Shown here one piece after another: positions 1 through 64,000 of a stretch of 64,000 bases of DNA (its first letter is position 1; every line of letters begins with the position of its first letter). The notes beneath the pieces were generated by a model. It saw nothing but the letters and a program-made list of their open reading frames with translations, was not told where the DNA came from and did not search any database. This stretch comes from Caballeronia concitans (GTDB taxonomy: Bacteria; Pseudomonadota; Gammaproteobacteria; Burkholderiales; Burkholderiaceae). The position numbers and the translations under genes are program-made. The stretch covers positions 310,001 through 374,000 of the forward strand of contig NZ_FCNV02000003.1 in assembly GCF_001544615.1 (NCBI RefSeq), given 5' to 3'.

Positions 1-250
1 CCGATGCGTTCAGCTTGCCGATCTGCACCGGACTGATGTCGAAGTGCGGCGAGACGCCCGCGCCGACATAGCCGATGTTGCTGAGCGCGGTGACATCGAC
101 CTTCTGAACCTGCGTGAGGTTCTGAAGGATGCCGACGTTGACTTCCACGTTGGCATACGGTCCGTAGCCTTGCCCGCCGGAGACGGCGGACATCGCGCGA
201 CGGTCGAGGTCCTTGCTGTGGGACAGGTCCCGGACGATGATGGACGACAT
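1..250 (-). CDS. Small exported peptide with double-glycine leader, copy A (3' end beyond window)
   Basis: The start is ATG at 250, with GAGGAG about 7 nt upstream. The 83 visible residues begin with a 26-residue leader ending LDRRAMSAVSGG. Hydrophobic residues sit at -4 (Val), -7 (Met) and -12 (Leu) from the Gly-Gly, which is the classic pattern of double-glycine leaders cut by C39-type peptidase-transporters. The presumed mature part starts QGYGPYANVEVNVG and is polar and Gly/Asn/Val-rich, with no Cys in the visible part. It lies 36 nt downstream of its paralogue (287-571), so the two probably form an operon. Core function is not recognised: bacteriocin, RiPP precursor or other secreted peptide are all possible. 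No processing enzyme or C39 transporter lies in this window. Coding is clear; the export role is inferred. Confidence 0.75.
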   Translation of the reverse strand, partial: MSSIIVRDLSHSKDLDRRAMSAVSGGQGYGPYANVEVNVGILQNLTQVQKVDVTALSNIGYVGAGVSPHFDISPVQIGKLNAS

Positions 251-286
251 GGTGGTGCTCCTCGCGTAGCGAATCGTTTTTGCGGT

Positions 287-571
287 TCAGGCCCAGGCCA
301 GCCCGCCGCCGATGTTGATGTTGCTCGTGTTGCGCGCCGTCTGAACCGGCTTGACCTTCGAGTCGATGTCGTCCGCGAACGCGACATTCGCGCCGTTCTC
401 GTTGAACGTCTTCTGATCCTGCTGGATCATCTGTTGCGTGTTGAACGAGAGCGAGACCTTCGACATATCGAAGCCCGGCACGAAATAGCTCGAGCCGCCA
501 CGCACGGCCGACATCGCGCGGCGATCGAGTTCTTCGGTGACGGGCAGGTCCTTGATGGTCAGCGTCTTCAT
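287..571 (-). CDS. Small exported peptide with double-glycine leader, copy B
   Basis: This encodes 94 residues. I chose ATG at 571 because AAGGAGAA sits 6 nt upstream; a longer in-frame extension exists but has no such site. Residues 1-26 form a leader ending ELDRRAMSAVRGG, with Val at -4, Met at -7 and Leu at -12 before the Gly-Gly. It has the same length as the leader of the downstream gene and shares its LDRRAMSAVxGG block. The remaining 68 residues differ from copy A: they contain Gln/Asn-rich stretches (FNTQQMIQQDQ), a central acidic patch and a C-terminal GGGLAWA, with no Cys. Conserved leader with diverged core is typical of peptide families sharing one exporter. I do not recognise the core and no maturation enzyme is next to it. 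Confidence 0.8.
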   Translation of the reverse strand: MKTLTIKDLPVTEELDRRAMSAVRGGSSYFVPGFDMSKVSLSFNTQQMIQQDQKTFNENGANVAFADDIDSKVKPVQTARNTSNINIGGGLAWA

Positions 572-645
572 TGCGGTTCTCCTTGAGTGCGCATCGCGCG
601 TTCGGTGGTGGTGTCGAGCAACTTGTCTGCTCGGGCCAGTTAAAC

Positions 646-660
646 GCATGAGGTATGCCA
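646..660 (-). promoter_or_regulatory. Possible sigma-54-like -24/-12 element upstream of the GG-leader genes
   Basis: On the minus strand this reads TGGCATACCTCATGC. It keeps the GG and GC dinucleotides 10 nt apart as in a -24/-12 promoter, but the -12 half is a weak match. It lies about 75 nt upstream of the ATG at 571. The 370-nt divergent gap 572-941 holds no gene, and I see no convincing sigma-70 promoter for the minus-strand operon. Confidence 0.2.
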
Positions 661-941
661 AGCGCGCGTCTGAACAAACGAAACCGCTTCCGAGCCTTGT
701 TTCATGGGCTTTTCTGATCGGGAGCGCGTTCAGTTTCATCATCTCGAGTCGATCGGGATGATGCCGCCGGACCAACAGCCCACGCGATCTGTCGGTATCC
801 GAACGACATGTGCGCGATGCCGCTCATCATCGAAAACGCCATTTGCCTAAGCCGCACGCGAAGGCTAGTATCGAACGAGCACCGGTTGTTTGGTACGACA
901 AGTGAATTGTCGGTCGATTGGAGCCGCATCGAGTCGCACAG

Positions 942-3083
942 ATGACTAGCTTCCGAGAAGCGCTTCGTCAATATCGGGGCGATGTCGGGTCGCGCGACGC
1001 GTTCTTTGCAGGGGTCGATGGCGCACTGGCCGCCGATCGCACGCCGGGCGCGCGGCTCCTCGACATCCTCGACGAGGAAAACGCGGCAAGGCCCTTGCCG
1101 CCCGATATCTATTCCGCCATTCGCCGGCGCATCGAGCATACGGCGCGCATGCGCTCGGAAACGAACCCCGGCACCACGTTTCATCCGGACCGCGATGAAA
1201 CGCGTCTGCACATGACGCCCGCCGCACCGCCGCCTTTGCCGCCGCGCGCCTTGAGCAGCGCGAGCGTTGGCCCGGACTCAACGGGCGCGACCGGCGCGAC
1301 CGGCGCTACCTCGGGCCAGGCGACGCAAGTGCTTCCCGAAGTGGACCAGATCAAGGGCGTGGGCGATACGCTGAACAATCGCTTCGTGCTCGAAGAATGT
1401 CTCGGCATCGGCGGGATGGGGACCGTCTACAAGGCGCTCGATCTGCGCAAGCTGGAGGCGTCGGACCGGCGCCCGTATGTGGCGATCAAGGTGCTGAACC
1501 TGCAGTTTCGCGGCAATCCGAAGTCGCTGATCGCGCTGCAACGCGAGGCGCGCAAGGCGCAGCAGCTCGCGCATCGCAATATCGTCACGGTGTACGACTT
1601 CGATCGCGACGGGGCCATTGTCTATCTGACGATGGAGTATCTGTCCGGTCAGCCATTGTCCCGGATACTTCGGACACCGAACTTCAAGGGAATGGCGTTT
1701 CCCGAAGTGTTTCGCATCTTCAAGGGCATGGCGACGGCGCTCGCGTATGCGCACGAGCGCGGCTTCGTGCATTGCGACTTCAAGCCTGCCAACGTGTTCG
1801 TCACGGATGCATCGGAAGTGAAGGTCATCGACTTCGGCATCGCGCGCGTGATTCAGCGTCCCGAAGAGGAAACCGAAGCCACCGTGTTCGATCCGGGCAG
1901 CCTGGGCGCGCTGACGCCCGCTTATGCCAGCCCGGAGATGCTCGAACATCGCGAGCCCGATCCGCGCGACGATATCTACGCGCTTGGCTGCATCACGTAC
2001 GAGCTTCTGACCGGCAAGCATCCGTTCGATCGCGTGCCCGCGTTGCAGGCGAAGAGCGCGGGCATGAAGCCGCTGCGTCCGGAGAATCTCGGCAACAAGC
2101 AATGGAAGGCGCTGAAAGCGGCGCTTGCATTCGAACGCGAAGACAGGACGCCGACCGTCGCGCAGTTTCTCGATGAGATCAGCGAGGAGCGGCCGGCTGC
2201 ATCGGCGCAAGCGAGGGCGAAGCGCACGGGCGTGCCGAAGCTCGCTATCGGCGCGCTGGTGCTCGCGGTGATCGCGGGCGCGGGCTATGTGTTCGTCGCG
2301 CATCAGAAGAGCCGGGCGCCGACGTCCACCGCGACTTCGACCGCTACCGCAACGACTCCGGCACCCACAGCGCCCATCGCGATGCCCACGCCCGCCGCGC
2401 CCGCGCCGACGCTCACGATGGCCGCCGTCACGCCCGTGCTCGCGAGCGTGCCGTGCTCGGCGCTGGTCGCGTCGGTGCACGATCAGACCGTGGATGTGCA
2501 AGGCTTCGTATCCGAGAAATACGGCCTCGCGCGACTGAAGGAAACGCTCGGGCGCGTGCCCGGCGTGCGCACGACGAACTTCGGCGTGCAGCCCGTCAGC
2601 GACGACAAATGCGACGTGCTCAAGGTGCTCGGTCCGTACTGGACGGCGAACCGGCAGGCGGGGCATCCTGCGTCGGTGCATACGCGATCGAACCAGACGC
2701 GTCTCACGGAAGGCGATCCGCTGATCGTCGAACTGATGACGCCCGCGTTCGATTCGTACGTCAACGTCGATTACTTCATGCTCGACGGCAGCGCCGTGCA
2801 TCTGCTGCCGAACGAACGTTCGCGCGACAACCAGGCGCCGCCGAGCTACACGGCGACCATCGGCACCATGGGCGACTGGGTCGTCGGCAAGCCGTTCGGC
2901 GCGGAGATGATCGTGCTGATGGTGACGCCCGCGCCGCTCTTCGACGCGCTGCGCCCGGACAGCGAAGCGAAGGCCGACTATCTACGCGCGGTGGACAAAC
3001 GCCTCGCCGCGCTCGCGGCCCGATATGGACGTGAGCGCGTGCTCGTCGACATCTTTCAGATCACGACGCAGGCGAAGAAATAG
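942..3083 (+). CDS. Membrane-anchored Ser/Thr protein kinase with C-terminal DUF4384-like domain
   Basis: This encodes 713 residues from ATG 942; an in-frame TTG at 918 is an alternative and neither has a strong ribosome site. The kinase domain (about 150-410) has a Gly-loop (GIGGMGTVY), VAIK lysine near 183, catalytic loop HCDFKPAN (Asp near 279; HCD replaces HRD) and DFG near 297. A Pro/Ala/Thr-rich linker surrounds one membrane segment near 434-455, so the kinase is cytoplasmic and the C-terminus probably periplasmic. The C-terminal part has a BON-like stretch, then a DUF4384-like domain (LTEGDPLIVELMTPAFDSYVNVDYF and HLLPNE motifs). Such hybrids in proteobacteria are thought to sense envelope state, sometimes near type VI secretion genes; none is visible here. 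Substrate unknown. It is divergent from the GG-leader operon. Confidence 0.88.
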   Translation: MTSFREALRQYRGDVGSRDAFFAGVDGALAADRTPGARLLDILDEENAARPLPPDIYSAIRRRIEHTARMRSETNPGTTFHPDRDETRLHMTPAAPPPLPPRALSSASVGPDSTGATGATGATSGQATQVLPEVDQIKGVGDTLNNRFVLEECLGIGGMGTVYKALDLRKLEASDRRPYVAIKVLNLQFRGNPKSLIALQREARKAQQLAHRNIVTVYDFDRDGAIVYLTMEYLSGQPLSRILRTPNFKGMAFPEVFRIFKGMATALAYAHERGFVHCDFKPANVFVTDASEVKVIDFGIARVIQRPEEETEATVFDPGSLGALTPAYASPEMLEHREPDPRDDIYALGCITYELLTGKHPFDRVPALQAKSAGMKPLRPENLGNKQWKALKAALAFEREDRTPTVAQFLDEISEERPAASAQARAKRTGVPKLAIGALVLAVIAGAGYVFVAHQKSRAPTSTATSTATATTPAPTAPIAMPTPAAPAPTLTMAAVTPVLASVPCSALVASVHDQTVDVQGFVSEKYGLARLKETLGRVPGVRTTNFGVQPVSDDKCDVLKVLGPYWTANRQAGHPASVHTRSNQTRLTEGDPLIVELMTPAFDSYVNVDYFMLDGSAVHLLPNERSRDNQAPPSYTATIGTMGDWVVGKPFGAEMIVLMVTPAPLFDALRPDSEAKADYLRAVDKRLAALAARYGRERVLVDIFQITTQAKK

Positions 3084-3086
3084 GCG

Positions 3087-3512
3087 CTAGCTTTGCGGCC
3101 TTTCGACGGCGGCTTTCAGTTCCTGCAGCGCTTCTTCGACACGTTGCGTCACGAGCGCATACGCCTCGGCCTGCGTCTGCTGCGTGGTCCGCGCGATGTC
3201 CTGCATGTCGGCGAGCGCGTTATGCAGCGTGCGCTGAACGACTTCGTTCGCATTGAACGGCGGCTTGGCCGACGACGACGCGAACTGCTTCGCGATGCCT
3301 TCGAGTTCGCCGAGCGTGCGGCGCAGGATTTCGAGCTGCTTGTCGCGCAGCGCTTCCATTCCGCCGAATGCCACGCGATTCGTCGCGGCCAGCGCTTCGA
3401 CATCCTTGCGCCGCGATTCCATGATCGCGGCAACGTCGAATCCCGGCAGCTGATATTGCTGGAACATGGCGGCAAACTGGCTGAACGGATCGCTGAACTT
3501 TGACTGATTCAT
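3087..3512 (-). CDS. Phasin family protein (polyhydroxyalkanoate granule-associated)
   Basis: This encodes 141 residues from ATG 3512, preceded by GGGAGGCAAG. It is a short, soluble, helical protein rich in Ala, Gln and Glu with no membrane segment or signal peptide. The pattern FSQFAAMFQQYQLPGFDVAAIMESRRKDVEAL, then NRVAFGGMEALRDKQLEILRRTLGE and a long amphipathic helix, matches the phasin family that coats polyhydroxybutyrate granules. It is convergent with the kinase gene, with stop codons 3 nt apart. No PHA synthase or depolymerase is nearby, so it is one of the scattered phasin copies usual in Burkholderiaceae. The family call is solid; whether it is a major granule coat is unknown. Confidence 0.85.
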   Translation of the reverse strand: MNQSKFSDPFSQFAAMFQQYQLPGFDVAAIMESRRKDVEALAATNRVAFGGMEALRDKQLEILRRTLGELEGIAKQFASSSAKPPFNANEVVQRTLHNALADMQDIARTTQQTQAEAYALVTQRVEEALQELKAAVERPQS

Positions 3513-3770
3513 CTTGCCTCCCAGGTTCTTTTCGTATGCGCGCGAGCGGATCAGGAAGACCGGCGTCATCGCGCGGTAATGGGCGGTTGCAGCGTCGCGA
3601 CGCTGGCAGCCCGAACCCGATACTACCAATATCGGCGGCGAAAATGGGGCAAGGGAAAACACCAGAGCGCGCCGCGATCAGTTTGACGCAGGTCAAGACG
3701 CACGCCACGGCAGCGACGACGATGAAGATAAAGGAACGAAGGCGGCGGGCCGCGCCGAGAGGAGAACATC

Positions 3771-3962
3771 ATGGTCAGCAGCGAAGCGCGAATCGTGGCG
3801 GCGGCGATCGCGGTCTTCACGACGCTGGCGGGCATCTTCGTTGCGCTGCACGGCCTCGTCTTCGACAAGGTGGCCGTGCTCAACTATGGCGTGCTCACCA
3901 TTCTCGTCGGGGTCGCGTCGTTCGCCGTCATGCTGATGCCGATGCCGGAAGACGGACCCTGA
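3771..3962 (+). CDS. Small two-helix membrane protein
   Basis: This encodes 63 residues from ATG 3771 with a strong GAGAGGAGAAC site upstream. It has two hydrophobic helices (about 8-28 and 36-56) joined by a short loop (LHGLVFDKVAVLNYGV), and a short C-terminus MPMPEDGP. There is no motif I can assign. It stands alone between the phasin gene (minus) and a small cytosolic protein gene (minus). Ribosome site and codon use support a real gene; function is unknown. Confidence 0.65.
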   Translation: MVSSEARIVAAAIAVFTTLAGIFVALHGLVFDKVAVLNYGVLTILVGVASFAVMLMPMPEDGP

Positions 3963-3990
3963 CTTTCCACGAGTCTTTGTTTACATCAGG

Positions 3991-4374
3991 CTAGACGCGC
4001 CAGGCGTCTTCTTCGCCCGCGAACACACTGTGCTCGGCCTTGATTTGCGCGCGGTCGATGCATTGCACATGCCACCGGCCCGCGCTTTCCTTGCGCGACG
4101 CATCCACATACCACACGACACGTCCCGCGAGCCCTTCATCCGGTCCGCCGGGCGCGTCGACGTCGAGTTGTTCCAGCACGCAGATGGGTTGTTCCGTGTG
4201 CTGATCGCAGATCATCGTGCCATTCGAGCCCGAGCGCAGCCCGCCCCAGTCCGGCACTTCGAGCGCCTGATGCCCTTCGCGCGACCAGCGGCGGGATTCC
4301 TTGTCGAGCCACAGAATGGCATACGCGGCGTTTTGACTGCCTTCGAAGCCATCCAGCTTGACGGTGATACGCAT
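3991..4374 (-). CDS. Hypothetical protein, 127 residues
   Basis: ATG at 4374 was chosen over an earlier in-frame ATG because GGAGG lies 6 nt upstream of it. The product is soluble and acidic, starts MRITVKLDGFEGSQNAAYAI, is rich in Trp and Asp, and has no signal peptide, membrane helix or metal motif. I do not recognise the family. Immediately upstream on the same strand lies what looks like a broken small gene (4396-4609). Confidence 0.65.
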   Translation of the reverse strand: MRITVKLDGFEGSQNAAYAILWLDKESRRWSREGHQALEVPDWGGLRSGSNGTMICDQHTEQPICVLEQLDVDAPGGPDEGLAGRVVWYVDASRKESAGRWHVQCIDRAQIKAEHSVFAGEEDAWRV

Positions 4375-4395
4375 GACATCCTCCATGAACATCGA

Positions 4396-4609
4396 TTAGA
4401 CGAAGGAGACGCTCAGCGCGATTGCGCCGGCCATGAGCGTCATCGAGTTGAGTGGCGGCATTCCACGCGGGCTTCATGCTGTCCCGCACCGCCTGATGCA
4501 TTGGTTGAGTCGCGTGCATGCTGCGGGCATCGCCCGGTGGCACGAATTCACGCGCAATCGTTTCGATTGACTGTGCGGCGTTCGGTTCGATATTCGTGCT
4601 GCGAAACAT
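4396..4609 (-). pseudogene. Possible frameshifted small gene
   Basis: From ATG 4609 one frame reads as plausible protein with GC-rich third positions for about 50 codons (MFRSTNIEPNAAQSIETIA... to ...SMKPAWN). That frame then loses the third-position bias. A second frame immediately takes it up and encodes a hydrophobic tail (MPPLNSMTLMAGAIALSVSFV) ending at the TAA at 4396. This looks like one short gene split by a frameshift, or two tiny overlapping genes. There is no recognisable family and the ribosome site is weak. Of the wider stretch 4375-4853, only this and the hairpins below stand out. Confidence 0.3.
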
Positions 4610-4802
4610 CTTGTGCGATGCATCAGCGCGCCACGATGTTCAAAGCAAGTCCGATGCCGACGAACTCTTCGAGGCGTGTCTCTGTAGATTAGCCTCGCAA
4701 TGAGGCGACATGACGACAACCGTCATGGAGACGTGGGATTGTTTCTTCAGACAACGCGCGTTCTCCGTGCATGCGTGCACCGCGTCGATTGCGCGCGCCC
4801 CA

Positions 4803-4842
4803 GCATGTCGCCTCATCGATGAGACATGCGTTGCATCGCAAC
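4803..4842. other. Two adjacent hairpins after the Crp-type gene
   Basis: Positions 4803-4829 form a 12-bp stem with a 3-nt bulge (arms GCATGTC..TCATC and GATGAGACATGC). Positions 4830-4842 form GTTGC/GCAAC with a 3-nt loop. They lie just beyond the stop of the minus-strand gene 4854-5558 and may end its transcript, but no U-run follows. Confidence 0.35.
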
Positions 4843-4853
4843 ATACATGGCGA

Positions 4854-5558
4854 TCAGATACGCGCGAGACGTGCGCGGTCCACGATGCGAACCTGCCTTC
4901 CACTGAGCGCGATGGCGCCTTCGCGTTGCAGCTTCGACAGCATGCGGCTCACGGTTTCGAGCTCCAGCCCGAGATAGCTGCCGATATCGGCGCGGGTCAT
5001 CGGCAGGAGCACGTCGTCGGGTTGCTGCGGTCGCGTCGCGTCCATATCGAGCCGGTTCGACAAGTCCAGCAAGAAGGCCGAGACGCGAATGAGCGCCGGC
5101 ATCGTGCCGAGCATCAGCGCGAGCCGCGCCGCGCGCACGATCTCAGCGCTCATGATCGCGAGCAGCGCGTGCTGCATCGGCGCATATTCGCGGCACAGCG
5201 GCTCCAGTATGCCGACCGGCATGATGCGCACGACGCTGTCTTCTAGCGCGATGGCGTCGCTTTCATGCTGGCCCGTGCAGATGCCATCGAGCGCGAGGGT
5301 TTCATCGATCAGATGGAACGCGGTGACTTGCGTATGCGGCGGAACGTCGTCGTTCGTGCTCGGGTACGCGGCCACGCTCTTGAAGCAGCCGGACTGCACC
5401 GTGTACAGGCTGCGCAGCGGCTCGCCCGCGCAATACAGCGCGTCGCCGCGAGCGACATTGCGCGTGGGGAAGGGAATCGCATCAGCGTTCGCGAAGTGAA
5501 CGTGCAGAGCCGGGACATGACGCCGAGCGCCGGGGCTCGCGGGTGTGTCCATGGCCAT
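4854..5558 (-). CDS. Crp/Fnr-family transcription regulator
   Basis: This encodes 234 residues from ATG 5558, preceded by GTAGGAGAA. Residues about 30-145 form the cyclic-nucleotide-type beta roll (GDALYCAGEPLRSLYTVQSGCFKS). Residues about 160-234 form the winged helix, with recognition helix DIGSYLGLELETVSRMLSKLQREG, close to FNR/FixK. The N-terminal four-cysteine cluster of true FNR is absent, with only scattered Cys, so direct oxygen sensing by an Fe-S cluster is unlikely. The ligand is unknown. It lies downstream of, and in the same direction as, the two-component operon 5623-8001, with a 64-nt gap and its own ribosome site. Targets cannot be read from the window. Confidence 0.88.
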   Translation of the reverse strand: MAMDTPASPGARRHVPALHVHFANADAIPFPTRNVARGDALYCAGEPLRSLYTVQSGCFKSVAAYPSTNDDVPPHTQVTAFHLIDETLALDGICTGQHESDAIALEDSVVRIMPVGILEPLCREYAPMQHALLAIMSAEIVRAARLALMLGTMPALIRVSAFLLDLSNRLDMDATRPQQPDDVLLPMTRADIGSYLGLELETVSRMLSKLQREGAIALSGRQVRIVDRARLARI

Positions 5559-5622
5559 TTCTCCTACGGGTTCCTACGCATTCAGTATGGTGCATGGCGG
5601 CAAAATATCCATGACGCTGTTT

Positions 5623-6963
5623 TCATCCCTGCGTTTCGCCCGTCGATGCGCGGATCGGCAAGACGATCGTCGCCTCGACACCGCCGCCTTCGCGCGCGCG
5701 CAAATCGAATGTGCCGCCGTGCAGCCGCGCAATGCGCTCGACGATGGCGAGCCCGAGGCCGGTGCCCTTCGGCTGGCCTTCGCCGCCGCCGCGCTTGAAC
5801 GGCTGCTTGAGCGATTCCGGATCGTGCGTGCCGAGTCCCTTGCCGCGATCCGCAATCACGATGCACGCCGCGTTCGCGCTCGCATCCGTCCATGTGCGGA
5901 CTTCGAGACCCTGCACGCCGTAGAGCACCGCGTTCTGCATCAGGTTCATGAGCATGCGCATCATGCTGATCGGGCGAAACGCGAACGTTCGGATGTCGCC
6001 GAGCGACAGCGCGAACTCATGCCCGAGGCCCGCGAAATCCGCGGCGAGATTTGCGATGAGCGCGTTGAGGTCGCCGACGATGGGCGTTTCCTTCGCGCCG
6101 CTGCCCGCGTAGTCCATGAACTGCTGGAGAATGCCGTCGATCTGCTCGAGATAGCCTTCCGCCGATGCCGCGAACGCCGCGTCCTTCGACGGCACCGCGG
6201 ACATCGTCATCGCGAGGCGCAGCTTGGTCATCGGCGTGCGGATGTCGTGCGAGATGCCCGCGAGCATCAGCGCGCGCGTGGCTTCCGCTTCGGCGAGCGC
6301 GGATGTCATGCGATTGAACGCGTCGCTGACTTGCGCGATTTCGGTCGGGCCGTTTGTCGGCAGCGTGCCGGGATCGTCGCCAGCGGATACGCGGCGCGCG
6401 GCATCGGCAAGATGTTCGAGCGGGCGATTCAGATGCCGCTGAATGAGATACGCCGTCGCGACCGCCAGCGCGCCCAGCGCGAGCGACAGCAGCAGCGCGG
6501 TGGCGAGGCCGTCGTCGTGCGCGGCTTCGGGCACCGGCAGCGCCATCCAGCGCGGCTCGCCGGAAACGTGAATGCGAATCCAGAGGCGCTGCTGTCCATC
6601 GTCGGATGTATCGGCGCTTTGCCAGCGCACCGGCATGTCGGCGGGCAAGTGATGACGAAGGCTTTCGATGAACGTCTCGCGCTGATACGTCTGATAAAAC
6701 CGCAAGCGCGATGCATCGGGACGCACACTTGCGGCGGCGGGCAACTCGCGGCGCACGTCGAGTTGCATGGCGCCGGGCGGTGCGGAACGCAGGACGCCAT
6801 CGAGCGTTTCGATATAGCTCGCGAACGTCGCGGCGGCCCGTTCGATGCGCGGCGTCTGAATGAAATGCAGCAGTACGGCAAGCGCGCAGACCTGGCTCAC
6901 CGCGACCAGCGCGACGAGCAGCAGCACATTGCGCGCGAAGAGCGAGCGCGGCACGACGCTCAC
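5623..6963 (-). CDS. EnvZ-type sensor histidine kinase
   Basis: This encodes 446 residues from GTG 6963, which overlaps the regulator's stop (GTGA); a longer frame exists but the coupled start fits better. Membrane helix 1 is about 13-35. A periplasmic sensor region spans about 36-152. Helix 2 is about 153-174, followed by a HAMP linker. The dimerisation motif SHDIRTPMTKLRL has its phospho-acceptor His at 239, and the EnvZ-like order H-D-I-R-T-P is clear. The C-terminal ATPase domain has N-box NLMQNAVLYG, G1 DRGKGLG and G2 GTGLGLAIV. It should phosphorylate the OmpR-type regulator encoded just upstream. The stimulus is unknown; an EF-hand protein encoded first in the operon hints at calcium, which is inference. 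Confidence 0.93.
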   Translation of the reverse strand: MSVVPRSLFARNVLLLVALVAVSQVCALAVLLHFIQTPRIERAAATFASYIETLDGVLRSAPPGAMQLDVRRELPAAASVRPDASRLRFYQTYQRETFIESLRHHLPADMPVRWQSADTSDDGQQRLWIRIHVSGEPRWMALPVPEAAHDDGLATALLLSLALGALAVATAYLIQRHLNRPLEHLADAARRVSAGDDPGTLPTNGPTEIAQVSDAFNRMTSALAEAEATRALMLAGISHDIRTPMTKLRLAMTMSAVPSKDAAFAASAEGYLEQIDGILQQFMDYAGSGAKETPIVGDLNALIANLAADFAGLGHEFALSLGDIRTFAFRPISMMRMLMNLMQNAVLYGVQGLEVRTWTDASANAACIVIADRGKGLGTHDPESLKQPFKRGGGEGQPKGTGLGLAIVERIARLHGGTFDLRAREGGGVEATIVLPIRASTGETQG

Positions 6964-7673
6964 GATTCGACTTCCGCGAGGAGCATGTAGCCGACACCCC
7001 ACACGGTCTTGATGAAGCGCGGCTTGGCCGGATCGTCCTCGATCAGCTGACGCAGCCGCAACACCTGCACGTCGATGCTGCGGTCGAGCGCGTCGTGATC
7101 GCGGCCGCGCGTGCGAGCGATGAGGTTATCTCGGCTCACTGCGCGATTCGGCGACGAGCCGAGCGCGTTCAGCAATTGCATCTGCGCCGAATGAATCTCG
7201 AACGGCTCGTCGCCGCGAAAGAGCCGCTGCTTGCCGAGATCGAGCCGGAAAGGGCCGAAGCGGATGACTTGCGACGTGAGCGTCGGGTCGCCGGCTGCGA
7301 TCTTCTGGCGGCGCAGCAGCGCGCGCACGCGAGCGACGAGCTCCTGCGGCAAGAAGGGTTTCGCGAGGTAATCGTCCGCGCCGGTTTCGAGACCGACGAC
7401 TTTATCGACGGGATCGCCTTTCGCCGTGAGCATGAGGATAGGCAGCGTGTGACCTTCGGTGCGCAACCGTCGGCAGACCGAGAGGCCGTCTTCCGGCTCC
7501 ATCATCCAGTCGAGCACGAGCAGGTCGTACGGCTCGCGCTGAAGATACCGGTCGAGCCGCTTGCCGTTTTCGACGACGCGCACGTCGAAGCCCTGCGAGG
7601 TAAGGAAACGCTGAAGCATGTTGCGCAGCTCGGCTTCGTCGTCGAGCACGATGATCTTCGGCAAGGCTTCCAT
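6960..7673 (-). CDS. OmpR-family response regulator
   Basis: This encodes 237 residues. The receiver has acidic pair D11/D12, phospho-acceptor D55 (VLDWMM), T83 and K105. A C-terminal winged helix of the OmpR/PhoB class carries RGRDHDALDRSIDVQVLRLRQLIEDDP and IKTVWGVGYML. That region resembles E. coli OmpR closely, so it is an OmpR paralogue rather than a PhoB or KdpE type. It lies 19 nt after the EF-hand gene and overlaps the kinase gene by 4 nt, so all three should be co-transcribed. Targets are unknown. Confidence 0.95.
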   Translation of the reverse strand: MEALPKIIVLDDEAELRNMLQRFLTSQGFDVRVVENGKRLDRYLQREPYDLLVLDWMMEPEDGLSVCRRLRTEGHTLPILMLTAKGDPVDKVVGLETGADDYLAKPFLPQELVARVRALLRRQKIAAGDPTLTSQVIRFGPFRLDLGKQRLFRGDEPFEIHSAQMQLLNALGSSPNRAVSRDNLIARTRGRDHDALDRSIDVQVLRLRQLIEDDPAKPRFIKTVWGVGYMLLAEVES

Positions 7674-7692
7674 GAAGCGTGCTCCGTTGACT

Positions 7693-8001
7693 TCAGCGTT
7701 GCGCGGCGTGCTCCCGCAGGAAGGCTTCGATCTGCGGCAGCGTGACGTAGCCGTTCTTCTGCGCGTCGATCTCGTCGAAATGCTTCGCGACCATCGGCAT
7801 GCCGGTCGCGGCTTGGTCGCGCGTGAGCTTGCCGTCGTGCGTGGTGTTCGCGTTGGCGAAGCGCGTCTGCAACTTCGGCATCATCTGTCCGATGTGTTCG
7901 ACATGCGGGCTCGCGCCCATCGGCTGCGTGGCCGTTTGCGCATGCGCCGCGCCCGATGCAAGGGCGGCGCACACGACAAGCGCGGCGGCGATCTTTTGCA
8001 T
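7693..8001 (-). CDS. Exported EF-hand protein
   Basis: This encodes 102 residues. Residues 1-21 are a signal peptide (cut after AAHA). The mature protein has two EF-hand-like loops: NANTTHDGKLTRDQ and DEIDAQKNGYVTLPQ. Both keep the Gly and hydrophobic positions, but not every calcium-ligand position is acidic, so binding may be weak. It is predicted periplasmic. It is the first gene of an operon with the OmpR/EnvZ-type pair, and may be an accessory sensor or an unrelated passenger. Confidence 0.78.
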   Translation of the reverse strand: MQKIAAALVVCAALASGAAHAQTATQPMGASPHVEHIGQMMPKLQTRFANANTTHDGKLTRDQAATGMPMVAKHFDEIDAQKNGYVTLPQIEAFLREHAAQR

Positions 8002-8250
8002 GATGCTCTCCTCGATTCGTGTTCAGCTTGACGTGATTCTATTGAGCCGCGTGTCGATGGCAATGTCGGCGATGTGACGAAGCATGTCGGCATGTTTCAT
8101 CGCGCACGAGACGGACTCGATCCGACATCCGGCGACACATCTTTGCGCTCACGGTTTGCGCGGTCCTTCGCTATCGTTCCGCTGGCCGGCCTGGCGTGAC
8201 CCGTTCCGCCTGGAGCCGGCATCCACTCAGTCGAACATCGAGGACTTCAC

Positions 8251-8607
8251 ATGAACATCCGTCTCTTCAGTGCAACCGCCGTCGCCGCCATTGGTCTGAC
8301 TTGCGCGCAAGGCGCATCGGCGGGAACGACCGTCAGCGTCTCTTATGCCGCGCCCGCCGTGGTCTATGCGCCGCGTCCGGTCTATTACTACGCGCGGCCT
8401 TACTATGCGCCGCCGCGTCCTGTCGCCATCGTGCCGGTGACGCCCGTGGTTCCGGTCGCGGTCATTCCGCCGCCTCCGCCGCGTCCCGTGATCGTGACCG
8501 CGCCCGTGCCGGTGCCTGTGCCTGTGCCTGTGCCGATGTACGCGCCGCCCGTGCGCGTGACCTACGCGCAGCCGGTGCTCGCCGCGCCGGTCGTCGTCAT
8601 GCACTGA
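8251..8607 (+). CDS. Secreted Pro/Val/Tyr-rich low-complexity protein
   Basis: This encodes 118 residues with signal peptide 1-24 (ends GASAG). The mature part is almost wholly Pro, Val, Ala and Tyr: YAPRPVYYYARPYYAPPRP, then a Pro run and a VPVPVPVPVP block from a 6-nt DNA repeat. There is no Cys, no domain and little charge. Similar short Pro/Tyr-rich exported proteins are common in Burkholderiaceae and uncharacterised. It has its own ribosome site (GAGGACTTCAC) and stands alone. The 249-nt divergent gap before it holds no gene. Function unknown. Confidence 0.7.
   Translation: MNIRLFSATAVAAIGLTCAQGASAGTTVSVSYAAPAVVYAPRPVYYYARPYYAPPRPVAIVPVTPVVPVAVIPPPPPRPVIVTAPVPVPVPVPVPMYAPPVRVTYAQPVLAAPVVVMH
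8506..8535 (+). repeat. 6-nt tandem repeat (GTGCCK x5) inside a coding sequence
   Basis: Five units of GTGCCG/GTGCCT encode Val-Pro dipeptides. A 6-nt unit can change copy number by slippage without shifting the frame, so the dipeptide count may vary between strains. Confidence 0.8.
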
Positions 8608-8675
8608 GGATAGACGATAGCGTCCGCTCTGCGCGTTTCGAATGCTCACGCGGGTCCGCTCCTTGCGCACGCCTT

Positions 8676-8704
8676 GCCATGACGGCATGGCCGGCTCCTA
8701 TACT
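8676..8704 (+). promoter_or_regulatory. Inverted repeat and -10-like element before the DUF3303 gene
   Basis: A perfect 6-bp inverted repeat, GCCATG-ACGG-CATGGC, at 8676-8691 is followed by TATACT at 8699-8704. A TTGCCA lies 19 nt upstream of that, which is long for a -35 spacing. Possibly a promoter with an overlapping operator. Confidence 0.3.
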
Positions 8705-8764
8705 GGATGAACCACATCGGGCAAGCGCGCCCGATCGTGGTATCGCCGGAAGGAGGGCCGAGCC

Positions 8765-9043
8765 ATGTTATTCATCGTCAATTGGACCGCGCTGCCCGAG
8801 GTTCGGGAAACGGCAGCCGAGCGCTTCTTGCAGAACGGCGGTGCGCCGCCCGATGGCGTCCGCTTGCTGGGACGCTGGCACGGTATCGGTTCGATACGCG
8901 GCTTCGCCGTGTGCGAGTGCAGCGAGATAGGACCGATCGCGCGATGGGCGCACGAATGGGCCGATCTTTTCACGCTCGACGTCGTGCCCGCGATGACAGA
9001 CGAGCAGCTCGGCAAGGTGCTTGCCGAAGCGGCCGGACGGTAG
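8765..9043 (+). CDS. DUF3303-type small protein
   Basis: This encodes 92 residues from ATG 8765, preceded by GGAAGGAGGGCC. It is soluble and of ferredoxin-like-fold size. It opens MLFIVNWTA and continues with GVRLLGRWHGIGSIRGFAVCEC and WADLFTLDVVPAMTDEQLGKVL, a pattern I associate with DUF3303. The biochemical role of that family is not known to me. It sits 40 nt upstream of the beta-keto acid cleavage gene in the same direction and may be co-transcribed. Confidence 0.75.
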   Translation: MLFIVNWTALPEVRETAAERFLQNGGAPPDGVRLLGRWHGIGSIRGFAVCECSEIGPIARWAHEWADLFTLDVVPAMTDEQLGKVLAEAAGR

Positions 9044-9083
9044 CGGTTTTCTTGCAGGGCATCGGTCATTCAAGGAGACAAGC

Positions 9084-9920
9084 GTGACGCAAGCCACTAC
9101 AAACGATCCGTGCATCATATCCGTCGCCATCACCGGTTCGGTGCCGCGCAAGAAGGACAACCCCGCGGTGCCGATCACGATACCCGAGCAGATCGAAAGC
9201 ACGCACGAAGCCTACGAGGCCGGCGCGACGCTCGTCCATCTGCACGTGCGCGACGAAGACGAGAAGTCGAGTTCGGACCGGCATCGCTTTGAAGAGCTGC
9301 AAGAGGGCATTCGCAAGCACTGTCCCGACATCATCATCCAGTTCTCGACGGGCGGGCGCGGACGATCGTTCGAACAGCGCGGCGCGATGCTCGATCTGAA
9401 GCCGGACATGGCGTCGCTGGCGACGGGATCGGTGAACTTTCCGACGATCGTCTATGAGAACCCGCCCGACTTCGTGCGCTCGCTCGCGCAACTCATGCTC
9501 GACCACGACGTGAAGCCCGAGATCGAAATCTTCGACCTCGCGATGCTTTACAGCACGGTCGATCTCGTCGATCAGGGCTTGTTGAAACCGCCCGTGCACG
9601 TGCAGTTCGTGCTCGGCGTGAAGAACGCGTTGCCGGCGCGTCGCGAGATTCTCGAGTTCGAAGTCGAGCAGTTGAGGAAACTGCTGCCCGACGCGACGTG
9701 GACGGCGGCGGGCATCGGTCGGCATCAGCTCGAAGTGAATCACTGGACGCTTCAGATGGGCGGACATTGCCGCACCGGGCTCGAAGACAACGTGCGCTGG
9801 GACAAGGACACGCTCGCGAAAAGCAACGCGCAACTGGTGGAGCGCGTGGCGTCGTTGTGCGCGGAATATGGACGCGCCGTGGCGACCGCGAAGGAGGCGC
9901 GCGCGTTGTTGGCGCTGTGA
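9084..9920 (+). CDS. Beta-keto acid cleavage enzyme (BKACE, DUF849 family)
   Basis: This encodes 278 residues from GTG 9084 with AAGGAGACAAGC just upstream; the longer frame from 9021 lacks such a site and overlaps the previous gene. The family is a zinc-dependent TIM barrel that condenses a beta-keto acid with acetyl-CoA to give acetoacetate and a new acyl-CoA. Zinc ligands H52 and H54 are visible in LVHLHVRDED, and the C-terminal GGHCRTGLEDN block is typical. Family members act on 3-keto-5-aminohexanoate, dehydrocarnitine and others; the substrate cannot be told here. Next downstream is a GntR/FadR regulator and then an ABC uptake operon, suggesting a regulated catabolic unit. Confidence 0.9.
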   Translation: MTQATTNDPCIISVAITGSVPRKKDNPAVPITIPEQIESTHEAYEAGATLVHLHVRDEDEKSSSDRHRFEELQEGIRKHCPDIIIQFSTGGRGRSFEQRGAMLDLKPDMASLATGSVNFPTIVYENPPDFVRSLAQLMLDHDVKPEIEIFDLAMLYSTVDLVDQGLLKPPVHVQFVLGVKNALPARREILEFEVEQLRKLLPDATWTAAGIGRHQLEVNHWTLQMGGHCRTGLEDNVRWDKDTLAKSNAQLVERVASLCAEYGRAVATAKEARALLAL

Positions 9921-9949
9921 AGGTTCGTTCGTGGGCGCTGCGTGGAATC

Positions 9950-9960
9950 TGTCTTACAAT
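9950..9960 (+). promoter_or_regulatory. Candidate autoregulatory operator over the gntR -10 box
   Basis: TGT-CTT-ACA (9950-9958) is an inverted repeat of the GT-N3-AC type bound by FadR-subfamily regulators. It overlaps TACAAT (9955-9960), a good -10 sequence about 37 nt before the gntR start. That position would suit autorepression. Confidence 0.4.
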
Positions 9961-9996
9961 CGGTCTCCACCCTGACAAGCACGCCCACGCGCGAAC

Positions 9997-10689
9997 ATGA
10001 ACGAGCGTAAGTCGCACGGTCTCGCCGACCGCATTTACGGCGATATTCTCAACAGCATCGTCGAAGGCGAGTTCAAGGAAGGCGACCGGCTGATGACCGA
10101 GCACGCGCTCGCCGAACGCTTCGCGACTTCGCGGCCCACCGTGCGCGAGGCGCTCGCGCGCTTGCGTGCCGACGGCATCATCGTGACGAGGCGCGGCTCG
10201 GGCACCACCGTGGGCCGTCGTCCGGATCCGGACGTGCGCCGCTTCGCGCCGCTCGAAACGCTGTCCGACATCCGGCGCTGCTATGAATTCCGCATCGTGA
10301 CCGAGGCGGGCGCCGCCGAACTGGCCGCGCTCAAAGCCACTGACGACGACATCCGCGCGATTCAGGACGCGTGGGATCAGTTGCAGCGCGTGGTCGAGGC
10401 ACAGCAGGGCATCGGCGCGAAGGACGATTTCGCGTTTCATCTGGCGATCGCGCGGGCTTCGCGGAATCAGTTCTTCATCGCGGCGTTGGCAGGCATCGAA
10501 GAGCAGGTGGCGTTCAGCATGAACCTGTCGCGCAATCTGTCGCTCGTGAAGATGCTGGAACGGCAACGGCTCGTGCAACGCGAGCATCTCGAGATCCTCG
10601 ACGCCATCCGCGCCAAAGACGCGCCGCGCGCCGGGCAAGCCATGAAAACTCACCTCGAAAGTGCCCTCGACCGCATGTTCGGCAGCTAG
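9997..10689 (+). CDS. GntR-family regulator, FadR (FCD) subfamily
   Basis: This encodes 230 residues. Residues about 8-75 are the winged helix, with the GntR signature MTEHALAERFATSRPTVREALARLRADGIIVTRRGSGTTV. Residues about 90-220 are an all-helical FCD ligand domain (FRIVTEAGAAELAA, FAFHLAIARASRN, REHLEILDAIRAKD), whose His/Asp residues usually bind a metal and a carboxylic acid. It lies between the BKACE gene and the ABC operon on the same strand, so these are probable targets. TGT-N3-ACA-type repeats occur in its own promoter and right after its stop. No clear ribosome site precedes the ATG; the leader is short. Confidence 0.92.
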   Translation: MNERKSHGLADRIYGDILNSIVEGEFKEGDRLMTEHALAERFATSRPTVREALARLRADGIIVTRRGSGTTVGRRPDPDVRRFAPLETLSDIRRCYEFRIVTEAGAAELAALKATDDDIRAIQDAWDQLQRVVEAQQGIGAKDDFAFHLAIARASRNQFFIAALAGIEEQVAFSMNLSRNLSLVKMLERQRLVQREHLEILDAIRAKDAPRAGQAMKTHLESALDRMFGS

Positions 10690-10755
10690 TTGTCATACGA
10701 CCTGACGCTCATCGAGATGGCGATGTCGTTGTAGTCGATGAGTTGTTTGACAACT
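10690..10755 (+). promoter_or_regulatory. Two GT-N3-AC-type operator-like repeats downstream of gntR
   Basis: TTGT-CAT-ACGA lies at 10690-10700. A perfect inverted repeat AGTTGT-TTG-ACAACT lies at 10741-10755. Both carry the GT-N3-AC core of FadR-type operators and resemble the repeat over the gntR -10 box. They are candidate sites for the GntR regulator, although they lie about 575 nt upstream of the transporter gene. Confidence 0.4.
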
Positions 10756-11164
10756 TGCGGCGTCCTCACTTTCGGAGCTACATCCGTGAACGAGGCGAGG
10801 CGACTACGCGCTCGATCTCGCGCGGGGCGCGGCGGTCGCACGCAGCCGTGCGACAGCAACGCGAATCTCCATCAACTCGCGCTCTGCAAGTAGCGAAAGA
10901 GTTGCTTGACATGCCGGCGCAAATCGCCGAAGCGCGGACGCGCGGTATTCCGATTACCAGCCCGAACTATGCGAGCATCCTCAACCGCTCCTTCGCGTGG
11001 CGCCTCACGTCATCGCTTGGGAAAACGCCGGTTAAAAGAAGTTAAACAAGCCGGGTAACAAGCGCTCCGGGTATATCCCGAGCATCGCACGCAACGCCAG
11101 TCGGAAAGCCGAAGAGAAGCCGTTTCACGCATCTTGGAAACACGCGAAGCCGCTTCCGATTTGC
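10756..11164. other. Gene-free stretch upstream of the ABC operon
   Basis: I find no gene with a convincing start and ribosome site here. An 11-mer TTGCTTGACAT occurs at 10902-10912 and again at 11161-11171. The second copy contains the -35 of the likely operon promoter. The stretch could hide a small RNA or a decayed gene end, but nothing supports either firmly. Confidence 0.4.
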
Positions 11165-11194
11165 TTGACATACGATGATTCAGTTGGCTATTTT
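11165..11194 (+). promoter_or_regulatory. Sigma-70-type promoter of the ABC uptake operon
   Basis: A consensus TTGACA (11165-11170) is followed, 18 nt on, by TATTTT (11189-11194). Transcription would start near 11200, giving a leader of about 130 nt before the ATG at 11330. Confidence 0.5.
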
Positions 11195-11329
11195 TCAGCT
11201 TCGTGAGCTAATACGGACCGCGAGGACGCAAAGCGAAGATCACAGAACACCACGAAAGCGCGCGCGGGCCGAGCACAACACACCAGAACGAAGTCCCAAC
11301 AGTGGTTGCGAGAGAAGTGAGGAGACAAA

Positions 11330-12502
11330 ATGGCTTTCAAGGCAGGACTGTCAGTGAAACTGGCGGCGCTGTGCGTCGCCGTGGGCGCGGCGTTCGCGTC
11401 GAGCGCGGCTAATGCGGCCGATCCCGTCGCGATCAACATCGTCGATGTCGCGGGCAATCTTCAACTGACGCAGAAGGGTTTCGAGGCGTTCAAGGCCAAG
11501 TACCCGAATCTGGTTTCCAGCATCACGTTCACCAACGCGCCCGCGCCGCAACTGCCGGGCAAGATCAAGGCGATGCAGGCCGCGGGCCGCTCGGATATCG
11601 ATCTCGTCGTGACCGGCACCGATGCGCTCGCCGCCGGCATCCAGCAAGGCCTGTGGGAGAAGCTGCTGCCCGAGCAGTCGGCCGCGTTCCCCGGCGTGCT
11701 CGACAAGTACGCGCCCGGTCCGCGCAAGATGCAGGACATCGCGCAGGGCTACGGTCTGGAAGTGACGTACATGCCCGCCGGCCCGCTGCTCGAATACAAC
11801 CCGGCCAAGGTCAGCGATGTCCCGAAGACGCCCGATCAACTGCTCGCGTGGTGCAAGGCGCATCCGAACAAGCTGATCTACGCGCGCCCGGCGAACTCGG
11901 GTCCGGGCCGCACGTTCCTGATGGGTCTGCCGTACGTGCTCGGCGACAAGAATCCGATGGATCCGGTCAACGGCTGGGACAAGACCTGGGCGTTTCTCAA
12001 GCAACTGAACGACTGCATTCCTTACTATCCGGGCGGCACGTCCGCGGTAATGAAGGAACTCGGCGAAGGCACGCGCGACATGACCGTGACCGTCACCGGA
12101 TGGGACATCAATCCGCGCGCGCTCGGCATCGTCCCGGCGGAGTTCAAGGTGCAGGCGTTCGACAACATGACCTGGGTGAACGACGCGCATTACATGGTGA
12201 TCCCGAAGGGCGTGCCGAAAGAAAAGCTCGACGTGCTCTACAAGCTGATGAACTTCATGCTCGAGCCCGCGCAGCAGGCGATGACCTATGACGACGGCTA
12301 CTTCTATCCCGGCCCCGCCGTGAAGGACGTGCCGCTCTCCGCCGCGCCCGCGAAGAGCCAGGAAGTGATTCAGAAGTTCGGCCGCCCCGAGTACGCGAAG
12401 CTGCTGGCGGATCGTCCGCATGTTGTGCCGCTGAATGCGCAGGCGATGGTCGCGGCATTCCAGAAATGGGACCGTGAAATCGGCGCGCAGAAGACCAAGT
12501 AA
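11330..12502 (+). CDS. ABC transporter periplasmic substrate-binding protein
   Basis: This encodes 390 residues from ATG 11330 with GTGAGGAGACAAA upstream. A signal peptide covers about 1-29 (ANA cut). The mature protein has the two-lobed extracellular solute-binding pattern of the spermidine/putrescine, iron and 2-aminoethylphosphonate group: VAINIVDVAGNLQLTQKGFEAFKAKYPN near the start, PGKIKAMQAAGRSDIDLVVTG, then PANSGPGRTFLMGLPYVLG and VPKGVPKEKLDVLYKLMNFML. It leads an operon with one ATPase and two permeases. The ligand is unknown; the aldose epimerase closing the operon suggests a sugar or sugar derivative, which is unusual for this binding-protein class. Confidence 0.9.
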   Translation: MAFKAGLSVKLAALCVAVGAAFASSAANAADPVAINIVDVAGNLQLTQKGFEAFKAKYPNLVSSITFTNAPAPQLPGKIKAMQAAGRSDIDLVVTGTDALAAGIQQGLWEKLLPEQSAAFPGVLDKYAPGPRKMQDIAQGYGLEVTYMPAGPLLEYNPAKVSDVPKTPDQLLAWCKAHPNKLIYARPANSGPGRTFLMGLPYVLGDKNPMDPVNGWDKTWAFLKQLNDCIPYYPGGTSAVMKELGEGTRDMTVTVTGWDINPRALGIVPAEFKVQAFDNMTWVNDAHYMVIPKGVPKEKLDVLYKLMNFMLEPAQQAMTYDDGYFYPGPAVKDVPLSAAPAKSQEVIQKFGRPEYAKLLADRPHVVPLNAQAMVAAFQKWDREIGAQKTK

Positions 12503-12606
12503 TTCGGCGGATCATTGCCTTGAGACGGCGGCGTTCCTCGTGGGGAGCGTCGCCGCTTGTACAAAGAGCGCACATAAGCGCGCACGAACGCGCGCAGGAA
12601 ATCGTC

Positions 12607-13695
12607 ATGAAGCACACATTTGAGCAGTTGCGCCTCGACTCGGTCTCGCGCAGCTTCACGAGCGCGGAAGGGCATCAGCTCGCCGCGCTGAAGGGACTCG
12701 ATCTGAACATTCAGCGCGGCGAGTTCATCGCGCTGCTGGGGCCGTCGGGTTGCGGCAAGTCGACCGCGCTGAACTGCATCGCCGGATTGCAGCCGTTGAC
12801 GGGCGGCGGCATCTGGCTCGACGACAAGCGCATCGACGTGTTGCCGCCCGAGAAGCGCGGCTTCGGCATGGTGTTCCAGAACTACGCGCTGTTTCCGCAT
12901 ATGTCCGTGCTCGATAACGTCGGCTTCGGGCTGAAGATGCGCGGCGTGTCGAAGGCCGAAGCAATGAAGCGCGCGAAGGCCGCGCTGCAACTCGTGCAAC
13001 TGATCGGCCACGACGCCAAGCTGCCCGGCCAGTTGTCGGGCGGCCAGCAGCAGCGCGTGGCGATCGCACGCGCGATCGTCATCGAACCGCCGCTCGTGTT
13101 GATGGACGAGCCGCTTTCCAACCTCGACACCAAGCTGCGCATCGAAATGCGCGCCGAGATTCGACGCATCCACGGCAAGCTCGAACGCGCCACCATCTAC
13201 GTGACGCACGATCAGGACGAAGCGCTTTCAATGGCCGATCGCATCGTCGTGATGAAAGAGGGCGTGGTGCAGCAAGTGGCGTCGCCGAAGGAAGTCTATT
13301 CGCGGCCGAAGAACCTTCACGTCGCGCGTTTCATGGGCTTTCGCAATGTCGTGCCGTTCACGCTCGAAGGCACGCAGGGCGAGATGGTCGCGGTGAACGC
13401 GAACGGCGTGCGCCTCTTCGGCACGCCGATGGAAGGCTTCGACAGCAAGAACGTCAGCGTCGCGCTGCGTCCGGAAGACATGGAACGCTGCGCACCGGGC
13501 GAGCAGAACGCGTTCGACGCGCTCGTCGAAACGGTCGAATACGGCGGGCGCGATTCGCTCATCATCGTGAACACGGCGTTCGGCAAGCTGTGGGCGCGCA
13601 TCGCGGGCGAATGCAGCGAAGGGGAGCGCATTGCGCTGCGCGTCGCGCCTTCCAAGGCGCTCGTGTACGGACAAGAACGCGGAGAACAAGCATGA
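12607..13695 (+). CDS. ABC transporter ATP-binding protein (PotA/UgpC type)
   Basis: This encodes 362 residues from ATG 12607 (AGGAAA site); a longer frame from 12520 is unlikely. Walker A GPSGCGKST is at 45-53, followed by the Q-loop (VFQNYALFPHMSVLDNVGFGL), signature LSGGQQQRVAIARA, Walker B LVLMDEPLSNLD and H-loop VTHDQDEALSMADR. A C-terminal TOBE-type region (VALRPEDMERC) follows. It powers uptake with the two permeases that follow. Its stop overlaps the next start (ATGA), indicating translational coupling. Confidence 0.95.
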   Translation: MKHTFEQLRLDSVSRSFTSAEGHQLAALKGLDLNIQRGEFIALLGPSGCGKSTALNCIAGLQPLTGGGIWLDDKRIDVLPPEKRGFGMVFQNYALFPHMSVLDNVGFGLKMRGVSKAEAMKRAKAALQLVQLIGHDAKLPGQLSGGQQQRVAIARAIVIEPPLVLMDEPLSNLDTKLRIEMRAEIRRIHGKLERATIYVTHDQDEALSMADRIVVMKEGVVQQVASPKEVYSRPKNLHVARFMGFRNVVPFTLEGTQGEMVAVNANGVRLFGTPMEGFDSKNVSVALRPEDMERCAPGEQNAFDALVETVEYGGRDSLIIVNTAFGKLWARIAGECSEGERIALRVAPSKALVYGQERGEQA

Positions 13696-14555
13696 TCGCG
13701 CTTCCCGCGCAGCGTGATCCGAAGGGCTGGCTCGTCGCGCCGGCGCTGATCTTCATCGTCGCGCTGTTCATCTATCCGTTCGCGTACGGCCTCGTGCTGT
13801 CTTTCAATCCGATGAACGGCGGCGGCGTTTGGGCCAACTACATCACGTTCTTCACCGATACGTCGATGTGGCCGACCATCATCGTCACGCTCAAGCTCGC
13901 CGTGCCCGCGACGGTCATCAACGTGGGCGTGTCGGTGCCTGTCGCGTTCGCGCTGCGGCGTTCGTCGCCGTATCAGAAGTTCGCGACCACGTTGCTCGTG
14001 ATTCCGGTCACGCTCGGCACGGTGCTGATCGCGGACGGCATGCTCACGTACTTCAGTCCGAACGGCTGGTTTCCGCAGGCCATCCAGGCGCTGCATCTCT
14101 ATGGCGACGAAGTGCGGCTCACGCATAACTACTGGGGCGTGCTCATCTCGCTGATCGTGTCGGGCTTTCCGTTCGCGTTCCTGCTGACGCTTTCGTATGT
14201 GACGGGCATCGATCCGACGCTCGCGCGCGCGGCCGCCACGCTCGGCGCGAGTCCGTGGCAGCAGTTTCGCCAGATCTATCTGCCGTTGCTGCTTCCGGGC
14301 CTCACGATGACCGCGTGTCTTTCGTTCGTGCAGGCGTTCTCGGTGTTTCCGTCGGCGGTGCTGCTCGGCGCGCCGGCTGGCCCCACGCGCGTCATTTCGA
14401 TCGCCGCATCCGAAGCCGCGTTCGAGAACTACGATTACTCGCTGGCATCGACGATTGCGATCGTCATGGGCTTCGTGCAATTGCTCGTGGTGGGCGGCAT
14501 GCTCGGCGCGCGCCGCTTCTTCTACACGGGCCCGGTGACGGGAGGGAAGGGATAA
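13692..14555 (+). CDS. ABC transporter permease (PotB type)
   Basis: This encodes 287 residues from ATG 13692, which overlaps the ATPase gene's stop by 4 nt. About six membrane helices are visible. The cytoplasmic EAA loop that docks on the ATPase reads IDPTLARAAATLGASPWQQFRQIYLPLLLPG. It is the first of two permeases forming the channel of the uptake system. Nothing in it reveals the substrate. Confidence 0.93.
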   Translation: MIALPAQRDPKGWLVAPALIFIVALFIYPFAYGLVLSFNPMNGGGVWANYITFFTDTSMWPTIIVTLKLAVPATVINVGVSVPVAFALRRSSPYQKFATTLLVIPVTLGTVLIADGMLTYFSPNGWFPQAIQALHLYGDEVRLTHNYWGVLISLIVSGFPFAFLLTLSYVTGIDPTLARAAATLGASPWQQFRQIYLPLLLPGLTMTACLSFVQAFSVFPSAVLLGAPAGPTRVISIAASEAAFENYDYSLASTIAIVMGFVQLLVVGGMLGARRFFYTGPVTGGKG

Positions 14556-15463
14556 TGACGACCGACAATCGCGCCGCATCCACGTGGCAAGCCCCGGCTC
14601 CGACTCAACGTTCCGGCAAGAACATGAAACAGCATGCGAGCCTGCGCGACAGGCTGTGGAAGTTCTTCGTCTGGACGACGATGGGCTTCTTTCTCGTCAA
14701 CGTGCTGCTGCTGATCGCGACCGTCGCGGTCAATTCGGTGGCGACGCGCTGGTTCGGCACGCTGCTGCCGCAAGGCTTCACGCTGCACTGGTATGCGCAG
14801 GCGTGGAGCGACTTTCAATTGTCGAGCGTGCTGCTCGTTACGCTCGAAGTGGTGGGCGCGGTGGTGCTGCTGTCCATCGTGCTAGGCGTCCCCGCCGCGT
14901 ATGCGCTCGCCCGCGTGCAGTTTCCGGGCAAGCGTTTCGCGATGCTCGTCTTTCTGCTGCCGTTGATGGTGCCGCCCGTGACCTACGGCATCCCGATGGC
15001 GACGGTCATGTACAAGTTCCATCTGGCCGGCACGCTGACCGGCGTGATCCTCGCGAATCTTGTGCCGGCGCTGCCGTTCGTGATTCTCGTGATGACGCCG
15101 TTCATCGAGCAGATCGATCCGAATCTGGAATCCGCCGCGCGCATTTTCGGGGCGAACACCGCGCGCTATTTCCGCTACGTGCTGTTGCCGCTGCTCGTGC
15201 CCGGCATGCTGGCGGCGGGGCTGCTCGTGCTGGTGCGGACCATCGGCATGTTCGAGCTGACGTTCTTCACCGCTGGGCCGACAACGCAAACGCTCGTCGT
15301 CGCGCTGTACTACGCGGTGTTTTCGACGGGCGTGCGCGCGCCGCAATCCATCGACGCGATGGCGATGATCTACATGGCGATCACGCTGATCTGGGTGCTG
15401 ATCGCGCTGCAGTTCGTGAGCCCGACGCAGCTCGTCTCGCGCGTGAAGGAGCAGCGGCAGTGA
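14555..15463 (+). CDS. ABC transporter permease (PotC type)
   Basis: This encodes 302 residues from ATG 14555, overlapping the previous stop by 1 nt (TAATG) with GGAGGGAAGG upstream. A polar N-terminal extension of about 30 residues precedes six membrane helices. The EAA loop is IDPNLESAARIFGANTARYFRYVLLPLLVPG. It pairs with the preceding permease. It overlaps the aldose epimerase start (GTGA), which ties that enzyme to the same transcript. Confidence 0.93.
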   Translation: MTTDNRAASTWQAPAPTQRSGKNMKQHASLRDRLWKFFVWTTMGFFLVNVLLLIATVAVNSVATRWFGTLLPQGFTLHWYAQAWSDFQLSSVLLVTLEVVGAVVLLSIVLGVPAAYALARVQFPGKRFAMLVFLLPLMVPPVTYGIPMATVMYKFHLAGTLTGVILANLVPALPFVILVMTPFIEQIDPNLESAARIFGANTARYFRYVLLPLLVPGMLAAGLLVLVRTIGMFELTFFTAGPTTQTLVVALYYAVFSTGVRAPQSIDAMAMIYMAITLIWVLIALQFVSPTQLVSRVKEQRQ

Positions 15464-16416
15464 CGCGCGAAGTCGTCGAGCTGAAGGTGGAGCCGCTTCT
15501 GCGGATCGCGCACGGTGCGCATAGCGTGGAGGTGGCGCCATCGGCGGGCGGGCGCATCGTGCGCTTCACGACCGACGACGCGCGCGGCGCGCACGAGTGG
15601 CTCGTGCCCATCACCGCGCAAAGCTGGCCGTGCGATGCGTGGCCGAAAGGCGGCTGCTATCCGCTCGTGCCGTTCTCGAATCGCGTGCGGGACGCGCATT
15701 TTCCCGCGCCCGATGGCGCGCGCATCGAACTGACGACGTTTCCCGGCATGACGCACGCGCTACATGGCTTCGGCCAGTACGCGGCGTGGAGCGTCGAGCG
15801 TCACGATGCAGATTGCATCGAGATGCGCCATGTTCATCGCGAGGGCGAGCACGGCTGGCCGTGGGCCTACGAAGCCATCCAGACGATACAAGTCACCGCC
15901 GATGGCGCGCGGCTCTCCATGCGCGTGATCAACCGTTCGTCGCAGCCGATGCCCGCGGGCTTCGGCTTTCATCCGTACTTCGCGGCGCAGGAAGCGGACC
16001 TCGATGCGACGACGCTCTGGCGTCATGAAGCGGAAATCGCGGTAGGCCAGTCGGACGAGAAACCGCCGCGCCATCACGCGAAAGAGGACGAAGGCTACAC
16101 GCGATACATGAGCGGCTGGAACCGCCGCGCCACGCTGCGTTATGTCGACGACGAGGGCGACGACGACGGCGACGGCCGCACGCTCACGCTGATCGCTGAC
16201 GGGCCGCTCGATCATGTCGTCGTGCATTGTCCGGCGGGCGCGGCGTACTTGTGCGTCGAGCCGGTCTCGCACGTGAGCGACGGCTTCAATCTGCACGCGC
16301 AAGGCGTGCCGGGAACGAGTGTCGCCGTGATTGCGCCAGGTAGTGAAATAGCGGCGTCGCTCGCGATGGCAACTGACGCGCGCCCGCACCCGACCCGCGC
16401 CGCCGACGCCGCCTGA
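15460..16416 (+). CDS. Aldose 1-epimerase (galactose mutarotase family)
   Basis: This encodes 318 residues from GTG 15460, overlapping the permease stop, with AAGGAG 9 nt upstream. It is a beta-sandwich mutarotase: GGRIVRF near the start, YPLVPFSNRVRDA (sugar-binding Asn-Arg), HALHGFGQYAAW (His region), GFGFHPYF (catalytic His) and LCVEPVSHVSDGFN (the Glu of the EP motif). It interconverts alpha and beta anomers of a hexose or related sugar in the cytoplasm. Being last in an ABC uptake operon, it suggests that the imported compound is, or releases, a free sugar. The sugar is unknown. Confidence 0.88.
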   Translation: MTREVVELKVEPLLRIAHGAHSVEVAPSAGGRIVRFTTDDARGAHEWLVPITAQSWPCDAWPKGGCYPLVPFSNRVRDAHFPAPDGARIELTTFPGMTHALHGFGQYAAWSVERHDADCIEMRHVHREGEHGWPWAYEAIQTIQVTADGARLSMRVINRSSQPMPAGFGFHPYFAAQEADLDATTLWRHEAEIAVGQSDEKPPRHHAKEDEGYTRYMSGWNRRATLRYVDDEGDDDGDGRTLTLIADGPLDHVVVHCPAGAAYLCVEPVSHVSDGFNLHAQGVPGTSVAVIAPGSEIAASLAMATDARPHPTRAADAA

Positions 16417-16473
16417 CACGGGCGCTCACGCCACGCGGTGCTTTGCACGCATTCGTCGCATTCGTCGCGTTCA

Positions 16474-16926
16474 TTATCGCGTCACCGGGGCGGAGAAAAA
16501 CGCATCGACCATATCGACGATGCGCCACGTCGAACACGGCCGGCGGCAGTGCGCGTCGAAGCCCGCGTCTTTCAGCACCTCGACGGGATCGGCGGGCCAC
16601 ACATTGCTCATCGCGACGAGCAGCCGCCCGGTCACATCGGCGTCCATGCGCAGCGTGCGAATGAAGACATAGCCCGATTCGCTGTCGAGACTCGTATCGA
16701 GCGCAAGTGCGTGCGGACGCCAGCTATGCACGAGCGCGCGGACGGACCCGAGATCCTGCGAATGGATCACCTGCAAGCCTTTGCCGCGCAATTGCAGCGC
16801 GAGGGAATCGCCGATCGACTTATCCCTGTGCGCAATCAGCACTCGTCGCGCGAAATTGCCCGCGGGCGCGCGCTTGATGCGCCACAACGCGAATTCGCTT
16901 TCGTGGTCGGCTGGACGGGGCGCCAT
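16474..16926 (-). CDS. Degenerate receiver-domain protein
   Basis: This encodes 150 residues from ATG 16926 with GAGGGAGGATGTC upstream. It is a single CheY-like fold (about 27-146) with no output domain. Phospho-acceptor D77 is kept (LALDTSLDSESGY), and S107 stands at the switch Ser/Thr position. The conserved Lys is replaced by R129 (CRRP), and the acidic pair is reduced to one Asp (AHRDKS). It may be poorly phosphorylated or signal without phosphate. It is transcribed divergently from the LuxR-type regulator at 17121 across a 194-nt gap; no histidine kinase is adjacent. Confidence 0.75.
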   Translation of the reverse strand: MAPRPADHESEFALWRIKRAPAGNFARRVLIAHRDKSIGDSLALQLRGKGLQVIHSQDLGSVRALVHSWRPHALALDTSLDSESGYVFIRTLRMDADVTGRLLVAMSNVWPADPVEVLKDAGFDAHCRRPCSTWRIVDMVDAFFSAPVTR

Positions 16927-17120
16927 GACATCCTCCCTCTTCGCAAAGATCGTGATTGTCGTGATGCGCCCAGTGTCGGCGGTTCGCGCCATCGCCCCAA
17001 CCCGGCACGGGCGGGGAAGCGCAGGCATTTTGGGAGACCTCCTTTCGTATCCCCGCGAAAGGAGGGTTGGGCACGCGTGCGCGCCGCGCGTAGTATCGAA
17101 AGCGTTCTCGGGGACTCGCA

Positions 17121-17816
17121 ATGGAAAACGGTTATTTCAAAACAGTATTGCTGGTAGAGGACGAAGGGCTCACCAGGAGCGCGATGAAAAGCCTGATCCT
17201 GGCGAACGAGCCTTTGCTCGAAATCGACGAAGCCGACGGCTTCGACCAGGCGAAAGCGAGGCTCGGCGCCCGCTCGTACGACCTGATGTTCCTCGACTAC
17301 AATCTGCGCGGCCAGGCGACGGGCATCGATCTGCTCAACTGGATACGCGAGGAAGAGCGCGAGGTCCAGACAATCATGCTGTCCGCGCAGGACGACCGCG
17401 ACACGGTGCTCGAATGTATCCGCAGCGGCGCGTGCGGCTTTATCTCGAAGGGCAGCGAGCAGGGCGCGAGCGTGTTCCGCGAGGCGCTCAAGACCATTCT
17501 CAACGGACGCGTCTATCTGCCGAACACCGTGCTCGGCAAGGGCGGCCACAGTCCGAAGCCCGTTTCCACGCACTCGGGCGTAACCATCGAATCGCTCGAT
17601 CTGCCGCCGCGTCTCACCGAAACGCTGCGCTACCTGCTGCAAGGGCTGTCGAACAAGGCGATCGCGCGCAAGATGAACATCAGCGAAAACACCGCCAAGG
17701 AATATTCAAGCGATCTGCTCGCGCGCTTTCACGTGACGCGGCGAACGTTCCTCATCGTCGAAATGGCGCGGCGCGGAATCGAAATGCCGATGGGCAACAC
17801 GTCGTCGGCTTCGTGA
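17121..17816 (+). CDS. Response regulator, receiver plus LuxR/NarL-type DNA-binding domain
   Basis: This encodes 231 residues. The receiver (about 7-130) has D14/E15 of the acidic pocket, D59 (FLDYNL), S88 and K110. The C-terminal helix-turn-helix (about 155-215) reads PPRLTETLRYLLQGLSNKAIARKMNISENTAKEYSSDLLARFHVTRRT, a NarL/LuxR-type reader that departs from the usual TVKxHxxxI sequence (TAKEYSSDL). It is orphan, with no kinase near. It is divergent from a single-domain receiver gene, so the two may be regulated together from the shared gap. Confidence 0.88.
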   Translation: MENGYFKTVLLVEDEGLTRSAMKSLILANEPLLEIDEADGFDQAKARLGARSYDLMFLDYNLRGQATGIDLLNWIREEEREVQTIMLSAQDDRDTVLECIRSGACGFISKGSEQGASVFREALKTILNGRVYLPNTVLGKGGHSPKPVSTHSGVTIESLDLPPRLTETLRYLLQGLSNKAIARKMNISENTAKEYSSDLLARFHVTRRTFLIVEMARRGIEMPMGNTSSAS

Positions 17817-17929
17817 CGATTCGCGCGGCGGCTTCCGTCTCTCAAAATTCCGAGCATCGCCCGCTGGGATGTTAAGGTAACGCTGAGATTATTCTTAAGA
17901 CGGGATGAGTGCAGGTGGATAGCAGGTCG

Positions 17930-18484
17930 ATGTTCAACAAGTTGAAAGGCGCCGGCAAGGCGTTCGCGTGTGTGGCGGCATTGTCGGGGGCGTTCGCGCT
18001 CGGCGCATGCGCGCCGCTTCCCGAGCAGCAAGCCAACGCCGATGCAGCCGCCGCTGCTTCCGCCGCCTCTGCGGCACGGGCCGCGAGCGCTGCGGCGGCA
18101 GCAAAAGCCGCCGCGCCCGCGACGGGACCGACCGAGCAACGGATCGTGGTCGGCGGGGCGAGCGGGTATCGTCTGACGGTCAAAACGACGCCGCCCGCGC
18201 AAGTCTGCGACAACGACGCCTTCGCCGACGGCGTCCGCTACGGCTATGCGCTGACCTGGAACCGGCTCGTCGGCGAGGAATTGCGCAGCGGCGGCGGCAA
18301 GCCGACCAAGCGCAAGCTCGGCAAGTTCGACGCCGCCGCCGTCCATTCGCTCGACGACGAGTACAAGATCCAGTGGAACGGCAAGGAACGCACGAACGCC
18401 TGCGCGTCGGACGGTTACCTGATCGGGCGCATCGTCGGCACGCATCTGGCCGGCGAAGACATGCGCAACGGCAAGCCGTCGTAG
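17930..18484 (+). CDS. Ala-rich lipoprotein, unknown function
   Basis: This encodes 184 residues from ATG 17930; an in-frame GTG at 17909 is less likely. The signal sequence ends in lipobox LGAC, so the mature protein starts with a lipidated Cys. A low-complexity Ala/Ser coiled segment follows (AAAAASAASAARAASAAAAAKAAAP), resembling a flexible spacer. The C-terminal globular part has two Cys (QVCDND and NACASD) that may form a disulphide, plus a conserved-looking VRYGYALTWNRLVGEEL. I do not recognise the family. It is convergent with another small lipoprotein gene. Confidence 0.72.
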   Translation: MFNKLKGAGKAFACVAALSGAFALGACAPLPEQQANADAAAAASAASAARAASAAAAAKAAAPATGPTEQRIVVGGASGYRLTVKTTPPAQVCDNDAFADGVRYGYALTWNRLVGEELRSGGGKPTKRKLGKFDAAAVHSLDDEYKIQWNGKERTNACASDGYLIGRIVGTHLAGEDMRNGKPS

Positions 18485-18494
18485 GCGCGGCGGA

Positions 18495-18842
18495 TCAGTC
18501 GCACGCGTGCGTGGCCGTCACGTAGCGGCTCGCCGCGATATCGCCGTAAAGCGTGTAGCCGGTGCCTCGCGCGGCCGGTTGCGCGACGACGAGCACCGTG
18601 GATGCGCCGCCTTTCCCCTTCACCGATACCGCCAAGCTGTCCGCGCCGAGTCCGTACTCGCGCACGGGCGCGCCGAGCGGTGTCCATTGTTGCTTCACGC
18701 AGCGCACGAAATCGAGCGTCGCCAGGGTCGATGTGCCGGAGCCGATCGGCACGGTCTTGAGCAGGGCGTCGTCCGTGGTCACGCACGACGCGAGTCCGAG
18801 CGTGAAACAGGCTGCCAAGCAATTCGCGACAATTTTTCTCAT
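18495..18842 (-). CDS. Small lipoprotein, unknown function
   Basis: This encodes 115 residues from ATG 18842; an upstream ATG at 18872 in the same frame is possible. The signal peptide ends in lipobox LASC, followed by a polar mature domain with TLDFVRCVKQQWTPLGAPVREYGLGADSLAVSV and a second Cys near the C-terminus (ATHACD), perhaps disulphide-linked. There is no recognised family. Its end lies 10 nt from the end of the other lipoprotein gene. The 311-nt gap 18843-19153 towards mprF is divergent; I see no operator I can name. Confidence 0.7.
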   Translation of the reverse strand: MRKIVANCLAACFTLGLASCVTTDDALLKTVPIGSGTSTLATLDFVRCVKQQWTPLGAPVREYGLGADSLAVSVKGKGGASTVLVVAQPAARGTGYTLYGDIAASRYVTATHACD

Positions 18843-19153
18843 ATTTCCGATGCCCCTGTGAGCGGTATCCACTTAGTCTTGGCGCCGATGGTGCATGACG
18901 CGCCTCTGTAGGAGCAGCCATCGCTCCCGGCATCCGGCACGAAACGCATCGCCGATAGCGTCAAGTCGGGTCAACCGTAGCCGTTATACAGACGTTTCTT
19001 GTTCTGCAACGTTTTGTAGGGCGCGAATGTCACAGCTGTAAGCCGGCGCCGCGTCCCCACTGTGCATCACGCGCGGCCCCCATAACAACGATTAGCGCAG
19101 CAGCCGGCAGTTTCATCGTCAGGCCGCGGCGCGAGCAAGTTCCAAACAATCGC

Positions 19154-21751
19154 ATGTCTCGCAGAAAGTTGTTCGCCCGGCTTCGCGCCCATTCGAAGCC
19201 CGGAGATTCGCCCGGCGCCTCTCCCGACCTTCAGCGCTTCGTCACGCCCGTGCTCGCGGTCGTCGTGTGCGCGCTGTTGCTCGTCGTATTCCAGCATTTG
19301 TCCCATTCGGTCGACTACAAGTCCGTGGTCCGCTCGCTGCGCCTGCTTTCGTTCGAGGCGTGGGGCGGGGCGCTCTTCGCGACCGTGCTCAGCTTCGCCG
19401 CGCTCGTCGGGCGCGACGCCATCGGCTTGCGTCACATCGGCGCGACGGTGCCGCGCTCGCTGCTGTGGGTCGGCGCGACGGTCGGTTCCGCGCTCGGCAA
19501 CGTGACGGGCTTCGGCGCGCTGACGGGCGGCGCCGTGCGCTGCCGCGTGTACGGCGCGGCGGACGTCACGCCGGCGCAGGTCGGCCGGCTGTCGGTTTTC
19601 ACGGGCGTGACGCTTGCGTTGTCGCTGGCGTTCATGACGGCGGTCGGCATGGTCGCGTCGGCGGGCACGCTCGCGGGCATGATGCATCTCTCCCCGGCGA
19701 TGCTTCGCGTGATCGGCGCAGCGGTTCTCGCCGTGTTCGCCGCGATGCTCGCCTTCTGCGGACGCGAACAGCGCACGCTGCGTTCGCGCTGGAAATGGCT
19801 CGCGTTCAACGTGCCGACGCGCCGCGATTTCGTCGCGCAAACGGCGCTCGCCGTCGTCGATGTCTTCGGCGCGGGCCTCGCGCTCTGGGCGCTGCTGCCG
19901 GGCGCGCACGTCGGTCTCGGCGAGTTCATGACGGTCTTCTCGGCGGCGATGCTGCTCGGCATGATCGGCCACACGCCGGGCGGCGTCGGCGTGTTCGAGG
20001 CCGCGATGGTGTTCGCGCTCGGCCGCGATGTCGCGACGCCCGACGTGCTCGCCGCGCTGCTCGCGTATCGCGCGATCTACTTCGGCTTGCCGCTGATCCT
20101 GTCGGCCGCCGTCATGGCCGCGTTCGAAGGCCGCGCGCTGAAGGGCCGCTTCGCGTTCCTGAGCCCGCATCGCGTGTCGCAACTGGCGCCGCTCTTTCTC
20201 GCGATCGTCACGTTCGCCGCCGGTTCGATGCTCGTCATCTCGGGCGCCACGCCCGCGTTCAAGATGCGGATCGCGCTGTTGCAGACCATCGTGCCGCTGT
20301 GGGTGCTGGAAAGCTCGCAGTTGCTCGGCAGCGTGCTCGGCGTGCTGCTGCTCTTCGTCGCGCGCGGGCTGATGCGCCGCCTCGACGCCGCGTGGTGGCT
20401 CGCGCTGATCATCGCGGTGGCGAACTTCGCGCTGTCGCTCGCGAAAGGCCTCGCGTTCGTCGAAGCGGGCGTGCTCGCGTTCCTCATCGTGCTGCTCGTC
20501 GTGACGCGCGAGCGGTTCAATCGGCGGGCATCGCTCTTTGCGGAGCGCTTCACGCTGACGTGGCTCTTTTCCGCCGGCATGGTGATGGCCGTCGCCGTGT
20601 GGATCATGTTCTTCGCTTTCCGCGACGTGCCGTACAACACCGACCTCTGGTGGCAATTCGCGTTCGACGAGCGCGCCCCGCGTGCGCTGCGCGCGACGCT
20701 CGCGGCGGGCGTTTTCGCGGCGGCGTTCGCGGTGTGGCAACTGCTGCGTCCGGCAGCGGGCCGCTTCGTGAAGCCCGCGCCGCAGGATCTCGCCGATGCC
20801 GCGCGCATTTTCCGCGCGCAGGAGCGCAGCGACGCCGGCCTCGCGATGATGGGCGACAAGAGCTTCCTCTTTTCCGAATCGCGCGAAGCCTTCCTGATGT
20901 ACGCGAAGCATGGCCGCACGTGGGCCGCGCTGCACGATCCGGTCGGCCCGCGCAGCGAATGGGCTGGCTTGATCCGCGAGTTCGTCGCCCTTGCGCACCG
21001 GCACAACGGCCGCGCGGCGTTTTATCAGGTCCGCGCCGACGCGCTTCCGCTCTATCTCGACGCCGGTCTCACGCTCATGAAGCTCGGCGAAGAAGCGCAC
21101 GTCGCGCTGTCCGACTTCGATCTGAAGGGCGCGCACCGCGCGAATCTGCGTTATGCGCTGAAGCGCGGCGAACGCGACGGCTTCGACACGGAGCTGATCG
21201 GTCCGGAGCGCATCGCCGAATGCATGCCGATGCTGCGCGAAATTTCCGACGACTGGCTCGACAGCCGCTCGGCACGCGAGAAGAGCTTCTCGGTCGCGGC
21301 CTTCAACGAGGACTATCTGGCGGCGCAGTCGGTGCTGCTCGTACGTCAGGCGGGCGCGCCCGTCGCGTTCGTCACCTTCATGACGACGGACCTCAACACC
21401 GAAGCGACCGTCGGCGTGATGCGCCATGTCGCGCAGGCGTCCCCGTATGCGATGGAATATCTCTTCACGAAGCTCGCACTGCATCTGAAGGAAGCGGGGT
21501 TCAAGTCGCTGTCGCTCGGCATCGCGCCGCTTTCGGGCATGGAGCCGACGCCGCTTGCATCGCACTGGCATCGGCTGGCAGGGCTCGTGTGGCGCTTCGG
21601 CGGGCGTTTCTACAACTTCCGCGGGCTGCGCGGATTCAAGAGCAAGTTCCAGCCGCACTGGGAGCCGCGCTATCTGGCGGCGTCCGGTTCGGTTGGCGTG
21701 TTTTTCACTTTGGCGGACCTTTCGCTGCTGGCGGGAGGCTGGCGTTCATGA
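19154..21751 (+). CDS. mprF: MprF: bifunctional aminoacyl-phosphatidylglycerol synthase/flippase
   Basis: This encodes 865 residues, the usual length. The N-terminal two thirds hold about 14 membrane helices, including the flippase signature region GSALGNVTGFGALTGGAVRCRVYG and GHTPGGVGVFEAAM. Residues about 530-850 form the cytosolic GNAT-like transferase domain (MGDKSFLFSESREAFLMYAKHGRTWAALHDPVGP, ANLRYALKRGERDGF, AMEYLFTKLALHLKEAGFKSLSLGIAPLSG, FYNFRGLRGFKSKFQPHWEPRYLA). It moves Lys or Ala from aminoacyl-tRNA to phosphatidylglycerol and flips the product outward, reducing negative surface charge and sensitivity to cationic peptides. The stop overlaps the next start (ATGA). A weak ribosome site precedes the ATG. 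Confidence 0.94.
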   Translation: MSRRKLFARLRAHSKPGDSPGASPDLQRFVTPVLAVVVCALLLVVFQHLSHSVDYKSVVRSLRLLSFEAWGGALFATVLSFAALVGRDAIGLRHIGATVPRSLLWVGATVGSALGNVTGFGALTGGAVRCRVYGAADVTPAQVGRLSVFTGVTLALSLAFMTAVGMVASAGTLAGMMHLSPAMLRVIGAAVLAVFAAMLAFCGREQRTLRSRWKWLAFNVPTRRDFVAQTALAVVDVFGAGLALWALLPGAHVGLGEFMTVFSAAMLLGMIGHTPGGVGVFEAAMVFALGRDVATPDVLAALLAYRAIYFGLPLILSAAVMAAFEGRALKGRFAFLSPHRVSQLAPLFLAIVTFAAGSMLVISGATPAFKMRIALLQTIVPLWVLESSQLLGSVLGVLLLFVARGLMRRLDAAWWLALIIAVANFALSLAKGLAFVEAGVLAFLIVLLVVTRERFNRRASLFAERFTLTWLFSAGMVMAVAVWIMFFAFRDVPYNTDLWWQFAFDERAPRALRATLAAGVFAAAFAVWQLLRPAAGRFVKPAPQDLADAARIFRAQERSDAGLAMMGDKSFLFSESREAFLMYAKHGRTWAALHDPVGPRSEWAGLIREFVALAHRHNGRAAFYQVRADALPLYLDAGLTLMKLGEEAHVALSDFDLKGAHRANLRYALKRGERDGFDTELIGPERIAECMPMLREISDDWLDSRSAREKSFSVAAFNEDYLAAQSVLLVRQAGAPVAFVTFMTTDLNTEATVGVMRHVAQASPYAMEYLFTKLALHLKEAGFKSLSLGIAPLSGMEPTPLASHWHRLAGLVWRFGGRFYNFRGLRGFKSKFQPHWEPRYLAASGSVGVFFTLADLSLLAGGWRS

Positions 21752-23049
21752 ATTACTTTGGCAAGAAACTGGCGGCGCTCGCGACGGCCGCGGTGTGTGG
21801 CGTTTCCATGTTCGGCGCGGCGCATGCATCCACCGGTAGCAGCGTCATTTCCGGCGGCCGCTATGGGCAGGTGACGTTGACGAAGCCCACGGGCGAGATG
21901 ACCGGTTTCGTCGTGCTGTTCTCGGAGAAGACCGGCTGGAGTCCCGCCGATACCGAAGCCGCCAACGCCCTCGCCGCGAAGGGCGCAATGGTCGTAGGTG
22001 TCGATACGCCGCACTACGCCGCGCATCTCGCCACCGAGAAGAAGGAAACGTGCCACAACCTCGTCGGCGATGCGGAAGACATGAGCCATCAGCTCGAACG
22101 CACGGTGCAGACGAGCCACTATTTCTCGCCGATCTTCGCGGGCACCGGTCAAGGCGCAATCTTGAGCGAACACGCGCTCAGCCAGGCGCCCGACAACACG
22201 GTGGCGGGCGCGGTGTCGCTCGCGCCGGACACGCAGCTCGACGCGCGCTTCAACCCGTGTCCGCCCGATCCGACCATCATCCATATGAAAGGCTTGCCGG
22301 GCTTCATGGAGCGCGCTGCGCTGCAGCCGGGCCATTCCCGCGCCGATGCCCTCGTCGCGATGGCCGGGCCGCATCTGAAAAAGCCCGAAGCGCCCGTCGA
22401 TAGCGACGTGTCCGACCTGCCGCTCATCGAACTGCGCGCGGCGCAGCCGACCGATCTGCTCGCAATCGTCATTTCCGGCGACGGCGGCTGGCGCGATCTC
22501 GACAAGACGATGGCGCTCGCGCTGCAACACGACGGCGTATCGGTGATCGGCATCGATTCGCTGCGCTATTTCTGGAGCGAGAAGTCGCCGGAGAAGACGG
22601 CATCGGACATCGCGCGCGTGATCCGCACGTACAACGCGCGCTGGCATACGAGCCACGTGGCGCTCGTCGGCTATTCGTTCGGCGCTGACGTGATGCCGTT
22701 CGCGTACAACCGCCTGCCGGACGCGGTGCGCGCGCAGGTGTCCTATATCTCGCTGATGGGCTTCGCGCCCGAAGCGGACTTCCAGATTCGCGTGACGGGC
22801 TGGCTCGGCATGAAGGCGAGCGAAAAGGCGCTGAAGGTCAAGCCGGAACTGGCGAAGCTGCCGCCCGCGATGGTTCAGTGCATCTACGGCGAGAAGGAAG
22901 ACGACACGCTGTGCCCGACGCTCACGAAGACGGGCATCGAAGTGGTGAAGCTGCCGGGCGATCACCACTTCGGCGGCGATTACGATGCGCTCGCGCGCCG
23001 CATTCTTGCGGGATGGCACAGGCAAATCGCGGCGCGGGCGGGGGCCTGA
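21748..23049 (+). CDS. acvB: AcvB/VirJ-type periplasmic alpha/beta hydrolase
   Basis: This encodes 433 residues, translationally coupled to mprF. Signal peptide 1-28 (AHA cut). The protein has two hydrolase-like halves: the first is degenerate, the second carries ISGDGGWRDLD, nucleophile S310 in GYSFGAD, and H406/H407 in GDHHFGGDY. The Agrobacterium AcvB homologue is reported to hydrolyse lysyl-phosphatidylglycerol in the periplasm, the reverse of MprF. The ATGA overlap with mprF supports the same job here: trimming aminoacylated lipid after it is made. The link to virulence known from plant pathogens is not shown by this sequence. Confidence 0.9.
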   Translation: MNYFGKKLAALATAAVCGVSMFGAAHASTGSSVISGGRYGQVTLTKPTGEMTGFVVLFSEKTGWSPADTEAANALAAKGAMVVGVDTPHYAAHLATEKKETCHNLVGDAEDMSHQLERTVQTSHYFSPIFAGTGQGAILSEHALSQAPDNTVAGAVSLAPDTQLDARFNPCPPDPTIIHMKGLPGFMERAALQPGHSRADALVAMAGPHLKKPEAPVDSDVSDLPLIELRAAQPTDLLAIVISGDGGWRDLDKTMALALQHDGVSVIGIDSLRYFWSEKSPEKTASDIARVIRTYNARWHTSHVALVGYSFGADVMPFAYNRLPDAVRAQVSYISLMGFAPEADFQIRVTGWLGMKASEKALKVKPELAKLPPAMVQCIYGEKEDDTLCPTLTKTGIEVVKLPGDHHFGGDYDALARRILAGWHRQIAARAGA

Positions 23050-23062
23050 GCCGCGTCCGCCG

Positions 23063-23572
23063 TCACTGGAGCGCGCCGAGAAAGTCGCGCTTGCCGATGG
23101 GCGCGCCGAGATGGCGCAGGATGTCGTGTGTGGTCACGACGTGGAAATAGAAGTTCGGCAGCCCGAAGCCGAGCAGATAATCGACGCCCGAAAACGACGG
23201 CGAAAAGTCGGGGAACTTGAGCGTGACCGTGCGGGTTTCGCTGTCGGCGAGCGCGGCCTTGTCGATGCTCTTCAGATACGCAATCGTCTTCGCGATGCGC
23301 TCCTGCAATGCCGCGAAGCTGTCCTCGTTGTCGTCGAAACGCGGCGCTTCGACGCCCGAGAGACGCTGCGCGGAGAGCTTCGCGGTATCGCTTGCGCGCT
23401 GGATTTGCGCGGCGAGCGGCAGCATGTCGGGCGCGAGGCGCGCAGCGATGACATCGGCGTGGGCGAGGCCTTTTTCATCGGCGAAGGCGGCGCCTTTTTC
23501 CAGCAGGGACGAGCACACTTCCAACCCGCGAATGAACACGGGAATCGACGCGCGATACATCGAAAGGGACAT
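23063..23572 (-). CDS. DUF1993 family protein
   Basis: This encodes 169 residues from ATG 23572. It is a soluble helical-bundle protein of DinB-like size, with family features MYRASIPVFIRGLEVCSSLLEKG, RLAPDMLPLAAQIQRASDTAK and the C-terminal GVDYLLGFGLPNFYFHVVTTHDILRHLG, whose His residues could bind a metal. Function of the family is unknown. It converges on acvB, with stops 13 nt apart. Confidence 0.82.
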   Translation of the reverse strand: MSLSMYRASIPVFIRGLEVCSSLLEKGAAFADEKGLAHADVIAARLAPDMLPLAAQIQRASDTAKLSAQRLSGVEAPRFDDNEDSFAALQERIAKTIAYLKSIDKAALADSETRTVTLKFPDFSPSFSGVDYLLGFGLPNFYFHVVTTHDILRHLGAPIGKRDFLGALQ

Positions 23573-23673
23573 GGTCTGGCGCTCCTTGGCGTGGTGCGGA
23601 CCGTGGCGGTCCGTCTAGGGGAAGGACGTCAAGCATAGCGCCCGGCGCTTTTCGCTGCTCGGATGAGCGGGCG

Positions 23674-23859
23674 CTATTTCTCGTCGCGCGGGGCGTGCCG
23701 CGCTTCCCACGCACGGAGCTGCTGCTCGTAGCGCTCGAGCGCTTCTTCATAGAGATCGAAAACGCACGGATGGCAGCCGCTGTTGCAGCAGTCGTCGGGC
23801 GAAGGGCGCTCGGGCTGCGTTGGGCGCGGGTCGTTGGCGGTGGAATCGGATGAAGTCAT
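23674..23859 (-). CDS. Oxidoreductase-like domain protein
   Basis: This encodes 61 residues from ATG 23859. The motif PDDCCNSGCHPCVFDLYEEALERYEQQLRAWEAR fits the small Cys-rich oxidoreductase-like N-terminal domain (DCCxSGCxxCVxDxY), found alone in proteobacteria and fused in some eukaryotic proteins. Four Cys may bind a metal or form disulphides. A longer upstream frame exists but reads as a shadow. It is divergent from the acylase gene. Confidence 0.8.
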   Translation of the reverse strand: MTSSDSTANDPRPTQPERPSPDDCCNSGCHPCVFDLYEEALERYEQQLRAWEARHAPRDEK

Positions 23860-24010
23860 GACGGCGAAATTGCGTGAGGCATGGCCATATTGTGCGACGC
23901 GCGCGTGCTGAACGCCGTCGCTCGACCTAGCTTTTGGCGGAGCCTCGCCGCGCGACGGTGCGATACTTGCCGCGAACCGCCGTGCTTCCAACAAGCGAGG
24001 ACTGTGATCG

Positions 24011-26434
24011 ATGAACCAGACCGTCAGGCGTGCGATCCTCGGGGCGCTTGCCAGCGCGATGCTCGCGGGCTGCGCTGCATCGCAGGATGCGTCCGAGTCC
24101 GCCGAAACCGCGCGCGGCGACCAGACGCCGTACAGCGCGGAAATCCGCCGCACGCAGTCGGGCATTCCGCACATCCGCGCCGCCGACTGGGGCAGCCTGG
24201 GGTACGGTTACGGCTACGCGCAGGCGCAAGACAATCTGTGTTCGCTCGCCGACGGCTTCGTCACCTGGCGCGGCCAGCGCTCGGAATACTTCGGCGGCGA
24301 GGCGCGTCCGCCCGCCGCATCGATTTTCGGCCAGCCGCGCAATCTCGATTCCGATTTCTTCTTCCGCTTCGTCGACGATCAAGCCGCCGTCGACCGTTAC
24401 CGCGCCGCGCAACCGGCCGATTTGCGCGGTCTGATCGACGGCTTCGTCGCCGGCTACAACCGCTATCTCGCCGACCTGAACGCCGGGCAATTCCCGGGCG
24501 CGCATGCGGCGTGCCGCAGCCAGCCGTGGGCCGGGAACATCGCCGCCGACGACATTTATCGACGGCTGATCGCGGCGAATCTCGCGGGCGGATCGGCGCG
24601 CTTCGTGCAATCGATCGCGGCGGCGCATCCTCCGAAGGCGGGGGCGCAGCCGCCGGCCGCATCGCTTGATACGAACGACTTGCGTTATTCAGTCGGCGAC
24701 GTGCCCGGCATCGGCAGCAACGCGCTCGCGTTCGGCGCGCCGATCACGCGCGACCGGCGCAGCATCCTGTTCGGCAATCCGCACTGGTACTGGCGCGGCC
24801 CGGACCGTTTCTATCAGGCACAACTCACCATTCCCGGCCGGCTCGACGTGGCGGGCGTGTCGTTTCTCGGCGTGCCGCTCATCGTGATCGGCTTCAACGA
24901 GAACATCGCGTGGACGCATACAGTTTCGACCGCGCGCCGCTTCGGCATCTACGAACTGACGCTCGATCCCGCCGATCCCACGCGCTACCGGTACGACGGC
25001 GCAAGCGAGCCGATGACGCCCGTGCCGCTCACCGTGCGCTCGCGCCGCGCCGACGGCTCGCTCGCATCGGTGACGCGCACGCTGTACCGGACGCGCTTCG
25101 GCCCGGTCGTCGATCTGTCGCCGCTCAACGCGGCGCTCGGCTGGAACGCGCAGCACGCCTACGCGCTCGCCGACATCAACGCGGACAACGTGCGCAGCTT
25201 CGAGAACTTCTTCGCGTGGAACCAGGCGCGCTCGCTCGACGATTTCATCGCGGTCCAGAAGCGCTACGCGGCGATTCCGTGGGCCAACACGTTCGCGATC
25301 GGCCGTGGCGACGCGCGTGCGTGGTTCGCGGACATCGGCGCGGTGCCCGGCGTCCCGGACGCGCTCGCCGATGCCTGCACGCCGCCCACCGGCCGCGCGG
25401 TCGCGGCGCGCATGCCGGGCGTGCCGTTCCTCGATGGATCGAAGAGCGCGTGCGCGTGGCGCACCTCGGCGGGGAGCGTCCGGCCCGGCGCGCTGCCGGT
25501 CGATCAGATGCCCTTCACCGCGCGCGGCGATTACGTCGGCAATTTCAACGACAGCTACTGGCTCACGAACGCGAACGCGCCGCTTAACGGCTATCCGCGC
25601 GTCATGGGCGCGACGCGTGAACCGCAGTCCTTGCGCACGCGCTACGGCCATCTGCTCGCCGCGCGGCTGCAGCGCGAAAGCGGCGGGGTGACGCGCGAGG
25701 CGGTCGAATCGGCGGTGCTGGAGGCGAAGTCGATGTCGGAGACGCTGTATCGGCAGCCGCTGCTCGATGCCGTCTGCACGCCGGGCGATGCGGCGAGCGC
25801 GCTCAACGACGCCTGCGAGGTGCTGCGTAACTGGAACGGCACGGCAGACATCGACGCACGCGGCGCGAATCTCTGGGACGAGCTCTGGGAGCGGCTCGCG
25901 CGCATTCCGCCGGGGCGTCTTTTCACGACGCGCTTCGATCCGTCGCGCCCGCTCGCGACGCCCGGCGACCTGAACACGCGCGATCCGGCCGTCGTGCAGC
26001 AGATTCGGCAGGCGCTCGGCGGGGCGGCGTTGTCGTTGCGGCTGAACGGTTTCGCGCTCGATTCGCGCCGAGGCGATCTGCTCTACACGACGCGCAACGG
26101 CGAGCGCGTGCCGCTCTTCGGCGGCTGCGACGAGGAGGGCTACTTCACGGTCGTGTGCGCGGGACGTCCGCTCGACGCGAAGGGCTATCCGATGGACGTC
26201 AGCGGCGAGGGCGACAGCTATCTGCAAGTGGTGACGTTCACGGAGAACGGGCCTGGCGGCGTCGAAGCCGACACGCTGCTCGCGCCCGCCGAATCGGACG
26301 ATCCGGCGTCGCCGCATTCCGGCGACGCGACGCGTCTCTTCGCAGCGAAGCGCTGGCAGCGCTTCCCGTTCACCGAGCAAGCGATCGAGGCGGATTCGGC
26401 CGGATCGCGCGTGGTGATATCGGGCGCGCGATGA
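24011..26434 (+). CDS. Penicillin-acylase-family (Ntn) hydrolase, lipoprotein
   Basis: This encodes 807 residues. The signal ends in lipobox LAGC (Cys 21), so it is probably membrane-tethered. The small alpha-like chain (about 35-230) precedes a processing site, where G235-S236 (PGIGSNALAFG) supplies the N-terminal Ser nucleophile of the beta chain. Other family blocks are GNPHWYWRGPDRFYQ, VIGFNENIAWTHTVS and, near the end, GQ-type substrate-pocket motifs such as TARGDYVGNFNDSYWLTNAN. The family cleaves amides: beta-lactams, aculeacin or N-acyl-homoserine lactones (PvdQ/QuiP/AiiD group). The sequence alone does not say which, so quorum quenching is possible only. It lies upstream of an M20 peptidase gene, 81 nt away. 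Confidence 0.9.
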   Translation: MNQTVRRAILGALASAMLAGCAASQDASESAETARGDQTPYSAEIRRTQSGIPHIRAADWGSLGYGYGYAQAQDNLCSLADGFVTWRGQRSEYFGGEARPPAASIFGQPRNLDSDFFFRFVDDQAAVDRYRAAQPADLRGLIDGFVAGYNRYLADLNAGQFPGAHAACRSQPWAGNIAADDIYRRLIAANLAGGSARFVQSIAAAHPPKAGAQPPAASLDTNDLRYSVGDVPGIGSNALAFGAPITRDRRSILFGNPHWYWRGPDRFYQAQLTIPGRLDVAGVSFLGVPLIVIGFNENIAWTHTVSTARRFGIYELTLDPADPTRYRYDGASEPMTPVPLTVRSRRADGSLASVTRTLYRTRFGPVVDLSPLNAALGWNAQHAYALADINADNVRSFENFFAWNQARSLDDFIAVQKRYAAIPWANTFAIGRGDARAWFADIGAVPGVPDALADACTPPTGRAVAARMPGVPFLDGSKSACAWRTSAGSVRPGALPVDQMPFTARGDYVGNFNDSYWLTNANAPLNGYPRVMGATREPQSLRTRYGHLLAARLQRESGGVTREAVESAVLEAKSMSETLYRQPLLDAVCTPGDAASALNDACEVLRNWNGTADIDARGANLWDELWERLARIPPGRLFTTRFDPSRPLATPGDLNTRDPAVVQQIRQALGGAALSLRLNGFALDSRRGDLLYTTRNGERVPLFGGCDEEGYFTVVCAGRPLDAKGYPMDVSGEGDSYLQVVTFTENGPGGVEADTLLAPAESDDPASPHSGDATRLFAAKRWQRFPFTEQAIEADSAGSRVVISGAR

Positions 26435-26483
26435 CGCCAATCTTCAGACGACACGCGTCACCGAATCAAGAGGAATCCCGTCT

Positions 26484-26515
26484 ATGATGGAGGTTTGCCC
26501 GCACGGAAACCCGTC

Positions 26516-26519
<4 letters not shown>
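26484..26519 (+). CDS. Possible leader peptide (11 residues) coupled to the M20 gene
   Basis: ATG 26484 has a good site AGAGGAA about 8 nt upstream and encodes MMEVCPHGNPS. Its TGA overlaps the ATG of the peptidase gene (ATGA). The peptidase ATG has only a weak site of its own, so coupled re-initiation is plausible. Reading too short to be certain. Confidence 0.3.
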
Positions 26520-27985
<1,466 letters not shown>

Positions 27986-28014
27986 GCGGTATCGACTTCT
28001 TTCTGCTTACAAGC

Positions 28015-28040
28015 GCCCGCTCCTCGCGGGCGTTTTTTTC
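28015..28040 (+). terminator. Rho-independent terminator after the M20 gene
   Basis: A 7-bp stem CGCCCGC/GCGGGCG with loop TCCTC is followed by seven T. It starts 30 nt after the stop codon and is the clearest intrinsic terminator in the window. Confidence 0.9.
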
Positions 28041-28164
28041 GCCTGTTCCTAGCGAATTCTTAAAATGGAACTGGTAAGGCCAGTTGATCGTCTGTAAAGT
28101 GGGAGGCCGCGCGCTTCCAGAGAAAGCGCCGCCCCAGCCATCGATCAAGGAGACGAGAGTCGCA

Positions 28165-29259
28165 ATGAACGAAACCAGCAAATCCGAACAACGCATTGCC
28201 GCCGACACCCTGCACGCCTACGTCCGCGCCATCTGGGAAAGCGCGGGCAGCGCGCCGCGCGAAGCGGAACTGGTCGCGGATCACCTCGTGATGTCCAACC
28301 TGTCGGGCCACGATTCGCACGGCGTCGGGATGATCCCGCGCTATGTGTCGTCGCTCGGGGACGGCGAGTTGCAACTGAACACCCACGCGGAAATCGTCCG
28401 CGACGCCGGCGCGGTGCTGACCGTCGACGGCCGCAAGGGCTTCGGGCAAGTGGTGGCCTACGAGGCAATGGAGCACGGCATCGAGCGCGCGAAGAAGTTC
28501 GGCGTGTGCGCGGTCGGCCTGCGCAACGCGCATCACATCGGGCGCATCGGCCATTGGGCGGAGCAGTGCGCGAAGGCGGGACTCGTGTCGTTCCACTTCG
28601 TCAACGTGGCGGGCGACCCGCTCGTGGCGCCGTTCGGCGGCATCGACCGGCGCTTCGGCACGAATCCGTTCTGCGCCGCGTACCCGCGCGAGGGCAAGAA
28701 CCCGTTGGTGCTCGACTTTGCGACGGCGGGCATCGCTTACGGCAAGACGCGCGTGGCCTACAACAAGGGCGTCACGGTTGCGCCGGGCATGCTGCTCGAT
28801 CACGAAGGCCGCCCGACCGTCGAGCCGAAAGTCATGCACGAGGAGCCGTTCGGCACGCTGACGGCGTTCGGCCTGCACAAGGGCTCGGGGCTTGCCGCGC
28901 TGTGCGAGATCTTCGGCGGAGCGCTGTCTGGCGGCTATACGACGCATGAGGACACGCTTCAGAAGACGAGCGCGATCATGAACTGCATGACCTCCGTGAT
29001 TCTCGATCCCAACGCCTTCGACGCGCCCGCCGCTCAAGCCGAAGCCGAAGCCTTCCTGGAATGGATGAAGGCATCGCCGCGCGGCGAAGGCGTCGACGCG
29101 ATCTACGCGCCGGGCGAGCCGGAAGACGCGCGTCGTGCGGAACGCGGCGCGAACGGCGTGCCGATCGATCCGACCACGTGGAAGCAGATCCGTGAATCGG
29201 CGCAGAAATCGGGCATGGCGGAAGCGGAAATCGAGAAGTTTGCCAGTGCGCTAAGTTAA
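28165..29259 (+). CDS. Ldh2/malate-lactate dehydrogenase family oxidoreductase
   Basis: This encodes 364 residues from ATG 28165 (AAGGAGACGAGAG upstream). Family landmarks are LVMSNLSGHDSHGVGMIPRYV (His-Asp-Ser-His), VVAYEAMEHGIERAK, RNAHHIGRIGHWAEQ and FGGIDRRFGTNPFCAAYPRE, with a GSGLAALCEIFGGALSG block. These NAD(P)-dependent enzymes reduce or oxidise 2-keto/2-hydroxy acids such as malate, lactate, ureidoglycolate or delta-1-piperideine-2-carboxylate. The substrate is undetermined. It stands alone after a terminator. Confidence 0.9.
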   Translation: MNETSKSEQRIAADTLHAYVRAIWESAGSAPREAELVADHLVMSNLSGHDSHGVGMIPRYVSSLGDGELQLNTHAEIVRDAGAVLTVDGRKGFGQVVAYEAMEHGIERAKKFGVCAVGLRNAHHIGRIGHWAEQCAKAGLVSFHFVNVAGDPLVAPFGGIDRRFGTNPFCAAYPREGKNPLVLDFATAGIAYGKTRVAYNKGVTVAPGMLLDHEGRPTVEPKVMHEEPFGTLTAFGLHKGSGLAALCEIFGGALSGGYTTHEDTLQKTSAIMNCMTSVILDPNAFDAPAAQAEAEAFLEWMKASPRGEGVDAIYAPGEPEDARRAERGANGVPIDPTTWKQIRESAQKSGMAEAEIEKFASALS

Positions 29260-29344
29260 GCAACGCGCGTCTGTCAGCACGATGCGCGCGCGGCGAATTG
29301 GTCAAGCCAATTTTGCCGCGCGTCGCGTGACGGTCAGCGCACCA

Positions 29345-30241
29345 TCAGCGCACCATGTCTCGCTCGATCCATTCGATCACCGACGTTCGCTTCGGCTGCC
29401 AGCCGAGCAATGTGCGGGCGCGTTCGCCGCGCACGCGGCTATTCGACCCGAGCCCGTACGACGCCATCTCGTAACCCCATTCCTCGATCGCCTGTTCGAG
29501 CGGCCAGTCTTCCGGTCCGCGCAGCCCAAGCGCCTTCGCCATCGCGGCGGTCATGTCGTGGAACTGCGCTTCGCCGCTTTCGATGAAATAGAACGTGCCC
29601 GCCGGCGTCTTTTCGAGCGCGCGGCGGTAGGCATCGACGACGTCGTCGATATGCACGTTCGACCAGATATTCAGCCCGCGTCCCACGTGACGCACGACGC
29701 CGCTCTTTTTCGCCTGCCGCTCGAGACGCGGCAACTGCACGCTGGCGGTGTCGGGAATCGCGCCGTGACCGTAAATCAGCGTATTGCAGAGGACGGCCGA
29801 GCGTACGCCGCGCTTTGCGGCATCCAGCACGAGATTGTCGATGGCGACGCGCGGCGCCTTGTCGGCGGTCGGTTCGGGCAGCGTGTCTTCCGTATAGATG
29901 GAATCCGATGCCTCGCCGCCCGACGCGTCCCCGACGATGCTCGATCCGCTCGTATGCAGGAACGGCTTGTTCGAGCCTTCGAGCGCACCCGTCAACGCTT
30001 CGACCGCGCCGCGATGATCGCTGCTGGCGGCGTTGATGACGGCGTCGGCTGCGCGCGCTTCGGCGGCGAGCAGGGCGGCGTCATCCAGGCTGCCGACGAC
30101 TGGCTCGATGCCCGCGCGCTTCAGCGCGTCGCTTTGTCCCGCCCGGCGAATCAGCCCGCGCACCCGGTGGCCGTCCCGCGCAAGTCCCGCTGCAATCGAT
30201 CCGCCGATGAAACCGCCCGCGCCCGTAACGAAAATGTTCAT
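29345..30241 (-). CDS. NAD-dependent epimerase/dehydratase-type (extended SDR)
   Basis: This encodes 298 residues. The Rossmann start is MNIFVTGAGGFIGGSIAAGL. LHTSGSSIVGD holds the catalytic Ser region and CNTLIYGHGAIP the extended-SDR middle part; the usual YxxxK pair is not obvious, which resembles the atypical SDR group. The C-terminus (RTLLGWQPKRTSVIEWIE) fits the epimerase family. Substrate unknown. It is divergent from a LysR gene over a 126-nt gap, the usual arrangement of a regulator and its target. Confidence 0.85.
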   Translation of the reverse strand: MNIFVTGAGGFIGGSIAAGLARDGHRVRGLIRRAGQSDALKRAGIEPVVGSLDDAALLAAEARAADAVINAASSDHRGAVEALTGALEGSNKPFLHTSGSSIVGDASGGEASDSIYTEDTLPEPTADKAPRVAIDNLVLDAAKRGVRSAVLCNTLIYGHGAIPDTASVQLPRLERQAKKSGVVRHVGRGLNIWSNVHIDDVVDAYRRALEKTPAGTFYFIESGEAQFHDMTAAMAKALGLRGPEDWPLEQAIEEWGYEMASYGLGSNSRVRGERARTLLGWQPKRTSVIEWIERDMVR

Positions 30242-30367
30242 GAAGTTGCTCCGGTAAATGAATCAGTGGGCACAGTATGGTTCGCTTCGACTTTCGCAAA
30301 AAGAGTGGTAGTCTCAAAAGAAACTTGACTGCGGATCAATAATCTCGCGCGCCTGAACGATACTTCA

Positions 30368-31258
30368 ATGAAGACCAACACCGACGAACTGCTGGTTTTC
30401 GTCACCGTTATCGACAGCGGTTCGATGACCGCCGCCGCCGAAGCCTTGCAGCAAACAGTCTCCGGCGTGAGCCGCACGCTTACGCGCCTCGAAAAGAAGC
30501 TCGACGCGACGCTCGTGCGCCGCACCACCCGTCGCCTGCAACTCACCGACGAGGGCGAACTATTCCTAACCCGCGCCCGCGCGATCCTCGCCGCGATGGA
30601 CGACGCCGAAGAAGCCATCTCTCGACGGCGCGAGCGTCCCGCCGGGCGGCTGCGCGTGGACGCGGCGTCGCCTTTCATGCTTCATTGCGTCGTGCCGCAC
30701 GTGAAGGCGTTCGCCACGCTCTACCCGGAGATATCGCTCGAACTGACGAGCAACGAACGCATCGTCGACTTGCTGGAACAACGCGTGGATATCGCGATTC
30801 GGATCGGCGCGCTGCGGGATTCCACGCTGCATGCGCGCACGCTCGGCAGCAGCCGGCTGCGCGTGCTCGCGAGTCCCGCTTATCTCGCGGAACATGGCGA
30901 GCCGCGCGACGTCGACGAACTCGCGCGTGCGCGGCTCATCGGCTTCACCGCGCCGGAAAGCCTCAACGACTGGCCGCTGCGTGATGGCCGCGGCGCCGCT
31001 TTCGCGACGATCAGACCGGCGGTTTCAGCCTCCAGCGGCGAAACCATCCGTCAACTCGTAATCGACGGCGGCGGCATTGCGTGTCTCGCCGACTTCATGA
31101 CCGCCGCCGATGTCGCAGCCGGCCGCCTCCGCACGATTCTCGACGACGCGCTCGAGGACGTTCGGCAGCCGATCAGCGCGGTGTACTACCAGAGCGAATC
31201 GCTCGCGGCGCGCACCCGCGCGTTCCTGGATTTTCTTTCCAGCAAACTGACGCTCTGA
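30368..31258 (+). CDS. LysR-family transcription regulator
   Basis: This encodes 296 residues. The helix-turn-helix lies at about 3-62 (LLVFVTVIDSGSMTAAAEALQQTVSGVSRTLTRLEKKLDATLVRRTTRRLQLTDEGE). The effector domain spans about 90-290 (GRLRVDAASPFMLHCVVPHVKAFATLYPEISLELTSNERIVDLLEQRVDIAIRIG), the CrgA/AaeR-like subgroup. The divergent epimerase gene is its likely target. RidA follows 30 nt later in the same direction. Confidence 0.93.
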   Translation: MKTNTDELLVFVTVIDSGSMTAAAEALQQTVSGVSRTLTRLEKKLDATLVRRTTRRLQLTDEGELFLTRARAILAAMDDAEEAISRRRERPAGRLRVDAASPFMLHCVVPHVKAFATLYPEISLELTSNERIVDLLEQRVDIAIRIGALRDSTLHARTLGSSRLRVLASPAYLAEHGEPRDVDELARARLIGFTAPESLNDWPLRDGRGAAFATIRPAVSASSGETIRQLVIDGGGIACLADFMTAADVAAGRLRTILDDALEDVRQPISAVYYQSESLAARTRAFLDFLSSKLTL

Positions 31259-31288
31259 TCCATCGACCTTCAACTCATCAATCCGACC

Positions 31289-31681
31289 ATGCCACCGATA
31301 GAAGCCATCAACGCTCCCGGCCTGCCGATTCCGGCCGGTCACTACAGTCACGCGACGCGCGCCGGAAATCTCGTCTGCGTGTCGGGTCAGTTGCCGATGC
31401 GCCCCGACGGCACGCACACCGGCGACCGGCCGTTCGAAGAGCAGGCCGAGCAGACCTTGCTCAACCTGCGGACCGTGCTGGAAGCGGCGGGCGCGAGTTT
31501 CAAGGACTGCATCGAAGTGACGGTCTATCTCGTCGGCGTCGAGCACTGGAAGGTGTTCAACGAGATCTACGCGCGGCACTTCGGCGACTGGAAGCCCGCG
31601 CGCGCCGTCGTCCCGGTCGGCGCGCTGCACTACGGCTATCTGCTTGAAATTTCGGCGCGTGCGTGGGTCGAGCCCGCCTAG
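31289..31681 (+). CDS. RidA family (YjgF/YER057c/UK114) protein
   Basis: This encodes 130 residues. The fold landmarks SHATRAGNLVCVSGQLPMRPDG, EEQAEQTLLNLRTVLEAAGASFKDCIEVTVYL and ARAVVPVGALHYGYLLEISARA are present, with the conserved Arg of the ARAVV block that binds the substrate carboxylate in true imine/enamine deaminases. It may clear reactive 2-aminoacrylate-type intermediates. Its stop overlaps the stop of the opposing phosphatase gene at a CTAG. Confidence 0.9.
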   Translation: MPPIEAINAPGLPIPAGHYSHATRAGNLVCVSGQLPMRPDGTHTGDRPFEEQAEQTLLNLRTVLEAAGASFKDCIEVTVYLVGVEHWKVFNEIYARHFGDWKPARAVVPVGALHYGYLLEISARAWVEPA

Positions 31682-33360
31682 GCCAGATCGAGCGCTTGCG
31701 TGAGGTCGCCGAGCGGCGCTTCGCCATTCGCCACGAAGGCACGATCGCGCGCGGCGACGCCGTCCAGCGGCGCCAGACCATGCACGCGCGAAATGAAGCG
31801 CAGGATCGAGTTCGTATCGTAGACGGTGTGATCCACATACGCCTTCTTCGCCAGCGGCGACACGACGAGCGCCGGAATGCGCGAACCCGGTCCCCAGCGA
31901 TCGCCCTTCGGCGGCGCAACGTGGTCCCACCAGCCGCCGTTTTCGTCGACGGTCACGATCACGACCGTGTTCTCCCACTGCGGCCCGCGCCGGATGTGCT
32001 CGATAACGTTCGTGATATGTCGGTCGCCCGATGCGACGTCCGCGTACCCCGCGTGCATGTTGAGATTGCCCTGCGGCTTGTAGAACGTGACGGGCGGCAG
32101 GCGGCCCGCGTCGATGTCGGCAAGCAGCTTGTTGGTGGAGGGATCGTCGCCGAGACCGGCGTCGCGCAGATGCCGCTCGCGCGCAGCCGTACCCGGCGCG
32201 AAGTTGCGGAAGTAGTTGAACGGCTGGTGATGGTACTGAAAGTCCGGCACTGCGCCGGTATCCCGATGATCGAGCGCGTATTGCCACGCGCCGCTGTACC
32301 ACGCCCAGTCAATGCCTTTCTCCGACAGGCGATCGCCGATGGTGGCGTATGTTTGCGGCGGCAATACGAGCGCGTTCGATGTGTCCGCGAAACGGGGATC
32401 GCCGCCGGGCGCGGGCTTGACATTGCTCGGCTGATACGGCGCGAACATGGTGTTGACGGCGTAGCCGTCGGCGGTGAGCGAGCCGTCGCGCACGAACTTG
32501 GGCGGTCCTTCCAGCGCCGACTTCGGCGAATCGGGCGCGAGCTTCAAAAGCGAGCCGGTCGGGTCGTCGCCTTCCACGACGGCCAGGAGCTTCGCGGCCG
32601 GGCCGTTGCGCGCATCGGAATAAAACGGAGCTTGCGCCGAAATCAGGAAGATGTGATTCAGCCAGGAACCGCCGAAGGCAGACATGAAGAAGTTGTCGCA
32701 CAGCGTGTATTGCTGCGCGAGTCCCCAAAGTTTCAGCGTATCCGGCGAATTCCGGTAATGGCCCATGACGAGGCCGCCCGAGTCGCCCCACGCCGCGAAC
32801 TGATTGTTGCGCCCGGCGTTGATCTGCATCTGATTCTGATAGAAGCGATGCACGAGATCGCGCGTGATGACGCTATTCGGCAGCGGCTCGCCCTCAGCGT
32901 CCGCGAGCCGGAACGGGCCGTTACGCAGACCGTTGATCTGATTTTCAGCGATTGCATACCGCTTGCCGTCGACTTCCTGCGCCTGTGGGACGAGGCCGCC
33001 CCAGATCGTCGGCAGCGTGGGCAGCGGCGTGACGCCGTCGCGGTCGAGCTGCGTGTATTGCGACGCCGCGACGGCCGAAAGCGGATACTGGACGCCCGGA
33101 AAGTCGCCGTAAAGATTGGTGAAGCTGCGATTCTCGGCGTAGATCACGACGATCTGCCGGACCTTTGCGGCGAGCGTGCGGTCCAGCGAAACGTCCGCCG
33201 CCGTCTTGGGTGTGGCCGGCCTGTGATCGAACAGGTTGCATCCGCCGAGCGACAGCCCGGCAAGACCGACGCCGGCTGCAATGAGCCGCCGCCGCGCGGG
33301 ATCGGCGGGCGCGTCGTTTTCCGTGGGAAGGTCTTGATGCGGATGCTCGTGCTCTTTCAT
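31678..33360 (-). CDS. acpA: AcpA-type acid phosphatase / phospholipase C superfamily
   Basis: This encodes 560 residues from ATG 33360 (GAGGAG 8 nt upstream). The N-terminus has a Tat-like ARRRLIAAG followed by a lipobox-like SLGGC (Cys 41), so it is probably exported and perhaps lipidated. Superfamily motifs are IYAENRSFTNLYGDFPG, AFGGSWLNHIFLISAQAPFY, GNLNMHAGYADV and VIVTVDENGGWWDHVAPP, with metal-binding residues as in Francisella AcpA and bacterial phospholipase C. It should hydrolyse phosphomonoesters or phospholipid head groups in the periplasm. No phosphate-box regulator site was recognised upstream. Confidence 0.87.
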   Translation of the reverse strand: MKEHEHPHQDLPTENDAPADPARRRLIAAGVGLAGLSLGGCNLFDHRPATPKTAADVSLDRTLAAKVRQIVVIYAENRSFTNLYGDFPGVQYPLSAVAASQYTQLDRDGVTPLPTLPTIWGGLVPQAQEVDGKRYAIAENQINGLRNGPFRLADAEGEPLPNSVITRDLVHRFYQNQMQINAGRNNQFAAWGDSGGLVMGHYRNSPDTLKLWGLAQQYTLCDNFFMSAFGGSWLNHIFLISAQAPFYSDARNGPAAKLLAVVEGDDPTGSLLKLAPDSPKSALEGPPKFVRDGSLTADGYAVNTMFAPYQPSNVKPAPGGDPRFADTSNALVLPPQTYATIGDRLSEKGIDWAWYSGAWQYALDHRDTGAVPDFQYHHQPFNYFRNFAPGTAARERHLRDAGLGDDPSTNKLLADIDAGRLPPVTFYKPQGNLNMHAGYADVASGDRHITNVIEHIRRGPQWENTVVIVTVDENGGWWDHVAPPKGDRWGPGSRIPALVVSPLAKKAYVDHTVYDTNSILRFISRVHGLAPLDGVAARDRAFVANGEAPLGDLTQALDLA

Positions 33361-33519
33361 TGCCTGACTCCTCGCGTCAGCCGATTGACAGCGCATGATG
33401 CCGCATCGTCCCGGCGCGTGATAGTCGGTCAAACGGCATAGGCAAAGCCAGGAAAAGCTTGCGAATGTGCTTATGCCATCCGGCCGACTGGAAACTCCCG
33501 AGCCGCGTGACTAACATCC

Positions 33520-34314
33520 TCAACTGAACACGAGCTTTGCTCCGACGAGAACCAGCGTCGCGGCGAGCACGTGGCGCAGCAGCGCTTCGGGCGCCTTCGA
33601 AGAGAGCGCGCTGCCAATGGCAATGCCCGGGATCGAGCCCACGAGGAGCGAAAGGAGCAGCGCCCAGTCGACGGAGCCGACCATCCAGTGCCCGGCGCCG
33701 GCAATGAGCGTCAGCGGCACGGCGTGCGCCACGTCCGAACCGACAATGCGCGCCGTCGCAAGGCGCGGATAGATGAGCAGCAGGACCGTGACGCCGATCG
33801 CGCCGGCCCCCACGGAGGTCATCGAAACGAGCGCGCCGAGGATCGCGCCGGTCAGCACGGTCCAGGCAGTCATGCGCGCCGGATTGTCCGGGCGGTCATG
33901 GCCCTTTTTGTAAGCGAAGCGCGCGAGTTGCGGCCGGAAGATCAGCGAAACGGCCGTGATGAGCAGGGCGGTGCCGAGGATCGACTGGATGAGCCGCGCC
34001 GTGTCGGGCGAGGTCATGCCGTGCCGGTGCAGGAAATACAGCGTGAGCGCCGCGGCCGGCACGCTGCCTGCGGCGAGCCGCCCGGTAATGCGCCAGTCGA
34101 CCGACCCTTTCAGGCCGTGAACGAGCGTGCCAGCGGTCTTGGTGGCGGCAGCGTAGAGCAGGTCAGTGCCGACCGCCGTCGCCGGATGGATGCCGAACAG
34201 CAGCACGAGCAACGGCGTCATCAGGGAGCCGCCGCCCACGCCCGTCAGGCCGACGAGGAATCCGACCGCGAGCCCGGAGACGGAATAGAGTAAGTCGATA
34301 TGCGGAAATGACAT
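33520..34314 (-). CDS. TauE/SafE-family permease (sulfite/anion exporter type)
   Basis: This encodes 264 residues from ATG 34314; a longer frame to 34392 lacks support. It has about eight membrane helices in two repeated halves. Each half has a Gly-rich motif: VGFLVGLTGVGGGSLMTPLLVLLFG in the first and ALVSMTSVGAGAIGVTVLLLIYP in the second, as in the TauE/SafE family (DUF81). Members export sulfite, sulfoacetate or other organic anions; no sulfur genes are near, so the substrate is open. Confidence 0.9.
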   Translation of the reverse strand: MSFPHIDLLYSVSGLAVGFLVGLTGVGGGSLMTPLLVLLFGIHPATAVGTDLLYAAATKTAGTLVHGLKGSVDWRITGRLAAGSVPAAALTLYFLHRHGMTSPDTARLIQSILGTALLITAVSLIFRPQLARFAYKKGHDRPDNPARMTAWTVLTGAILGALVSMTSVGAGAIGVTVLLLIYPRLATARIVGSDVAHAVPLTLIAGAGHWMVGSVDWALLLSLLVGSIPGIAIGSALSSKAPEALLRHVLAATLVLVGAKLVFS

Positions 34315-34503
34315 CGATCGGAGAGAACCCGTCAGGCGAGAGGGAGTCGAAAAACCGTCGATGATAGCCGGTAAGCCGTCCAATTGCTGCATGAAGGCCG
34401 CGTCTGGCCCACGAACTGCGGGCTGTGCGAGCCCGGCGGCGGAACATCGCTGCCTGCCCCGATTGCCGCCGGATGTCTTTCAAGTCACTTTCAGGATGGT
34501 GCA

Positions 34504-36762
34504 ATGGATACAAAGCAACAGACGCAGGAACCGACGCAACAGCAACAACAACAGCAGCAACAGCAGCAGTTGGCGACGACGGACGAGGCGTTCATTCCCA
34601 CCGAACACGCGAACATGCCGAACGAGCGGCAGTTCGTCCTGAAATCCGGCAACACCTTCGCCGTCTACGATGCTAACGGCGACATTCGCGGTGGCGACGA
34701 CGGCTTGTTCGTCAACGATACGCGCGTGCTGTCGGAACTCGTGCTGAGCTTCGGCGGGCGCGCGCCTTCGCTGCTGTCGGGCAGCGTATCGAGCGACAAC
34801 GCCGTGTTCACGGCGCATCTGACGAACCGTCCGCTGCCGCCCATCGGCGGGGCGCGCACGCCGGAGGGCGTGATCCACGTCGAGCGCAAGCGGGTGCTGT
34901 CGGGGCACGTGCTGCACGAGAGCATCGTGTTGACGAATTACGGCACGGAGCCGTCGACGGTGCCTATTTCGATTTCCTACGCGGCTGATTTCCTCGACAT
35001 GTTCGAAGTGCGCGGCACGAAGCGGCCCAAGCGCGGCAAGCTATCGCCGCCCTCCGTCGAGAATGGCGAAGTCGTCCTGCGTTACGTGGGACTCGATGAA
35101 GTCGAGCGCGTCGCGCGCATTCAGTTCACGCCCGCGCCGGATGCGCTCTCGCCGACGCGCGCCGACTACGCGCTGCACATTCAGTCGGAGACGGCGATCT
35201 CGGTGTATCTGTCGGTCACGGCCGTCACGCGCGCCCTGAGCGACGCCAGCGACGAAAGCAAGCGCAACGCCGCCGAAGCCGCGGAGTGCGTGCCGGAGTC
35301 GGGTCGGCCGGCCATCCGCGAGGCGCTCGTCGATGCGCACCGCCGCATGCGCGACAAGCGCCGCGCCAGCGCCCGCGTGCGTTCGAGCAATCCGCTCTTC
35401 AGCGAGTGGATCGACCGCTCCCTCGCGGATCTCGGGTTGCTGACCACCGACCTCGATACCGGCCCGTATCCCTACGCGGGCATTCCGTGGTTCTCGACCC
35501 CATTCGGCCGCGACGCGATCATCACTTCGCTGCAGATGCTGTGGCTTCATCCGGCGCTCGCGCGAGGCGTGCTGCGCTTTCTGGCGGCGCATCAGGCGCG
35601 TGAAGATTCCGCGTTTCGCGACGCCGAAATCGGCAAGATCATGCACGAGACGCGCAAGAGCGAGATGGCCGCCACGGGCGAAGTGCCCTTCGCGCTGTAT
35701 TACGGCGGTGTCGACAGCACGCCGCTTTTCATCGTGCTCGCGGGCGCGTACGCGCAGCGCACCGGCGACCGCGCGCTGATCGACGAACTGTGGCCGGCCT
35801 TGCAACTGGCGGCGGATTGGGTCGCGCGTCATTGCGACAAGAATCCGCACGGCCTGCTCGACTATCAGCGGGCGACGGAATACGGGCTCGCGAATCAGGG
35901 CTGGAAGGACAGTCACGACTCGGTGTTTCATGCCGACGGGAAGTTTCCCATTGGCCCGATTGCGCTGGTCGAGGTGCAGGCTTACGCATCGACGGCATTC
36001 TCGACGATGGCGCGCCTCGCTCGCGAACGCGGCGATGAGGCACGCGGGGCGGATTCCGAGCGGCGCGCGGCTCACATTCGCGAGCGCGTCGAGGCGTTGT
36101 TCTGGATGCCCGAGATGGACTTCTACGGCATCGCGCTCGATGGACGCAGCGAGTTGTGCCGGGTGCTGTCGTCGAATGCGGGACATCTGCTCGCGTTCGA
36201 TCTCGTCGAGCGCAAACGCGGCGAGGCTGTCGCGCGGCAACTCGAATCGGCGCTTTTCCATACCGGCTGGGGCGTGCGGACGCTCGCGGCGGGTCAGCCG
36301 CGCTTCAATCCGATGTCCTACCACAACGGTTCCGTCTGGCCGCACGACACGGCGCTCTGCGCGCGTGGTCTCGCGCGGTACGGGGATCGCCGCGCGGCAG
36401 TGGGCTTGCTTCAGGCCTTGTTCGAAGCCGCCGTCACGTTCGATATGCGTTTGCCCGAGCTTTTCTGCGGCTTCACGCGGCAGCGCGGCGAGAGGCCGAT
36501 AGCGTATCCGGTCGCGTGCCTGCCGCAGGCCTGGGCGGCCGGCGCGCCGTTCATGATTCTCGAAGCGTGTCTCGGCGTGACGGTCGATGCCGTCAACGAA
36601 GAAATACGGATCGATCGGCCGCAGTTGCCGGACGGCATCGACTGGCTGGAGATCGCGGACCTGCGGCTGGGCGATCGCGACGTTGCCATCACGTTCAGGC
36701 GGGTTGGCGGTCAGGTGGTGCCGTCGGTGGAAGGGGATGCGAGGGTGGTCGCGGTGCTTTGA
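34504..36762 (+). CDS. Amylo-alpha-1,6-glucosidase (glycogen debranching type)
   Basis: This encodes 752 residues from ATG 34504. An N-terminal linker has eleven Gln in a row. The N-terminal beta domain (about 40-250) reads FVLKSGNTFAVYDANGDIRGGDDGLFVNDTRVLSEL. An (alpha/alpha)6 catalytic domain (about 310-730) carries PYAGIPWFSTPFGRDAIITSLQMLW, NQGWKDSHDSVFHADG and YHNGSVWPHDTALCARGL. These are typical of the bacterial debranching-enzyme family, also annotated as trehalase/glucoamylase-like. It probably hydrolyses alpha-glucosidic branch bonds in glycogen or a related glucan. No glycogen genes flank it. Confidence 0.9.
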   Translation: MDTKQQTQEPTQQQQQQQQQQQLATTDEAFIPTEHANMPNERQFVLKSGNTFAVYDANGDIRGGDDGLFVNDTRVLSELVLSFGGRAPSLLSGSVSSDNAVFTAHLTNRPLPPIGGARTPEGVIHVERKRVLSGHVLHESIVLTNYGTEPSTVPISISYAADFLDMFEVRGTKRPKRGKLSPPSVENGEVVLRYVGLDEVERVARIQFTPAPDALSPTRADYALHIQSETAISVYLSVTAVTRALSDASDESKRNAAEAAECVPESGRPAIREALVDAHRRMRDKRRASARVRSSNPLFSEWIDRSLADLGLLTTDLDTGPYPYAGIPWFSTPFGRDAIITSLQMLWLHPALARGVLRFLAAHQAREDSAFRDAEIGKIMHETRKSEMAATGEVPFALYYGGVDSTPLFIVLAGAYAQRTGDRALIDELWPALQLAADWVARHCDKNPHGLLDYQRATEYGLANQGWKDSHDSVFHADGKFPIGPIALVEVQAYASTAFSTMARLARERGDEARGADSERRAAHIRERVEALFWMPEMDFYGIALDGRSELCRVLSSNAGHLLAFDLVERKRGEAVARQLESALFHTGWGVRTLAAGQPRFNPMSYHNGSVWPHDTALCARGLARYGDRRAAVGLLQALFEAAVTFDMRLPELFCGFTRQRGERPIAYPVACLPQAWAAGAPFMILEACLGVTVDAVNEEIRIDRPQLPDGIDWLEIADLRLGDRDVAITFRRVGGQVVPSVEGDARVVAVL
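34537..34569 (+). repeat. CAA/CAG tract encoding eleven glutamines
   Basis: Eleven consecutive CAA or CAG codons lie 12 codons after the start of the debranching-enzyme gene. Mixed codons reduce slippage, but the tract may vary between strains in whole codons. Confidence 0.9.
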
Positions 36763-36868
36763 GCGTTGGCAACAAACGAACTGAGGACGCCAAGGTGCGG
36801 TTCCGAGTGAGCGGCAGGTCGGAAGAAGCGCTGAAGAATCAAGTGCTTCTTCCGCCTCGATTACCGCA

Positions 36869-38140
<1,272 letters not shown>

Positions 38141-38233
38141 CTATCTCGATAAAGGGCCGAAAAGCGGCCAAAATCGGGTCCGGTGCTTGCTGAATGAGGG
38201 TAAATCCCGACTCATCATCAGCGAGGACACGAC

Positions 38234-39100
38234 ATGAACACCAATGCCTATCCGAAGCCGCCGCTGCCCGAGCAGCAACAGGACCGCACGCCTGGCCTGA
38301 CGGAGCCGATGAATCCGAAGCCCGATCATGGCGAAAAGAGTTACAAGGGCAGCGGCAGGCTGGTGGGAAAAGCGGCGCTCATCACGGGCGCGGACAGCGG
38401 CATCGGGCGCGCGGTCGCGATTGCGTATGCGCGTGAAGGCGCGGACGTCGCCATTTCGTATTTGAACGAACACGACGACGCGAAAGAAACCGCGCGCTGG
38501 GTCGAGGAAGCCGGTCGCAAGGCGCTGCTCCTGCCGGGCGACATCACCGATCGCCAGCATTGCAAGGATCTCGTCGCCAAGACGGCGGAAGCGTTCGGGC
38601 GCATCGACGTGCTCGTGAACAACGCGGCGTATCAGATGACCTACGACAGCCTCGAGGAAATCAGCGACGACGAATGGGACAAGACCTATTCGACGAATAT
38701 CGGCGCGATGTTCCGCATCACGAAGGCCGCGCTCGCGCACATGAAAGAGGGCGGGGCGATCGTCAATACGACGTCGGTGAACGCGGACAATCCGAACCCC
38801 GGCCTAATCGCCTACGCGAGCACGAAGGGCGCAATTCAGAACTTCACCGGCGGCCTCGCGCAACTGCTGGCCGAGCGCGGCATCCGCGTGAACTGCGTCG
38901 CGCCGGGGCCGATCTGGACGCCGCTGATTCCGTCGACCATGCCCCCGGAAAAGGTCAAGAACTTCGGCTCGCAAGTGCCGATGAAGCGCGCCGGCCAGCC
39001 CGCCGAACTCGCCGCGGCCTACGTGATGCTCGCCTCCGACGAAGCCAGCTACATTTCCGGCGCGACGGTCGCGGTGACGGGCGGCAAGCCGATCATCTGA
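38234..39100 (+). CDS. Short-chain dehydrogenase/reductase (YghA-like)
   Basis: This encodes 288 residues. An N-terminal extension of about 40 residues (MNTNAYPKPPLPEQQQDRTPGLTEPMNPKPDHGE) marks the YghA/general-stress SDR group. Cofactor loop ITGADSGIGRAVAIAYAREGADV; NNAAYQ; catalytic Ser (NTTSVN) and YASTKGA (Tyr, Lys); and a C-terminal ISGATVAVTGGKPII. It reduces carbonyls, probably with NADPH; the substrate is unknown. Such proteins are often stress-induced. It is divergent from pobA over a 183-nt gap. Confidence 0.92.
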   Translation: MNTNAYPKPPLPEQQQDRTPGLTEPMNPKPDHGEKSYKGSGRLVGKAALITGADSGIGRAVAIAYAREGADVAISYLNEHDDAKETARWVEEAGRKALLLPGDITDRQHCKDLVAKTAEAFGRIDVLVNNAAYQMTYDSLEEISDDEWDKTYSTNIGAMFRITKAALAHMKEGGAIVNTTSVNADNPNPGLIAYASTKGAIQNFTGGLAQLLAERGIRVNCVAPGPIWTPLIPSTMPPEKVKNFGSQVPMKRAGQPAELAAAYVMLASDEASYISGATVAVTGGKPII

Positions 39101-39133
39101 CCGGCCCGCCGCGAACTGCGCCTGCGCGACGCC

Positions 39134-40186
39134 TTACTCGCCCGCCGCATCCTTCAGCTGATTGCGGCGGTATTCGCCTTGCCGCGTGAGCATCCAGCCG
39201 GGATATTCGGACGGCAACTGGCTCACTTCGTCGAGCGCGGCGAGTTCGTCGCCATTCAGCTTCACGTTCGTCGCCGCGATGTTGTCGTCGAGTTGCTCGA
39301 TCCGCTTCGCGCCGACGATCACGCTCGTCACCACCTTCTGATGTAGCAGCCACGCGAGCGCGACTTGCGCGACGGACACGCCCTTCGTTTCCCCGATGCG
39401 TCGCATCACGTCGATGCAGTCGTACGCGCGATCGACGTTCACCGGCGGGAAATCGAACTTCGACCGGCGGCTGCCTTCTTCGTTGGCGCCATCGCGCGTG
39501 TATTTGCCCGACAGCAAGCCGCCCGCGAGCGGACTCCACACCATCAAACCGACGTTTTCGCTCTGCAGCAGCGGCACCAGTTCGCGTTCGAGATCGCGCC
39601 CGGCGACGGTGTAATACGCCTGCAGCGATTCGAATCGCGCGAGCCCGAGCCGCTCCGAAATGCCGAGCGCCTTCATGATCTGCCACGCCGCCCAGTTCGA
39701 CACGCCGATGTAGCGCACGTGGCCGTGCTGCACGAGCGTATCGAGTGCGCGCAGCGTCTCCTCGATCGGCGTGGCCGGATCGAAGCCGTGAATCTGGTAA
39801 AGATCGACGTGATCGAGTTGCAGACGCTTCAGGCTTTCCTTCACGCCGTCGATGATGTGGAAGCGCGACGCGCCGCGCGAATTCACGCTTTTGGTGCCCG
39901 CTTCGCCGAGAATCTTCGTCGCCACGACGACGTTTTCGCGCGGCACCTTGAGGTTCTTCAGCGCCTGTCCGGTGATGATTTCGGAGCGGCCGTCGGCGTA
40001 GACATCGGCGGTATCGATGAAATTGATGCCCGCGTCCAGCGACCGGCCGACGAGCTTGTCGGCATCCGCCTGCTGAAGCTGGCCGATGTTGTCCCAGATG
40101 CCGCCCGTGCCGCCGCCGAAGGTCATCGTGCCGAGGCACAGCTCAGAAACGAAAAGACCCGTGTTGCCGAATTTCCTGTAGCGCAT
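39134..40186 (-). CDS. Aldo/keto reductase
   Basis: This encodes 350 residues. The AKR tetrad is visible: Asp and Tyr in FIDTADVYADGRSE, Lys in VVVATKI and His in LYQIHGFDP. The start MRYRKFGNTGLFVSELCLGTMTFGGG is typical of the AKR11/12-like group. It is an NADPH-dependent reductase for aldehydes or ketones; substrate unknown. It is divergent from an AraC gene of the YqhC type, which in E. coli answers to reactive aldehydes, so an aldehyde-detoxification unit is plausible. Confidence 0.92.
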   Translation of the reverse strand: MRYRKFGNTGLFVSELCLGTMTFGGGTGGIWDNIGQLQQADADKLVGRSLDAGINFIDTADVYADGRSEIITGQALKNLKVPRENVVVATKILGEAGTKSVNSRGASRFHIIDGVKESLKRLQLDHVDLYQIHGFDPATPIEETLRALDTLVQHGHVRYIGVSNWAAWQIMKALGISERLGLARFESLQAYYTVAGRDLERELVPLLQSENVGLMVWSPLAGGLLSGKYTRDGANEEGSRRSKFDFPPVNVDRAYDCIDVMRRIGETKGVSVAQVALAWLLHQKVVTSVIVGAKRIEQLDDNIAATNVKLNGDELAALDEVSQLPSEYPGWMLTRQGEYRRNQLKDAAGE

Positions 40187-40402
40187 GGTTGCTCCCGTGT
40201 GAATGATCGGCGTGAAGCGCCCGTCGAAGTTGACGGGCGTTCGCCAGCCAATGCAGTATCGTCCGGCAACGCGGACCGTTCATAGCCTGATCCTGTCGGA
40301 TCCTTGCCTTTTCCTGCAAACGCGGGGGCGTTGCGCGCGCACGAACGTGTTCGCGCGAGTAAGCTATCGACACTCTCCCACGCTCCTCTTCCCGCGGACA
40401 CC

Positions 40403-41416
40403 ATGGCGCTGAACGACACGCCCGGCCTCGCCGGCAAAGATGCTCACGATCAACCCCGCGACAGCCGCGATATGCACGATGCCCGCCGTCGCGCCGGCGC
40501 GCCCGACGCGACGCTCGATCAGGCGCGCGTCGATCTCGTGTCGCTGCTCGACCGCCTCACGGCCGGCTGCGAAGGCTCGCTCGAAACGCCGGTGCCGGGC
40601 GTCTATCTGCACCGCATCACGAATCCGGGCGGGCCGAAGCCCGGCATGCAGACGCCCGCGCTCGCGCTGATTGCGCAGGGCAGCAAGCGCGTGATGGTCG
40701 GCGACGACGTCTACGTCTACGACCCGATGCACTATCTCGTCTCGTCCGTCGATCTGCCGGTGATCGGACAGGTGACCGCCGCGAGCGAAACGGAGCCGTA
40801 TCTCGGCATGCGGCTGGACCTCGATGTCGAAGAAATCACGTCGCTGATTCAGGACCAAAACCTGCCGCCCGCGACGCAGGCGGACGCCTCGCGCGGTCTC
40901 TACGTGAACCGCCTCGGCAGTTCCATGCTCGACGCCGTGCTGCGCCTGCTGCGACTCATCGATACCCCCGAGGACGTGCCGATCGTCGCGCCGCTCGTGA
41001 AGCGCGAGATTCTGTATCGGCTGCTGATGAACGGCTCCGGCGCGCGGCTGCGCCAGATCGCGCTGCAGGACAGCCAGACGCAGCGCATCGCGAAGGCCAT
41101 CAAGCTGCTGCGCCAGCACTTCGACCAGCCGCTGCGCGTGGAGGACATCGCGAAAGACGTGCACATGAGCGTGTCTTCGCTGCATCATCACTTCAAGGCC
41201 GTCACCGCGATGAGCCCGCTGCAGTATCAGAAGCAGTTGCGCCTGCAGGAAGCGCGCCGGCTGATGCTGCTCGATATCGCCGATGCCGCGACGGCGGCGC
41301 ATCGCGTCGGCTATGAAAGCGCGTCGCAGTTCAGCCGCGAGTACAGCCGGCTGTTCGGCGCGCCGCCGCTGCGCGACACGCGGCGCTGGCGCGATGCGGC
41401 GGCGGCCGGTGCGTAA
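40403..41416 (+). CDS. AraC-family regulator with N-terminal AraC_N (YqhC-like) domain
   Basis: This encodes 337 residues from ATG 40403. After a polar leader of about 35 residues comes the AraC_N domain (about 60-200: PALALIAQGSKRVMVGDDVYVYDPMHYLVSSVDLPVIGQV). Two helix-turn-helices follow (about 230-325: EDIAKDVHMSVSSLHHHFKAVTAMSPLQYQKQLRLQEARRLM, and AHRVGYESASQFSREYSRLFGAPP). This order matches E. coli YqhC, which activates an aldehyde reductase gene. The divergent aldo/keto reductase gene across the 216-nt gap is the natural target. Confidence 0.92.
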   Translation: MALNDTPGLAGKDAHDQPRDSRDMHDARRRAGAPDATLDQARVDLVSLLDRLTAGCEGSLETPVPGVYLHRITNPGGPKPGMQTPALALIAQGSKRVMVGDDVYVYDPMHYLVSSVDLPVIGQVTAASETEPYLGMRLDLDVEEITSLIQDQNLPPATQADASRGLYVNRLGSSMLDAVLRLLRLIDTPEDVPIVAPLVKREILYRLLMNGSGARLRQIALQDSQTQRIAKAIKLLRQHFDQPLRVEDIAKDVHMSVSSLHHHFKAVTAMSPLQYQKQLRLQEARRLMLLDIADAATAAHRVGYESASQFSREYSRLFGAPPLRDTRRWRDAAAAGA

Positions 41417-41439
41417 GGATCGATTTATTTCATCGTTTG

Positions 41440-41466
41440 TGGAATAGGGCGACCGTGCCGAACGTT
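41440..41466 (+). promoter_or_regulatory. Possible ECF-sigma promoter of the 41506-43202 operon
   Basis: GGAAT (41440-41444) and CGTT (41463-41466) are separated by 18 nt, near the GGAAC-N16/17-CGTT form of some extracytoplasmic sigma promoters. A GTGGAA/TTCCAC inverted repeat frames it. It lies about 40 nt before the lipoprotein-type gene, whose operon encodes an ECF sigma factor. Autoregulation is inferred. Confidence 0.3.
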
Positions 41467-41505
41467 CCACGGATACTTCACCGCAGCCACGAAAAGGAAG
41501 ATGAA

Positions 41506-41877
41506 ATGAACAGGCAAACCAGGTTGGCTCTCTCGGCTCTGACGGCATTCGCGTGCGTCGCATCGACCGCGTATGCTGCAGCGCCGAAGGAATCGAACGG
41601 CATGTTCGTCGACGAAAACGGCATGACGCTCTACACGTTCGACAAGGACAAGGCAGGCAGCCCGAGCGCGTGCACGGGCGGTTGCGCGACGGCCTGGCCC
41701 GCCGCGATGGCGAGCGGCTCGGACCAGCCGAGCGGCAAATGGACGATGGAATCGGCCGATGGCGGCAAACAGTGGGCTTACGACGGCAAGCGCGTCTACC
41801 GCTTCGGGAAGGACACGAAGCCCGGCGACAAGAACGGCGACAACTTCCGCGACGTCTGGCACGTGGTCAAGCCCTGA
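41506..41877 (+). CDS. Exported protein with repeated Y/F-x-[FWY]-x-x-D motif (COG4315 type)
   Basis: This encodes 123 residues from ATG 41506 with AAAAGGAAGATGA upstream. Signal peptide 1-24 (AYA cut). The mature part has ENGMTLYTFDKDKAGSPSACTGGCATAWPA and KRVYRFGKDTKPGDKNGDNFRDVWHVVKP: two copies of a short beta motif and one CxxxC pair, as in the COG4315 secreted family of unknown role. It is first in line before the sigma/anti-sigma genes, 39 nt upstream, so it may be a regulon member or envelope sensor. Confidence 0.82.
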   Translation: MNRQTRLALSALTAFACVASTAYAAAPKESNGMFVDENGMTLYTFDKDKAGSPSACTGGCATAWPAAMASGSDQPSGKWTMESADGGKQWAYDGKRVYRFGKDTKPGDKNGDNFRDVWHVVKP

Positions 41878-41916
41878 GCCTCGCGTGCTCGCGCGAGCCG
41901 GTTCGGGATCAAGGCG

Positions 41917-42435
41917 ATGACCTTCGAAAGCGACCTGCTCGCGCATCTTCCGCAGTTGCGGCGCTATGCGCGCGCGCTGACGGGCGATCGCGCCTGGGCC
42001 GACGATCTCGTTCAGGACGCGACCGAACGCGCCTTGAATCGCGCGAGTGCGTTTCGCGCGGGCACGAACCTGCGCGCGTGGCTGTTCACGATCATGCGCA
42101 ATCTTTATATCGATCAATTGCGCGGACGCCGCGACATTGCCGTCGACGATGAAACCGCGCCCTGGCGACAGATGGCCGCGCCGCGTGGCGAAGTCGACGG
42201 ACTCGTGCTGCGCGACGTCCAGCGCGCGCTGTATTGTTTGCCCGTCGAGCAACGCGAAGTGATGCTGCTCGTGTGTGTCGAGGAAATGAGCTATCAGGAG
42301 GCATCGCAAGTGCTGAACGTGCCCGCAGGCACCGTGATGTCGCGTCTTTCGCGGGCGCGCGAGCACATGCGGGTTTTGCTCGGCGAGGAAGCGGGACGCA
42401 AGGCGTCGTCGCTGAAAGTGGTGAGGCGGTCATGA
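41917..42435 (+). CDS. ECF-type RNA polymerase sigma factor
   Basis: This encodes 172 residues. Region 2 (about 8-75) carries RYARALTGDRAWADDLVQDATERALNRASAFRAGTNLRAWLFTIMRNLYIDQLR. Region 4 (about 100-155) carries LYCLPVEQREVMLLVCVEEMSYQEASQVLNVPAGTVMSRLSRAREHMR. It directs polymerase to stress-type promoters and is presumably held by the membrane anti-sigma factor encoded next, whose start overlaps its stop (ATGA). The inducing stress is unknown. Confidence 0.95.
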   Translation: MTFESDLLAHLPQLRRYARALTGDRAWADDLVQDATERALNRASAFRAGTNLRAWLFTIMRNLYIDQLRGRRDIAVDDETAPWRQMAAPRGEVDGLVLRDVQRALYCLPVEQREVMLLVCVEEMSYQEASQVLNVPAGTVMSRLSRAREHMRVLLGEEAGRKASSLKVVRRS

Positions 42436-43202
42436 CGAATCCCGAGCGCCCTTCGGACAGCAACGAGCGCGACTTGCAGGCGCTGTCATCCTATATCGAC
42501 GACGAACTCAGCGCCGACGAACGCGACGCCGTCGCGCATCGCATTGCGAATGATCCCGCAGCCGAAGCGACGGTGGCCGCGTATCGCGCGCAGGACAACG
42601 CATTGCGCGCACTCTTCACGGGCGATCATGCCGAGCCGCAAGTCATCGTGATGCGGCCGCGTGCGCGCGAGCGTTATCTGCTGGCGGCGTGCTTCCTGGT
42701 CGTGGGCATTGCGTGCGGCATGCTGATACACATGTTGTTGCCGAATATCGATGACGATGCGCGTTCACGCTTCGCCGAACGCGCCGATATCGCGTATGCG
42801 GTGTATGCGCCCGAACAGCGTCATGCGGTGGAAGTGGCGGCGTCGCAGCAGGATCATCTCGTCACGTGGCTGTCGAAGCGTTTGAACCGCACGCTCACGA
42901 TTCCGTCGCTGACCGAATACGGCTTCCAGCTCGTCGGCGGACGATTGCTGCCGGGCGACGAAGGCCCCGCCGCGCAGATCATGTACCAGAATGCGGCGGG
43001 CGAGCGTCTCACGCTCTATATGACGACGGTCGCGCGCAACCAAGCCAAGATAAGAATGCTGCGCGACGGCCCGCGAAGAACGTACTACTGGGCGTCGGAT
43101 AGCGTGGGCTATGCGCTGTCCGGCCAGATTGGCGAAGCGAAGCTGCAGGCTATCGCTTATGACACATGCAAGGAACTCGGCGGCGATCCCGCGAAGTGGT
43201 AG
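42432..43202 (+). CDS. Membrane anti-sigma factor
   Basis: This encodes 256 residues, translationally coupled to the sigma gene. The N-terminal cytosolic part (about 1-75) has an anti-sigma helical pattern LSSYIDDELSADERDAVAHRIANDPAAEATVAAYRAQDNAL, without the HxxxCxxC zinc motif. One membrane helix is about 79-98 (YLLAACFLVVGIACGMLIHML). The periplasmic C-terminal domain (about 105-250) is a beta-rich sensor-like region (YGFQLVGGRLLPGDEGPAAQIMYQNAAGERLTLYM). It should sequester the ECF factor until a periplasmic signal releases it. Confidence 0.88.
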   Translation: MTNPERPSDSNERDLQALSSYIDDELSADERDAVAHRIANDPAAEATVAAYRAQDNALRALFTGDHAEPQVIVMRPRARERYLLAACFLVVGIACGMLIHMLLPNIDDDARSRFAERADIAYAVYAPEQRHAVEVAASQQDHLVTWLSKRLNRTLTIPSLTEYGFQLVGGRLLPGDEGPAAQIMYQNAAGERLTLYMTTVARNQAKIRMLRDGPRRTYYWASDSVGYALSGQIGEAKLQAIAYDTCKELGGDPAKW

Positions 43203-43216
43203 CGCATGCATCGATT

Positions 43217-43251
43217 AAAAAAGCCGCAGCGGAGAGTACACGCTGCGGCTT
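43217..43251. terminator. Bidirectional terminator hairpin
   Basis: An 11-bp perfect stem, AAGCCGCAGCG/CGCTGCGGCTT, has a 9-nt loop. On the minus strand it runs into a T-run (AAAAAA at 43217-43222 on plus), so it should end the minus-strand small gene 43257-43475. On the plus strand it can also stop the sigma/anti-sigma transcript, with a shorter T tail. Confidence 0.8.
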
Positions 43252-43256
43252 CGTTA

Positions 43257-43475
43257 TCAACGATGCGCGGGTTCGAAATGATGCGGATGATGACGTTCCC
43301 ACTCCGTACGCGCCCAATAGCGGTGGCCGTCCCAGTAACGATCGCCGTGCCAGCCAACCGTGACCGCGTGGTGATGATCGTGATACACCTCGGCCGATGC
43401 GACGTTCACGAGGCCGAGTCCCAGCGATGCAGCAAGCGATGCGATCAGCAGGCTTTTCTTTGTCTTGTCGAACAT
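43257..43475 (-). CDS. Small exported His-rich protein
   Basis: This encodes 72 residues from ATG 43475 (AAGGAGC 7 nt upstream). Signal peptide about 1-28 (ASA cut). The 44-residue mature peptide is rich in His, Trp, Arg and Tyr (HDHHHAVTVGWHGDRYWDGHRYWARTEWERHHPHHF), suggesting metal binding in the periplasm. There is no known family. It lies 34 nt downstream of another tiny His-containing lipoprotein gene on the same strand. Confidence 0.75.
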   Translation of the reverse strand: MFDKTKKSLLIASLAASLGLGLVNVASAEVYHDHHHAVTVGWHGDRYWDGHRYWARTEWERHHPHHFEPAHR

Positions 43476-43509
43476 GGTTTTGCTCCTTCGAGTCATCGAG
43501 TTCGCTTGA

Positions 43510-43629
43510 TCAGCGGTAGTAGTCGTGATGATGGTGATAACCGCCGCCATCACCCGGCAGAATGATGCAGCCCGACAACGTGCTTCCTAGCAAGACGCTC
43601 AGGGCTGCAAGAATCGCCAACTTCTTCAT
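43510..43629 (-). CDS. Tiny lipoprotein with His cluster
   Basis: This encodes 39 residues from ATG 43629 (GGAGAAACCC upstream). The signal ends in lipobox LSGC (Cys 21), and the mature peptide is only 19 residues: CIILPGDGGGYHHHHDYYR. The HHHH-D-YY cluster could bind metal. It is upstream of, and in line with, the His-rich protein 43257-43475, probably in one transcript. The 215-nt gap upstream (43630-43844) shows no gene. Confidence 0.7.
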   Translation of the reverse strand: MKKLAILAALSVLLGSTLSGCIILPGDGGGYHHHHDYYR

Positions 43630-43844
43630 GGGTTTCTCCGTGTGAATCCATGAAGAGGAATGTAGCCGTTGGCAAAATGACAAGCCGTGATCGTTTGTAA
43701 GCAAACGTGTTGCGTGAAATATTCACGAAGGCTGCGTGTGAACTCGCTTTGAACTTCGATATGAGCGGGAAGGCGCAAATGTGGACGCCGCCCACATTCG
43801 AGCGGGCGGTGATGATGTGTTTCTTTGAACGATGAAGCGCTGGA

Positions 43845-44267
43845 TTAGCGAACGATCTTCGGCTTGAGATTCGGCGTCAGCGATACGCCGACGACATGAC
43901 CATCGCGCACGCCGCATCGGCTATCGACGCGCGTCCATTGCGGCTTGCCGCGCGCCTTCGCGAACGCACGCATCACAATGACCTGATCGACGGGAATGGG
44001 ATTGCCCGCGTCGAAGATGGGCGTCTGGCTGTCGATCTTCGCGGACAGCACGCGCCGGTCGGGGACGATCAACGCGTCGTAGCGCGGTGCGTCTTCGACC
44101 CAGCGATCGAACGCCGCGACGCATTGCACGACGCTGTCGGGAACATGCAGACGGGTGAGGTACGAATAGTCTTCCGATGCGTCGGGCGTCTCTTGCGCCT
44201 GGGCCAACTGGAACACGGAAGCTGAAAAGAGAAGCGCGGCGAGCGCCGGAGCGATAGAGATTTTCAT
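43845..44267 (-). CDS. Exported protein of unknown function
   Basis: This encodes 140 residues from ATG 44267; a longer frame to 44342 is less likely. Signal peptide 1-24 (AQA cut). The mature part has two Cys (VQCVAAF and SRCGVRDG) that may pair, and SYLTRLHVPDSVVQCVAAFDRWVEDAPRYDALIVPDRRV. I recall similar short periplasmic proteins in Burkholderiaceae but not their job. The ribosome site is weak. The 227-nt gap before the divergent gene at 44495 shows no other gene. Confidence 0.72.
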   Translation of the reverse strand: MKISIAPALAALLFSASVFQLAQAQETPDASEDYSYLTRLHVPDSVVQCVAAFDRWVEDAPRYDALIVPDRRVLSAKIDSQTPIFDAGNPIPVDQVIVMRAFAKARGKPQWTRVDSRCGVRDGHVVGVSLTPNLKPKIVR

Positions 44268-44494
44268 GCGATGACGGTGAGGATGGCGGCAGACAGCACG
44301 AAAAAACGCGAGGCGCGCATCGCATTGAACCGCGACGATCATGGCGGCTTCACGGAGCCACGCGCCTTTTTGAGATGGCGCGAAGTATACCGTGCGATGT
44401 TTTTATTCGTCGAGCGAATCGTGCATTTTGAATGCAAACCGAAAGGCTCGTGGCGCTGTATTCTTTATGCCGATGACACGAGCCAGGGTACGCG

Positions 44495-45055
44495 ATGAAA
44501 ACGGTGCGATGGGCGCAACTGGATGGGACCGGCCTCGAACATCTGACGCTCGACACGCAAGCCGATGGCATCGTGATCGAGAGCGCGATCGTCGGCGAGA
44601 ACGATGGCGAAGCCTTCGGGCTGATGTATCGCATTGAATGCAATATGCAATGGCAGGTCACGCGTCTCGCGGTGCGGCTGGCGGGCGGCATCGCGTTCGA
44701 TCTGCGGCGCGGCGACGATATCGATGGCGCGCCCGACGTCTGGACCGATGCCGAAGGTACGCCGCAAGAGATGCTCAACGGCTGCATCGACGTGGACATC
44801 ATGGCGACGCCTTTCACCAACACCTTGCCGATCCGCCGCCTGCACTTGCAGCCCGGCGAGCGTCGTGTGATTCGCGTGGTGTATGCGAGCGTGCCGTCGA
44901 TGACCGTGAGCGCCGTCGATCAGGCTTATACGCGTCTGGGACCGGACCGGCGCTATCGCTTCGAAGGACTCGACACGGGCTTCGAAGCGGAGATCACGAC
45001 GGATGACGACGGCTTCGTCATCGACTATCCCGGCCTTTTCAGGCGCATCGTGTAA
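44495..45055 (+). CDS. Putative glycolipid-binding-domain protein
   Basis: This encodes 186 residues. It is a soluble beta-rich protein: MKTVRWAQLDGTGLEHLTL at the start, then YRIECNMQWQVTRLAVRL, WTDAEGTPQEMLNGCIDVDIMATPFTNTLPIRRL and VVYASVPSMTVSAVDQAYTRLGPDRRYRFEG. This fits the family annotated as putative glycolipid-binding (YkkN-like). It has no signal peptide, so the ligand is probably cytosolic. It lies 67 nt before selD in the same direction; no functional link is evident. Confidence 0.82.
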   Translation: MKTVRWAQLDGTGLEHLTLDTQADGIVIESAIVGENDGEAFGLMYRIECNMQWQVTRLAVRLAGGIAFDLRRGDDIDGAPDVWTDAEGTPQEMLNGCIDVDIMATPFTNTLPIRRLHLQPGERRVIRVVYASVPSMTVSAVDQAYTRLGPDRRYRFEGLDTGFEAEITTDDDGFVIDYPGLFRRIV

Positions 45056-45122
45056 AAGGCGCCTTCTGGCGTGACCGGCGATAATGTGGGTCATCGAACG
45101 AACTTTTTGCACGGTACACACG

Positions 45123-46193
45123 ATGACCACGACTCACGACACCCCGAATTCCCCGCGCCTCACGAGCCTTTCGCACGGCGGCGGCTGCGGCTGCAAGATC
45201 GCGCCGGGCCTGCTGGCCGAGTTGCTCAAGCGGAGCACGCCGATGGCCGCGTTCCCTGATCTTCTCGTCGGCAACGACACCGCGGACGACGCTGCCGTCT
45301 ACAAGCTCAACGACGAGCAGGCCATTGTGGCGACGACGGACTTCTTCATGCCGATCGTCGACGATCCCTTCGACTTCGGGCGCATCGCCGCGACCAATGC
45401 GCTGTCCGATGTCTACGCGATGGGCGGCAAGCCGATTCTTGCGCTCGCGCTCGTCGGCATGCCGATCAACGTGCTGCCGCACGAGGTGATCGCGCAAGTG
45501 CTGAAGGGCGGCGAGGCGGTCTGCGCGGAGGCGGGCATTCCGGTGGCGGGCGGTCATTCGATCGATTCCGTCGAGCCTATCTATGGACTCGCGGCGCTCG
45601 GCATCGTGCATCCGTCGCGCGTGAAGCGCAATGCCGCGGCGCGTGCTGGCGATGTGCTCGTGCTCGGCAAGCCGCTGGGCGTCGGCGTGCTGTCGGCGGC
45701 GTTGAAGAAGGACAAGCTCGACGCCGCCGGCTATGCCGCGATGATCGCCGCGACGACGAAGCTGAATCGCCCGGGCGCGGACCTCGCGCAACTCGACGGC
45801 GTCCATGCGCTGACCGATGTGACGGGCTTCGGCCTGCTCGGTCATACGCTGGAACTGGCGCGCGGCGCGCGGCTGACGGCGCGCATCCGCTATGCGGACT
45901 TGCCGTGGCTGCCGGGCGTGCGCGAGTTCGTGGGCGAGGGCATATTCACGGGCGCGTCGGGGCGCAACTGGGCGGCGTATGGCGCGGATGTGGTACTCAG
46001 CGAGTCGATCGATGGATCGATGGAAGCGGCCCGCGCCTTGCTTACAGATCCGCAAACATCCGGCGGACTGCTGGTTTCGTGCGCGCCCGAAGCCGTCGAC
46101 GACGTGCTCGCGATTTTCCGTGCCGACGGCTTCGGCCATGCGGCGGTGATTGGCGAGATGACGGACGGAGCGGGCCGCGTGGAAGTGAGATAA
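45123..46193 (+). CDS. selD: Selenide, water dikinase (selenophosphate synthase)
   Basis: This encodes 356 residues from ATG 45123. The Gly-rich loop SHGGGCGCKI carries Cys 22 (the Cys/Sec position) and Lys 25, matching C17/K20 of E. coli SelD; it is a Cys form, not selenoprotein. Aspartates for ATP-Mg binding lie in GNDTADDAAVYKL, TTDFFMPIVDDPFDFGRIAATNALSDVYAMGG. The C-terminal LTDPQTSGGLLVSC is conserved. It makes selenophosphate for selenocysteine or selenouridine. No selA, selB, selC or mnmH gene is in the window. Confidence 0.96.
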   Translation: MTTTHDTPNSPRLTSLSHGGGCGCKIAPGLLAELLKRSTPMAAFPDLLVGNDTADDAAVYKLNDEQAIVATTDFFMPIVDDPFDFGRIAATNALSDVYAMGGKPILALALVGMPINVLPHEVIAQVLKGGEAVCAEAGIPVAGGHSIDSVEPIYGLAALGIVHPSRVKRNAAARAGDVLVLGKPLGVGVLSAALKKDKLDAAGYAAMIAATTKLNRPGADLAQLDGVHALTDVTGFGLLGHTLELARGARLTARIRYADLPWLPGVREFVGEGIFTGASGRNWAAYGADVVLSESIDGSMEAARALLTDPQTSGGLLVSCAPEAVDDVLAIFRADGFGHAAVIGEMTDGAGRVEVR

Positions 46194-46220
46194 GCCGTCA
46201 TCAAGACGACCAAGGTGGAC

Positions 46221-47147
46221 ATGAACGAAGAATCGCCGAAAGCCATTTTCTACGCGCTCGCCGCGAACCTGGGCATTGCCGTGTTCAAGTACGGCGCGGC
46301 CGCGTTCACGGGATCGGGTTCGATGTTCGCCGAAGCCATCCACTCGACAGCCGATTGCGGCAATCAGTTGCTGTTGCTTCTGGGCCTGAAGCGATCGCGG
46401 GCGCCAGCGAATGCGCTGCATCCGTTGGGCTCGGGGCGAGAGGTCTACTTTTATGCGCTGGTGGTGGCGCTCTTGCTGTTCTTCGTGGGCGGGGCGTTCT
46501 CGGTGTATGAGGGGACGCATCGGCTGCTGCATCACGAACCGTTATCGAACCCGATCGTGGCGCTGGTGATACTGGGTGTATCGGTGGTGCTGGAGGCATT
46601 TTCGCTTGCGGGCGCGCTGCGTGAGATTCGCAAGGGCGCGCCGAACAAGACCTTATGGCGATGGTTCCGCGAGACGCGTGAGTCGGAATTATTGGTGGTG
46701 GCGGGCGAAGATATAGCGGCGCTGGCGGGCCTTGCGATAGCGTTCGCGGCGGTGTTGCTGACGATGATCACGGGCAATGCGGCGTATGACGCGGCGGGAT
46801 CGATTGGCGTGGGTGTGTTGCTGATGGTGATTGCGTTTCTGGTGGCACGCGAGGTGAAGTCGATGATCGTGGGTGAATCGGCGAGTCCGGAGGTGCGTCG
46901 CGCGATCGATGCGCGGTTGCGCGCGAGACCGGAGATCACGCGAATAATTAGCCTTATTACGTTGCAGTGGGGCAAGCACATTGTGGTGGCGGTGCAGGCG
47001 GAGATGATTGAGTATGCGAGCGGCCGCGCAATGATCGATGCGATCAACGTAATAGAGGAGGACTTGCAGAATGCGTTTCCGGAAATCCGCTGGGTCTTCT
47101 TCGAACCGGACGTGCAAAAAGAAGCGAATGAGCGCGCAGCAGCATAA
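46221..47147 (+). CDS. Cation diffusion facilitator (SLC30A9-like)
   Basis: This encodes 308 residues from ATG 46221 with AAGGTGG upstream; GTG 46215 is an alternative. It has six membrane helices. Helix 2 has FAEAIHSTADCGNQLLLLLG (His and Asp of the metal site), followed by NALHPLGSGREVYFYALVVALLLFFVGGAFSVYEG, the pattern of the ZnT9/SLC30A9 branch. Helix 5 has AGEDIAALAGLAIAF. A C-terminal cytosolic domain follows. It probably exports Zn2+ or another divalent ion by proton exchange. It lies 27 nt after selD, maybe co-transcribed. Confidence 0.9.
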   Translation: MNEESPKAIFYALAANLGIAVFKYGAAAFTGSGSMFAEAIHSTADCGNQLLLLLGLKRSRAPANALHPLGSGREVYFYALVVALLLFFVGGAFSVYEGTHRLLHHEPLSNPIVALVILGVSVVLEAFSLAGALREIRKGAPNKTLWRWFRETRESELLVVAGEDIAALAGLAIAFAAVLLTMITGNAAYDAAGSIGVGVLLMVIAFLVAREVKSMIVGESASPEVRRAIDARLRARPEITRIISLITLQWGKHIVVAVQAEMIEYASGRAMIDAINVIEEDLQNAFPEIRWVFFEPDVQKEANERAAA

Positions 47148-47726
47148 ACAACTCAACCCGCATTGCGACGAGCGTCCCGAAGGTGTTAACGAGCCGAGGG
47201 GCTCGGAGGACGTGGCGCACAGTGGGCGCGGAGGGTGATTCAGGGCTGTGTCAAGCTGAGTGCCAACGCGGCTCTACGGAGTGCACCGTCAACAAGGAAA
47301 CAGCGGGCGAAAAAGCTGCTTTCTTTGGTTACTTTCTTTGCAGCAGCAAAGAAAGTGACCCCCGCCCCGGGTAGGGACGCGCCAATAGACCGACACGAAA
47401 AAAAGAAAATCAAGGCAGGCAGAGGCGCAGAACTAGAAGCCTCACCGGAAGCGAAAGCAGAAGAAGCCACCGGCGCATCGTGCGCCAGATCCCGCGAAGC
47501 ACCCGCACGAGCAGGAGCACTTAGTGCTATAGAAACCAGACAGCCGAAACCCGCGAAGACCTTACGAAATTGCAAAGCCATAACCATTGCGTTCGAATAT
47601 CGAGTCATCAATAAACCCGGGCGCGGAGAGCGCTTCAGGGGCATGAAGTAGCAGCCTCCGTACCGCCGGCGACACGCCGGCAACCTCGCATCGAGTCCCC
47701 GAAATTACGTAATCTTCATCCGACCC
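47148..47726. other. Gene-free 579-nt stretch with repeat-type sequence
   Basis: There is no gene with codon bias and a ribosome site. The only ordered element is the TTTCTTTG/CAAAGAAA repeat described separately. Open frames crossing it translate the repeat (e.g. FFGYFLCSSKESDPRPG), a known source of false small genes. A palindrome ATTACGTAAT lies at 47704-47713, just before the channel gene. Confidence 0.6.
47327..47360. repeat. Intergenic TTTCTTTG/CAAAGAAA inverted repeat
   Basis: GGTTACTTTCTTTGC (47327-47341), loop AGCA, GCAAAGAAAGTGACC (47346-47360): a 15-bp stem with one mismatch. From memory, similar sequence recurs between genes in Burkholderiaceae genomes. Its origin and role are unclear; it may be a REP-like element or a transcript end. 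Confidence 0.7.
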
Positions 47727-50267
47727 ATGCGCAAATTCATTCTTGCTTTCTATCTGATCGCCATCGCGATTCTTTCCCAGAATGCCGATGCAGCCGCGCC
47801 GCAATCCGCGTCTCAGCCCGCTGTCGCGCTGACGCCGCAGCAGGCCCGCGATGCGCTCTCGGTCCTGAACGATCCGCAGCGCCGCGCGCAAGTCGCCGAT
47901 ACGTTGCGCGCCGTCGCGGCAGCAGGCGCACTGGCCGCGCCCGCCAGCGCCACACAGCCGGCGTCGTCGGCGGCACCTGCGTCGGGTGCCTCGGGCGTGC
48001 TCGCCAATTCGTTGACCGCAAACGGCCTCGCGTCGCAACTGTCGCGTCAGGCGGGCCACTGGCTCGTGCACTTCGGCACCGGCCTGCGGCACTCGGCTGC
48101 CGCGCTGCTGAACGTGCGCTCGGTGGCGTACTGGTGGCGTGACCGCATCGATTCCCCGCAGGAGCGCGCACTGCTCGTGCATGTCGTGCTGATGGTGCTG
48201 GCGTCGCTCGTGCCCGCGTTGCTGATCGAATATTTCGCGTCGCGGCTCTTGCGCCGACCGCGCGAGAAGATCGCGGCGCGCGGCATTAGCGATGCCGAAG
48301 CGCGCGAACCCGAACTCGTGCACGAACAACGCGCCGCCGAGCGCGCCGAAGACACGGCGCAGCGCACCGGCGACGAAGTCGCGATGCACGTCGCCGAGCG
48401 CAAGGCCGACACCGCTCGCGGAAAGCGGCACGCGGCGCACCACTGGACCTTGCTGCAACGTCTGCCGAGCGCGTTGTTGTATCTCGTGTACAACCTGATC
48501 CCGCTCGGCGTGTTCATGGGCGCGGTGACGATCCTGATGTCTATTTTCGTCGATGACAACACGACCGAAGCGCATGTCGCCGGCGCGCTCATCGACGTGT
48601 ATCTCGTCTGCCGCGCGGTGATGATTCTCTGTGCGTTCTTCATCGCGCCGCGTGCCCGCGGGCTGCGCCTCCTTCAGATGCGCGATCAGTACGCGGCTTA
48701 CACGTATCGCTGGCTGCGGCGCATCGTGATCGTCGCGGGGGCGGGCATCGCGCTCGCGAACGGCTGCGAGCCGCTCGGCTTGTCCAATGCTGCGCATATC
48801 GCGATCCTCAAGATCGTCACGCTCGTGGTCCATCTGATGATCGCGTGGGTGATCTTCGAATCGCGCAGGATCGTCGGCGAGAGCATTCGACAGCGCATGT
48901 CGGCGCATCGCTCGGTGGCGCTCGTCGGCAGCTGGGTGGCGGACGTCTGGGCCGGCGTCGCGATCTTCTTCGTGATGGCGATGTGGTTCGTCTGGGCGCT
49001 CGGCGTGCAGAACGGCTACGCGACGCTCTTCCATCTGGGCGGCGTATCGCTGCTGGTGCTGGTCGGCTCGCGCGTGGCGGCGATCGTCGCGTTCGGCGCA
49101 CTCGGGCGACTCTTTCGCGACAACGACGAGGAAGTCGATTTCGCCAGCCAGTCGATCGTGCATCGGCACGCTTACCGCTATTACCCGGTTCTGCGACGCA
49201 TCGTGCAGACGGTGATCGGCGTGGCGACCGTCATCGCGCTGCTCGAAGTGTGGGGCGTGCATGTCCTGCGCTTCTTCACGTCGGGCGGCGTCGGCAACCG
49301 GCTCGCATCGGCGCTGCTGACGATCGCGGTGGCTGCGGTGTTCGCGGTCCTCGTCTGGGAGACGGCGAACGTGTTCGTCGAACGACGCCTCGATCAGTGG
49401 AACAACACGGGCGATCGCGTGCGCGCCGCACGCCTGCGCACGCTCTTGCCGATGATGCGCAGCGCGTTGTTCATCGTCATCGCGATGGTGGTGGTGCTGA
49501 CGGGACTCTCGGAGATCGGCGTGAACACCGCGCCGCTGCTGGCGAGCGCGAGCATCTTCGGTGTGGCGCTCGGCTTCGGCTCGCAAAAGCTCGTGCAGGA
49601 TTTCATTACGGGCATTTTCCTGCTGATGGAAAACGCGATGCAGGTCGGCGACTGGGTGACGGTGTCGGGCGTATCGGGAACGGTGGAGTATTTGTCGATT
49701 CGCACGGTGCGTCTGCGCGGCGGCGACGGATCGCTCTACACCGTTCCGTTCAGCTCCGTGACGACGGTGAACAACACGAACCGGGGCATCGGCAATGCGG
49801 CGGTGCGCGTGTCGATTGCGCTGGGTCAGGACGTCGATCTCGCCATCTCCACGCTCAAGGAGATCGGCTCGGCGTTGCGCGAGGACGAAGCCTTCCGCGA
49901 CGGCATCCTGTCCGATTTCAGCTTCTGGGGCGTCGATGCCGTCGACGGGTCGACTGTCACGCTCGCCGGCCAGATCCAGTGCCGCGACAGCGCGCGCTGG
50001 CCGGTGCAGCGCGAATTCAATCGCCGCATCCTGAACGAGTTCACGGCGCGGGGTATCGAGATCGCGAATCCGCAGCGTAACTTCGTCATTGTCAACGGCA
50101 ACGGCCAGGACACGACGCAAGACATGCAGGACGAAAGCGACAAGGCCGGCGCGGACCAGCGCGCGGAGCCGTCGAAGGCGGCGCAGCATCCGACGAACGA
50201 AGCCGCGTCCGGCAACGATGCCGCCTCCAGCGTGCCGCCGCCGCGCGGTGCGCAGAGCGGGACGTGA
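47727..50267 (+). CDS. MscS-family mechanosensitive channel, large (YbiO/MscM-like)
   Basis: This encodes 846 residues. A signal peptide (1-22) is followed by a Gln/Ala-rich periplasmic region to about 125. Then come many membrane helices, with a charged cytosolic insert near 185-235 (EAREPELVHEQRAAERAEDTAQ). The pore-lining helix and MscS domain are at about 590-790: TAPLLASASIFGVALGFGSQKLVQDFITGIFLLMENAMQVGDWVTVSGVSGTVEYLSIRTVRLRGGDGSLYTVPFSSVTTVNN. It opens under membrane tension to release solutes on osmotic downshift. The tail of about 50 residues is polar and disordered. Confidence 0.9.
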   Translation: MRKFILAFYLIAIAILSQNADAAAPQSASQPAVALTPQQARDALSVLNDPQRRAQVADTLRAVAAAGALAAPASATQPASSAAPASGASGVLANSLTANGLASQLSRQAGHWLVHFGTGLRHSAAALLNVRSVAYWWRDRIDSPQERALLVHVVLMVLASLVPALLIEYFASRLLRRPREKIAARGISDAEAREPELVHEQRAAERAEDTAQRTGDEVAMHVAERKADTARGKRHAAHHWTLLQRLPSALLYLVYNLIPLGVFMGAVTILMSIFVDDNTTEAHVAGALIDVYLVCRAVMILCAFFIAPRARGLRLLQMRDQYAAYTYRWLRRIVIVAGAGIALANGCEPLGLSNAAHIAILKIVTLVVHLMIAWVIFESRRIVGESIRQRMSAHRSVALVGSWVADVWAGVAIFFVMAMWFVWALGVQNGYATLFHLGGVSLLVLVGSRVAAIVAFGALGRLFRDNDEEVDFASQSIVHRHAYRYYPVLRRIVQTVIGVATVIALLEVWGVHVLRFFTSGGVGNRLASALLTIAVAAVFAVLVWETANVFVERRLDQWNNTGDRVRAARLRTLLPMMRSALFIVIAMVVVLTGLSEIGVNTAPLLASASIFGVALGFGSQKLVQDFITGIFLLMENAMQVGDWVTVSGVSGTVEYLSIRTVRLRGGDGSLYTVPFSSVTTVNNTNRGIGNAAVRVSIALGQDVDLAISTLKEIGSALREDEAFRDGILSDFSFWGVDAVDGSTVTLAGQIQCRDSARWPVQREFNRRILNEFTARGIEIANPQRNFVIVNGNGQDTTQDMQDESDKAGADQRAEPSKAAQHPTNEAASGNDAASSVPPPRGAQSGT

Positions 50268-50275
50268 CGCGTAAC

Positions 50276-50300
50276 CGCGCCGTTCAACCGTAACGGCGCG
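50276..50300. other. GC-rich hairpin after the channel gene
   Basis: CGCGCCGTT/AACGGCGCG, 9-bp perfect stem with a 7-nt loop, 9 nt after the stop codon. No T-run follows, so it may stabilise or only pause the transcript. Confidence 0.5.
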
Positions 50301-50439
50301 GCGACTGTCGATGAGGCGCCCTCCGCCCGGACGACGCGGCCTCCGCCAAGCCGTGCGATCCTACGTTTGTACCTGGCAAGGTATCCGTTCGCTCGGGAAA
50401 TCGGCATGTTTTGGACCGCGTGGCGAAACGGTGCATACC

Positions 50440-50955
50440 ACCGTTGTCCGGACAGAAACAAGACCGCCCGTACGATGTTACAGACGCTGTAACAACCGCT
50501 TTGCAAAAACTACCTTATTAAGCGTGAATCGGTAAAACATGGAATTACGCCTTTTTTACCGGTTTTCCCGCATATTCCCGCGTCTCAAAAATACCTTCGA
50601 TAACTGTCAACCGAATCCCGCAACGCCCCGTTGTTGCGGGCGTCAGGCAATTATTCTTATCAAAAACTAGCCTGCGTAGATCGGTCCGAAGCGACGGCAC
50701 ATCCTACGAAATGACGCGGTCATTTTTTCTGATCCAAAAGTTACCGATTCAAAGTGTTGTTTGCAACGAAATATTATTGAGATGATCTTGCTTTCGTTTC
50801 AGCCGGTACTTAGAATCCGTTTCACAGTAGCTGTTACAAGATGTAACGCGCTGTATCAAAGTACGTAGCCGGTCTAAACCGGCACGGCGAGGGAATAAAA
50901 AAGATAGCGGCAACAAGCCTGCGGGAAATTCGGGGATTTACTGGAAGCAGCAACC
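50440..50955 (+). promoter_or_regulatory. AT-rich, hairpin-dense 5' region of flhDC
   Basis: This stretch is visibly AT-richer than its surroundings and has no gene. It holds six perfect inverted repeats: TGTTACAG-ACG-CTGTAACA (50476-50494), CGGTAAAA/TTTTACCG (50530-50561), CCCGCAAC/GTTGCGGG (50617-50640), AAATGAC-GCG-GTCATTT (50709-50725), AACGAAA/TTTCGTT (50765-50798) and GTTACA-AGA-TGTAAC (50833-50847). The first and last share GTTACA...TGTAAC half-sites. They may be operators, leader-RNA hairpins or both. A GGAAG site precedes flhD. No single promoter stands out. Confidence 0.55.
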
Positions 50956-51273
50956 ATGAACGGTCGCGAAACGCTGGAATCGATCCGGGAAATCAACTTG
51001 TCGTACATCATGCTCGCTCAGCGTCTGCTGCGCGAGGATCGGGCAATCGGAATGTTCCGACTCGGTCTTTCGAAGGAACTGGCTGATTTGCTGTCCGGGC
51101 TGACGCTCGCGCAGGTCGTCAAGCTTGCTCAGTCGGACAACTTGCTTTGCGCGTTCCGCTTCAACGATCACACGATGTTGTCGGCGCTGACGCAACCCGC
51201 GAAGAACGCGGACATTGCGCCGACGCACGCCGCAATCCTGCTGGCTGGCCAGCCGGCCGAACAGTTCGCTTAA
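50956..51273 (+). CDS. flhD: Flagellar transcriptional activator FlhD
   Basis: This encodes 105 residues. The sequence LESIREINLSYIMLAQRLLREDRAIGMFRLGLSKELADLLSGLTLAQVVKLAQSDNLLCAFRF follows FlhD throughout. With FlhC it forms the D4C2 complex that, with sigma-70, activates class II flagellar genes. flhC follows after 16 nt. The long upstream leader suggests control at several levels. Confidence 0.96.
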   Translation: MNGRETLESIREINLSYIMLAQRLLREDRAIGMFRLGLSKELADLLSGLTLAQVVKLAQSDNLLCAFRFNDHTMLSALTQPAKNADIAPTHAAILLAGQPAEQFA

Positions 51274-51289
51274 GAGCCCGGAGCGAGCC

Positions 51290-51961
51290 ATGCTGAAGAA
51301 GAGCCTCACTGAAGACGCCCAGGAAGTGTTCCGCGCAATCGCGCTGATCGAGCTCGGCGCGCGCATGCAAGTGCTGGAGAGCGAACTGACGCTCTCGCGG
51401 GACCGCATGATTCGTCTCTATCGCGAAGTGAAGGGCGTATCGCCGCCCAAGGGCATGCTGCCGTTCTCGGCGGACTGGTACATGACGTGGCTCGCGAACA
51501 TCCACGCATCGCTTTTCTACAACACCTATACGTTCCTCAAGAACGAAGCCGGTTGCTCGCATCTCGATGCGTTGACCAAGGGGTATCGGCTGTATCTCGA
51601 GCACTGCAACCATAGCGGCGCCGAGGCGGTACTCGATCTCACGCGGGCCTGGACTCTTGTGCGCTTCTTCGACGCGGGCATGCTGCAGATGACACCCTGC
51701 TGCCGATGCACCGGGAAGTTTGTCGCACACAAACATGATTTGCAGAACAACGTGGTGTGCGGGGCCTGCCAGCCGCCGTCACGCGCGGGGAAGACCAAGA
51801 AAGCGGCGGCCGCGAAACAGGCCGTTCAAGAAGCCGCTCTGGAGGTGGTATCGAGCAAGAACGAAGTGCCGCAAGCACCGGTTCATCCGGAGCGGATCGC
51901 ACTCGATCACGTTGTGGCGTCGCAGCCGCAACGCGCAAGCCTGGTCGCACAGGCTGCTTAG
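51290..51961 (+). CDS. flhC: Flagellar transcriptional activator FlhC
   Basis: This encodes 223 residues from ATG 51290 (GGAGCGAGCC). FlhC blocks: EVFRAIALIELGARMQVLESELTLSRDRMIRLYREVKGVSPPKGMLPFSADWYMTW and the zinc site PCCRCTGKFVAHKHDLQNNVVCGAC with four Cys. The DNA-binding partner of FlhD. The C-terminus runs about 40-50 residues past the zinc site, rich in Lys, Ala and Val, longer than E. coli FlhC (192 residues); the tail may be disordered. Confidence 0.96.
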   Translation: MLKKSLTEDAQEVFRAIALIELGARMQVLESELTLSRDRMIRLYREVKGVSPPKGMLPFSADWYMTWLANIHASLFYNTYTFLKNEAGCSHLDALTKGYRLYLEHCNHSGAEAVLDLTRAWTLVRFFDAGMLQMTPCCRCTGKFVAHKHDLQNNVVCGACQPPSRAGKTKKAAAAKQAVQEAALEVVSSKNEVPQAPVHPERIALDHVVASQPQRASLVAQAA

Positions 51962-52038
51962 GCGGTAGCGGCGCCGGTTCGTCCCTCGGGAGCCATCTTC
52001 TGGATGGCGGACGACCGGCACCGCTGCCGTGTTTTACT
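51961..52038 (+). terminator. Long imperfect hairpin after flhC
   Basis: The left arm 51961-51984 pairs imperfectly with the right arm 52009-52028 (about 17 paired bases), followed by a T-rich stretch (GTGTTTTACTTC). It probably ends the flhDC transcript; the T-run is broken, so strength is uncertain. Confidence 0.5.
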
Positions 52039-52131
52039 TCTTTTCTCATTGCGCCGTTCGCGCGCATCGCAGGCTTTCTTCCATCGCCCAAGTAAAATGC
52101 TTCGATAGCACGCGCTCTCGAAGGATTCGCC

Positions 52132-54507
52132 TTGATTCAGGCACCACGCACAACGAAGCAGGGCTTCTTGCTGACGCGTCATTGGCGCGACACGGCAACC
52201 GGCACGGAGGTCGAGTTCTGGCTCGCCACCGATGACGGCCCGCGCAAGATTCGCATCGCTTCGCAAACACCCGTTGCATTCATTCGCGCCGAAGACGGCG
52301 ACAAAGCCGCACCGTTCGTTCGCACCGTGCGCGATGCGCAGCTTCGTGAATTGCCGCTCAAGGACTTTCGACAGAAGCCGGTGCTCGGCTTGTATTGCAC
52401 GCAGTATCGCCAGTTGCTCGCGCTCGAAAAGACGCTGAAAAATGCGGGCGTCAATGTGTTCGAAGCGGATATTCGTCCCACTGAACGCTATCTGATGGAG
52501 CGCTTCATCACGGCGCCCGTTTGCTTTGAAGACGACGGAACGAGCGGCGTCGTGCATAGTGAACTGACGCCATCGGCGGATTATCGGCCGGCGCTCAGGC
52601 TCGTATCGCTCGATATAGAAACGAGCGTGAAGGGCGAGTTGTATTCCATCGCGCTCGAAGGATGCGGCGCGCGCCAGGTCTACATGCTCGGGCCGCCGAA
52701 TGGCGATGCGAATGCCGCGCTCGACTTCGATCTCGACTATTGCACGAGCCGCGCCGAGATGTTGCAGCGCTTCAACGCGTGGATCGCGGAGCATGATCCG
52801 GACGCGATCATCGGCTGGAACGTGGTGCAGTTCGATCTGCGCGTGCTGCAAAAGCATGCCGACGATTACGGCGTGCCGCTTGCGCTGGGCCGCGATGGCG
52901 GCGTCGTCGAGTGGCGCGAGCACGGCATGAAGCGCAATCACTACTTTGTGTCGATTGCGGGACGGCTCGTGATCGACGGCATCGAAGCGTTGCGGTCGGC
53001 CACGTGGAACTTTCCGTCGTTCAGTCTCGAATACGTCGCGCAGTCTTTGCTGGGCGAAGGCAAGGCGATCGACAGTCCGTATGCGCGCATGGACGAAATC
53101 GAGCGGCGCTTTCAGGAAGACAAGCCTGCACTTGCACGCTATAACCTGACCGACTGCGAGCTCGTCACGAAGGTCTTCGAGAAAACGGAGTTACTGCCGT
53201 TCCTGCTCGAACGCGCGACCGTCACGGGTCTGGCCGCCGATCGCAGCGGCGGGTCCGTGGCGGCGTTCACGCATCTGTATATGCCGCGCATGCATCGGCT
53301 GGGCTATGTGGCGCCGAATCTCGGCGACGTGCCCGAGGAAGCCAGTCCCGGCGGCTTCGTCATGGACTCGCGGCCCGGCCTCTATGACTCCGTGCTCGTG
53401 CTCGACTACAAGAGCCTTTATCCGTCGATTATCCGCACGTTCCTGATCGATCCCGTGGGCCTCGCGCAAGGCATGAGCGAGACCGATGCAACGCGCACCG
53501 TGCCCGGCTTTCGCGGCGCGCTGTTTTCACGCGACACACATTGCCTGCCCTCGATCGTCGCGCAAGTCTGGCAAGGGCGCGAAGCCGCGAAGCGTCAGCG
53601 CAACAAGCCGCTTTCCCAAGCGCTCAAGATCATCATGAATTCGTTCTACGGCGTGCTGGGATCGAGCGGATGCCGCTTCTTCGATCCGCGGCTTGCATCG
53701 TCCATCACCATGCGCGGGCACGAAATCATGCATCGCACGCGCGAGCTGATCGAAGCGCGCGGCTATAGCGTCATCTACGGCGATACCGATTCGACCTTCG
53801 TATGGCTACGTCGCGCACGCGATGAAGACGACGCCGCGCGCATAGGCCGTGCGCTCGTCGAATACGTGAACGATCACTGGCGCAAGCATCTTCATGAAAC
53901 GTTCGGACTGGACAGCGCGCTCGAACTGCAATTCGAAACGCATTTCAAGCGCTTTCTGATGCCCACGATACGCGGCACTGAAGAGGGCAGCAAGAAGCGC
54001 TACGCCGGACTCACGCGCCGCGCCGACGGCAGCGAGGAAATCATCTATAAAGGGCTTGAGACGGTACGCACGGACTGGACGCCGCTCGCGCAACGTTTTC
54101 AGCAAGAGCTTTATATGCGCATCTTCAAAGGCGAGCCTTATGAGGACTTCGTGCGCGATTACGTCGACCGCACGCGGCGCGGCGAGATGGATGCGCTGCT
54201 GGTTTATCGCAAGCGTCTGCGACGAAGCCTCGACGAATACCAGCGAAACGTGCCGCCTCATGTGCGTGCTGCGCGCATCGCCGATGAATTCAACGCGCGG
54301 CAAGGACGTCCGCTGCAATATCAAAGCGGCGGCTGGATCAGTTATGTGATGACGCAGGGCGGGCCCGAGCCGGTCGAAGCGCGTTCGGCGCCCATCGACT
54401 ACGAGCATTACGTGAGCAAGCAGCTGGAGCCCGTGGCGGACGGCATTCTGCCTTTCATGCGCGACGATTTCACGGCGCTGATGTCGGGGCAGCAAGAGTT
54501 GTTTTGA
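52132..54507 (+). CDS. polB: DNA polymerase II (family B)
   Basis: This encodes 791 residues from TTG 52132, the only start in frame giving the normal N-terminus, with AAGGA 8 nt upstream. Exonuclease motif I DIET has D161. Polymerase motifs are [10 protein letters not shown] (D425), NSFYGVLG and YGDTDS (D551). It follows the E. coli enzyme almost end to end ([33 protein letters not shown]-like, QQELF). It does repair synthesis and translesion or replication restart with proofreading. No LexA-type box (CTG-N10-CAG) is visible in the 170-nt gap upstream. Confidence 0.97.
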
Positions 54508-54600
54508 CCGTTTCGCGACACGCGCCTTGAAGCGGGCGCGGCATTTGCTGCCGCATTTCACGATGCTTGCAACGGGAAAACGACATATGGAAGCATGCAC

Positions 54601-57261
54601 ATGATGACTGCGTCCACGGAAATCAGCCGCTCGCAACTGCGCAACCGCATTGTGAGCGATCTCGCGCAGGCGATATGGAAGTTCCGCCTGCAGACGCTCG
54701 CGGCTGTCACGCTGATGATCGCATCGCGGCTCGCGGTGGTCGCCGTGCCGCTCATGCTAAAGCACGTCATCGACGAATTCAGCCGGCCGACGGCGAACGC
54801 CGTGTTTCCGGTGTTCGTGATTCTCACGTACGTGTTGATGCGTTATCTCGGCGACGTGCTCAACGAAGCGCGCGATGTCATATTCAGCATCGTCACGCAG
54901 CACACCGTTGCATCATTCACCGAACGCACGTTCTCGCATCTGCACGGAATGGGTGCGCGCTTTCATGCACAGCGCGAAACGGGTGCCGTGGTGCGCGACG
55001 TGCAAAAGGGCGCGGATGGCATCGGCTTTCTGCTGGGCGTGGCCATCTTCACCATCGTGCCGACGTTGATCGAAATAGGCACGGTCGTCGCGATCATGGT
55101 GAGTCAGTATGCGCGGACTTTCACGATTGCCATCGGCTTGACGTTCGTCGGCTATGCGGTCTACACGCTTATTTTCACGCGCTATCGCATGCGCTTTCAG
55201 CGCGCGGTGAACCGGCTCGAAGCGCAATCGGACAGCCGGCTCGTGGACAGCCTGCTCAACTATGAAACGGTGAAGCTCTTCGCGAGCGAAGACGTCGAGC
55301 GCAAGCGCCTTTCGACCGTGCTCGAAAAATGGGTCACGGCGCGCACCGCGAATCAGCGGGCGTTGACCATTCTGCATGTCGGGCAAAGCACGGTCATCAC
55401 CATCGGCATTGGCGCAGTGATGCTGCTCGCCGCGCAGCACGTGGTGGCGGGCACGATGAGCGTCGGCGATCTCGTGCTGGTGAACGCGTATATCGTGCAG
55501 GTGTGCGCGCCGCTCAACACGCTCGGCTTCGTGTTTCGCGAGACGAACGACGCGATCGTGAACGTCGAACGCATGTTCGAAATTCTGCTTGCGCGTGGAC
55601 GTCGCGGTGAAGATGTCGATGAAGTCGAAGCGAAGCCGCTTCAAGTTACTGTAGGGGAGATCGAGTTCGAGCATGTGAATTTCGGCTACGATCCCGCGCG
55701 CCAGATTCTGCGCGATATCGATTTCCGCGCCCATCCCGGCAAGAAGCTCGCGGTGGTGGGCGGCAGCGGCTCGGGCAAGTCGACGCTGATGAAGCTGCTC
55801 TTCAGGCTCTACCAGCCGACGGCGGGCGTCATCACCATCGACGGTCAGGACCTGCGGCACGTCACGCAAAAGAGCCTGCGCGAAGCCATCGGCATCGTGC
55901 CGCAAGACACCGTGCTCTTTAACGATACGATCGCCTACAACATCGCCTATGGGCGTCCGAGTGCCACGCGTGCGGATGTCGTGCGCGCAGCGCGTGCGGC
56001 GCAACTCGACAGCTTCATCGAACGCCTGCCCGATCATTACGACACGCGCGTCGGCGAACGCGGCGTGCGGCTCTCGGGTGGCGAGCGGCAACGCATCGCC
56101 ATCGCGCGCGCCATTCTGAAAGATCCGCGCATCATCGTCTTCGATGAAGCGACGTCCGCGCTCGACACGCGTTCCGAACGCGCGATTCAAAGCGAGCTGG
56201 ACAGACTCGCGCAAGGACGCACGTCGATCGTGATCGCGCATCGGTTGTCCACGGTGGTCAATGCGGACTGGATTCTCGTGATGGAGCACGGGCGCATCGT
56301 CGAGCAGGGACAGCATGCGGAATTGATCGAGCGCGAGGGCGTCTATGCGCGCATGTGGTCGCTGCAATCCCAACAGGGCGAGCTTGCGCAAGTGCAGCGC
56401 AAGGTATCCGCGCAACCGGTCGGTCTCAACGCGTTGATTGCAGGCGTGGTCGATGGCTTGCATGAAGAGATCGTCGAACACGGTGTGCAGCTTTACACCA
56501 TGATGCCCGACGACGATCTGCGCGTGACCGGCGATCCCGGCGTGCTGCAACTCGTGATAGCCGACTTGTGCCGCACGGAAATTCGCGCGGCGGATCGCGG
56601 CGAGCGTGTCGAACTTCGCGTGGAACGCGAAGCGAATCAGGTGCGCGTATGCGTGCTCGGCCGCCGTGCGCAGCCCGCGCCGCTTTCGCAGAAACAGGCA
56701 CGCAGGCTGGAAGAAGCGTTGAGTGAAACGGGCGGCACGTTCACGGTCGGTTATGTCGATGGCCACCTCGCGTACGTCGCGATGATGCCCTTGCGGCCCG
56801 TCGTCGATACGGACGAACATGAGCCTGTTGAAACCGACGCGACCGGCAATCTCGACGGCCTGTGCGTGATGGTCCTCGACGATCAGGAAGCCGCACGCGA
56901 AGCACTCGGCGCGGTGCTGGAGACGACCGGCGCCGGCGTGCGCCTCGCGGCGTCGGGCAAGGAAGCGCTCGAATGGCTCGCGCAAACCCCGACTGAACAA
57001 TGGCCCGATGCGTTGCTATGCGACATCGTGCTCGGCGAAGAAGACGGTTATAAGGTGCTGCGCCGCGTGCGCGAACTAGAGGCGAGCCGTCGTGTATCGC
57101 TCGATCAGCGCATGCCGGCCATTGCATTGACCGGCCATACGCAAACCGAAGATCGGCTTCGCGCGCAAATGGCGGGCTTTCAAATGCACATGACGAAGCC
57201 GGTTCCCACGGAGCGGCTCATTGCAGCCATCCGTCAGGTCGCCGTTCCCACGGAAGCATGA
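54601..57261 (+). CDS. ABC exporter fused to a degenerate kinase ATPase domain and a receiver domain
   Basis: This encodes 886 residues from ATG 54601 (GGAAG 7 nt upstream; ATG 54595 also possible). Residues about 15-320 are a six-helix ABC exporter domain like the Atm1/HMT1 heavy-metal group. The ATPase has Walker A GGSGSGKST near 386, signature LSGGE near 491 and Walker B IIVFDEATSALD near 513. About 600-735 resembles a histidine-kinase ATPase region (DLRVTGDPGVLQLVIADLCRTE... VELRVEREANQVRV), but the N-box Asn and Gly boxes are lost and no phospho-His is present. About 755-880 is an intact receiver (DD near 759, D808 in CDIVLGEEDGY, Lys 866 in MTKPV). This order is unusual: transport that may be gated by phosphorylation. 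Substrate and kinase unknown. A ParB/Srx-like gene follows 12 nt later. Confidence 0.88.
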   Translation: MMTASTEISRSQLRNRIVSDLAQAIWKFRLQTLAAVTLMIASRLAVVAVPLMLKHVIDEFSRPTANAVFPVFVILTYVLMRYLGDVLNEARDVIFSIVTQHTVASFTERTFSHLHGMGARFHAQRETGAVVRDVQKGADGIGFLLGVAIFTIVPTLIEIGTVVAIMVSQYARTFTIAIGLTFVGYAVYTLIFTRYRMRFQRAVNRLEAQSDSRLVDSLLNYETVKLFASEDVERKRLSTVLEKWVTARTANQRALTILHVGQSTVITIGIGAVMLLAAQHVVAGTMSVGDLVLVNAYIVQVCAPLNTLGFVFRETNDAIVNVERMFEILLARGRRGEDVDEVEAKPLQVTVGEIEFEHVNFGYDPARQILRDIDFRAHPGKKLAVVGGSGSGKSTLMKLLFRLYQPTAGVITIDGQDLRHVTQKSLREAIGIVPQDTVLFNDTIAYNIAYGRPSATRADVVRAARAAQLDSFIERLPDHYDTRVGERGVRLSGGERQRIAIARAILKDPRIIVFDEATSALDTRSERAIQSELDRLAQGRTSIVIAHRLSTVVNADWILVMEHGRIVEQGQHAELIEREGVYARMWSLQSQQGELAQVQRKVSAQPVGLNALIAGVVDGLHEEIVEHGVQLYTMMPDDDLRVTGDPGVLQLVIADLCRTEIRAADRGERVELRVEREANQVRVCVLGRRAQPAPLSQKQARRLEEALSETGGTFTVGYVDGHLAYVAMMPLRPVVDTDEHEPVETDATGNLDGLCVMVLDDQEAAREALGAVLETTGAGVRLAASGKEALEWLAQTPTEQWPDALLCDIVLGEEDGYKVLRRVRELEASRRVSLDQRMPAIALTGHTQTEDRLRAQMAGFQMHMTKPVPTERLIAAIRQVAVPTEA

Positions 57262-57273
57262 GGAGCGCATGAC

Positions 57274-57870
57274 ATGGACACGAAAGCAACCGCGCGCATC
57301 GACGAATTGAAGCCGACGCAAGGCGCATTGGGCATGGAGCATGTGCGCGAGAAAATGCGTTTGACGCAAGAACAGCCCGAGCAGAACCGCGCGGCCTTCA
57401 TGGACGAACATGCGCTGCGTGTCGTGCGCGGTCCGGGCGGCACGCTGCACGTGATCGATCATCATCACTGGGCGCGCGCGTGGGATGAACTCGGCATGGA
57501 CATCGTACCCGTATCCATCGCATGCGACTTCAGCGACCGCGATCACGATGCATTCGTCGCGGCCATGCGCGAAGAAGGCTGGATTCATCCATTCGATGCA
57601 CAAGGCCGCGAAACATCGGTCGATGCATTGCCGCCTTCCATTGCCGCGATGCCCGATGATCCTTATCTCAGCCTGGCCGCGTTCGTGCGCATGGCGGGCA
57701 TGTTCGAAGACTCGCCGGAATTCAACGCCAAGTTCGCATGGGCAGACTATTTTCGCGAGCGCATCGAAGGCGATTTCGCATCGATCGCGGGCTTCGCCAA
57801 GGCGCTCGCGCAGGCAGTCGCGGCTTCGCGCGAAGACGAAGCGCGCGAACTGCCGGGCTTCAAAGCGTAG
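57274..57870 (+). CDS. ParB/Srx-fold protein (ParBc_2 type)
   Basis: This encodes 198 residues (GAGGAGCGC upstream), 12 nt after the ABC fusion gene and so in its operon. Domain features: [68 protein letters not shown] and [14 protein letters not shown]. This matches the ParB-like/sulfiredoxin-fold family (ParBc_2), which has no partition role; the IDHHHWARA segment is its hallmark. Some Srx-fold relatives bind or hydrolyse nucleotides. The biological role is unknown. Its last 11 nt overlap the end of the opposing decarboxylase gene. Confidence 0.85.
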
Positions 57871-58843
57871 CCATTGCCGAGCGCGTTTCCTGGGCTTCGA
57901 TGATCTGCCGGAAGTAGGCCGCGGTGCGCCGCAGTCCTTCATCGAGCACGGTGACGGGCTGCCAGTCGAGCAGCTTGCGCGCTTGCGTGATATCCGGCTG
58001 ACGATGCCACGGATCGTCCATCGGCAGCGGCCGGAAGACGATCTCCGATTTCGATCCCGTCAACGCGACGATCCGCTGCGCGATCTCGAGCATCGATATC
58101 TCATGCGGATTGCCGAGATTCACGGGGCCGGTGACTTCATCGGGCGTGTTCATCAGGCGGATGAACGCATCGACCATGTCGTCGACATAGCAGAACGAGC
58201 GCGTTTGCGTGCCTTCGCCATACACGGTGATCGCCTCTCCGGCGAGCGCCTGCATCATGAAGTTGGACACCACGCGGCCATCGCTCGGATGCATGCGCGG
58301 ACCATACGTGTTGAAGATTCGCGCGATCTTGATGTTGAGCCCATGCTGCCGCCGATAATCCATGAAGAGCGTTTCGGCGCAGCGCTTGCCTTCGTCGTAG
58401 CACGAACGTGGACCGATGGGATTCACGTTGCCCCAATACGCCTCCTGCTGCGGATGCACGCGCGCATCGCCATAGACTTCGCTCGTCGATGCCTGAAAGA
58501 TCTTGGCCTTCACGCGCTTGGCGAGGCCCAGCATGTTGATTGCGCCATGCACGCTCGTCTTCGTCGTTTGCACCGGATCATGCTGATAATGAACCGGCGA
58601 TGCAGGACACGCGAGGTTATAGATTTCATCGACTTCCACATACAGCGGGAAGGTCACGTCGTGACGCATCAGTTCGAAGTTGGGGCTATCCAGCAGATGC
58701 GCGATGTTGTCCTTCGTGCCGGTGTAGAAGTTATCGACGCACAGCACGTCATGGCCTTGCGCGAGCAGCCGTTCGCACAGATGCGAGCCGAGAAAGCCCG
58801 CGCCGCCGGTCACCAGAATGCGCTTGCGAAATGCTTCTTTCAT
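57860..58843 (-). CDS. UDP-glucuronate decarboxylase (UDP-xylose synthase type)
   Basis: This encodes 327 residues. Extended SDR: cofactor loop [76 protein letters not shown] (catalytic Tyr-x-x-x-Lys); [21 protein letters not shown]; and [15 protein letters not shown]. All are typical of UDP-xylose synthase. It converts UDP-glucuronate to UDP-xylose with internally recycled NAD. Last gene of the visible polysaccharide operon; 49 nt after the upstream glycosyltransferase. Confidence 0.93.
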
Positions 58844-58892
58844 GACGATTCCCTTTAATGGTGATGCATCCCGATTCGTTCAACGCATGCGC

Positions 58893-59852
58893 TCAACTGC
58901 ACACGTGCCGCAACGTCGCGTCCCATTCGGCGGCGAAGCGGTCGATATGAAAGCGTTCCAGCGCAAGCCGTCGCGCGCCTTCGCCCAGACGCCGCGCTTC
59001 GGCGGGGTCGCGTATCAGGCGCTGCATGGCATCGACGAGCGCGCTCGTATCGGTATGCACGAAGCCGCTTTCGCCGTTGCGTATGACGGTCGCCAGTTCC
59101 GTCGTGGCAAGGCCGATGATCGGCATGCCGATGGTCATTGCTTCGACGATTGCGAGGCCCAGGCTCGTCCAGCGAATCGGATTGAAGAAGAAACGGTATT
59201 GCGCGGTGAATGCGGCCAGATCCAGATTGCCGACTTCGCCGATTCCGCCCGCCGATTCCGCGTCCATGCCGACGAGATCGAGCGGCACGAGTTGCTTCGC
59301 CTCCGCGAATACGTCGTTGCCGAGCCTGCGCCCGCGCTGCCGCAAATGATTGATGACGACGATGCCGCGTTCCTTCTCGCCGCTATAACGCACGCCTTCC
59401 GGCACGACCACGCCGTGCTCGATCACGCGCGTGGGCGTCTCGCCGCTGTCCCACATCAGGCGATTGAAGTGCGTCACGTGTACGAGCAACGTGCTGCGAT
59501 CGTTTACCCAATGGCGCTGCTCGAAGGGATTCTCTTGCGGCGGATCATGTTCGATATAGACGCGCGGCAAGCGCCGTTGCGCATCGGACAGCAAGTTGAT
59601 GCGATAGTCGTCCCAATGCGTGCGATGCTGAAAGAGCACGACATCGAATTCTTGCGAAGCCACCCGATCCGCAGGGACTTCATGCACGTTGTCGCCCCAC
59701 GGCAGCACGCCGACCTTGCCCGCATAGCCCGGCGGATGACCGGGCTTGGTCACGAGATAAAAGTCGTGCTTCGCCTGGCTCAGGTAATACATGTAGTTGC
59801 CGTGGACATGCCACGTGAGCACGCGCAGACGTCGTTGATTAGCAGTGGGCAT
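58893..59852 (-). CDS. Glycosyltransferase family 1/4-type
   Basis: This encodes 319 residues from ATG 59852, inside the end of the upstream gene. The N-terminal part has VLTWHVHGNYMYYLSQAKHDFYLVTKPG, VVLFQHRTHWDDYRINLLSD. The C-terminal GT-B domain has RFFFNPIRWTSLGLAIVEAMTIGMPIIGLATTELATVIRNGESGFV, with the conserved Glu (E in LAIVEAM). It adds a sugar to a surface-glycan intermediate; donor unknown. Part of the coupled minus-strand operon. Confidence 0.9.
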   Translation of the reverse strand: MPTANQRRLRVLTWHVHGNYMYYLSQAKHDFYLVTKPGHPPGYAGKVGVLPWGDNVHEVPADRVASQEFDVVLFQHRTHWDDYRINLLSDAQRRLPRVYIEHDPPQENPFEQRHWVNDRSTLLVHVTHFNRLMWDSGETPTRVIEHGVVVPEGVRYSGEKERGIVVINHLRQRGRRLGNDVFAEAKQLVPLDLVGMDAESAGGIGEVGNLDLAAFTAQYRFFFNPIRWTSLGLAIVEAMTIGMPIIGLATTELATVIRNGESGFVHTDTSALVDAMQRLIRDPAEARRLGEGARRLALERFHIDRFAAEWDATLRHVCS

Positions 59853-60903
59853 CGGTTTCCAGTTTTTCTGCAGGCAATTGAAGTCGCGCAACGTCGAGCA
59901 CCTGCGCGACGCTGATATTCAGTGCGCACGGATGCCCATACGGGCATTCGCGAAACGCACAAGGGCGGCACGGCGGATAGTCCGCGAGCACGCGGTGACG
60001 TTCATGATCGAGCGGCGCCCAGCGTCGCGTGTCGCTGCCCGATGCGATGACCACGCTCTTCGTGCGCATCGCCGCCGCGACGTGAGAAAGGCCCGTGTCG
60101 TTGCATACGATGAGCCGCGCACGCGCGACGAGCGCCGCGAGTCCGCCCAGCGATGTCTTGCCCGTGAGATCGATCGCATCGAGGCCAGGCGTGCCGGCAA
60201 TACTCGCCGTGATGGACGCTTCGCTCGCGCTGCCTGTCAACGCGACTTGCCAGCCGTCGCGTGTCAGTGCAGCTGCCACTTGTGCAAAGCGTTCGGCGGG
60301 CCAGCGTCGCGAGGGCAATTGCGATCCCGCGTGAACGAGCACGAGGCGCGATGTATCGAGGCCATAGCGCTCGATCAAGGCATCGCATTCGCGCGTGTCT
60401 TGCGGCGTCAGCGGAATCTCGAGTTGCGTATCGCGTGCATCGATGCCGAGCGCATCCATCAATGCGTTATAGCGTGCGACTTCCTGAAGCTCATCGGGCC
60501 ACGGAATGAACACGCCTTCGCGCAGCGCTTCGTCAGGCTTGAGAAAGCCCGCGTTGATACGTGCATGCATCTGCTCCACGATATCGTTCGCCAAGCCGCC
60601 GCTGCCGTGCAATTGAATCGCGAGATCGAAGCGGCGCGCGCGCATCGCATCGTGGAAAGCGGGCAGATGTGCGTCGGTTTCCTCTTGCTCCGGAAAGCCG
60701 ATGGCGCCCGGAAACACGATGAGTTCATCGATGAGATGCGCATAGCGTTCGACGAAACTCTGCGCCCACGGCAAGCCGATCAGCGCGATATGCGCCTTCG
60801 GATACGTGCGACGCAATGCGCGCAACGCGGGCACGGCGCACAGCATGTCGCCGAGCTGAAGCGCGCGGAAGATCGCGATGCGCTCGACTTTCGCGGCTTT
60901 CAT
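59839..60903 (-). CDS. Glycosyltransferase family 9 (heptosyltransferase type)
   Basis: This encodes 354 residues from ATG 60903, overlapping the upstream stop (ATGA); the longer frame is a shadow. GT9 landmarks: RIAIFRALQLGDMLCAVPALRALRRTYPKAHIALIGLPWAQ, VLVHAGSQLPSRRWPAERFAQVAAAL, VCNDTGLSHVAAAM and a C-terminal Cys-rich PPCRPCAFRECPYGHPC, as in the heptosyltransferase-like group for LPS core or other glycans. Cytosolic face of the inner membrane. The acceptor is unknown. Confidence 0.92.
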   Translation of the reverse strand: MKAAKVERIAIFRALQLGDMLCAVPALRALRRTYPKAHIALIGLPWAQSFVERYAHLIDELIVFPGAIGFPEQEETDAHLPAFHDAMRARRFDLAIQLHGSGGLANDIVEQMHARINAGFLKPDEALREGVFIPWPDELQEVARYNALMDALGIDARDTQLEIPLTPQDTRECDALIERYGLDTSRLVLVHAGSQLPSRRWPAERFAQVAAALTRDGWQVALTGSASEASITASIAGTPGLDAIDLTGKTSLGGLAALVARARLIVCNDTGLSHVAAAMRTKSVVIASGSDTRRWAPLDHERHRVLADYPPCRPCAFRECPYGHPCALNISVAQVLDVARLQLPAEKLETDAHC

Positions 60904-61964
60904 ATGAACAGCACGCGGAATTTGACCGCGCCGTAGAGCCGCCAATAGATCGAGAGGAATGGAATCCACAGGGACGTCCATGCCATTTCGAGTATGTGCG
61001 AGCGCGTGAGCGCCGTGGACCTGAGCCGCTTGAAGCAGAACCATGCGGAAAGGCATAGCCATATCTCGATTCCCAGCAGCCCGAGTGTTGCATTGCCATT
61101 CGCAAAGGCGAGCAGGGCGATCACGACTACGGCGAGTATCGCGTAGTAAAGGAGCGGCGGCGTGCTCCTGATGCGCGTCTTGAAGAGTTCGCGATGCTTC
61201 TTGTAGAGCAGCGCATCGAATTGACTCTTCTTCTGCTGCGAAAGACTCACGCCCCAGCGCGCGGGACGCACGGGATGCAGCACGATCGCATCGTCCGAGC
61301 GAACGATGTGCGCGCCCGATCGCATCAGCTTGAATTGAAGGTCCGAGTCTTCGCGCCATGCCGATGTGAACCGCGCATCGAAGCCGCCGACACGCTTGAG
61401 CGCCGAACGCGTGACGAACGTATTGGCCGTCGCGAACTCGGTATGCGAAAGACCCGCGGCATCCTGCTCATAATCGGTCGGACGCGGGCCGAGCGGCACG
61501 ACAATGCGGCCCGATACTGCATCCGCGCCCGTGCCTGCATGCAGCGCTGCGACGCCTGCCGCGAGCCAATGCGGATCGGGGATCGTGTCGTCGTCGGTGA
61601 AGGCGATCGACGCAGCGTTCGATGCCCGCCATCCCGCGTTGCGCGCGCCCGCCGGTCCTTGCGTCGCGGTCACGGGCACATAGCGAATGCGCGGGCCTTG
61701 CTCGAACTCGCGTGCAAGCGAGGCCACGCGCGAACGCGTCGCTTCATCGGGACCGTCGTCGCATACGATGATCTCGTAACGCGCCTTGTCATAGTCCTGC
61801 GCGATGATCGCGCGCAGACAGCGTTCGAGCATGTCGGGGCGGCGATACGTCGGCACGACGACGGACACATCGAAGGCCATGTCCGACGCATTGCTCATGG
61901 TGGCTTCATACGCCGCCGCGTCTCTTGCGTTATCGAACGGGATCGAGCCCGCAATCGTGCTCAT
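60900..61964 (-). CDS. Glycosyltransferase family 2 with membrane tail
   Basis: This encodes 354 residues. The GT-A domain (about 30-270): VSVVVPTYRRPDMLERCLRAII, IIVCDDGPDEATRSR, GPAGARNAGWRASNAASIAFTDDDTIPDPHW (metal-binding DDD) and WREDSDLQFKLMRSGAHIV. Two membrane helices follow (about 280-330), anchoring it in the inner membrane. The start overlaps the upstream carbamoyltransferase stop (ATGA), and its stop overlaps the next start. It builds a surface glycan; donor unknown. Confidence 0.93.
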   Translation of the reverse strand: MSTIAGSIPFDNARDAAAYEATMSNASDMAFDVSVVVPTYRRPDMLERCLRAIIAQDYDKARYEIIVCDDGPDEATRSRVASLAREFEQGPRIRYVPVTATQGPAGARNAGWRASNAASIAFTDDDTIPDPHWLAAGVAALHAGTGADAVSGRIVVPLGPRPTDYEQDAAGLSHTEFATANTFVTRSALKRVGGFDARFTSAWREDSDLQFKLMRSGAHIVRSDDAIVLHPVRPARWGVSLSQQKKSQFDALLYKKHRELFKTRIRSTPPLLYYAILAVVVIALLAFANGNATLGLLGIEIWLCLSAWFCFKRLRSTALTRSHILEMAWTSLWIPFLSIYWRLYGAVKFRVLFI

Positions 61965-63706
61965 GCATGCCCTCCCGGTTTCTCGATAAGGAACGGGCCG
62001 ATCACGAGCGCATCGAGCGGCGACGTCCAGAACGATTCGACTGCATCGCGTGGCGAGTTGACCATCGGTTCGCCGCGCGTATTGAACGACGTGTTCACGA
62101 GCACCGGCACACCCGTACGCGCCTTGAAAGCAGCAAGCAAGTCATAGTAGAGCGGATGCTGCGAGCGATTGACGGTCTGCACGCGCGCGGTGCCGTCGAT
62201 ATGCGTGACGGCCGGGATGCGCGCCTTCATGTCCTCGCGCACATCGAACACGAAGAGCATGAACGGCGCGACGCGTGCATCGACGAACCAGTCGGCCGCG
62301 TGCTCTTCCATCACGACGGGCGCGACGGGACGAAAGTCCTCGCGGTCCTTGATCTCGTTCAGGCGCGCCTGCATCGACGGATCGATCGGCGAAGCGAGAA
62401 TCGAGCGTGCGCCCAATGCGCGCGGACCGAATTCCGTGCGTCCCTGATACCAGCCGATCACGCGGTTCGACGCAAGAATGTCGGCTGTTTCAGCGGCGAT
62501 ATCGTTGAGCCGGCGATACGGCGTCTTCGACCACTTGAGGAAGTCCTCGATATCCTTCTCCCCATAGCACGGCCCGAGATACGCATGATTCATGTGCCAG
62601 CGACGGCTCTTGTCGCCTTCCTTCACGCGTTGCTGATAGTCGGTCCAGAGCGCCGCGCCGAGCGCGGTGCCTGCATCGCCCGCTGCGGGCTGAACCCAGA
62701 TGTCCTCGAAAGGACCGCGATCGCGAAGACGCGCATTCATCACGCAGTTGAGCGCGACGCCGCCCGCCATCGCAAGATGCTTGAGGCCCGTGCGCTCATG
62801 GAGCCAGCGCGCGAGTTCCAGCGCAGTCTCTTCGAGAACGACTTGCAGCGAATGCGCGATGTCGTAGTGATGCTGCGTGAGCGGACCGCCGCGTTCGCGA
62901 CGCGGACCGAAGCGTTCGACGAGACGCGGGGCATCGACGGTATAGCTGCCGTCATTGCGATACTTCACGATCTCGCGGAACTGATCGACATAAGCGGGCT
63001 TGCCGAACGATGCAAGGGCCATGACCTTGTACTCGTCCGACGAATGCAGGAAGCCGAGATAGTCCGTTACGGCTTCATAAAGCAAGCCGAGCGAATGAGG
63101 CAACTCCACTTGCTTCACGCGCTGATATTCGCCATCGACAAATTGACCGAGACTCGTGGTCACGCCTTCGCCGCGTCCATCCATCGTCAGCACGGCGGTG
63201 TTTTCATACGGCGCCGCGAGAAACGCGCTTGCTTCATGCGACAGATGATGATCGACGTTATGCCATTCGAAGCGCGGCGCGCGACCGCCGCTCACGAAAC
63301 GCTTCTTCAGATGATGCGGCGCGCCGTCGATCAACTGGCCGCGCGCATTGGCGATATAGCTCAGAAAGAGCGGATCCCACGGCGATTCCGAAGGGTTGCT
63401 GCTCACATGCTCCGACGGCATGAACGGCAGCGTGATGGTCGCCTTCGCCTGCTTCGGCATGCCGGAGAAGAGATGCGGATCGTACGAGTAGGCAATGTGA
63501 TCGACGTCCGCGAGTTCGATGCCCGCTTCTTTCAGGCAATAGTCGATGGCATCGAACGGAAGTTGCCACGTCGAGAAAGGCACGGGACGCTTTGCGTGCT
63601 TCACATGCGTGAAGCGCTCGTCTTCGGCCGCCGCGATCACGACGCCGTCGTGAACCAGCGCCGCGGCGCTGTCGTGATAGACCGCATTGATTCCGAGTGT
63701 GTACAT
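61961..63706 (-). CDS. Carbamoyltransferase (NodU/CmcH family)
   Basis: This encodes 581 residues. An N-terminal Kae1-like domain has LGINAVYHDSAAALVHDGVVIAAAEDERFTHVKHAKR and metal-binding WHNVDHHLSHEASAFLAAPYENTAVLTMDGRGEG. Further blocks: LAMAGGVALNCVMNARL, YQGRTEFGPRALGARSILASP and QTVNRSQHPLYYDLLAAFKARTGVPVLVNTSFNTRGEP (C-terminal domain). The family moves a carbamoyl group from carbamoyl phosphate, via carbamoyl-AMP, to hydroxyls of sugars or antibiotics. Among glycosyltransferases it probably carbamoylates a sugar of the surface glycan. It lies 12 nt after the upstream GT9 gene. Confidence 0.94.
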   Translation of the reverse strand: MYTLGINAVYHDSAAALVHDGVVIAAAEDERFTHVKHAKRPVPFSTWQLPFDAIDYCLKEAGIELADVDHIAYSYDPHLFSGMPKQAKATITLPFMPSEHVSSNPSESPWDPLFLSYIANARGQLIDGAPHHLKKRFVSGGRAPRFEWHNVDHHLSHEASAFLAAPYENTAVLTMDGRGEGVTTSLGQFVDGEYQRVKQVELPHSLGLLYEAVTDYLGFLHSSDEYKVMALASFGKPAYVDQFREIVKYRNDGSYTVDAPRLVERFGPRRERGGPLTQHHYDIAHSLQVVLEETALELARWLHERTGLKHLAMAGGVALNCVMNARLRDRGPFEDIWVQPAAGDAGTALGAALWTDYQQRVKEGDKSRRWHMNHAYLGPCYGEKDIEDFLKWSKTPYRRLNDIAAETADILASNRVIGWYQGRTEFGPRALGARSILASPIDPSMQARLNEIKDREDFRPVAPVVMEEHAADWFVDARVAPFMLFVFDVREDMKARIPAVTHIDGTARVQTVNRSQHPLYYDLLAAFKARTGVPVLVNTSFNTRGEPMVNSPRDAVESFWTSPLDALVIGPFLIEKPGGHA

Positions 63707-63718
63707 AAGGCGCGTCTC

Positions 63719-64000
63719 TCAGGGTAATGTCAGATGAGCGGGATGATGTTCCGTGCGGGCATCGATGAGGGACAAGGCAGCGTCGACGACTTCATCGACA
63801 CTTACACCGAGCAGGCACGTGTGATGTCCTTCGGGACACACGCTGCGATAGCACCAGCGGCATGGCACATCGTGATAAAGCACGCGATGCGGCGTTTGCC
63901 ACGGCATGTGCTGCGGATTCGTGAGCGCATACAAGTCGACGACGGGCGTGCCCACCGCCGACGCGATATGCACCGGGCCGCTATTGTTCGACACGAGCAC
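63719..64000 (-). CDS. Glycosyltransferase family 9, C-terminal part (5' end beyond window)
   Basis: The 93 visible residues are the C-terminal GT-B half: SNNSGPVHIASAVGTPVVDLYALTNPQHMPWQTPHRVLYHDVPCRWCYRSVCPEGHHTCL, the GT9 donor-site and Cys-rich end. The start lies outside the window. It is in line with the carbamoyltransferase gene, so the polysaccharide operon continues to the right. Confidence 0.88.
   Translation of the reverse strand: MLVSNNSGPVHIASAVGTPVVDLYALTNPQHMPWQTPHRVLYHDVPCRWCYRSVCPEGHHTCLLGVSVDEVVDAALSLIDARTEHHPAHLTLP

Follow-up and report, generated by a model that had tools for sequence, protein, structure and literature searches.

Several small double-glycine proteins accompany the C39 exporter PteB in Synechococcus elongatus; of these proteins, EbfG1-4, EbfG1-3 form amyloid, and the EbfG set is needed for biofilm according to the available sections of two reports (PMC4997328, PMC9981879). 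Another amyloid system includes a C39 protease, FapD, but this protein is periplasmic and its target is reported as unclear (PMC5557850). HetC of Nostoc, described as having no known substrate, binds ppGpp in vitro (PMC10986499). This binding supports nucleotide-type regulation of such exporters. Type VI secretion has a threonine phosphorylation pathway, made up of a kinase, a phosphatase and an FHA protein. An account of this pathway is given, in the sections drawn on here, in PMC5995506.

Double-glycine precursors and their promoter motif

The window analysed here, a 64-kb stretch of Caballeronia concitans DNA (bases 310001-374000 of contig 14), begins with two tandem minus-strand genes whose matching 26-residue double-glycine leaders had been pointed out in the initial annotation, a description that our analysis bore out. 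pepA (287..571, minus strand) encodes a class A precursor of 94 aa, with a leader of 26 aa and a core of 68 aa; its N-terminus reads MKTLTIKDLPVTEELDRRAMSAVRGG, and the predicted cleavage site after Gly-Gly is followed by SSYF. pepB (1..250, minus strand; L003:13990-14250) encodes a class B precursor of 86 aa, and its 3' end falls 11 bases outside the window's left edge. As had been suspected, the array extends past the left edge, by one more copy: pepC (L003:13534-13749), encoding a class C precursor of 71 aa, lies left of pepB outside the window. The leaders of pepA and pepB are 26 residues each and carry Leu at -12, Met at -7, Val at -4 and a terminal Gly-Gly, and so show the hydrophobic -4, -7 and -12 positions and the GG end of C39 (PCAT) exporter substrates. 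Among window ORFs of 35-330 aa the pattern is found in these two only, and a looser DNA leader pattern allowing two mismatches gave, the two exact sites aside, 7 sites against 5.2 expected, which is chance level.

The genome holds six leader-family genes at E <= 10, three of which, pepD, pepE and pepF, lie about 100-110 kb to the right of the window, beside an exporter gene. pepD (L004:16454-16738), which belongs to the exporter locus, is 70% identical to pepA along its whole length, core included. Between these two genes (window 287-571 and L004:16454-16738) silent changes were counted at 4 of about 20 sites in the leader and at 24 of 43 in the core (Fisher 0.013, on rounded counts); fewer silent changes in the leader than in the core hint at gene conversion of the leader DNA. 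One pepE leader pair differs by 10 replacement changes and 1 silent change.

A sigma-54 type -24/-12 element, TTGGCATACCTCATGCG, is located at 645..661 (minus strand), 90 bases upstream of the pepA start codon. It scores 12.5 of 15.5, under our cut-off of 13, and the elements of eight orthologous cassettes score 14.0-14.5 at positions -84 to -92. Such elements stand at the heads of peptide runs, mostly 60-100 bases upstream: a score of at least 13 was obtained for 125 of 130 run-heading peptides, heads which are not independent since the loci are related, versus 1 of 40 internal peptides and 49 of 2600 dinucleotide shuffles. The count covered peptides with at least 150 bases upstream, outside L110 and L140, whose matches are unlike leader peptides. 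Together with the NtrC-type activator encoded in the locus, the run-head elements make sigma-54 control of the peptide runs the natural reading of the sequences. In the main text of the P. phymatum RpoN transcriptome paper, terms for this locus matched only in the reference list.

The exporter locus, the kinase and their arrangement in relatives

The initial annotation had thought that the exporter might lie in the left flank and had counted the absence of any C39 transporter from the genome as evidence against secretion. The left flank did not bear out the first possibility: beyond pepC it carries an Lhr helicase gene in the opposite orientation, so that no exporter adjoins the cassette on this side. 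Nor did the second case arise: a PF03412 search of the 6.17 Mb genome found two C39 proteins, one of them a C39-ABC exporter (L004:6762-9899) about 101 kb to the right of the window cassette on the same contig. Its chain of 1045 aa combines two cNMP-type stretches (PF00027), a C39 domain (PF03412), an ABC membrane domain (PF00664) and an ATPase (PF00005), and thereby has the HetC-like make-up of cNMP-type domain, C39 and ABC exporter in one protein. By eye, the C39 domain keeps the Cys, His and Asp motifs, as expected of a cognate exporter of double-glycine substrates. Caballeronia grimmiae R27 has the closest named exporter that we found (96%). Also encoded in the locus are HlyD, an OprM-type channel, a PP2C phosphatase, a PpiC-type isomerase devoid of a hydrophobic segment, a sigma-54 activator and an FHA protein, which has a hydrophobic segment besides its two FHA domains. 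The second C39 ABC exporter (L005:6119-10793) is accompanied by HlyD and a TolC-like reading frame; it is the less likely partner, and its 16 kb contain no leader-pattern ORF.

To the right of pepA the window encodes a membrane Ser/Thr protein kinase with a C-terminal DUF4384 (918..3083, plus strand; TTG start as listed, in-frame ATG at 942). The protein has a hydrophobic segment, and its DUF4384 part is probably periplasmic. The characteristic motifs of kinase, phosphatase and FHA proteins are present, except that the second FHA domain lacks GR. Elsewhere in the genome, L007:2701-4569 (contig 14, about 423-425 kb) encodes a caspase (C14) fused to an FGE-sulfatase domain behind an apparent Sec signal, as judged by eye.

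Comparison with relatives shows how these pieces are arranged elsewhere. In three Caballeronia loci (L044/L045, which are two overlapping stretches, L047 and L048) the kinase and the A-B-C cassette are joined in a single block to the exporter operon, a pair of DUF4399 genes and the gene of the caspase-FGE protein, and in a further Caballeronia locus (L053) a class C peptide alone adjoins the kinase. Genomes from two genera of the family besides Caballeronia (G290 and G193; L143/L144 and L145/L146) have the whole locus, in the order F, PP2C, activator, C39-ABC, isomerase, HlyD, FHA, OprM, A, two DUF4399, caspase, kinase, A, B, C. The cassette is near the exporter, as class II microcin genes are expected to be, in relatives and 101 kb away from it in our genome. 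In three more stretches (L050, L052 and L058, the last with class C only) the cassette is flanked by the kinase and Lhr, and the exporter does not adjoin it; in the unsplit L045, too, Lhr comes after the cassette. The window therefore most likely holds the detached end of a locus that was severed between caspase and kinase. In the 28 genomes with both genes, the kinase and the exporter are less than 20 kb apart in 10 and more than 100 kb apart on the same contig in 5, one of which is ours; the other 13 have them on different contigs, in some cases perhaps through assembly breaks.

We also compared the occurrence of these genes. In a set of 61 genomes to which our own belongs, a leader-family match (E <= 0.01) is present in 31, the exporter (E <= 1e-200) in 28 and the kinase (E <= 1e-100) in the same 28. 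Within the genus (n=37), 28 genomes have both exporter and kinase and 9 have neither (Fisher 8e-9, a value that overstates independence, as the species are related and several of the 9 genomes are small or incomplete); the 28 are not independent because all belong to one genus. The three genomes with peptides but without the exporter hold 1, 2 and 1 leader-family matches. The best match in one of them (L041:239-484, G015) reads as a class F-like precursor interrupted by stops, and in another (L060:4994-6232, G012) a pepC-like ORF lies beside a kinase gene in pieces; such remnants would fit decay after exporter loss. A sample of 300 genomes from the order, with our own among them, has 3 genomes with peptides (E <= 1e-5), and these 3 are also the ones with the exporter. 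Among the best 80 of 315 named exporter loci, some of which end at contig ends, the activator was matched in 80, the isomerase in 79, PP2C in 73, HlyD and FHA in 70 each, OprM in 69, DUF4399 in 64 and a caspase-FGE relative in 63. The kinase was matched in 2 of these 80, since the 10 kb flanks seldom reach its gene. The same 80 loci contain 172 leader-pattern ORFs, found in 73 of them, and when their 1.77 Mb was read backwards there were none; of the 7 loci in which no leader-pattern ORF was found, 2 are incomplete. We find the locus in Caballeronia, Paraburkholderia, Cupriavidus and relatives farther removed; many of these are bacteria of soil or plants.

Other double-glycine peptides were seen in the course of this comparison. 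One genome (G022) carries ten in tandem (L062:5339-9783; M-L-K-[IV]-[ED]-N-[IL]-AV...GAIVGG), a further substrate class whose cores have FASPxxxVAPVTQVDA-like stretches in common with exporter-side peptides of L117. Another genome (G031) has a lone double-glycine ORF of 61 aa (L057:6404-6589) with no exporter gene in the 13 kb covered, and several further genomes of the genus give short matches confined to the leader.

Core sequences and possible functions

Beyond the Gly-Gly the cores had been described as unrelated and completely diverged. This stands for inspection by eye and for class C, whose core profile (13 rows) matches none of the other classes compared (A, B and F); it does not stand for classes A, B and F, which have a common motif around QxxxQxQ and are related by core-only profiles. 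The comparison of A with B gave E = 1e-4 and an HH probability of 58, A with F E = 3e-6 and 88, and B with F E = 9e-7 and 91, and in each case 0 of 40 column shuffles was as good; the class A profile had 83 rows after length and core-type filters and that of class B 11, and similar composition may raise such scores, the column shuffles keeping composition. Asn and Gln together make up 17-21% of our genome's own A, B, D, E and F cores and 11% of C; in 28 long window ORFs the mean is 6.1% and the maximum 9.0%. Core dN/dS was 0.07-0.31 in seven orthologue pairs, 0.60 for pepB versus L050 and 0.39 for the paralogues pepA and pepD. The same core classes are found across genera. We scanned classes A and F against Pfam and NCBIfam, class B against Pfam and the window's partial pepB against both. 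In agreement with the initial annotation, no named family clearly covers classes A and F (Pfam, NCBIfam) or B (Pfam). The best weak match is TIGR04149 (E 3.4e-4, 6 of 29 class A members); weak matches to double-glycine families also include PF10439, NF038034, ComC and carnobacteriocin B2, and the others are to unrelated families. Structure models of classes A and F reached pLDDT 54 and 39, too weak for use.

Our main reading takes up the leaders, the locus with its synteny and co-occurrence, the promoter motif, the related cores and the catalytic motifs, all of them read directly from sequence. pepA, pepB and pepC would be precursors of small secreted proteins. The C39 peptidase domain of the exporter would recognise their 26-residue leaders and cut after Gly-Gly, the cores then passing through HlyD and the OprM-type channel. 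The presence of this exporter in the same genome, and in the same locus in relatives, lends weight to the proposal of the initial annotation that a C39 exporter handles secreted double-glycine peptides, and we give secretion by this dedicated exporter, with cleavage and export as predicted steps, a probability of about 0.8. The locus would be a single one, split here into the cassette and kinase in the window and the exporter about 101 kb away, and the enhancer-binding protein encoded in the locus itself would activate a sigma-54 promoter at the start of each peptide run. The kinase, the PP2C phosphatase and the double-FHA inner-membrane protein may form a reversible threonine phosphorylation switch on the exporter, a gating for which we see about even chances; the kinase may instead simply travel with the exporter. 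The two nucleotide-type domains of the exporter could serve as a second input. Finally, the mature proteins (45-70 aa, without Cys here) might build or coat the cell surface or a biofilm matrix, a role that we propose tentatively, by analogy with EbfG, at somewhat less than even odds. The fullest version, a phospho- and nucleotide-gated, sigma-54-controlled type I system of Burkholderiales dedicated to an Asn/Gln-rich multi-subunit surface amyloid or coat, is speculative and on balance unlikely.

Other fates of the exported proteins have to be weighed against a surface or matrix role. The cassette could produce a secreted signal, autocrine or host-directed; the kinase or the sigma-54 activator would then belong to a response loop. 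A kinase with a probably periplasmic DUF4384 part, a phosphatase, an FHA protein and an activator in one locus would suit such a loop, and HetC, a similar cNMP-C39-ABC protein, is described as serving cell differentiation (PMC10986499); however, cores of 45-70 aa, with several classes side by side, are bigger than one would expect of a signal, and no receptor was identified in our analysis, so that we hold this reading to be unlikely, though deserving of attention. Leader type, size and export through C39, HlyD and OprM would equally suit class II microcin-like bacteriocins that kill relatives, with immunity encoded elsewhere or by the DUF4399 proteins near the exporter. Weak matches to PF10439 (2 of 11 class B, E 0.045), NF038034 (8 of 16 class F, E 0.012) and carnobacteriocin B2 (E 0.088) point the same way, but they may reflect the leader alone. 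No immunity gene was recognised in or beside the cassette, where the peptides lie between the Lhr helicase and the kinase, and the core classes are constant across genera. Furthermore, the six own cores contain 4-12% Gly versus 12-26% in class II microcins (pepB at the lower bound), and the leader has 26 aa versus 15-18 aa there, according to the available part of PMC11494933. We consider a bacteriocin rather improbable.

The modification of the peptides as RiPP precursors before export is less probable still, and to us very unlikely. A leader with a diverged core is typical of such precursors, TIGR04149 is itself an rSAM-modified GG RiPP family, the isomerase is related to the peptide maturation family TIGR04500 (95 bits, cut-off 180), and the kinase region matches lanthionine synthetase models of class IV (90 of 650 bits) and class III (52 of 575), far below the cut-offs. 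Pfam scans of the locus proteins, on the other hand, found no LanC, YcaO, rSAM or ATP-grasp domain, and the modifying enzyme that the initial annotation had thought possible was not recognised; the sole candidate is the FGE domain of the caspase protein, behind its apparent Sec signal. The six own cores are without Cys, yet 12 of 109 class A-type cores elsewhere contain it. We consider the bacteriocin or RiPP suggestion of the initial annotation less probable than a surface or matrix role, because no immunity gene was recognised, Gly is low, Asn and Gln are high and the cores are kept between orthologues.

Comparison with known systems

In a search of full-text literature (title and start of abstract, with subscription journals mostly outside) we recognised no paper describing this locus among the matches listed. 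An early screen by Dirix and colleagues (2004) may list members. If the proposed reading is right, the locus would provide a candidate substrate set for multidomain cNMP-C39-ABC exporters, threonine phosphorylation control as known for type VI secretion would extend to type I secretion, and a secreted multi-protein matrix would bear on surface and host colonisation by these bacteria.

As in the type VI pathway, a Ser/Thr kinase, a phosphatase and an FHA protein are tied to a secretion machine, but the machine here is a type I ABC exporter. With class II microcins and their PCAT exporters, as described in the available part of PMC11494933, the locus has in common the double-glycine leader, the hydrophobic residues at -4, -7 and -12 and the C39 ABC exporter, whereas it differs in the longer leader, the lower Gly content, the Asn/Gln-rich cores and the lack of a recognised immunity gene. 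The exporter resembles HetC in joining a cNMP-type N-terminal domain, C39 and an ABC exporter in one chain (PMC10986499); two cNMP-type stretches were matched here whereas one such domain is described for HetC in the sections available, and candidate substrates are clear in our case. EbfG1-4 with PteB provide the best analogy for function. Likened by description, with no homology claimed, both systems combine a C39 exporter with a series of small double-glycine proteins, and ours differs in its arrangement of kinase, PP2C, FHA and sigma-54 elements, none of which is mentioned for EbfG in the available sections of those reports.
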